From Verrucomicrobiota bacterium (GTDB lineage Bacteria > Verrucomicrobiota > Verrucomicrobiia > CAIQCK01): 35,838 bases of DNA. The notes beneath the pieces were generated by a model. It saw only the letters and a program-made list of their open reading frames with translations, was not told the DNA's origin and did no database searches. Positions 1 to 35,838 of the stretch are shown here, one piece after another. The translations under genes were made by a program, and so were the position numbers. Positions within the stretch are counted from its first letter, which is position 1, and every line of letters starts with the position of its first letter. The stretch spans positions 1-35,838 of the forward strand of contig JACRKA010000055.1 in NCBI GenBank assembly GCA_016219905.1. The letters are read 5' to 3'.

Positions 1-1
1 G

Positions 2-244
2 CACTCGATCCGCGTGCGCACCTTTGAGCGCGGTGTCGAGGGCGAGACCCTCGCCTGCGGCACCGGCGTCTGCGCCAGCGCCATCATTGCGCGCCTGGCC
101 GGCAAGGCTGAGCCGCCCGTGAAAGTCCGCGTGCAGGGCGGCGACACGCTCCAAGTGGATTTCAAAGTGGATGGCCGCGAGGTCCGCGACGTGACGCTCA
201 AAGGCCCGGCCGATTTCGTGTTCGAAGGCACCATCAACATCTAA
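2..244 (+). CDS. dapF: Diaminopimelate epimerase, C-terminal part (5' end outside window)
   Basis: Translation contains GVEGETLACGTGVCASAIIA, the conserved DapF C-terminal Cys motif (ACGTG); the frame is open to the window start; followed by dapA and dapB. Confidence 0.9.
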   Translation, partial: HSIRVRTFERGVEGETLACGTGVCASAIIARLAGKAEPPVKVRVQGGDTLQVDFKVDGREVRDVTLKGPADFVFEGTINI

Positions 245-252
245 GGAGCTTT

Positions 253-1128
253 ATGTTTTCTGGCGCATACACCGCGATCGTCACTCCCTTCCGCAACGGC
301 AAGGTGGACGAGAAAAAACTCGCCTCGCTCGTCGAGTCGCAGATCAGGGCGGGCATTGACGGCCTCGTGCCCGTCGGCACCACCGGCGAATCGCCGACGC
401 TCGGCTACGACGAGCACACCCGCGTCATCCAGGTCGTCGTGAAAGCCGCCAAAGGCCGCTGCAAGGTCATCGCCGGCACCGGCTCCAACTGCACCGACGA
501 GGCGATCATGCTGACGCGGCAAGCCGAGAAAGCCGGCGCGGACGCGACATTGCAGGTCAATCCCTACTACAACAAGCCGACGCAGGAAGGCCTGTTCCGG
601 CATTTCAGCGCCGTCGCGAAAGCGACGAAGCTGCCGGTGATCCTCTACAACATCCCCGGCCGCACCGGCGTGGACTGCACCGCCGAGACCGTCGCGCGGC
701 TCGTCGAGGCGAACAAGAACATCGTCGGCATGAAAGAAGCCAGCGGTTCCTGCGACCGCGTCGCGCAACTCAAAGCGCTCTGTGGCGACCGGCTGACGGT
801 GCTCAGCGGCGACGATTCGCTGACGCTGCCGTTCATGTCGGTCGGCGCCGAGGGCGTCATCAGCGTCGCGTCGAACATCATCCCGGCGGAGGTGGCGTTG
901 ATGGTGCAGGCGTTCCTCAATGACAACGTGAAGGTGGCCGCCGCAATCCACGCGAAATACGTCGCGCTGTTCAAAGACCTCTTCATCGAGACCAACCCCA
1001 TCCCGGTCAAGACCGCGATGGCGATGATGGGCCAGATCAGGGAAGAGTTCCGACTGCCGCTCTGCCCGATGGGCGACAAGAACAAAGCGGTGCTGAAAGC
1101 CACGCTCCAGAAAGTGGGGTTGCTGTGA
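253..1128 (+). CDS. dapA: 4-hydroxy-tetrahydrodipicolinate synthase
   Basis: 291 aa; GTTGESPTL, YYNKPTQEGL, YNIPGRTGVD and KEASGS motifs of DapA. Confidence 0.96.
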   Translation: MFSGAYTAIVTPFRNGKVDEKKLASLVESQIRAGIDGLVPVGTTGESPTLGYDEHTRVIQVVVKAAKGRCKVIAGTGSNCTDEAIMLTRQAEKAGADATLQVNPYYNKPTQEGLFRHFSAVAKATKLPVILYNIPGRTGVDCTAETVARLVEANKNIVGMKEASGSCDRVAQLKALCGDRLTVLSGDDSLTLPFMSVGAEGVISVASNIIPAEVALMVQAFLNDNVKVAAAIHAKYVALFKDLFIETNPIPVKTAMAMMGQIREEFRLPLCPMGDKNKAVLKATLQKVGLL

Positions 1129-1862
1129 TCAAACTCGTTGTCAACGGCTCCAAAGGCCGCATGGGCCAGGCGATCATCGCCCTGGCGAAACAAGACGCGG
1201 ACTTCCAGCTCGCCGGCGAGGTGGACCTCGGCGACGACATCCGCGCCGCCGCCGCGAAGGCCGACGTCATCATAGACTTCAGCCTCCACGGCGCGACGCT
1301 CGGCGTGGCCCAGGCCGCCGCGAAGAACAAGAAACCGCTCGTCATCGGCACCACCGGCCACACCCCCGAAGCGAAGAAGGCCGTCGCGGACGCCTTGCGC
1401 GGCATCCCGGTCGTCTGGGCTGCGAACTACTCCACCGGCGTCAACACGCTCTTCTACATCACGCGCAAGGTCGCGGAGATCCTCGGCCCCGGCTTCGACC
1501 AGGAAATCGTCGAGATGCATCACCGGCTGAAGAAAGACGCGCCGAGCGGCACCGCCGAGCGGCTCGCCCAAATCCTCGCTGAGGTGAAACAGAAACAGCT
1601 CGCCGAACTCGCCCGCCACGGCCGCCACGGCATCGTTGGCGAACGCACCCGCGACGAGATCGGCATCCACGCCGTCCGCGGCGGCGACGTCGTCGGCGAT
1701 CACACGGTCATCTTTGCCGCGCCCGGCGAGCGTGTGGAGTTGGCGCACAAAGCTTCCAGCCGCGAGACGTTCGCGCGCGGCTCGCTGCGCGCCGCCAAAT
1801 GGCTCATCGGCAAGCCCGCCGGCCTCTACGACATGCAGGATGTGCTGGGGCTGAAAGATTGA
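1125..1862 (+). CDS. dapB: 4-hydroxy-tetrahydrodipicolinate reductase
   Basis: N-terminal Rossmann motif VNGSKGRMGQAI; EIVEMHHRLKKDAPSGTA (DapB signature E-x-HHxxKxDAPSGTA); GTG start overlaps the dapA stop. Confidence 0.96.
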   Translation: MIKLVVNGSKGRMGQAIIALAKQDADFQLAGEVDLGDDIRAAAAKADVIIDFSLHGATLGVAQAAAKNKKPLVIGTTGHTPEAKKAVADALRGIPVVWAANYSTGVNTLFYITRKVAEILGPGFDQEIVEMHHRLKKDAPSGTAERLAQILAEVKQKQLAELARHGRHGIVGERTRDEIGIHAVRGGDVVGDHTVIFAAPGERVELAHKASSRETFARGSLRAAKWLIGKPAGLYDMQDVLGLKD

Positions 1863-1868
1863 ACCATT

Positions 1869-1958
1869 GGAGTAATGGAGTGTTGGAGTGATGGAGTATT
1901 GGGCAATGGATGCGCATCTTCTCCACATGACTCCAATACTCCAAAACTCCATTACTCC
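1869..1958. repeat. Inverted repeat built from TGGAGT/ACTCCA words (dapB-folK intergenic)
   Basis: Left arm 1869-1889 ggagtaatggagtgttggagt; right arm 1938-1958 actccaaaactccattactcc; 20/21 complementary. Secondary pair ggagtattgg (1893-1902) / ccaatactcc (1933-1942). Confidence 0.85.
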
Positions 1959-1964
1959 ATCGTC

Positions 1965-2462
1965 ATGAAAGCCGGCATTGCCATCGGATCGGACTTGGGC
2001 GATCGGCTGGAGCATCTGAAGCAGTCGCGGGATTTCCTCCGCACCCTCAGCGATGACGGTTGGCTGCTCGCCGCGCCGGTCTATGAGACCTCGCCGGTTG
2101 ACTGTCCGCCCGGCACGCCGGCGTTCCTCAATACCGTGGTCGAGATCGAGTCTTCCCTGCCGCCGGATGAACTGCTGCGCCGGCTGTTGCAGTTCGAAGA
2201 GACGCACGGGCGGCCCAACGTCCACGGGCGAAACACGCCGCGCACGGTGGACTTGGATGTCCTTTATTTCGGCGACCTGATGATGAAGGAAGGGATGGTC
2301 ACGCTCCCGCATCCGCGGATGCATGAGCGCCGGTTCGTGCTCCGGCCGCTCGCAGACATCCGGCCGGAGCTGGTGGTGCCGGGGCTGGACAGGACGGTGC
2401 GCCAACTTCTGGCTTCGTTGGGCGACGCGCAGCCGGTAAGGTTGCTCGCGAAGGATTGGTGA
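1965..2462 (+). CDS. folK: 2-amino-4-hydroxy-6-hydroxymethyldihydropteridine diphosphokinase (HPPK)
   Basis: AIGSDLGDR, ETSPVDCPPGTPAFLNTVVEIES and HGRNTPRTVDLDVLYFGD motifs. The ORF-track start at 1875 lies inside the inverted repeat; ATG at 1965 is the better start. Confidence 0.9.
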   Translation: MKAGIAIGSDLGDRLEHLKQSRDFLRTLSDDGWLLAAPVYETSPVDCPPGTPAFLNTVVEIESSLPPDELLRRLLQFEETHGRPNVHGRNTPRTVDLDVLYFGDLMMKEGMVTLPHPRMHERRFVLRPLADIRPELVVPGLDRTVRQLLASLGDAQPVRLLAKDW

Positions 2463-2477
2463 TGAACTGGATGGGTT

Positions 2478-2549
2478 AACCGCGGATGACGCGGATTTCG
2501 CGGATGGCGGAAGACACTTTTATCCGCGCCATCCGCGTAATCCGCGGTT
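2478..2549. repeat. CCGCGGAT-family palindromic repeat (folK-panB intergenic)
   Basis: Left aaccgcggatgacgcggatttcgcggatgg (2478-2507); right ccatccgcgtaatccgcggtt (2529-2549), near-perfect reverse complements at the outer ends. Confidence 0.85.
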
Positions 2550-2563
2550 GAATCAGAAACATT

Positions 2564-3379
2564 ATGAGCGCCGTTTCGCCACGCAAGAAGATCACGACGG
2601 CGACGATCCGCGGCATGAAGGGCTGCGAGAAGATCGTCTCGCTGACGGCCTACGACTACGTCACCGCGAAGCTGGTGGACGAGGCCGGCGTGCATTTGAT
2701 CCTGGTGGGCGACTCGCTCGGCATGGTGGTGCTCGGCTACGAAAGCACGCTGCCGGTGACGATGGCGGACATGCTGCATCACACCGCCGCCGTCGCGCGC
2801 TCCAAGCCGAGGGCTTTGCTCATCGCCGACATGCCGTTCATGAGCTACCACCGCGGCGTGGACCAGGCGGTGAAGAACGCCGGCCGGTTCGTGCAGGAAG
2901 CCGGCGCGGAGGGCGTGAAGCTCGAAGGCGGCAGCCCGCGCATGGTGGAGAAGATCGCCGCCATCGTCGAGGCCGGCATTCCCGTGCTCGGCCACATCGG
3001 CCTGACGCCACAGAGCGTGCTGGAACTGGGCGGCTACAAGATTCAGGGCAAGACCGAGGCGACCGCCAAGCGGCTGCTGGACGAAGCGAAGCGGGTCGAG
3101 GCAGCCGGCGCGTTCGCGATGGTGCTGGAGTGCGTGCCGGCGGAGTTGGCGAAGACAATCAGCGAGTCGCTGCGCATCCCGACCATCGGCATCGGCGCCG
3201 GCCCGCACTGCGACGGGCAGATTCAGGTGATCAACGACCTCCTCGGCCTCGCGACGTGGCCGACGTTCAAACACGTGAAACGCTTTGCCTCCGTCGGCGA
3301 CGCGATGCGCACAGCCGTCGCCTCCTACCGCGACGAGGTGCAGAGCGGGAAGTTCCCCACCAAAGAGCAATCGTTCTGA
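2564..3379 (+). CDS. panB: 3-methyl-2-oxobutanoate hydroxymethyltransferase
   Basis: SLTAYDYVTAKLVDEAGVHLILVGDSLGMVVLGYEST, PVLGHIGLTPQ and GIGAGPHCDGQIQVINDLLG are PanB signatures. Confidence 0.96.
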   Translation: MSAVSPRKKITTATIRGMKGCEKIVSLTAYDYVTAKLVDEAGVHLILVGDSLGMVVLGYESTLPVTMADMLHHTAAVARSKPRALLIADMPFMSYHRGVDQAVKNAGRFVQEAGAEGVKLEGGSPRMVEKIAAIVEAGIPVLGHIGLTPQSVLELGGYKIQGKTEATAKRLLDEAKRVEAAGAFAMVLECVPAELAKTISESLRIPTIGIGAGPHCDGQIQVINDLLGLATWPTFKHVKRFASVGDAMRTAVASYRDEVQSGKFPTKEQSF

Positions 3380-3471
3380 GTTGTGGCTGCGATTTGCCAC
3401 CAGATGCCGGCAGATGTAAACTGATGCCGTCAGGGAGCCGAGTGTGAACCAAAGGAGCGTGGAAGGTGACC

Positions 3472-4725
3472 ATGAGAGCGCCGACGGCACTAAGCGTTAT
3501 CGCGGTTGTTTTGGTGGGGGGGAGTTTGTGCCAGGCCGATCCCGCGAAAGAGATATGTGAGGCGGCTTTCTTTGGCAGGGATCCCAAGGTTGCGTCGCTC
3601 CTGAAGGCGGATCCCGGGCTGGCCAACGCCAAGGGCATGGCGGGGCAGACGCCACTGGCGCTGGCTGCGGAGAACGGCCACCAGCGGATCGTTGAGATGC
3701 TGCTGGCCCACAAGGCAGACCTGAATGCCCAGGACAGCGCGGGCTTCACGGCGCTTCACTTCGCGGTTTGGAAGGGGCGCAAGGTTATTGCCGAGTTGTT
3801 GATCGCCAAAGGCGCCGACATCAACGTCCGCGGGCCGGGCGGCAAGACACCCCTGCTGCTGGCCGTGCAGGAGAACGTCAGGGAAATGGTCGCGCTGTTA
3901 CTGGCCCACAAGGCAGACGTCACTGTTCCCGACAATCAGGGCGCCACGTCGCTGCTGTGGGCGGTCGAGCATGGGAAAAAGGACATGGCCGAACTGCTGG
4001 TTGCCCGCGGAGCCGATATCAACGGCAAGGACCGTCGAGGCAACACAGCGATCGGCGTGGCGTTGGCTGGCGGCAAGAAAGAAATGGCGGATTGGCTGCT
4101 CGCGAAAGGCGCGAAGCCCGACATCTTCCAAGCGGCTCAACTGGGCGGATCGGAGCTGGTCTCGGGCATCCTCGCCGGGGATGCTGCGCTCGCGAATGCG
4201 CGGACGCAAAAGGGATCGGCGCCATTGCACATCGCCGCCTTCGCAGGCCGGAAAGAGGTGGTTGAACTCCTGCTGGCGCGCGGGGCAGAGGTGGACGCAA
4301 AGACACCGCTGGGGCAGACACCGCTGCATTTCGCGGCACAGGCGGGTCGCAAGGAGGTTGCAGGTCTGTTGCTGGACCACAAGGCGACGCTGAACGCCCG
4401 GACAGAGTTTGGCCCCATGCCGATGGCTTATGCCGGCAAGAGAGGGTGGACGCCGCTTCACACGGCCGCATCCAACGGTCAGAAAGAAGTGGCCGAGTTG
4501 CTGCTCTCACGCGGGGCCGAGGTGAACGCACGCACCGAGTGGAGCGCGACGCCGTTGCACCTCGCCGCGGTGGAAGGCCATCGTGCAGTGGTGGAGTTGC
4601 TGCTGGCCAACAAAGCGGACGTGAACGCAAAGTCGCGGCTCGGCCTGACTCCGCTGGTGGTCGCCAGGCAAAAGGGGAAGAAAGAGGTCTGCGACTTGCT
4701 GCGGCAGCACGGCGGGATAGAGTAA
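3472..4725 (+). CDS. Secreted ankyrin-repeat protein
   Basis: Signal peptide-like N-terminus (ALSVIAVVLVGGSLCQA) and about 11 ~33-aa ankyrin units (e.g. GQTPLALAAENGHQRIVEMLLAHKADLNAQD). Confidence 0.9.
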   Translation: MRAPTALSVIAVVLVGGSLCQADPAKEICEAAFFGRDPKVASLLKADPGLANAKGMAGQTPLALAAENGHQRIVEMLLAHKADLNAQDSAGFTALHFAVWKGRKVIAELLIAKGADINVRGPGGKTPLLLAVQENVREMVALLLAHKADVTVPDNQGATSLLWAVEHGKKDMAELLVARGADINGKDRRGNTAIGVALAGGKKEMADWLLAKGAKPDIFQAAQLGGSELVSGILAGDAALANARTQKGSAPLHIAAFAGRKEVVELLLARGAEVDAKTPLGQTPLHFAAQAGRKEVAGLLLDHKATLNARTEFGPMPMAYAGKRGWTPLHTAASNGQKEVAELLLSRGAEVNARTEWSATPLHLAAVEGHRAVVELLLANKADVNAKSRLGLTPLVVARQKGKKEVCDLLRQHGGIE

Positions 4726-4774
4726 GGCCGCGAACACACTCGCTTCCCTCACCTTCGCGCAAGAGGCGCCTCGC

Positions 4775-6037
4775 TCAAAACTCCAGCTTCACATCGCCAA
4801 GCCGTTTCTCGATCTCGCCGACCACGCGCGCCTCGTCGGCCGCGCCTTTGGCGATGAAGGTGACGCTCCAGCGGACGTAGGCGCCGGCGTCATCCCACGG
4901 GACGGTCGAGATGAGCTTTTCGGTGATGAGCCACTGGCTGAAGTCCTCGGCTTTCGCGAACTCCACGGCATTGCCGCCGACCACGGCGCGTTTCGGGCAG
5001 CGTGTGTAGAGGAAGAACGAACCTTTCGGTTTCTTCGCTTTGAAGCCGAATCTATTCAGCACGCGCACGAGGCGGTTCATCCGGCGGGAGTATTTCGCGG
5101 CAATCTTCTCGGTGATCTCCGGGTGGTCGAGCGAGACAGCGCAGGCTTTCTGGATGGCGAGGAACTGGCCGCTGTCGGTGTTGTCCTTCACGTCGCCGTA
5201 GGCTTTCACGATGAGCGGGTTGCCGACGACAAAGCCGAGCCGCCATCCGGTCATGTTGAAACCTTTGCTCAGCGAGTGCAGTTCGACGCCGACGTCCTTC
5301 GCGCCGGGCGTGGCGAGGAACGAGAGCGGGCGCGCCGGTTCGCCGCCTTTGCCTTTGAACACCAGCGCGGCGTAGGCGGCGTCGTGGATGACGATGAGGT
5401 TGTTGGCTTTGGCGAATGCGACGACCTTCACGAAGAACTCCGGCGTGGCGCTCGCGCCGGTCGGGTTGTTCGGGTAGTTGATGACCAGCGTCTTGGCGCG
5501 ACGCAGCACGTCGGCGGGGATGCTGTCGAGGTCGGGCAGGAAGTTGTTCTCCGCCGTCAACGGCAGGTTATGGACCTCGCCGCCGAGGTATTTCGAGTGC
5601 GTGCCGAACACGGGATAGCCCGGCACGGTCATCAGCGCGACATCGCCGGGGTTGATGAAGCAGGCCGGCAAGATCGAGAGCGCGGCTTTGCTCCCGATGC
5701 TGTGGATGACTTCTTTGTCAGGATCAATTCCCGCGACGCCGCAGACGCGTTCCATCCAACGCGCGGCGGCTTGACGGAACTCCGGCCCGCCGTTGTCGGC
5801 GTAGCCGCGGTTCTCCGGTTTGCGCGCCTCGGCGCAGAGCGTTTTCACCGACAGCGGAAACGCCATCTCGTCCGGCTCGCCGACGCCGAGGTCGAGCAGT
5901 TCGACGCCGGGATGGGCGGCGGTGGCGGCGCGTTTGGCGCGTTTGATTTTCTCGAACTTGTATATGGCGGTGCTTTTGCCGTAGTTGGCGCCTCCGATGC
6001 GTTCGGCAAAAAGGTTCTGGATGTAGGATTCGCTCAT
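4775..6037 (-). CDS. dapL: LL-diaminopimelate aminotransferase-type PLP enzyme
   Basis: LLDLGVGEPDEMAFP, NYPNNPTGASAT, HDAAYAALVFKG and SLSKGFNMTGWRLGFVVGN (PLP lysine) fit DapL; co-located with dapF/A/B. Confidence 0.85.
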   Translation of the reverse strand: MSESYIQNLFAERIGGANYGKSTAIYKFEKIKRAKRAATAAHPGVELLDLGVGEPDEMAFPLSVKTLCAEARKPENRGYADNGGPEFRQAAARWMERVCGVAGIDPDKEVIHSIGSKAALSILPACFINPGDVALMTVPGYPVFGTHSKYLGGEVHNLPLTAENNFLPDLDSIPADVLRRAKTLVINYPNNPTGASATPEFFVKVVAFAKANNLIVIHDAAYAALVFKGKGGEPARPLSFLATPGAKDVGVELHSLSKGFNMTGWRLGFVVGNPLIVKAYGDVKDNTDSGQFLAIQKACAVSLDHPEITEKIAAKYSRRMNRLVRVLNRFGFKAKKPKGSFFLYTRCPKRAVVGGNAVEFAKAEDFSQWLITEKLISTVPWDDAGAYVRWSVTFIAKGAADEARVVGEIEKRLGDVKLEF

Positions 6038-6186
6038 GTCAAAATTGTGTTTGGAAAACTGAGGCGCGGAGATTATCGCCGCGGCGAGGCTGATGCAAGC
6101 GCGGTCCGGCGGCGAGTTTCTGCCCTTGCCAAGGGACCGAAAGCCGATAGACTGCCGTCGAGGTCAACCAAGTCACGGAGCACGCC

Positions 6187-6993
6187 ATGATGAATGCAGG
6201 ATTCCTATCCGCCACACGCTTCTATTGGAAATCAGTTGGGGTCGCTGTTCTATGCTGGACACCTTGCTGCTTTCTGGTCGGCTGCGCCTCATATGTGACA
6301 CCCGGAGGTGGCGCAGACCTCACAGTGCTGGGGGTTCCGAAGTCCACGCGCATCGGCCAGACCGACGTGAGCATTTACACGGCTCTTGAGAAGAAACCCC
6401 TGGCGGCGCTTCCGACCGGTCTTGCCGTGGTTCGCGTGCAAGCGCCCGGCTACCGATTCAGTCACGGCCAAGGCCGTTACGCCGTCGTCACCACGAGGGA
6501 CGTGGAGAAGGAAGAGCAGATTGCGCGGCTTCAGAAGCTGCCCATGATCGCCGGCGTCGCTCCGGTCAATCGCCTGCTGTTGACCGACCGGCTGGATTCC
6601 GATGAGCAGCTTCGTCAGGCGGCAGCGAAGTTGCACGCCGACATGACGTTGATTTACACGTTTGAAACCCAGTTCTATGTGCAAGACATGGCCCGGCCGC
6701 TGACGGTCATCTCGCTCGGGCTTTCCCCAAACAAGAAGGCCCGCATTGTGACAACGGCTTCCGCCGTCCTGATGGACACCCGCAACGGCTACATTTACGG
6801 CGTCCTCGAAGCAACCGAGGAACACAACGCCATCACCAACGCTTGGAGCAGCGAGGACGCGATCGAGGCTTCCCGACGCCAGACCGAATCACGCGCCTTC
6901 GAAAAGCTGGTCGGTGAATTTGAAAAAATGTGGAAGGGCGTTCTCCAGCGGGTTCCAGCACAGCCGGTCTCAGCTCGTCCTCCTCAGCCTTAG
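6187..6993 (+). CDS. Putative lipoprotein, unknown function
   Basis: Hydrophobic N-terminus ending in lipobox-like CCFLVGC; single uninterrupted ORF of 268 aa between two well-supported genes. Confidence 0.65.
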   Translation: MMNAGFLSATRFYWKSVGVAVLCWTPCCFLVGCASYVTPGGGADLTVLGVPKSTRIGQTDVSIYTALEKKPLAALPTGLAVVRVQAPGYRFSHGQGRYAVVTTRDVEKEEQIARLQKLPMIAGVAPVNRLLLTDRLDSDEQLRQAAAKLHADMTLIYTFETQFYVQDMARPLTVISLGLSPNKKARIVTTASAVLMDTRNGYIYGVLEATEEHNAITNAWSSEDAIEASRRQTESRAFEKLVGEFEKMWKGVLQRVPAQPVSARPPQP

Positions 6994-7132
6994 CCAGTCG
7001 GTTCCTTCTTTTCGGCGGCTTGGCTACCTTCCGCAATCACGTCGCCCTATTTCTTTGGCGCGAGCAAAAGGTCGGTGGGGGTTTCTCTGATTCAGGCATG
7101 ACTTCCCCCCTGTGGCTTTGTATTGTCGCAGC

Positions 7133-7975
7133 GTGGAATTCATCACGACAGTTTCTGCAATGCAAGCGTGGTCCCGCGCGGCGCGGGCCGCAGGGAAACG
7201 CGTCGGCTTCGTGCCGACGATGGGCTGCCTGCACGACGGGCACTTGAGCCTGATGCGCGAGGCGAAACGGCGCGCGGACGTGTGCGTCGTCTCGATCTAC
7301 GTCAACCCGACGCAGTTCGGGCCGAAAGAGGATTTCTCGAAATACCCGCGCGACTTCGAGCGCGACCGGAAGCTGTGCGAGTCGGCCGGCGTGGATGTGA
7401 TCTTCGCACCGACGGACGCGGAGATATACCCCGCAGGTGCGGCGACGACGTGGGTGGAGGAGACGGCGGTGGCGGAGCGATGGGAGGGCGCGTCGCGGCC
7501 GGGGCATTTCCGCGGCGTGTGCACCGTGGTGGCGAAGCTGTTCAACATCGTGCTGCCGGACGTGGCGTGCTTCGGCCAGAAGGACGCGCAGCAGTGCGCG
7601 GTGCTGAAACGGATGGTGCGGGACTTGAGTTTTCCACTGGAGTTCGTGGTCTGCCCGACGGTGCGCGAGCCGGACGGGCTGGCGATGAGCTCGCGCAACG
7701 TGTATCTCAGCCCGGCGGAGCGGCAGGACGCGCTGGCGCTGAAGCAGTCGCTGGATTTCGCCGCGCGCGACCTGCCGGCGGGCCGGACGGTTGACGAGGT
7801 GAGCGCGGCGATGGTGCGGCTGATCGGCAGCAAGCCGTCGGCGCGGATTGATTACATCGCGTTCGTGGACCCGGAGACGTTGCTGCCGGTGAAGCGTTAC
7901 GAACCGGGCAGGATGCTGGTGATGATGGCAGTGTTTGTCGGCAAGACGCGGTTGATAGATAATATGGTGTTGTAA
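7133..7975 (+). CDS. panC: Pantothenate synthetase
   Basis: [46 protein letters not shown] and [13 protein letters not shown] motifs. GTG at 7133 matches the usual N-terminus (xxIITTVxxMQ) better than 7112. Confidence 0.95.
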
Positions 7976-8004
7976 GCCGGGCCGATGACGGACGGTTTCA
8001 AATC

Positions 8005-9600
8005 ATGATCGAGACAGATTTTCTTGTGCTGGGCAGCGGGATCGCGGGCCTCTGGTATGGCCTGCGCGCGGCGGAGCACGGCACGGTGTCCATCGTGACG
8101 AAGAAAGACAGCGCCGATGCCGCGACCAACTACGCGCAGGGCGGCATTGCGTGCGTGATGGACCCGAAGGATTCGTTCGACGCGCACGTCCGCGACACGC
8201 TGGTGGCCGGCGACGGGTTGTGCAAAGAGGACGTGGTGCGGACCATCGTGACGGAAGGGCCGGCCCGCGTGCGGGAACTGATCGCGTTCGGCGTGGATTT
8301 CGCGCGGTCCAAGGAGGGCCAGTTCGACATGGGGCGCGAGGGCGGCCACTCGGCGCGGCGGGTGTTGCACGCGACGGACATCACGGGGCGCGAGATCGAG
8401 CGGGCGTTGCTGGCGGCGGCGGCGCGGCATCGGAACATCAAAATCTACGAGAACCACCTCGCGGTGGACCTGGTGACGACGCGCAAGCTGGGCCAGACCG
8501 GGCCGCTGCGCTGCGTCGGGGCCTACGTGCTCGACAAGAAGGCGGGCCGCGTGGAGACGTTCGGCGCGCGGGTGACGGCGCTGGCGACGGGCGGCTGCGG
8601 GAAGGTGTATCTCTACACGTCGAACCCCGACATCGCGACGGGCGACGGCGTGGCGATGGCGTATCGCGCCGGGGCGCGCGTCGGGAACATGGAGTTCATC
8701 CAGTTCCACCCGACGTGCCTGTATCATCCGAGGGCGCGGACGTTCCTCATCAGCGAGGCGGTGCGCGGCGAGGGCGCGCTTTTGGTGAACAAGAGCGGGC
8801 AACGGTTCATGGAGCGGAGCCACCCGCAGGCGGAGCTGGCGCCGCGGGACATCGTCGCGCGGGCGATTGACGCGGAGATGAAGAAGAGCGGCGCGGATTG
8901 CGTGTATCTGGACATCACGCACAAGCCGGCGAAGTTCATCATCCGGCGGTTCCCGAACATCTACGAGACGTGCCTGCGCCATGGGATAGACATGACGAAG
9001 GAGCCGTTGCCGGTGGTGCCGGCGGCGCACTACATGTGCGGCGGCGTGATGTCAAACGTGGACGGGCGGACGGACATCGAGGGACTGTTTGCCGTGGGCG
9101 AGGTGGCGTGCACAGGCCTGCACGGCGCGAACCGGCTGGCGAGCAACTCGCTGCTGGAAGCGGTGGTCGTGGCGCACCGCGCGGCGGAACAGTCTGGCGA
9201 AATGCTGGGGCGTTTGCCGCGGAATCATCTGGCGATCCCGCCGTGGCAGAGCGGCAAGGCGCACGACGCGGACGAACTGGTGGTGGTCTCGCACCTGTGG
9301 GACGAGATCCGCCGGCTGATGTGGGACTACGTCGGCATTGTGCGCACGGACAAGCGGCTCCAGCGGGCCAGGACGCGCATCGAGAATCTCCAACGCGAGA
9401 TCCTCGACTATTACTGGGACTTCATCGTGACGGCCGACCTGCTGGAGTTGCGCAACATCGCGACGGTGGCGTGGCTGATCGTCGAGAGCGCGCTGCGGCG
9501 CAAGGAAAGCCGCGGCCTGCACTACACCCTCGACTACCCGAAGCACGACGACGCGGTGGCGGGCCGGGACACCATCCTGCAGCCGGACGCCGGCGAATGA
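8005..9600 (+). CDS. nadB: L-aspartate oxidase
   Basis: FAD motif [74 protein letters not shown]. Confidence 0.95.
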
Positions 9601-9628
9601 CCGCCCTGCCGACGCGGGAATCCTGGCC

Positions 9629-10345
9629 GTGCACTTCCTCGACCTGATGCTGCCGACGCCGGAAGAAAACCTCGCGCTCGACGAGGCGATGCTCGTCGCG
9701 GCGGAGGAAACCGGTGGTGGCGAAACCCTGCGCGTCTGGGAAAGCGCGACGCCCTTTGTCGTGCTCGGCTACTTTTGCCGCCTAGCCGATGACGTGGACG
9801 AAGTCGCCTGCCGCGCCGACGGCGTGCCGATCCTGCGGCGCGTCAGCGGCGGCGGCACGGTGTTGCAAGGGCCGGGCTGCCTCAACTTCGCCGTCGTGCT
9901 CGACATGCGCGGCGAGCCGGCGCTGCGCGACATCGGCCGCTCGCACCGCATCATCCTCGGCAAGATCGCCGGGGCGCTCGCGCCGCGTTTCAGCGGCATC
10001 GAGTTTCATCCGCCGAACGACCTCTCCATCGCCTGCCGCAAGTTCTCCGGCAACGCCCAGCGCCGGCGCCGCGACTGGCTGCTGCACCACGGCACGCTGC
10101 TCTACGACTTCCCGCTCGCGAGCGTCGCCCGCTGCCTGCGTGAGCCGCAACGCCGGCCGGACTACCGCGCGAGCCGGCGACATGATGATTTCCTGATGAA
10201 CCTTGCCACTGACAGGGAGTGGCTCGTCGCGCGGCTGCGCGAGACGTGGCACGCGGACCCCGTTGCCGCCGATTGGCCGCGCGCGCTGACCGCGGAATTG
10301 GTCGCGTCACGTTACGCAAACCCGGAGTGGATTCGGCGGCGGTGA
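9629..10345 (+). CDS. Lipoate--protein ligase A family (biotin/lipoate ligase fold)
   Basis: ENLALDEAML, RRVSGGGTVLQGPGCLNFAVVLD and CRKFSGNAQ..HHGTLLYDF motifs of the LplA-like family, including the putative catalytic Lys. Confidence 0.8.
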   Translation: MHFLDLMLPTPEENLALDEAMLVAAEETGGGETLRVWESATPFVVLGYFCRLADDVDEVACRADGVPILRRVSGGGTVLQGPGCLNFAVVLDMRGEPALRDIGRSHRIILGKIAGALAPRFSGIEFHPPNDLSIACRKFSGNAQRRRRDWLLHHGTLLYDFPLASVARCLREPQRRPDYRASRRHDDFLMNLATDREWLVARLRETWHADPVAADWPRALTAELVASRYANPEWIRRR

Positions 10346-10368
10346 TTGGGTAGCCTTCCGGCGCGACC

Positions 10369-10863
10369 ATGAGCCAGCTCCTGCCCTACACGCGCAACTG
10401 CTTCGTCTGCGGCGCGCACAACCTCCACGGCCTGCAACTGAAGTTTCGCCGCGAGGGCGACGAAGTTTGCGCCGACTTCACGCCGCAGCCGCACCACGCC
10501 GGCTTCCGCGGCATCATCCACGGCGGCATCCTCTCGACCGTCCTCGACGAGGCGATGTTCTGGGCCGCCGCCATCGCCACGCGCCGCTTCGGCCTCGCGG
10601 TGGACCTCAACGTCCGGTTCATGAAGAAGGTCTCCGTCGGCGACGCGCTCACCGTCGTGGCCGCGTTCGTGGCCGACAAGGGCCGCCTCTGGGAATCGCG
10701 CGCCGAGCTGCGCCAAGCCGACGGCACGGTGGTGGCCCGCGCGACGTGCAAGCAGATGCCGATGAGCGAGGAGGAGATGCGGTTCGCCGCGGGCGATTTC
10801 CTCGCCGACCCGGCGACGACGGCGGCCGCAGAGTTGTTTACCGGTTTGAAGGAGCGACCATGA
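10369..10863 (+). CDS. PaaI-like hotdog-fold thioesterase
   Basis: NCFVCGAHNLHGLQLKFR, HHAGFRGIIHGGILSTVLDEAMFWAA and TVVARATCKQMPM; classic hotdog thioesterase layout. Confidence 0.85.
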   Translation: MSQLLPYTRNCFVCGAHNLHGLQLKFRREGDEVCADFTPQPHHAGFRGIIHGGILSTVLDEAMFWAAAIATRRFGLAVDLNVRFMKKVSVGDALTVVAAFVADKGRLWESRAELRQADGTVVARATCKQMPMSEEEMRFAAGDFLADPATTAAAELFTGLKERP

Positions 10864-12374
10864 AGCGCGCCGCGGCCGTGCTCTTGCAACTCATTCTTGC
10901 GTCTCTCGACGGAGCGGCCCTTCATGCCGCCGACCAGCCGCAATGGGGCCAGCGCGGGTCGCGCAACATGGTGTCGGAGGAGAAGCGCCTGCCCGACACT
11001 TTCGACCCGAAGACCGGCAGGAACATCCAATGGTCCGTCGCGCTCGGCAGCGAGACACATTCGACGCCGATCGTCGCAAGAGGCCGCGTGCTCGTCGGCA
11101 CCAACAACAACGCGCCGCGCGATCCGCGCCACCAGGGCGACCGCGGCGTGCTGATGTGCTTCGACGAGAAGGACGGCAGGTTCCTCTGGCAGCTCCTTGT
11201 GCCGAAGATCACCGGCGACATCTACCTCGACTGGCCCAACTCCGGCATCTGTTCGCCGCCGACGGTCGAGGGCGACCGCGTCTATGCCGTCAGCAACCGC
11301 GGCGAGGTGATGTGCCTCGACCTCCACGGCATGGCCAACGGCAACGACGGGCCGTATCGCGACGAAGGCCGGCACATGGTTCCCGCCGACGCGCCGGCCG
11401 TCGAGCCGCTGCCGACGGACGCGGACATCCTCTGGATGTTCGACATGCGGGGCGAGCCGACGAAGGTCTATGAGAACGACGCGTTTCACTGCTCGCCGCT
11501 GCTGCACGGCCGGTTCCTCTACGTCAACACCTCCAACGGCGTGGACAACACGCACCGGAAAATCCGCGCGCCGGACGCGCCGAGCCTGATCGTGCTCGAC
11601 AAGATTACCGGCCGGCTCGTCGCGCGCGACCACGAGGGCATCGGCCCGCGCATTTTCCACTGCTCGTGGTCATCGCCGTCGCTCGGTGAGGTCAACGGCC
11701 GGCCGCTGGTGTTCCTCGCGGGCGGCGATGGTGTCGTGTATGCGTTCGAGCCGGTCAAGGAAGCTCCGCCCGAAGGCGAAGTGCTGAAGCTGAAGAAGGT
11801 CTGGTCCTTCGACGGCGACCCCACCGCGCCGAAGCAGGAAGTCTCCCGCTACATGACCAACCGGAAGGAAGGCCCGAGCGACATCTTCGGCATGCCGGTC
11901 TTCGTGGATGGCCGCGTGTTCGTCGCGGGCGGCGGTGACATCTGGTGGGGCAAGAACGAGGCGTGGCTCCAGTGTGTTGACGCGAGCAAGACCGGCGACA
12001 TCACGAAGACGGCGCAACTCTGGGCGTATCGCTTTGAGCCGCACACGATGTCCACGCCCGCGGTGCAAGACGGTTTGGTGTTCGTCAGCGACACGGCGGG
12101 CAAACTGCACTGCGTGGACGCCGCGACGGGCAAGTCGCACTGGGTGCATCAGGCCAACGGCCCGTTCTGGGCCTCGTCGCTCATCGCGGACGGAAAAGTC
12201 TATATCGGCACGCGGCGCGGCCAGTTCCTGATCCTCGCCGCGAGCAAGGAGCTTCGCGTGCTCAGCACCATCGAGCTCGAAAGCCCCATCAGCGCGACGA
12301 CCGTCGCCGCCAACGGCACGCTTTACGTTGCCACGATGAACCGGCTTTATGCCGTGCGGAAGCCGGCTGAATGA
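10860..12374 (+). CDS. Secreted PQQ-like beta-propeller protein
   Basis: ATG overlaps the thioesterase stop (ATGA). Signal peptide, WGQRGSRN start, repeated propeller blade motifs (STPIVARGRVLVGTNNN, SPPTVEGDRVYAVSNRGEVMCLDLHG, STPAVQDGLVFVSDTAGKLHCVDAATG). ORF-track start at 10467 is an upstream run-on. Confidence 0.88.
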   Translation: MKRAAAVLLQLILASLDGAALHAADQPQWGQRGSRNMVSEEKRLPDTFDPKTGRNIQWSVALGSETHSTPIVARGRVLVGTNNNAPRDPRHQGDRGVLMCFDEKDGRFLWQLLVPKITGDIYLDWPNSGICSPPTVEGDRVYAVSNRGEVMCLDLHGMANGNDGPYRDEGRHMVPADAPAVEPLPTDADILWMFDMRGEPTKVYENDAFHCSPLLHGRFLYVNTSNGVDNTHRKIRAPDAPSLIVLDKITGRLVARDHEGIGPRIFHCSWSSPSLGEVNGRPLVFLAGGDGVVYAFEPVKEAPPEGEVLKLKKVWSFDGDPTAPKQEVSRYMTNRKEGPSDIFGMPVFVDGRVFVAGGGDIWWGKNEAWLQCVDASKTGDITKTAQLWAYRFEPHTMSTPAVQDGLVFVSDTAGKLHCVDAATGKSHWVHQANGPFWASSLIADGKVYIGTRRGQFLILAASKELRVLSTIELESPISATTVAANGTLYVATMNRLYAVRKPAE

Positions 12375-12390
12375 CAGAGACAAACCGACC

Positions 12391-13278
12391 ATGACCATGA
12401 TGACATCACTTCGCCTCACCACCCTCCTTCTTCTCACCGCCATCGTGTGGCTCACGCCAGCCCATGCGGCTGATGCGGCGCGGCCCAAGCCGCTGCGCGC
12501 GCTGCTCGTCATCGGCGGTTGTTGCCATGACTACAAGACCCAGAAAAACATCCTCAAGCAAGGCATCGAGGAGCGCGCCAACGTCGTCGTGGACATCTGC
12601 TACTGCGAAGACAAGAGCACCAAGCCGCCGCTGCCGATCCTTGGCAAGCCCGATTACGGTGCGGGCTACGACGTCATCATCCACGATGAGTGCGCCGCGA
12701 GCATCTCCGACGCGGGGTTGATCGAGGGCGTGCTCAAGCCGCACCGCGACGGCATCCCCGGCGTGAACCTGCACTGCGCGATGCACTGCTATCGCATCGG
12801 CAACCCCGGCGAGCCGGCCGATCCGGCCTCGACCCGTGCGCTTTGGTTCAACTACCTCGGCCTCCAGTCCAGCGGCCACGGCCCGCAAGCGCCGATCGCG
12901 GTCGTCCACACCGACAAGGCCCACCCGGTCACGCGCGGACTGGAGGACTGGACGACCATCAATGAAGAGCTTTACAACAACATCAAGGTCCTCGACACGG
13001 CCCAGCCGTTGGCGCGCGGCAAGCAACATGTGTCGCAGCGGAAGAAGCAGAAGGACGGCACCGAGAAGCTCATCGAGCGGGATGACGATTACGTCGTCAC
13101 ATGGACCAACACCTACAACGGCCGGACCCGCGTGTTCAGCACCACGCTCGGCCACAACAACAAGACCTGCGAAGACGCGCGCTACCTGGACCTCGTCACG
13201 CGCGGCCTGCTCTGGGCCTGCGACAAGCTCGACACGAACAGCAAGCCGAAGGCCGGCTACGGTCCGGCCGGCCACTGA
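12391..13278 (+). CDS. Secreted ThuA-like domain protein
   Basis: Signal peptide; LRALLVIGGCCHDYKTQKNIL, YDVIIHDECA, GVNLHCAMHCYR, HTDKAHPVTRGLEDW and GRTRVFSTTLGHNNKT fit ThuA domains. Confidence 0.85.
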   Translation: MTMMTSLRLTTLLLLTAIVWLTPAHAADAARPKPLRALLVIGGCCHDYKTQKNILKQGIEERANVVVDICYCEDKSTKPPLPILGKPDYGAGYDVIIHDECAASISDAGLIEGVLKPHRDGIPGVNLHCAMHCYRIGNPGEPADPASTRALWFNYLGLQSSGHGPQAPIAVVHTDKAHPVTRGLEDWTTINEELYNNIKVLDTAQPLARGKQHVSQRKKQKDGTEKLIERDDDYVVTWTNTYNGRTRVFSTTLGHNNKTCEDARYLDLVTRGLLWACDKLDTNSKPKAGYGPAGH

Positions 13279-13300
13279 CGGCCGATGAAGATTATTGTTT

Positions 13301-13356
13301 GACCGCGGATAACGCAGATGGCGCGGATGGTTATTGGGGCTGGGCCAGTAATCCGT
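13301..13356. repeat. CCGCGGAT-family repeat, degenerate copy (3' side of GxxExxY gene)
   Basis: gaccgcggataacgcagatggcgcggatgg (13301-13330) matches the left arm of 2478-2507; only a short partner (agtaatccg) follows. Confidence 0.7.
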
Positions 13357-13364
13357 GTTTTTCT

Positions 13365-13742
13365 TCAATCGTCAACAGCTTCTCGGACGACGCGTTTCCA
13401 CTGGAGGCGGGAGAACTTGAAATTCAGCAGCAGAGCGACCTGGAGACCGGTGATCGCGAGGTAGCCGACCATTTGCGCGATGTGACTCTCATTGAATGCA
13501 GTGACTACCTTGGGATCCACAATCACCTTGCCATCCACGATCAAGTCGGGAATCAACATGCCGATGTGTTCATTCCGATAGCTGACAGGAAACTGGCGCT
13601 GTTGCTCGATGGTGTGGCCGCCGGCTTTCAATTCCAAGACGAGCGCGTTCTCGTAAAGCTTCTCGTCAAGGCCAGGCCTCAACTCGTTGAGCACGCGCAT
13701 GGCGGCGCCGATGATTGCCTTCGTGAGTTCCTCGTGTTGCAT
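13365..13742 (-). CDS. GxxExxY family protein
   Basis: MQHEELTKAIIGAAMRVLNELRPGLDEKLYENALVLELKAGG: G-L-D-E-K-L-Y fits GxxExxY; later VELR-like YRNEHIGMLIPDLIVDGKVIVDPK segment typical of the family. Confidence 0.88.
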   Translation of the reverse strand: MQHEELTKAIIGAAMRVLNELRPGLDEKLYENALVLELKAGGHTIEQQRQFPVSYRNEHIGMLIPDLIVDGKVIVDPKVVTAFNESHIAQMVGYLAITGLQVALLLNFKFSRLQWKRVVREAVDD

Positions 13743-13752
13743 AGTTGGGTGT

Positions 13753-13829
13753 AACCGCGGATTACGCTGATACCGCGGATGAGTCATGAATTCGCCGAAC
13801 CATCCGCGTCATCCGCGATATCCGCGGTT
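13753..13829. repeat. CCGCGGAT-family palindromic repeat (5' side of GxxExxY gene)
   Basis: Left aaccgcggattacgctgataccgcggatga (13753-13782), right ccatccgcgtcatccgcgatatccgcggtt (13800-13829); inverted relation. Confidence 0.85.
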
Positions 13830-14737
13830 CATTTTTTCTTTGTCAGCACGCCCAGCGAGCGCATCCATTCCTCGGCGCGTTTGGGCCAGGTGGTGACGAG
13901 CTTGTCGGACGGGCGCAGCCCGTAGCCGTGGCCGCCCACTGGATAAAGGTGCATCTCGGCGGGCACCCCAGCATTCTTCAGCGCGAGGAAGTAAAAGATG
14001 GGGCACTCGACGCGAATCTTGTCGTCCTCGGTCATCACCAGGAACGTCGGCGGCGTTTGCGCCGTCACGCGCAGCTCCGGCGACAGCTCGGTCTTGTCTT
14101 TCTGGATGAGATACGCCGGATAGATCGGCATCGCGAAATCCGGCCGGCAGCTTTCCTTGTCGGCGTCATCCACCGGCTCGTAAGTGCGCTTGTCGAAGTT
14201 GGTGCTTGCGCACGCCGTCAGGTGGCCGCCGGCGGAGAAACCCAGGATGCCGATGCGGTCGGGTTTGATGCCCCACTCCTTCGCGCGATGGCGGACGATG
14301 CCGAGCGCACGCTGCGCGTCCTGCAACGGCGCCTCGTGGCGCAGGCGGTCCTTGCGCGCCGGCACGCGATATTTCAGCAACACGCCGGTGACGCCGATGG
14401 AGTTGAGCCACTTGCAGACTTCCGTGCCTTCGAGGTCATACGCGAGGATGCTGTAACCGCCGCCGGGGCAGACGACGACCGCCGCGCCGGTCTGTTTGCC
14501 TTGCGGCCGGAACACGGTGATCGTCGGCTTGCTGACGTTGCCGAGGCGGATCACGGACTTGCCGGTGGGCTTGCCGTCCTTCGGCTTCGTCATGTCCTTC
14601 TCCTCGCCGATGTCGCCCTTCTCGCCAGGCGCAGCGCCGGGCCAGAGCGGGATGGGCTGCGGGCCGGCGGCGAACGACGGTGCAACGGTGGCGGCGAAAA
14701 CCAACGAAGCGAGGCAGGCGGCGAGGGTCTTGTTCAT
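13829..14737 (-). CDS. Secreted alpha/beta hydrolase (esterase/lipase-like)
   Basis: Signal peptide MNKTLAACLASLVFAATVAPSFAA; PLWPGAAPGEKG; VVVCPGGGYSILAYDLEG (oxyanion region); ILGFSAGGHL (GxSxGG nucleophile elbow); GGHGYGL with His. Confidence 0.88.
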   Translation of the reverse strand: MNKTLAACLASLVFAATVAPSFAAGPQPIPLWPGAAPGEKGDIGEEKDMTKPKDGKPTGKSVIRLGNVSKPTITVFRPQGKQTGAAVVVCPGGGYSILAYDLEGTEVCKWLNSIGVTGVLLKYRVPARKDRLRHEAPLQDAQRALGIVRHRAKEWGIKPDRIGILGFSAGGHLTACASTNFDKRTYEPVDDADKESCRPDFAMPIYPAYLIQKDKTELSPELRVTAQTPPTFLVMTEDDKIRVECPIFYFLALKNAGVPAEMHLYPVGGHGYGLRPSDKLVTTWPKRAEEWMRSLGVLTKKK

Positions 14738-14807
14738 GCCGGGATGAAAGCGGAAAAATGTTGCGACCGCAAAGGGAAACTGCACACTCTCGCGCCTACC
14801 CACCGCC

Positions 14808-15998
14808 ATGAACACGAGCCAAACCTCCCCGATCAACCGTCGTCATTTCCTCAAGGCCGCCACTGCCGTTGCCGGTGCGACGTTTGTCAGCGTCAAGCCG
14901 CGTGCGCAGGCCGCGCCGACCATCAAGCTGCTGGAGACGAAAGTCATCAGCCACCAGCCGCAGTATTACCACGGCTGGCCGACCGTGGCGCGCCGCCGCA
15001 ACGGCGACCTGTTGCTGAGCTATTCCGGCGGGCGCGAGGCGCACGTCTGCCCGTTCGGCCGGGTCGAGTTGATGGTGTCGCACGACAACGGCGCGACGTG
15101 GGGCTGGCCACAGGTGCTGCTCGACAGCGCGATTGACGACCGCGACTCCGGCGTGCTGGAGACGGCGAAGGGTTCGATCCTCGTCACGACGTTCACGTCG
15201 CTGGCTTACGAGAGCGGCCTGCTGGCAGCAGAGAAGAAGAAGCCCGGCGACAAAGGCGCGTGGCCAGCCGAGAAGCTCAAAGCATGGCAGGCCGCGCACA
15301 ACCGGCTCAGCGCGGAGCAACGGCAGGGCGAACTCGGCCAATGGATGACCCGCTCGACCGATGGAGGTGTGACCTGGTCCGCGCGCTATCCGACCATCGT
15401 GAACAGCCCGCACGGGCCAATCCAGCTCGGCGACGGCCGGCTGCTCTATGCGGGCAAGGAGCTTTGGACCGGCAAGAAGCGCGTCGGCGTTTGCGAGTCG
15501 CGCGACGATGGCAAGTCGTGGCACTGGCTTGCGGAAATTCCCGCGCGCGCTGGCGACGAGGCGAAGAATTACCACGAGTTGCACGCCGTCGAGGTGTCGC
15601 GCGGCCGGGTCATCGTCCAGATCCGCAACCACAACAAAGCCAATGCCGGCGAGACGCTCCAAACCGAATCTTCCGACGGCGGCAAGACGTGGTCGGTGCC
15701 ACACTCCATCGGCGTTTGGGGACTGCCGTCGCATCTGCTGCGGCTGCGCAGCGGCAGGCTGCTGATGACCTACGGCCATCGCCGCGCGCCGTTCGGCAAT
15801 CAGGCCCGCATCAGCGACGACGGCGGCAAATCGTGGTCGGAGCCGGTCATCGTTTCCGGCGATGGCGCGGGCGGCGACCTCGGCTATCCGAGCACGGTCG
15901 AGCTGGCCGACGGCGCGCTGTTGACGGTGTGGTATGAATCAATGAAGGGGTCGCCGCGCGCCGTGCTGCGGCAGGCGCGGTGGACGCTGGAAGCTTGA
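14808..15998 (+). CDS. Exo-sialidase-like (Asp-box) protein with Tat-type signal
   Basis: NRRHFLKAATAVAGATFVS Tat-like leader; five Asp-box motifs (SHDNGATW, STDGGVTW, SRDDGKSW, SSDGGKTW, SDDGGKSW). Confidence 0.85.
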   Translation: MNTSQTSPINRRHFLKAATAVAGATFVSVKPRAQAAPTIKLLETKVISHQPQYYHGWPTVARRRNGDLLLSYSGGREAHVCPFGRVELMVSHDNGATWGWPQVLLDSAIDDRDSGVLETAKGSILVTTFTSLAYESGLLAAEKKKPGDKGAWPAEKLKAWQAAHNRLSAEQRQGELGQWMTRSTDGGVTWSARYPTIVNSPHGPIQLGDGRLLYAGKELWTGKKRVGVCESRDDGKSWHWLAEIPARAGDEAKNYHELHAVEVSRGRVIVQIRNHNKANAGETLQTESSDGGKTWSVPHSIGVWGLPSHLLRLRSGRLLMTYGHRRAPFGNQARISDDGGKSWSEPVIVSGDGAGGDLGYPSTVELADGALLTVWYESMKGSPRAVLRQARWTLEA

Positions 15999-16007
15999 GA
16001 GACCGAC

Positions 16008-16171
16008 AGCTCCGTTAGGAGCGTCATGTTTATAGTATGGCATATCCACCAACCCCAAGCTCCGTAGGAGCGGCATGACGGAATCGCAGCCGAGCCATAC
16101 CGTGTCGCTCCTACGGAGCTTCCTCGATATTAGCTGGGTCGTGCTATAACCATGTCGCCCCTGACGGGGCT
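16008..16171. repeat. Cluster of CTCCGTAGGAGC-type palindromic repeats
   Basis: agctccgttaggagcgtcatg (16008-16028); aagctccgtaggagcggcatg (16057-16077); inverted tgtcgctcctacggagctt (16103-16121); variant catgtcgcccctgacggggct (16151-16171). 16057-16072 and 16106-16121 are perfect 16-nt reverse complements. Confidence 0.85.
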
Positions 16172-16227
16172 GTATTAGAAGACCACAGCGACAATGCCGA
16201 GCTGGTTCGACACCGGAGAATGAACAT

Positions 16228-17259
16228 ATGAAGACAGAGCAATTGACACACCTCCCTGCGGTGATTGCGGCGGGCGTCGTTCTCGCTGTTTCACTGTTTG
16301 CGCCGTTGGCTCACGCCGTGGAGCCAGCCAAGCAATCGCCCCCGCCCGGCCCGATCCAGACGGGCAAGGGCCATCACTTCGCCTGCACGGATTACAGCGG
16401 CAAGAAGGTCTTCATCGTCAACACGGACGGCAAGGTCGAGTGGGAATACGCGACCGGCTCGTGCAACGACCTGTGGGTGCTGCCCAACGGCAACTTGCTC
16501 TTCAACACCGGCACCGGCGTGCAGGAGGTCACCCGCGACAAGAAGGTCGTCTTCGATTACAAAGGCTCGCCGTTCAAGCGCGCCGTCAAGCAGAAGGACG
16601 GCACGACGAAGCAGGTCGAGGGGCCGAGCGAAATCTACGCCTGCCAGCGGCTCGCCAACGGCAACACGTTCATCGGCGAGTGCAACACCGGCCGGCTGCT
16701 GGAGGTCACGCCCGATGGAAAGATCGTCAAGGAAGTGCGGCTGCTGCCCGAGGGCAAGGACGGCGGCCACGGCTACATCCGCAACGCGCGCCGGCTCGCC
16801 AACGGCAACTATCTGGTGACGCACTACGGCGAGCAGGCGGTGCGCGAATACGACGCGCAGGGCAAGAGGGTGCGCGAGATTCCCGCGACCGGCGGCACGC
16901 ACAGCGCCATCCGCCTGCCGAACGGCAACACATTGATCTCCTGTGGCGACCTGCCGGGCGGCCATCGCGTGTTCGAGGTGGACGCGGGCGGCAAGACCGT
17001 GTGGGAAGTCAAAGACGACGAACTGCCGGGCATCAGCCTGAAGTTCATGGCCGGTCTCCAGCGGCTGCCGAACGGCAACACGGTGATCTCAAACTGGCTC
17101 GGTCACGGCCAGTTCGGCAAAGGCCCGCACCTGATCGAGCTGACGCCCGACAAGAAGGTCGTCTGGACCTTCAGCGACCACCAGACGATGAAGACGATCT
17201 CCAGCGTCCAATTTCTCGACGTGCCGGGCGACGTCATCAAGGGCGAAGTCATGCACTGA
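16228..17259 (+). CDS. Secreted beta-propeller protein with LPNGN blade motifs
   Basis: Signal peptide; recurring VLPNGNLLF, RLANGNTFI, RLANGNYLV, RLPNGNTLI, RLPNGNTVI motifs. Confidence 0.8.
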   Translation: MKTEQLTHLPAVIAAGVVLAVSLFAPLAHAVEPAKQSPPPGPIQTGKGHHFACTDYSGKKVFIVNTDGKVEWEYATGSCNDLWVLPNGNLLFNTGTGVQEVTRDKKVVFDYKGSPFKRAVKQKDGTTKQVEGPSEIYACQRLANGNTFIGECNTGRLLEVTPDGKIVKEVRLLPEGKDGGHGYIRNARRLANGNYLVTHYGEQAVREYDAQGKRVREIPATGGTHSAIRLPNGNTLISCGDLPGGHRVFEVDAGGKTVWEVKDDELPGISLKFMAGLQRLPNGNTVISNWLGHGQFGKGPHLIELTPDKKVVWTFSDHQTMKTISSVQFLDVPGDVIKGEVMH

Positions 17260-17280
17260 ACCAATCGGAGGCGCGACCGT

Positions 17281-18174
17281 ATGCAAACGAGACGACTCCT
17301 GCTGGTCATTGTTTCCGTGGCCGTCGCGCGCTTGCTAGCGGCGCAAGAGATCGTCCGCGACGGCGCGATGGAGAAACTCGTCCTCTTCGGCCCGGACTCG
17401 GCCAAGAGTTGGTCGGTCGCCGAGTCTTCGCTCGAAGCCTCCGCCGCCCACGTCAAGACCGGCCGCGCCGCGCTGCACTGGCACGTGACGGTGGACTATT
17501 ACGGCGGCGAGGAGAAATATCCCATCGGCTGGCCGCGCTTCGGCCACAACATCCCGGAGCCGATGCGCGACTGGTCGGCGTGGGACTATTTCCACGCGTG
17601 GGTCTATACGACCACCTCCCGTGCCGCGCTGCCGAAGGAACCGGTCGGCCTCGGCATCCAGGCGCCCGACAAGGCCGGCACATACCATGTCCGCCTGACC
17701 GAGTTGAAGCCGGGCGCGTGGGTCGAGATCAAGATTCCTGTTTCGCGCATCGCTCAACCTGCCGACGTGCGCAACCTCCAGTTCAATATCTCTGAGTCCG
17801 ATTACAAGCACGGCGACCAGCTTGACCTGTGGGTTGATGATCTCGCGCTGCTCCGCTACGCCGAGCCGACGCTGCTCGAGTTCGCCGCCGAGAACGCTGT
17901 GATGTTCGCTGGCGCGCGCACCGTGCCGGTGAAACTCCAACTTGCCGGTGTCCGGCCCGGCCAGCGTGTCGAACTGGCGTGCGAGCTTCGCTGCGACGGC
18001 CGCGTCGTCGCGCGGGCCAACTCGTCGGCCGAGCGCGGCCCGCAACGCATCGCGCTCGACGTCGGCGGCAAGAAGCTGCCGCCGGGCGACTACGAGCTGG
18101 CCGCGCGGGTTGCCGGCAATCCGCAACCGGTCACAGCAAAGGTTCGTCTCATTGAATCGCCGTGGAGGAAATGA
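17281..18174 (+). CDS. Secreted protein of unknown function, carbohydrate-binding-like beta-sandwich
   Basis: Signal peptide-like start; WSAWDYFHAWVYTTT..GIQAPDKAGTYHVRLTELKPGAWVEIKIPVSRI..LDLWVDDLALLRY resembles CBM-type jelly-roll domains. Confidence 0.65.
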   Translation: MQTRRLLLVIVSVAVARLLAAQEIVRDGAMEKLVLFGPDSAKSWSVAESSLEASAAHVKTGRAALHWHVTVDYYGGEEKYPIGWPRFGHNIPEPMRDWSAWDYFHAWVYTTTSRAALPKEPVGLGIQAPDKAGTYHVRLTELKPGAWVEIKIPVSRIAQPADVRNLQFNISESDYKHGDQLDLWVDDLALLRYAEPTLLEFAAENAVMFAGARTVPVKLQLAGVRPGQRVELACELRCDGRVVARANSSAERGPQRIALDVGGKKLPPGDYELAARVAGNPQPVTAKVRLIESPWRK

Positions 18175-20654
18175 TCATGCGCATTACGCATTACGCATTA
18201 CGCATTACGCCCGCCCTCGCCGTCGTCGCGTTGCTGACTCCCGCATCGCTCCGCGCCGACCTGCCGCCGGTTCGCGGCGAACGCGCGGTGTTTGCCATCA
18301 GCGAGGATGTGGTGGTGGCCCAGCCGGCGCGTTTCGGCGCGAACCTCCAGCCGCCGGCGATGTCGCATTGGTCCGAGGAGCCGTTTCACAACCAGTGGTG
18401 GCTCCATCCGAATCTCAATCCGCTCGAAGCCCGCGTGAAGAACCTCGCCACCGGCGGCGGCGCGGACTTCATCGAATGCCTGACTCGCTGGCAAGGCAGC
18501 CAAGGATCGGGCATGGGCTGGTATGATGTGTTTCGCGACGGATTTTTTGACGGCGGCAACGTCACGGTCTATCGGCACGGAGGCGGCAAGACCGCGCTCG
18601 TGCGCGAGGGCCGGATCAAATCCTACAAGGCGTCGCGGGAAGGCGTGAACCGGCTTTGGTTCGACAAGCCGGGACCTGAGGTGAAGGCGGGCGATGAGTT
18701 CATCATTCGCATCACGCGCGGCGACGTTCCCGCCGGCGCCACGCGCACGATGGAGGGCCGCCCGTTCATCATGCGCGGGTTCATGATCTTCGACCGGCAG
18801 CGCGAGCAGCAGTTTGCCGACGCCGGCGGCAAGATGGTCGTGGACAGCGATGCGCCTCCCGGCGGTGGCCGCGGCAGCCTGCGCGTGAGCGTGCCGGCCG
18901 GCGCGACGCCTGTTGGCATCGGCACGTGGCTGATCTCCGCGGAGAAGAGCGACTGGCCGCGGTTCAAGGAGGGCAAATCCTACGAACTGCGATTCTGGGC
19001 CAGGCAACAAGGCATGGCCACCGGCGCGGTGCGAGTGCGCGTGGCGTCGCTGAAGGAAGCCGCCGTCACCGTCGGACGCGAATGGAAGGAGCACGTCGTG
19101 GAGTTCATCGGCGCGCCGCCGAAACGGGCCGCCGAGCCGCTGGAGTTCGGTATCGGCGAAGCCGGCACGCTCTGGCTCGACAACGTCGTCATCTTTGAGA
19201 AAGGCGTGGCGCCGTGGGCGTTTTATCCGGAGATCGTCGAGACGCTGAAGGATTACCGCCCCGGCCATCTGCGGCTCTGGGCGCTCCAGTGCAACCGCGG
19301 TTTCGGCCGGTCGCTCGACTCCGCGCTCGGGCCGGTGTTGGAGAGCGACACCGAGTTCGGCGAGTTGAGCGGCGGCGCGCCCACCAACGCGACGGGCCTG
19401 CACCAGCAACTCGAATTCTGCGCGGCCATCGGCACGCGGCCCTGGATCATCGTCTCCACGCTCGCCACGCTGGAGGAACATCGCCAGCTTATCGAATACC
19501 TCGCTGGCCCCGCCGACTCGCCCTTCGGAAAAAAACGCGCCGCGTGGGGACGGCGCGCGCCGTGGACCGACAGCTTCGATACCATTTACATCGAGACAGG
19601 CAACGAGACGTGGAACGGCATGTTCGGCCCGCAGTGCTTCTCCGGCCGGCCGGAAGATTACGGCAGCTACTCGGAGTTGATCTTCCAAACCATGAAGACC
19701 AGCCCGCACTTCCAGCCGGCTAGGTTCAAGTTCATCCTCAATGGCTGGGTCGCCGTCACCAACCGCAAGTGGGGCTACGGCCCGCTGGCGCTCTCGACCT
19801 GTCCGAGCGCCGACGCCTCCGACATCGCCTACTACACGGGCGGCTGGGATGCCGTCGGGTTGATCAAAGCCGAGGATGAACGCAGCGGCTGGTTCAACGT
19901 TCTCACCTACTCCTGCCGCATGTTGCGCCCGCGTTCGCTCGAATATGCCCAGGTGATGAAGGAGATCTCCGCCGAGCGCGGCCGGCCCGTGTCGCCGATG
20001 GTCTATGAAGCCGGCCCCGGCTACACGTTGCCCGGCCCCGGCAAGTTCAACCGCAAGGAACAGGACGAAGGCAAATCCATGGCCCAGGCCGTCAACTCGC
20101 TGGACATCTTCATGACCAACCTCGCCGCCGGTTACGCCGAGCAATCATTCTTCCTCTTCCGCAACGGCCACTACTGGTCCTCCCACAACCGCCAGTGGCA
20201 GGAACACATCGCTTGGAAGGCGCTCAAGCTGCGCAACCGGCTGCTCGAAGGCGACCTCATCACCGCCACCGCCCGCGAAATGGTGCTCGTGGATTTGCCC
20301 GAGGCCGAGGCCGTCGTCCTCAGCCAAAGCAACAGCGCCGACCGCAGGGCGCGGAAGTTTCCCGCCGTCAGCGATGTGCCGCTGGTGGCCTGTTACCCGT
20401 TCAAGCAGGGCAACCGCTACGCCATCATGCTTTACTCCCGCCGCCTCGATGCGCCCACGCCCGTGACGCTCGAACTCCCCTACGCGCCGGCCCCCGAAGT
20501 GGAAATCCACACGCTTGCCGCCAAGCCCGACACCCACAACGTGGACGACGAACTCGTGAAAGTGAAAGTCGAGACGCGCAACGACTTCGCCCGGAAATAC
20601 CAGCTCACACTCCCGCCATGCGGCGTGATGGTGCTGGTCAACAAAGCGCGATGA
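18171..20654 (+). CDS. Large secreted protein: CBM-like domain plus GH-A clan-like TIM barrel
   Basis: ATG overlaps the upstream stop (ATGA). SYELRFWARQQG..WLDNVVIFE is CBM-like; FDTIYIETGNETWNGMFGP contains a Gly-Asn-Glu motif as in GH51/GH39-type acid/base regions. Confidence 0.65.
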   Translation: MIMRITHYALRITPALAVVALLTPASLRADLPPVRGERAVFAISEDVVVAQPARFGANLQPPAMSHWSEEPFHNQWWLHPNLNPLEARVKNLATGGGADFIECLTRWQGSQGSGMGWYDVFRDGFFDGGNVTVYRHGGGKTALVREGRIKSYKASREGVNRLWFDKPGPEVKAGDEFIIRITRGDVPAGATRTMEGRPFIMRGFMIFDRQREQQFADAGGKMVVDSDAPPGGGRGSLRVSVPAGATPVGIGTWLISAEKSDWPRFKEGKSYELRFWARQQGMATGAVRVRVASLKEAAVTVGREWKEHVVEFIGAPPKRAAEPLEFGIGEAGTLWLDNVVIFEKGVAPWAFYPEIVETLKDYRPGHLRLWALQCNRGFGRSLDSALGPVLESDTEFGELSGGAPTNATGLHQQLEFCAAIGTRPWIIVSTLATLEEHRQLIEYLAGPADSPFGKKRAAWGRRAPWTDSFDTIYIETGNETWNGMFGPQCFSGRPEDYGSYSELIFQTMKTSPHFQPARFKFILNGWVAVTNRKWGYGPLALSTCPSADASDIAYYTGGWDAVGLIKAEDERSGWFNVLTYSCRMLRPRSLEYAQVMKEISAERGRPVSPMVYEAGPGYTLPGPGKFNRKEQDEGKSMAQAVNSLDIFMTNLAAGYAEQSFFLFRNGHYWSSHNRQWQEHIAWKALKLRNRLLEGDLITATAREMVLVDLPEAEAVVLSQSNSADRRARKFPAVSDVPLVACYPFKQGNRYAIMLYSRRLDAPTPVTLELPYAPAPEVEIHTLAAKPDTHNVDDELVKVKVETRNDFARKYQLTLPPCGVMVLVNKAR
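18181..18208. repeat. Heptanucleotide tandem repeat (GCATTAC)x4
   Basis: gcattacgcattacgcattacgcattac immediately after the start codon(s) of the 18171 CDS. Confidence 0.9.
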
Positions 20655-20666
20655 AAGCCCCGTGAG

Positions 20667-23018
20667 ATGAAAACCGCAGCCATTATCTTCGCCGTCGCCG
20701 CCACCGCCCACGCCGCGCCGCTGCTCTACGACATGGGCACCGAGAAGTCGGAGGTCTGGCCCGGCTTCACGCAGGTCACGCCCAAGAGCGCGGGCTGGCA
20801 GCGCAAGGACGGCCTCACCGCCTCGGCGCGCGCCTACCGCGAGATGGTCGAGGACAAGCGGCGCGGCCGTGAGGAGCAACCGCCAATCTGGACCAACCCG
20901 ATCACCGAGGACGCCGTCATCGGCGAAAGCGAGAACGTGTTCCTCATGGCCGCGCCGCCGGGCGACTACAATCTCTATGTCGTCTGCGGCACGAGCGACT
21001 CGAAGTATCGCGCGCAGTTCTTCGACTTTATCGTGCAGGCCGGCAGGCAGACGCAGCACGTCCAGATCGAAGGCTGCTACCAGTTCCGCACGCTCCGGTT
21101 CCGCGTGTCTGTGCCCCGTAGGCCAGACACTCCTGTCTGGCCAGCAAAGACAGACCCGAAGACCGGGAAGGCCAGACAAGAGTGTCTGGCCTACGAGCCG
21201 CTCGCCATCAAGTTCGCGCCGCGCAGCAAGTGGGTCGTCAATGCCATCATGGCGTGGACCGATGCCGACGCGGCGCGCGTCGAGAAGGAAATCATCACGC
21301 CGTTCGAGGAATGGACCGTCCGCATGCCGCCAGAGCAATGGGCGAAGTGGAAGCAAGACCCGGAGCCGCCGACCGGCCCGATGCCGAAGCTGGACGCTGC
21401 GGACGAGAAGCGCGGCTTCGCCATCTGGTCGCGGCACTACCTAGAGTGCGTCTATCCGCACACCAACCCGCGCGCCGAGGACCTCAACCCCGAACTGCGC
21501 GCGTTCGCGACGCCGGGCGAGTTCGAGCCGGTGAACTTCATCGTCCGCCCGCTGCGCGACCTCGCCAACGCGAAGGTCAGCGTCAGCGCCATCGGACCGA
21601 TAGCGGCGAAGAACGTCGAGGTGCGCCGCGTCCGCTACATGCTGGCGCGACCGAACTACACGGTGCTCCATCGTTGCCGCATCGTGCCCGACGTGCTGGA
21701 GCGGTTCGAGGGCGGCGATCTCAAGGCCGGCGAGAACGCGCGCTTCTGGCTGACAATCCGCGTTCCCGACAACGCCCCGGCGGGCGAGTATCGCGGCAAT
21801 GTCACGTTCACCTGCGCGGGCGGCAAGGCCGTCGTGCCGGTGAAGCTGCGCGTGCTTCCGTTCAAGCTGCGCGACGACCCGGCGAAGATTTTCGGCATCT
21901 ACTACCATCATCCGCTCGACCGCGCTGCCGAGGCGAAGGACGATGTCTCGCGCGAGTATTGGCGGCGCAAAGCCGACCTGGAGCACGCCGACATGGTCAC
22001 CCACGGCACGCGCAACGTTGTGCTCTCGCTCTGGTGCCCGGCCGCTGACAAAGACGGCAAGTTCGACATCAAGTGGGACACGCTCGCCGAGAAAATCGCG
22101 TTGTGGAAAAAGCACGGCTTTGTCGGGCCGATGGTCATGGGCATCAACAGCGGCGGCGTCTATCATAAATATATGAAGGAGTCGCCCGGCTCGCACCTGC
22201 GCGGCGTGAAGGATCCGCCGGAGGAGTTCAGCCGCGAGATGACCGCGATGGTGCGCGCCATCGAGGCGGGGCGGAAGGAGCGCGGTTGGCCGGAGTTCCT
22301 CTACTACCCGGTGGACGAACCAAGCACGAACCCCGACTCGGTGAATTTCATGGTGAAAGTGCTGAAGGCGTGCAAGGCCGCGGGCGTGCGGACCTACGTA
22401 ACGGCCGACCCGACGCACGAGCAGTTCGAGCCGATGCGACCGTTCATTGACGTGTGGAGCACGCAGCCGTTCGCGCCGGACCGCGAGACGGTGCTCGCCG
22501 ACATGAAGGCGCGGAATGTTGAGTATTGGTGCTACCCCAATCACGTCAACGGCGAGAACGACCACACGCCGGTGACCGGCGCGCGGATGACCTACGGCTT
22601 CGGCTTCTGGCGCAGCGGATTCCTGACGCTCAATCCGTGGATTTACCAGGCCAGCGGGGGCGACCCGTGGAACTACCTCGACAGTTCCTCGATGGATTTC
22701 TTCAACCGCAGCGAGCGGGACGGCGCGCCGATTCCCGTGGCGATGTGGGAGGCGTATCGCGAAGGCTACGACGATTACCTCTACATCTACACGTTGGAGC
22801 GACTCATCGCCGAGGCGAAGAAGAGCGCAAAGCCTGTCGCGCAAAATGCCGCGACAGAGGCGGATCAGGAATTGAAATCGGTCTGGGACGCCATCCGCGT
22901 GCAGTTGAAATACAAGCACGACGACCTCTGGTCGCCGGCGGAGTTCGACGTTTACCGCTGGATGGTGGCGCGGCAGATTCTCGCGCTGCAATCGGCGATG
23001 GGCGGGCGCGGCCGTTAG
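20667..23018 (+). CDS. Secreted DUF4091 / GH123-like protein
   Basis: Signal peptide MKTAAIIFAVAATAHA; FLYYPVDEP (Asp-Glu pair), YWCYPNH, GFWRSGFLTLNPWIYQ and AMWEAYREGYDDYLYIYTLERLI fit DUF4091/GH123-like enzymes. Confidence 0.75.
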   Translation: MKTAAIIFAVAATAHAAPLLYDMGTEKSEVWPGFTQVTPKSAGWQRKDGLTASARAYREMVEDKRRGREEQPPIWTNPITEDAVIGESENVFLMAAPPGDYNLYVVCGTSDSKYRAQFFDFIVQAGRQTQHVQIEGCYQFRTLRFRVSVPRRPDTPVWPAKTDPKTGKARQECLAYEPLAIKFAPRSKWVVNAIMAWTDADAARVEKEIITPFEEWTVRMPPEQWAKWKQDPEPPTGPMPKLDAADEKRGFAIWSRHYLECVYPHTNPRAEDLNPELRAFATPGEFEPVNFIVRPLRDLANAKVSVSAIGPIAAKNVEVRRVRYMLARPNYTVLHRCRIVPDVLERFEGGDLKAGENARFWLTIRVPDNAPAGEYRGNVTFTCAGGKAVVPVKLRVLPFKLRDDPAKIFGIYYHHPLDRAAEAKDDVSREYWRRKADLEHADMVTHGTRNVVLSLWCPAADKDGKFDIKWDTLAEKIALWKKHGFVGPMVMGINSGGVYHKYMKESPGSHLRGVKDPPEEFSREMTAMVRAIEAGRKERGWPEFLYYPVDEPSTNPDSVNFMVKVLKACKAAGVRTYVTADPTHEQFEPMRPFIDVWSTQPFAPDRETVLADMKARNVEYWCYPNHVNGENDHTPVTGARMTYGFGFWRSGFLTLNPWIYQASGGDPWNYLDSSSMDFFNRSERDGAPIPVAMWEAYREGYDDYLYIYTLERLIAEAKKSAKPVAQNAATEADQELKSVWDAIRVQLKYKHDDLWSPAEFDVYRWMVARQILALQSAMGGRGR
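21117..21195. repeat. 79-nt palindromic element in-frame inside the DUF4091-like CDS
   Basis: Left arm cgtaggccagacactcctgtctggcc (21117-21142), right arm ggccagacaagagtgtctggcctacg (21170-21195), 25/26 complementary; each arm is itself a hairpin (ggccagaca-N4-tgtctggcc). Confidence 0.92.
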
Positions 23019-23860
23019 CGGGTCAGGAGCACGGGCACGTCGCTCTTGCGGATGACGTGGCTGGTGGTGGAGCCGAGCACGAACTCGCGGATGCGGGTGT
23101 GGCCGTAGGCGCCCATGACGATGAGGTCCATTTTCTCCCGCTGGGCGAAGCCGAGGATTTCCTTTTCGGGATGACCGACGCGCGTGACGCCGCGCGGGCT
23201 GAGGCCGTGGTCCTTGGCCGTGCGCATCGCATCGGCGAGCAATTCTGCCGCGGCCGACTCCGGCTCGCTTGGCGCGACGGTGAGGATCGTCAGCGGCAGG
23301 CCAAGCGCCCGGACCAACTCGATGGCGACCTGGAGCGAATTGCTGGAGTGCTCGCTGCCGTCGTAGGCCATGAGGACCTGGCGCACCTCGCGGAACGCGG
23401 ACGGCGTGACGAGGCAGGGCTTGATGGAGCGGCGGACGACGTTCTCGACGCTGGAACCCATGAGCGGGCCGAGCCATCGCGCGTGTTCGCCGCGCTGGCC
23501 GAGCACGACCAGCTCGGTGCGCTTCTCCTCCTCGACGATGTTGTCGAGCAGGCCGCCGGTGCGGTGGAGGACGTCGCACGGCACGCCGGCCTTGCCGCAA
23601 CGGTCGGCGACCGCGGCGAGGATGACGCCCGCGCGCTGCTTCTGGACCTCCTGCAGTTGCGGCAGCAGCGCCTGATAAGGCTGCGCGCCGATGGCGCCGG
23701 AGATGTCGGCCAAGAGCGGCCCTTCGAGCAACCGGATGTCGGTGACGTGCAGCGCGCTGATGCGCGCGCTCAGTTTGCGCGCGAACCAGATGGCGTAGTC
23801 GCCGGCGACCGTGGCGTATTCGGAACCGTCGGTGCAGTAGAGAATGCTCTTTATCATCAC
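23015..23860 (-). CDS. Universal stress protein (tandem UspA domains)
   Basis: ILYCTDGSEYATVAGDYAIWFA and second-domain VLMAYDGSEHSSNSLQVAIELV; C-terminal DLIVMGAYGHTRIREFVLGSTTSHVIRKSDVPVLL. Confidence 0.93.
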   Translation of the reverse strand: MMIKSILYCTDGSEYATVAGDYAIWFARKLSARISALHVTDIRLLEGPLLADISGAIGAQPYQALLPQLQEVQKQRAGVILAAVADRCGKAGVPCDVLHRTGGLLDNIVEEEKRTELVVLGQRGEHARWLGPLMGSSVENVVRRSIKPCLVTPSAFREVRQVLMAYDGSEHSSNSLQVAIELVRALGLPLTILTVAPSEPESAAAELLADAMRTAKDHGLSPRGVTRVGHPEKEILGFAQREKMDLIVMGAYGHTRIREFVLGSTTSHVIRKSDVPVLLTR

Positions 23861-23931
23861 GTCCTCCTTTTGCTGGCTAACTATCCGCTACAACTGCGCG
23901 GGAATCAAAACCGGAAACCGGCACCGGGCGC

Positions 23932-24732
23932 TTACTTCGCGGCGGCCTGCGGCGCGTCGGGCAGCAGCGTCACGGTGCCTTGCAGCCCGGCCTTGATCTC
24001 ATGCTTCGGGTTCGCGATGAGCACCTTGATGCGGAACCCGCCGCTGGCGGCATCCACCACTGCGTCCACGTAAACGACCTCGCCGGCCACCACGCGGTTG
24101 CCCAGCAACGGGATCCGGACCTCGGCCTTCTGGCCCGTATGAACCTGCGCGACGTATTTGGCGTCCGGAAAAGCCATCATGTAGAGCGAGTCAATGTGCG
24201 CGACCTTCATGATGTTCTCGACGCCCGCGGTGACCACCAGCACCTCGCCGGGTTTCTTCATGTGCTTGAGGACGACGCAACGGATCGGCGCGCGGATGAT
24301 CTTCATCTCGATGTTTTCCTGCGTGGTCTTCAACTGCGCCTCCGCCTGCGCCACCAGCGCAGCCGACTGGAGGTAATTGAGCCGCTTGGCGCGCAGGTCC
24401 TCATCGGTGGCGATCTTCTGCTCCTGCAGCTTGCGGGTGGCCTCGTAATCCAACTGGTATCGCTCCACCTGGCAGCGCGCGCTCTCCAGTTGCGCCTTGC
24501 GCAAATCCAGTTCAAACCGCTCCAGGTTGTCGCGCAACTTGACCAGCGGGGCGTCCTTGGCCACCGCCTCGCCCTCGTCGGCCATCCAGAGGATCAGGCC
24601 GCGCATCTCGCTGCCGATGTGGATCTCCTCCAGTGGCGTGAGGATGCCGCTGGCCGTGACCGGCTCGGCCGCCAGCGCGCCCCGCGCGCCCACCACCGCG
24701 AGCAACAGCAGCAGCTTGAAGAAAGTTCTCAT
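23932..24732 (-). CDS. HlyD/RND-type periplasmic adaptor subunit
   Basis: Signal peptide MRTFFKLLLLLAVVGARGALA; ASGILTPLEEIHIGSEMRGLI, DAPLVKLRDN, coiled-coil LDLRKAQLESARCQVERYQ, IRAPIRCVVLKHMKKPGEVL. Confidence 0.85.
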   Translation of the reverse strand: MRTFFKLLLLLAVVGARGALAAEPVTASGILTPLEEIHIGSEMRGLILWMADEGEAVAKDAPLVKLRDNLERFELDLRKAQLESARCQVERYQLDYEATRKLQEQKIATDEDLRAKRLNYLQSAALVAQAEAQLKTTQENIEMKIIRAPIRCVVLKHMKKPGEVLVVTAGVENIMKVAHIDSLYMMAFPDAKYVAQVHTGQKAEVRIPLLGNRVVAGEVVYVDAVVDAASGGFRIKVLIANPKHEIKAGLQGTVTLLPDAPQAAAK

Positions 24733-24918
24733 GTCACTGGCTGGGCGCGTCACCTGTCCGCGGACTCTGACCTCATGGCGGCAACCCTACCGCCGCACCC
24801 CACACCCAGTCAATACTCCGCCCGTGAGTGGCGTTGGGCTTTGACAAGCGGCGGCGCGCGGGGCTAAAAGCGGCGTCACTCTCAGCACGCCCATTGCCCG
24901 CGAAGGATCGCGCAAACC

Positions 24919-26856
24919 ATGAAACCCACTGTGATCACCTGCATCGCGTTGTTGACCGTAACATGCGCCGTCGCTGGACTGGCCCAGGCGGCGGAGAACC
25001 CGCGGACCTTCCACGTCAGTGCCGCATCCGGCGATGACAGCAACTCTGGTCTCTCGCCGCGAGCGCCGTGGCGCAGCCTCGACAAGGTCAACGCCGCGGA
25101 ACTCCGGCCCGGCGACAAGGTGCTCTTCAAACGCGGTGACATCTGGCGCGGGCAACTGGTCCCGCAGAGTGGCAAGCTGGGCGTGCCGATCACCTACGCC
25201 GCCTACGGCAAAGGCGACCGGCCGCTGCTGCTCGGCTCGGTCCGTTGCGACAAGCCGGGCGACTGGCGGCACGAAGGCGGCAACATCTGGGCCACCGCAA
25301 AGCCCGTCTTTACGGAACTGGAGACACGCAACGATCTCGCGGCGTTGCGGTGGTCGGTCCATGCCGAGTCCGGCGCGAAGGTCAGGGCGACGACATCCGA
25401 AGTAGGCGCCGACGTAAGGAGGCGGTCCGATCAATCCGCAAATCCAACGCGCCTCCTCACGTCGGCGCCTACACCCATGACGCAAATCGAGTGCGCCGCC
25501 AGCGGCACGGCAGGAAATCACATCCAGGTTTACGCCGGCGGTTTCTCGATCAAGGAAGGCGACTACTATGCCTTCAGCTTCCGCGCCCGATGCACCAAGC
25601 CGTTTGTCCTGCGCAACGTCAGCCTGATGAACCAGTCGCCGCCGTGGAAGAGCTACGGCCGCGGCAGCGCGGTGGAGTTCAACGTCGGCGCGGACTGGAC
25701 CAGATGCGCAGTCCGTTTCAAGGCCACGAAAACGGCCGACGACGGACGGATCACTGTCTATCTCGGCGGCGCGCTGCCCGCCGGCGCGACGTTCTGCTTC
25801 CAGCCCGTCTCGTGGAAACGGCTCCGGTGCAATGAAGCCGACCTGCTGTCGGTGGATGTCGGCAACATCATCTTCGACCACGGCAAGGCCGTCGGCGTGA
25901 AGAAATGGAAAGCCGCCGACCTCAAGCAGCCGGGCGACTACTGGTATGACGGCGCCAACTGGCAGGTGAAGCTCTATTCGGAGAAGAACCCCGCCGAGTC
26001 ACACAAGAGCATCGAGCTGGCGCTGCGCCGGCATATCATCAGCCAAGGTGGCGTGGGCCACGTCGTCTATGAGAACCTCGCCGTGAGCTGTGGCGCGGCG
26101 CACGGTTTCGGCGGCGGCTCGACGCGCGGCATTGTCATCCGCAACTGCGACATCTCATGGATCGGCGGCGGCCACCAGTTCACCCATCCCGGAGGAAGGC
26201 CCGTCCGCTTCGGCAACGGCATCGAGTTCTGGTCGAGCGCGCGCGACTGCCTTGTCGAGGGCTGCCGCCTCTGGGAAATCTACGACGCCGCGCTCACCAA
26301 CCAGGGCAGCGGCACCAACCAGCAGGTCAACATCACCTACCGCGACAACGTCATCTGGAACTCCGAGTATTCGTTCGAGTATTGGAACCGCGGCTCCGCG
26401 TCCGTCACGCGCAACATCCGCTTCGACCACAACACCTGCGTCAACGCCGGCTTCGGCTGGGGCCACGCCCAGCGTCCCGACCGCAACGGCCGCCATCTCA
26501 TGTTCTACCACAACCCGGCGCAGACCTCGGAGTTCCACGTCCGCGACAACATCTTCTGCAACGCCACCGAGAGCGCCCTGCGGATGTGGAACGATTGGAC
26601 CGCCGGCCTGACGATGGACCGCAACTGCTGGTTCCAGCGCGGTGACGTGCTGATGCTGCTCCTGAAGTCGCCGTTCGCGCCCGGCCAGTTCGCGGAGTTC
26701 CAGACGCAAAGCAAACTCGACGCCCACTCCCTCGTCGCCGACCCGAAGTTCATCAACGCCGACAAGCTCGACTTCCGTCTTGCTCCCGACAGCCCCGCGC
26801 GCAAGCTCGCCGCCGGCGGCGGGCCGGTGGGATCACGGAAACGGCTGCGGGAGTAG
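24919..26856 (+). CDS. Secreted right-handed parallel beta-helix protein with embedded CBM-like domain
   Basis: Signal peptide; TFHVSAASGDDSNSGLSPRAPWRSLDKVNA start typical of the family; GIVIRNCDISWIGGG, CLVEGCRLWEIYDAALTNQ, NITYRDNVIWNSEYSFEYW rungs; CBM-like DYYAFSFRARCTKPF segment. Confidence 0.85.
   Translation: MKPTVITCIALLTVTCAVAGLAQAAENPRTFHVSAASGDDSNSGLSPRAPWRSLDKVNAAELRPGDKVLFKRGDIWRGQLVPQSGKLGVPITYAAYGKGDRPLLLGSVRCDKPGDWRHEGGNIWATAKPVFTELETRNDLAALRWSVHAESGAKVRATTSEVGADVRRRSDQSANPTRLLTSAPTPMTQIECAASGTAGNHIQVYAGGFSIKEGDYYAFSFRARCTKPFVLRNVSLMNQSPPWKSYGRGSAVEFNVGADWTRCAVRFKATKTADDGRITVYLGGALPAGATFCFQPVSWKRLRCNEADLLSVDVGNIIFDHGKAVGVKKWKAADLKQPGDYWYDGANWQVKLYSEKNPAESHKSIELALRRHIISQGGVGHVVYENLAVSCGAAHGFGGGSTRGIVIRNCDISWIGGGHQFTHPGGRPVRFGNGIEFWSSARDCLVEGCRLWEIYDAALTNQGSGTNQQVNITYRDNVIWNSEYSFEYWNRGSASVTRNIRFDHNTCVNAGFGWGHAQRPDRNGRHLMFYHNPAQTSEFHVRDNIFCNATESALRMWNDWTAGLTMDRNCWFQRGDVLMLLLKSPFAPGQFAEFQTQSKLDAHSLVADPKFINADKLDFRLAPDSPARKLAAGGGPVGSRKRLRE
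25402..25472. repeat. 71-nt palindromic element in-frame inside the beta-helix CDS
   Basis: Left gtaggcgccgacgtaaggaggcg (25402-25424), right cgcctcctcacgtcggcgcctac (25450-25472), 22/23 complementary. Confidence 0.92.
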
Positions 26857-26924
26857 CGGCGGGAATGGAATGGAATTGCCTGGAGCTTGCTGTTAGCGTT
26901 GCTGCAAGCGAAACAAGACACCCC

Positions 26925-28061
26925 ATGAACCATCGCTCCCTCATCGCTCTCACGTGGGCCGTCGCGCTCACGGCGCTCAACGCCCAGACACCCGCGCCCG
27001 CCAAACCCGCAGCCAAAGCCCCCCAGCCGCCACCGCCGCTTGACTGGCACGACGTGACACAGTGGGGCGTCGAGGGCCGCGCGTGGCCTGAGATGGAGCG
27101 CAGGCGTTGGTTCGACCGCCTGCCCGCCGAGGCCGAGGGCAAGGTCACGCCGACGGTCTGGAACCTGAGCCGCGACAGCACGGGCATGATGGCGCGGTTC
27201 AAGACCGACGCGACGGTCATCTGGGCGCGCTACGTCTTGAAGTCCGACCGCGTCGGGATGCCGCACATGCCGGCCACGGGCGTCAGCGGCGTGGACCTCT
27301 ACGCCCGCGACGCGCGCGGCAAATGGCGCTGGGTCTATGTCACCAAGCCCGACAAGAAGGAGGTCTGCCAGGCCCTCGCCAGCGACCTCGCGCCGGGCCT
27401 GCGCGAATACGCCGCGTATCTGCCGCTCTTCAACGCCGTCGAATCGCTGGAGATCGGCGTGACGCCCGGCGCGAAGTTCGAGGGCCTGCCGCCGCGCGCC
27501 GCGAAGCCGATCATCTTCTACGGCACCTCCATCACCCACGGCGCGTGCGCGTCGCGGCCCGGCATGGTCCACACCGCCATCCTCGGCCGGCGCTTCGACC
27601 GGCCGGTGATCAACCTCGGCTTCTCCGGCAACGGCCGCATGGACGCCGCCGTCGGCGAGTTCCTCTGCAAAGTGGACGCCGCGGCCTATGTGATTGATTG
27701 CTCTCCGAACATGGGCCCCGACAGCGTGCGCGAGAAATGCCCGCCGCTGGTGAAGATGCTCCGTGCCGCCCGCCCGCAGACGCCGATCGTGCTCGTGGAG
27801 GACCGCCGCTTCACCAACTCATGGGTCCGGCCCGAGAAGAACAAGTTCCACACTGACAACCACGCCGCGTTGCGCGAGTGCTACGACGCTCTCAAGAAGC
27901 AAGGCGTCAAGAAGCTCTACTACATCCCCGGCGACCATCTGCTCGGCGACGACGCCGACGGCGCGACCGACGCCTCGCACCCGAACGACCTCGGCTTCAT
28001 GCGCCAGGCCGACGCGTTCGAGAAGGTGTTGAAGCTGGCGCTGGCGGGAGGCGGGAGATGA
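26925..28061 (+). CDS. Secreted SGNH/GDSL hydrolase
   Basis: Signal peptide; PIIFYGTSITHGACASRPG (block I Ser), NLGFSGNGRMD (Gly/Asn blocks), DATDASHPNDLGF (Asp/His block). Confidence 0.87.
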   Translation: MNHRSLIALTWAVALTALNAQTPAPAKPAAKAPQPPPPLDWHDVTQWGVEGRAWPEMERRRWFDRLPAEAEGKVTPTVWNLSRDSTGMMARFKTDATVIWARYVLKSDRVGMPHMPATGVSGVDLYARDARGKWRWVYVTKPDKKEVCQALASDLAPGLREYAAYLPLFNAVESLEIGVTPGAKFEGLPPRAAKPIIFYGTSITHGACASRPGMVHTAILGRRFDRPVINLGFSGNGRMDAAVGEFLCKVDAAAYVIDCSPNMGPDSVREKCPPLVKMLRAARPQTPIVLVEDRRFTNSWVRPEKNKFHTDNHAALRECYDALKKQGVKKLYYIPGDHLLGDDADGATDASHPNDLGFMRQADAFEKVLKLALAGGGR

Positions 28062-28065
28062 CTCA

Positions 28066-29040
28066 ATGAAGATCATGCCCATCGAAACAAAGAGGAGTGC
28101 CGGATTTGGGCTGGTCACCATTATCCGAGGGAGGACGCTCTCGTTGCTTTTGCCAGCAGTGTTGTTCACAGCGTGTGCGGATTTGCATCGCTGCGACCAG
28201 TCAACACCTCTTTCAACGTTTCGATCGGCGGGTTTGGCAATCAAAAATGACGACCCAAAGATGTTTTATCGGTGTATCGAGTGGACGCATTGGTTCTTTG
28301 GTTACAGGCAATTCCTGGAATTCCTGTGGGTGGAAGATTGCGCATGGCCACGATACGGCGTTTGCAATGGAGAAATACCATCGGACAAACGGGCAGCAGA
28401 GTTCTTCCTGCAAGCCGATGCTGTCTGGGAACGCATCGGAATTCTGGAAAAACGAGGTCGCGTCGAACACCGAATCCTCTTGTTTCGTTGGAATCAAGGC
28501 AAGATCTTCAGAGAGGCAGAATTCGTCCGGGAAAAGGGTGGCAGGAGTTGGCGGTTGATGCCTGACCCGTATGCCTCAGAATACGCATTCTGCGACCTCT
28601 CCACGCCAAGCAATGCTTACCTTTTCGTTGAACAGAGCACCAGTTTGAAAGTGCTAGACGATCTGTGCGCAGCATACGCAACATCAGTGAAGGGGGGCCT
28701 CAGCGACAAGGAATGGGTTCGAATACTCAGCGATCGGCTTTCAAGATTACAACCCGAAAGAATTCAAGGAGCATGGGAGCAGCCTCAGATGACAAGTGCT
28801 AGAGAAGATCTCGATGTGGAAATGCAACCTGTGCAAGCAGGCGGCAGTGAATTGAAATGCACGGTATGGCGTTTGCGTTACGACACAAGAAAACGGCTGT
28901 TTCCGGAAACATTCGTAAAAGAAGGCGACCAATGGAAGTGGCTGCCGAAACCGGAATACTTTTTCTTGTATCCGAACAAGATTGAGTCCCCAGAACTGAA
29001 GCGACGGATGAAGACTCCCGACTCGTCAGACAAGAAATGA
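28066..29040 (+). CDS. Putative lipoprotein, unknown function
   Basis: 324 aa uninterrupted ORF; hydrophobic LSLLLPAVLFTAC lipobox-like segment; visibly more AT-rich than its neighbours. Confidence 0.6.
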   Translation: MKIMPIETKRSAGFGLVTIIRGRTLSLLLPAVLFTACADLHRCDQSTPLSTFRSAGLAIKNDDPKMFYRCIEWTHWFFGYRQFLEFLWVEDCAWPRYGVCNGEIPSDKRAAEFFLQADAVWERIGILEKRGRVEHRILLFRWNQGKIFREAEFVREKGGRSWRLMPDPYASEYAFCDLSTPSNAYLFVEQSTSLKVLDDLCAAYATSVKGGLSDKEWVRILSDRLSRLQPERIQGAWEQPQMTSAREDLDVEMQPVQAGGSELKCTVWRLRYDTRKRLFPETFVKEGDQWKWLPKPEYFFLYPNKIESPELKRRMKTPDSSDKK

Positions 29041-29137
29041 TGTCTGTCCTCCGTCCGCGCCATTCCCGATCCATAACTCCGTCGCGCGCTCTGAGAATTG
29101 CTCGCATTGACGCCGTCGGCGTGCAACAGGTTACGCC

Positions 29138-30433
29138 ATGAAACCGCCCGCCAGCCTTGTGCATCCGCGCGACGAGATCATGCGGACGATGGACCGCATC
29201 TATCGCTACCGCATGACGACCACCTCCGGCGGCAACCTGTCCGTCCGCGACGATAACGGCGACATCTGGATCACGCCGGCCCGCGTGGACAAGGGCAGCC
29301 TCACGCGCAACGACATCGTCTGCGTCCGGCCCGACGGCAGCGTCGAGGGGCCGCACAAGCCGTCGTCGGAGTTCCCGTTCCACCGCGCGATCTACGAGGC
29401 GCGCCCGGACATCCGCGGCATCGTCCACGCGCATCCGGTGGCGCTGGTGGCGTTCAGCATCAACCACCAAGTGCCGGACACGCGGCTGTTCCACCAGGCG
29501 CGGCAGGTGTGCGGCGAGGCCGGCTTCGCGCCCTACGCGCTGCCCGGCAGCGAGGCGCTCGGCGCGAGCATCGCGCGGACGTTCGCGACCGGCGTCCACT
29601 GCGTGATGCTGGAGAACCACGGCGTGGTGACCGGCGGCGACAGCCTTGCGCAGGCGTTCCAGCGGTTCGAGACGCTGGAGTTCACCGCCAAGACCATCAT
29701 CAAGGCCAGCCATCTCGGCGAGGTGCGCTATCTCACCGACGAGCAGGTGGCGCTGCCGCGGCGCAGCGTGAAGCCGCTGCCGTCGTTCCGGCCCGACCCG
29801 CCGACGAGCCGCGAGAAGGAACTGCGCCGGCAGCTTTGCGAGTTCGTCCGGCGCGGCTACCAGCAGCGGCTGCTCATCAGCACGGAGGGCAGCTTCTCGG
29901 CGCGGCTCGACGGCGACTCGTTCCTCATCACGCCGTATCAGGCGGACCGCAACACGGTGGACGCCGCCGACATCGTGCTGGTGCGCCGCGGCGCGGCCGA
30001 GGAAGGTAAGACGCCCAGCCGCGCGAGCCGCAACCACGCGGCCATCTATGAACAGCATCCGTCCATCGGCGCCATCGTCAACGCCTACACCGTCAACGCG
30101 ACCGCGTTCAGCGTCACCGGCGCGGCGCTCGACAGCCGGACGATCCCGGAGAGCTACCTGTTCCTGCGCGACGTGCAGCGGATCCCCTACGGCGAGCAGT
30201 TCGCCGACAGCACGGAGTTGGCCCGGCGCGTCTCGCCGGAGCGGCCCATCGCGCTGATGGAGAACGACGGCGTGATGGTCTGCGGCGCGAACGTGCTGGA
30301 CGCGTTCGACCGGCTGGAGGTGCTGGAGTCCACGGCCGAAGCGGTCATCAACAGCCGCCCGCTCGGCGACGTGGTGCCGATGTCCGACGCGGTGATCCAG
30401 GAACTGGTCGCGGCGTTCTTGAAGAAGCCGTAG
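29138..30433 (+). CDS. Class II aldolase/adducin family protein with two tandem aldolase domains
   Basis: N-domain [63 protein letters not shown]-domain [43 protein letters not shown]. Confidence 0.88.
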
Positions 30434-30487
30434 AGGGCGGGGAACACGCGGCAGATGAGAGCTTGCCGCAGAGGCGGAGCACGACGG

Positions 30488-30702
30488 GGGCGCATCTCAG
30501 TTTCTGAGAGTCCATCATTCCGTCGGCGCAGTTGGTTTTTCTGCCGCCGTGAGCAAGGCGGCGGAGGTCCGCCGCAGTCCAAGACGCTGTCGCGTATTTT
30601 GGCCGCTCTCGGTAACGCGCCAGCGTCTTGGACTGCGCCAGCCCTCTGGCGCTTTTCGTCCGGGGCAAACAAGCGGTGAGGCCAAGAAACTGAGATGCGC
30701 CC
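30488..30702. repeat. 215-bp nested palindromic element upstream of leuS
   Basis: Outer perfect 18-nt IR gggcgcatctcagtttct (30488-30505) / agaaactgagatgcgccc (30685-30702); inner perfect 17-nt IR cgcagtccaagacgctg (30573-30589) / cagcgtcttggactgcg (30621-30637). Confidence 0.92.
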
Positions 30703-30773
30703 AGAAGCAGGGCAGAGGCGGTTATAGTCTTGCAGCGCCGGAAGCGCTCCCCTATCTTCCGCGCCGATTTTCC

Positions 30774-33287
30774 ATGGCAGCGACCCGCAAGCAATACCCG
30801 TTCGACCTCATCGAGCCGAAGTGGCGGCAATTCTGGCTCGATAACAAGACGTTCCGCGCCAGCGACGGCGGCTCGAAGCCGAAGTTTTACATCCTCGACA
30901 TGTTCCCGTATCCGAGCGGCGCGGGGCTTCACGTCGGCCACCCGGAGGGTTACACCGCCACGGACATCCTCGCCCGCTACAAACGGATGCGCGGTTTCAA
31001 CGTGCTGCACCCGATGGGCTGGGACGCGTTCGGCCTGCCCGCCGAGCAATACGCCATCGAGACCGGCACGCATCCCGCCGCGACGACGCGCAAGAACATC
31101 GCCACGTTCCGCCGCCAGATCCAGATGCTCGGCTTCAGCTACGACTGGAACCGCGAGGTGGACACGACTGACCCGGACTACTTCAAGTGGACGCAGTGGA
31201 TTTTCCTCCAGATTTTCAAGAAGGGCCTCGCCTACGAGAGCGAGGTGCCGGTGTGGTGGTGCGAGGGCTGCAAAGCCGTGCTTGCGAACGAAGAGGTCAG
31301 TGGTGGCGTTTGCGACCGCAAGGGCCACACCAACGTCGTGCGCCGGCCGTTGCGGCAGTGGGTGTTGAAGATCACCGCCTACGCCGACCGATTGCTGGAG
31401 GACCTGAAGCTGGTGGACTGGTCCGAGGCCATCAAGGAGATGCAGCGCAATTGGATCGGCCGCAGCGAAGGCGCGGAGGTCAAATTTCAGATCGCAGATT
31501 TGAAATCTGAGATCACCGTGTTCACCACGCGGCCAGACACGCTCTTTGGCGCGACCTACATGGTTCTCGCACCGGAGCATCCGCTTGTGGAAAAGGTGAC
31601 GACGGTTGCGCAGCGCGCGGCGGTGAGCGCTTATCGCGAGGCGGCGACGAAGAAGAGCGAACTGGACCGCACCGATCTCGCGAAGGAGAAGACCGGCGTC
31701 TTCATTGGCGGCTACGCGATCAATCCGGTCAACAACGAGAAGATTCCGATCTGGGTCGCTGACTACGTGATGATGGGCTACGGCACCGGCGCGATTATGG
31801 CCGTGCCGGCCCATGACACCCGCGACCTGGAGTTCGCGCAGAAGTTCAACCTGCCGGTGATCATCGTCGTGCAGGCTCCAGCAGGCCAAGAGAGCATCGG
31901 CTTTGTCGGCGACGGCGTGTCGGTCAATTCCGGCCTCATCACCGGCCTGCCGACGCCGGAAGCGAAGAAGAAGATTACAGCGTGGCTCGAAGAGCGCGGC
32001 CTCGGCAAGAAGGCGATCAACTACAAGCTCCGCGATTGGCTGTTCTCGCGGCAGCGTTACTGGGGCGAGCCGATTCCCGTCGTCCACTGCAACAAGTGCG
32101 GTGTGGTGCCGTTGCCGGAGTCGGCGCTGCCGCTGACGTTGCCGGAGATGCACGATTACACGCCGCCTGCGTCGGCCGAGCCGCCGCTGGCGAAGGCGAC
32201 CGATTGGGTGAAGACGACCTGCCCGAAGTGCGGCGGGCCGGCGACGCGCGAGACGAACACGATGCCGCAGTGGGCCGGCTCGTGCTGGTATTACCTGCGG
32301 TTCATTGACCCGAAGAACCCGCAGGCGTTCGTCGCGAAGGACAAAGAGAAATACTGGATGCCGGTGGACCTCTACGTGGGCGGCGCGGAGCATGCGGTGC
32401 TGCACCTGCTCTACTCGCGGTTCTGGCACAAGGTGCTCTACGACCTCGGCCACGTCTCGACGCCGGAGCCGTTCATGAAGCTCGTGAACCAGGGCATGAT
32501 CCTCGGCGAGGACGGCCAGAAGATGAGCAAGAGCCGCGGCAACGTCATCAATCCCGACGACGTGGTGGCCGACTTCGGCGCGGACTCGTTCCGGCTTTAC
32601 GAGATGTTCATGGGGCCGCTGGAGGCCAGCAAGCCTTGGAGCACGAAAGGCATCGAGGGCGTGAACCGCTTCCTGGGGCGCGTGTGGAGGTTGTTCGTGG
32701 ACGAGAAGGCGCAGCAGGATTTCGAGCTGGCCGTCGCGGCAGGCACGCCGGGCGAGCAGGCGCTCGCGGGCGTGAAACTCTCGCCCGCCATCAAGGACGC
32801 CGTGCCGACGCCGGAGCAGTTGAAGCTCTTGCACGCGACAATCAAGGCCGTTACGGACGACCTCGATGCGATGGGGTTCAACACGGCCATCTCGCGGATG
32901 ATGGAGTTTGTGAACGAGGCCACGCGCTGGGTCGCGGCGGGCCAGCCGCTGCCTCGTAAGGCTGCGGAGCCGTTCGTGCTGCTGCTGGCGCCGTTCGCGC
33001 CGCATGTGTGCGAGCAACTGTGGACGATGCTCGGCTACACGCAGTCGCTGGCTTATGAGCCGTGGCCGGGCTACGATGCGGCGTTGTTGGTGGCGAAGGA
33101 AGTCGAAGTTGTGCTACAGGTCAACGGCAAGGTGCGCGACCGCATCAGGGTCGCCGCGGGCCTGCCGCAGGCCGAGTTGGAGAAGCTCGCCCACGCCAAC
33201 GAGAAGGTCGTGCAGCACACGGCAGGCAAGACGGTCCGTAAAGTGGTTGTAGTGCCGGACAAGTTAGTCAATATTGTCGCGGCCTGA
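30774..33287 (+). CDS. leuS: Leucyl-tRNA synthetase
   Basis: [56 protein letters not shown]; editing-domain [32 protein letters not shown] at 30774; the ORF-track start at 30549 lies inside the repeat element. Confidence 0.97.
31490..31514. repeat. Short palindrome within leuS coding for [10 protein letters not shown]-like peptide
   Basis: gatcgcagattt (31490-31501) - g - aaatctgagatc (31503-31514), 11/12 complementary. Confidence 0.8.
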
Positions 33288-33293
33288 GCCGTA

Positions 33294-33315
33294 GCGGAAA
33301 GCGCGAGCTTTCCGC
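33294..33315. terminator. Perfect 9-bp hairpin with GCGA loop just after leuS (terminator or REP-like)
   Basis: gcggaaagc-gcga-gctttccgc at 33294-33315, 6 nt after the leuS stop; no T-tract follows, so terminator function is uncertain. Confidence 0.5.
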
Positions 33316-33341
33316 GCGGGGTTACGCGCGACGAGACGCCG

Positions 33342-33533
33342 ATGGATCGCACGGATTGGGATTACATCAAGGGCGCGTTCAGCCTGACGCCGAAGGAGCG
33401 CGCGGTGGTGATCGTGGCCGCCGCGGTGCTCGCGGTGGGCGCCGCGGTGAAATACTGGCGCGACAGCCACGCGCAGCCGGAGCCGTTGCCAGCGCAGCAG
33501 CAACAGACAGCCGCAGAAGCAAAGAGCAACTAG
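33342..33533 (+). CDS. Small single-pass membrane protein, unknown function
   Basis: 63 aa with hydrophobic VVIVAAAVLAVGAAV; ends 2 nt before the next CDS start. Confidence 0.5.
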   Translation: MDRTDWDYIKGAFSLTPKERAVVIVAAAVLAVGAAVKYWRDSHAQPEPLPAQQQQTAAEAKSN

Positions 33534-33535
33534 CC

Positions 33536-33979
33536 ATGCAAAAAGTCAGCTTTGCCGAAGCCATCGAGAAGATCCGCCAGCAAGACCCGCGCTACGCGGA
33601 GGACGCCTACTACTTCCTGCGCGAGGCGCTGGATTTCTCGATGAAGCTCTACAAGAAACCGCAGCACGGCTCGGCCAAGGACCGCCACGTGTCCGGCCAG
33701 GAGCTGCTCGAAGGCATCCGGCAGTTCGCGCTGGAACAGTTCGGCCCGCTGACGGCGACGGTGCTGGAATACTGGGGTGTCCGGCGCGGCGAGGACTTTG
33801 GCGAGATCGTGTTCAACATGGTGGAGACCGGCATCCTCGGCCAGACGGACAAGGATTCGCGGGCCGACTTCGCCGGTGGCTATGAGTTCCATGAGGCGTT
33901 TGCAAAGCCGTTCCTGCCATCCAAGAAAGCCGCAGCGAAAAAACGGCCGCATCCGCTGCGCCAGGAACCCGCCCAATAA
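33536..33979 (+). CDS. Minf_1886-like conserved PVC-group protein
   Basis: FAEAIEKIRQQDPRYAEDAYYFLREALDFSMK..HVSGQELLEGIRQFALEQFGPLTATVLEYWGVRRGEDFGEIVFNMVETGIL matches my recollection of this family. Confidence 0.82.
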   Translation: MQKVSFAEAIEKIRQQDPRYAEDAYYFLREALDFSMKLYKKPQHGSAKDRHVSGQELLEGIRQFALEQFGPLTATVLEYWGVRRGEDFGEIVFNMVETGILGQTDKDSRADFAGGYEFHEAFAKPFLPSKKAAAKKRPHPLRQEPAQ

Positions 33980-34027
33980 GCCGTGTCCCATCGCAACGCC
34001 CCCCGCCTTCCCGTTGTCTGATTCACC

Positions 34028-35838
34028 ATGAAACGCATCCTGTGTCTGCTGGCACTGACCCTCGCCATGAGCGCCCACGCCAAGAAACTCGAATTCGACC
34101 TCAACGCCATTGACGGCCGCACCGTCCGCCGCGCCGTGCTCGACAACGGCATGGTGCTCCTGATCCGCGAGGACCACAGCGCGCCCGTCGCGAGCGTCCA
34201 GATGTGGGTGAAGACCGGCAGCATCCACGAAGGCACGCAGATGGGCGCGGGCCTGTCGCACATCCTCGAGCACATGCTGTTCAAGGGCACCGAGAAACGC
34301 CCCGTCGGCCAGATCGCGCGCGAGGTCGCCGACAAGGGCGGCCACATGAACGCCTACACGCACTACGAGCGGACGGTCTATCACATCAACGTCCCCGTGG
34401 ACGGCGGCCAGCCCGGCACCACCAGCGGCCTGGACACGGTGATGGATGTCATCGCCGATTCGATGATGAACTCCTCGCTGCCGGAGGAGGAATACAAGAA
34501 GGAGCAGCAGGTCATCCTGCGCGAGCTGGCGATGAACCGCGACGACCCGACGCGCATGGCCTACCTGCTCCTGTTCAACACCGCCTACACCACGCACCCT
34601 TACCGCCACCCGATCATCGGCTACGAGGAAATCTACCGCCGCCTGACGCGCGAGGACGCCTACCACTACTACAAGTCCCGTTACTCGCCCGACAACATGG
34701 TCTTCGTCGTCGTCGGCGACTTCGACGGCACGAAGGTCGAGGCGCAGGCGCGCGAGCTGTTCAAGGACTTCAAGCGCACGCCGATTGACCCGGTGTTCAT
34801 CCCGGCCGAGCCGGCGCAGTTCGGCCGGCGCGAGGCGCACGAGGAGCGCCCCATCAACCTCTCGCGGCTCTACTTCGCGTGGCACATCTGCGACGCGCGG
34901 CACGCCGACGCGCCCGCGCTCGACCTGCTGGCCTACGTGCTCGGCAACGGCAAGAGTTCGCGCCTCTACCAGCAGCTTCGCGACAAGAAGGGTCTTGTCC
35001 AGTCCGTCAGCGCCTCGGCCTACACGCCGGGCCAGCCGGGCATTTTCTACGTCACCACGTCGCTCGAACCCGCCAAGCGCGCCGAGGCCGAGCGCGAACT
35101 GCTCGCCGAGATCAAGAAGGTCGTCGCGAACGGCGTCACGCCCGCTGAGTTGGAGAAAGCAAAGCGGATCGCGTTCTCGACGCAATTCGAGACCCTCAAG
35201 ACAATGGAAGGCCAGGCGCAGGACCTCGGCACCAACGAGGTCGTCGCGGGCGACCTCGGCTACACGCGCCGCTACCTCGAGCGCGTCGCCGGGCTGACCG
35301 CCGCCGACCTCGCTCGCGTCGCGCGGACCTACCTGGGCGAGGACAACGTCACCGTCGTCAGCGTCAACCCGACCGGCACGCTCGGCAAGCTCGCCCGGCC
35401 GCGCGTCGAGCGCGCCGAGATGAAGCTCTCCAGGTTCGAGCTGCCCAACGGCCTGCGCGTGGTCGTGCGCGAGGATCCCCGGCTGCCGTTCGTGAACTTC
35501 TACGCGGCGGCCAAGGGCGGCCTGCTGGCCGAGACCGACGCCAACAACGGCGTCACCTCGCTCATGGCCCGGCTGCTGCTCAAAGGCACCAAGACCCGCG
35601 CCGCCGAGCAGATCGCCGAGGAGATCGAGAGCGGCGGCGGTTCCATCAGCGCCACCGGCGGCAACAACAGCCTCGGCGTCGCCATCGAAGTGCTCCGGCC
35701 CGACTTCGACAAGGCCATGGACGTGCTCGCCGATGTGCTGCTGCGGTCCGCGTTCCCGGCCGAAGCCGTCGAGCGCGAGCGGCACATCCAGCTCAACGCC
35801 ATCAAGACCGAGAAGGAAGCGCCGACCTCGGCCGCGCA
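34028..35838 (+). CDS. M16 family (insulinase-like) zinc peptidase, truncated by window end
   Basis: Frame starting ATG 34028: signal peptide MKRILCLLALTLAMSAHA, VLDNGMVLLIREDHSAPVASVQMWVKTGS, zinc motif HILEH, and second half LPNGLRVVVREDPRLPFVNFYAAAKGG. Open to window end and absent from the supplied ORF track. Confidence 0.93.
   Translation, partial: MKRILCLLALTLAMSAHAKKLEFDLNAIDGRTVRRAVLDNGMVLLIREDHSAPVASVQMWVKTGSIHEGTQMGAGLSHILEHMLFKGTEKRPVGQIAREVADKGGHMNAYTHYERTVYHINVPVDGGQPGTTSGLDTVMDVIADSMMNSSLPEEEYKKEQQVILRELAMNRDDPTRMAYLLLFNTAYTTHPYRHPIIGYEEIYRRLTREDAYHYYKSRYSPDNMVFVVVGDFDGTKVEAQARELFKDFKRTPIDPVFIPAEPAQFGRREAHEERPINLSRLYFAWHICDARHADAPALDLLAYVLGNGKSSRLYQQLRDKKGLVQSVSASAYTPGQPGIFYVTTSLEPAKRAEAERELLAEIKKVVANGVTPAELEKAKRIAFSTQFETLKTMEGQAQDLGTNEVVAGDLGYTRRYLERVAGLTAADLARVARTYLGEDNVTVVSVNPTGTLGKLARPRVERAEMKLSRFELPNGLRVVVREDPRLPFVNFYAAAKGGLLAETDANNGVTSLMARLLLKGTKTRAAEQIAEEIESGGGSISATGGNNSLGVAIEVLRPDFDKAMDVLADVLLRSAFPAEAVERERHIQLNAIKTEKEAPTSAA

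Follow-up and report, generated by a model that had tools for sequence, protein, structure and literature searches.

The host gene and its palindromic element

The window, by which we mean the whole stretch of DNA analyzed here, covers 35,838 nt (positions 1-35,838, forward strand) of contig JACRKA010000055.1 from an uncultured Verrucomicrobiota bacterium (assembly GCA_016219905.1). A palindromic element lies within the reading frame of a gene for a secreted protein. An earlier note on this DNA had called the host DUF4091-like, which is roughly right, as the sole Pfam match of the protein was the GH123 N-terminal domain, just under the cut-off. The features of the locus are as follows.

20667..23018, + strand: host gene for a secreted GH123-like protein of 783 aa, open through the element, with coding-like codon usage on both sides
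21105..21195, + strand: segment replacing a 5-codon stretch of the homologues (A/T-x-A-G-K), for a net gain of 75 bp or 25 aa
21118..21142, + strand: putative REP arm 1, with GTAG foot, stem GGCCAGACA/TGTCTGGCC and loop CTCC
21143..21169, no strand: spacer of 27 nt between the arms, with a sequence not common to the copies
21170..21194, - strand: putative REP arm 2, inverted, with GTAG foot, the stem of arm 1 and loop CTCT (read on the - strand)

The arms, 26 nt each (21117-21142 and 21170-21195), are 96% complementary and 27 nt apart, and the element proper, from GTAG to CTAC, occupies 77 bp of the window (21118-21194). Taken alone, each arm folds into a 9-10 bp stem with a 4-nt loop, at about -10.6 and -11.4 kcal/mol by DNA folding, in agreement with the earlier description of near-complementary arms that are themselves hairpins. 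A cloverleaf-like shape had also been proposed. The two-hairpin form is possible as an alternative fold, but it is less stable than the fold preferred by the whole 79-nt strand, a single long, imperfect hairpin formed by pairing of the two arms with each other (-31.4 kcal/mol; folding z-score -9.7). When the window was shuffled 100 times, the chance expectation for the pattern was 0.00. A search of Rfam returned generic hairpin matches, all far below the gathering score.

The insertion is absent from homologues

The host gene was compared with eight homologues, each from a different species, which together represent four other genera of the class. They share 59-88% identity with the host gene, and two of the eight have a stop codon elsewhere. 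The insert was absent from all eight. Where the window protein reads RFRVSVP-RRPDTPVWPAKTDPKTGKARQECLAY-EPLAIKF, the homologues read RFR-A/T-x-AGK-EPLAIKF or similar, and the net effect on the protein is about 25 extra aa found in none of them. The peptide PRRPDTPVWPAKTDPKTGKARQECLAY is encoded within the continuous ORF 20667-23018, which has no stop and no frameshift anywhere else. These data support the claim that a palindromic element was inserted in-frame in a secreted gene.

The net gain of 75 bp does not equal the 77 bp of the element, and the first 13 nt of the replaced segment, GTGTCTGTGCCCC, which lie 5' of the element, match none of the eight homologues. Therefore, this was either not a clean, simple insertion, with a small loss of sequence, or the flank changed later.

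Against four of the homologues, dN/dS of the host gene was 0.15-0.27 before the insert and 0.10-0.19 after it, which argues for a gene that has been functional for most of its history; this does not extend to the time since the insertion. An AlphaFold model with a mean pLDDT of 51.5 has strands 140-149 and 179-185 on either side of the insert, suggesting, at this low confidence, a loop between two beta strands.

A family of GTAG hairpins in the genome

The genome was searched with the arm pattern, allowing up to 3 mismatches, and with the reversed pattern as a control. Forty arms were found at 26 places, the window's included, and the control found none in the whole genome. Together with the shuffles of the window and the folding z-score, this indicates that the pattern is not due to chance. 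The further copies, along with the lack of any homologue that carries the peptide without the palindrome, are also what the earlier note had expected of a mobile element.

A consensus was built from units gathered from all fetched loci (n = 96). The unit is YC-GTAG-GCCAGACA-CTCY-TGTCTGGCC, with sharp edges at YC-GTAG and at the end of the stem and random sequence outside. The arms in the window match it exactly. The GTAG foot is well conserved (G 93/96, T 78/96, A 79/96, G 93/96), and two pairs of the stem covary: pair 2 is C-G in 9 units vs G-C in 79, and pair 3 is G-C in 12 and A-T in 9 vs C-G in 70.

About 16 of the places hold head-to-head dimers with GTAG facing outward, most of them 62-69 bp long. 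Their spacers run from 13 to 50 nt, mostly 16-19 nt, and resemble one another no more than shuffled sequences do. The arms, in contrast, average 91% identity. Shared arms with unshared spacers are not what simple copying of whole dimers predicts.

Most copies lie between genes. Six of the 26 places, including the window's, show coding-like codon usage in a single open frame on each side; the other places do not. The intragenic copies lie in different reading frames, and the peptides they encode (RRPDTPVWP, VGQTLLSG, GQTRVSVLR) recur in unrelated genes. Homologues have no insert at the precise position of the copy on contig C23.

Across 286 sampled genomes of the class, identical copies of the arm were confined to the window's own family, in six genomes including this one. 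The 21 specified bases of the arm were also seen in Zixiibacteriota, Abditibacteriaceae, Planctomycetaceae and a Desulfocapsa MAG (loci L113-L133), the last possibly mis-binned. A close RAYT (REP-associated tyrosine transposase) was sought for these copies in other phyla and not found, the best having 40-42% identity. Related CAGACA/TGTCTG hairpins occur within about 0.8 kb of some Y1_Tnp genes in those genomes.

A transposase gene flanked by the same dimers

Seven matches to Y1_Tnp were found in the genome. One of these genes, on contig C272, has a dimer of the window element's family on either side.

C272:14811-14904: flanking dimer
C272:14931-15554: Y1_Tnp/HUH gene
C272:15554-15631: flanking dimer

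This gene ends at a TAG stop codon supplied by the downstream GTAG. The protein scores above the Pfam cut-off for Y1_Tnp, reaches 75.1 bits against NF047646 (NCBIfam REP_Tyr_transpos, REP-associated tyrosine transposase), slightly under the curated cut-off of 80, and aligns with the structure of E. coli TnpA-REP (4er8), with the tyrosine of YIxxNPVK matched. The locus is thus a REPtron, a RAYT gene with dimers of its own family on either side. Going by position alone, this RAYT is the likely partner of the REP family in the window.

Two further RAYT genes, on contigs C254 and C117 (L061 2689-3310; L065 2151-2869), are flanked by GTAG hairpins of other sequence (GTAGCCGCAGGTGAAACCTGCGG and GTAGTCATCACGCTCCGCGTGATG), and some RAYTs of relatives are likewise flanked by their own, different GTAG hairpins. 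Therefore, each REP family apparently has its own RAYT, as has been reported in other bacteria (PMC3733652).

Discussion

The element in the window is almost certainly a GTAG-tagged REP dimer in the head-to-head arrangement (BIME/REPIN), that is, non-autonomous mobile DNA of a REP/RAYT system. It has every testable defining feature of a GTAG REP/BIME/REPIN. The earlier note had not given this class name.

GTAG REPs were defined by Di Nocera et al. (2013), who recorded them in Verrucomicrobia, found the most intragenic GTAG repeats in Opitutus terrae and reported that dimers or groups, with a coding length of 20-30 aa, make up over half of the intragenic inserts (PMC3733652). The window element resembles these repeats, including those of Opitutus terrae, in its GTAG tail, 6-9 bp stem and short loop, in head-to-head dimers 20-100 bp apart, in covarying stem residues, in repeat-specific REPtrons and in in-frame intragenic dimers coding for 20-30 aa; the comparison covered these described features. 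Two differences were seen. DNA-repair genes are the hosts stressed in that study, whereas the host here is a secreted GH123-like protein, and spacers are called conserved there as a rule of thumb, whereas those of the head-to-head dimers here are not. The REPIN/BIME and TnpA-REP (RAYT) systems of Pseudomonas and E. coli (PMC3116915, PMC8266576) share the inverted REP doublet, arms that are better conserved than the spacer and an associated tyrosine transposase. However, they have hundreds of copies, compared to about 26 places here, several of them in genes, and E. coli REPs have a bulge in the stem where the window family has a perfect stem. Both the GTAG REPs and their landing within genes have thus been described before, and the window element is a clean, fresh example.

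The structure, the genome-wide copies, a RAYT flanked by the same dimers, the absence from homologues and the preserved frame were all observed, and from them we infer movement. In the mechanism we propose, the C272 RAYT would recognize the single-stranded GTAG hairpin (GTAG-GGCCAGACA; GTAGGCCAGACACTCCTGTCTGGCC), nick near it and move or copy the dimer to new sites, and one copy would have landed in the GH123-like gene. The RAYTs of E. coli and Stenotrophomonas cleave at CT next to GTAG hairpins (PMC8266576); by analogy, the C272 enzyme may do the same. The insert would have survived since, whichever way the arms are read, two of their three frames lack stops, since the net change in length is a multiple of three and since the predicted loop between two beta strands could tolerate about 25 aa. 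We claim no benefit of the insertion to the protein.

The earlier note had likened the element to Rickettsia palindromic elements (RPEs) in its behavior and not in its sequence, and this comparison was apt. Both are palindromic and insert in-frame, here coding for about 25 aa, and RPEs do so in many unrelated proteins. This is a shared habit and not a sign of membership. It is very unlikely that the element is itself of the Rickettsia type, or a MITE from some other transposon family, with no link to RAYT, given its GTAG foot, its hairpin arms and the RAYT gene flanked by the same dimers. The CGTC-class repeats, which include RPE-4 and RPE-6, have no associated transposase genes (PMC3733652), and the CGTC terminal tag of that class is absent from the window element, which has GTAG instead. 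Another explanation is that the palindrome arose by selection in place, as a functional RNA hairpin or an evolved peptide loop of the host gene. The RNA hairpin is very stable and the gene is under purifying selection overall (dN/dS 0.10-0.27), but the insert is missing from 8/8 homologues, copies of the same DNA are found mostly outside genes and, where they fall in unrelated genes, are read in different frames, and the Rfam matches are poor. An origin as a gene-specific feature, disfavored by the other genomic copies, is therefore scarcely credible; the insert may have acquired a function later.

A different question is whether the same element damaged the protein, leaving a recent pseudogene that is open by chance. 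This concerns the effect of the insertion and overlaps with its explanation as a REP dimer. Arms that match the family consensus exactly make the insertion look recent, and the frame would be kept by luck about one time in three. On the other hand, the ORF has no other stop or frameshift, the insert falls between predicted strands in the low-confidence model, and several other copies are in-frame too. We consider a pseudogene unlikely.

The REP dimer leaves the picture of what REPs are unchanged. Its value is as a complete set in a little-studied phylum, with the REP, a likely RAYT, filled and empty sites and an in-frame peptide, in which REP dimers add peptide loops to secreted enzymes. Possible hot-spots in linkers, along with dimer spacers that keep their length and differ in sequence, are relevant to the mechanism by which REP dimers are copied.

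A second REP family and possible recurrent landing sites

A second GTAG REP family is more abundant in the genome, with 95 arms (up to 3 mismatches). One of its dimers, which the earlier note did not name, also lies in the window.

25402..25472, no strand: dimer of the second GTAG REP family, GTAGGCGCCGACGTRAGGAGGCG, in-frame in ORF 24919-26856, a secreted gene

This insert is absent in homologues and adds a net of about 24 to 25 aa to the ORF. At three insert sites, the net gains were 75, 72 and 72-75 bp, compared to element lengths of 77, 66 and 71 bp. Since the gains do not equal the lengths and the homologues are only 60-90% identical, no target-site consensus emerged.

At the copies on contigs C260 and C366, the same linker in homologues from relatives contains other palindromes or short tandem repeats of the CCAACACTCC type (L044 3932-3999; L058 4072-4135), so that these linkers are possible insertion hot-spots. 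A tentative reading, which we would not yet favor, is that certain protein linkers in this Verrucomicrobiota family serve repeatedly as landing sites, with insertion by unrelated REP families, or the exchange of one such family for another, in different species, and that REP dimers could be an ongoing, frame-filtered source of new linker peptides.

Elsewhere, a single REP arm (L043 4055-4079) sits at the join of two apparently fused sulfatase genes, in the order C-terminus, REP, N-terminus, within one open frame of 1290 codons. The window also contains imperfect inverted repeats of the GTAGGAGCG and CGCGGAT types at 16057-16121, 2478-2549 and 13753-13829, which probably belong to other repeat families.
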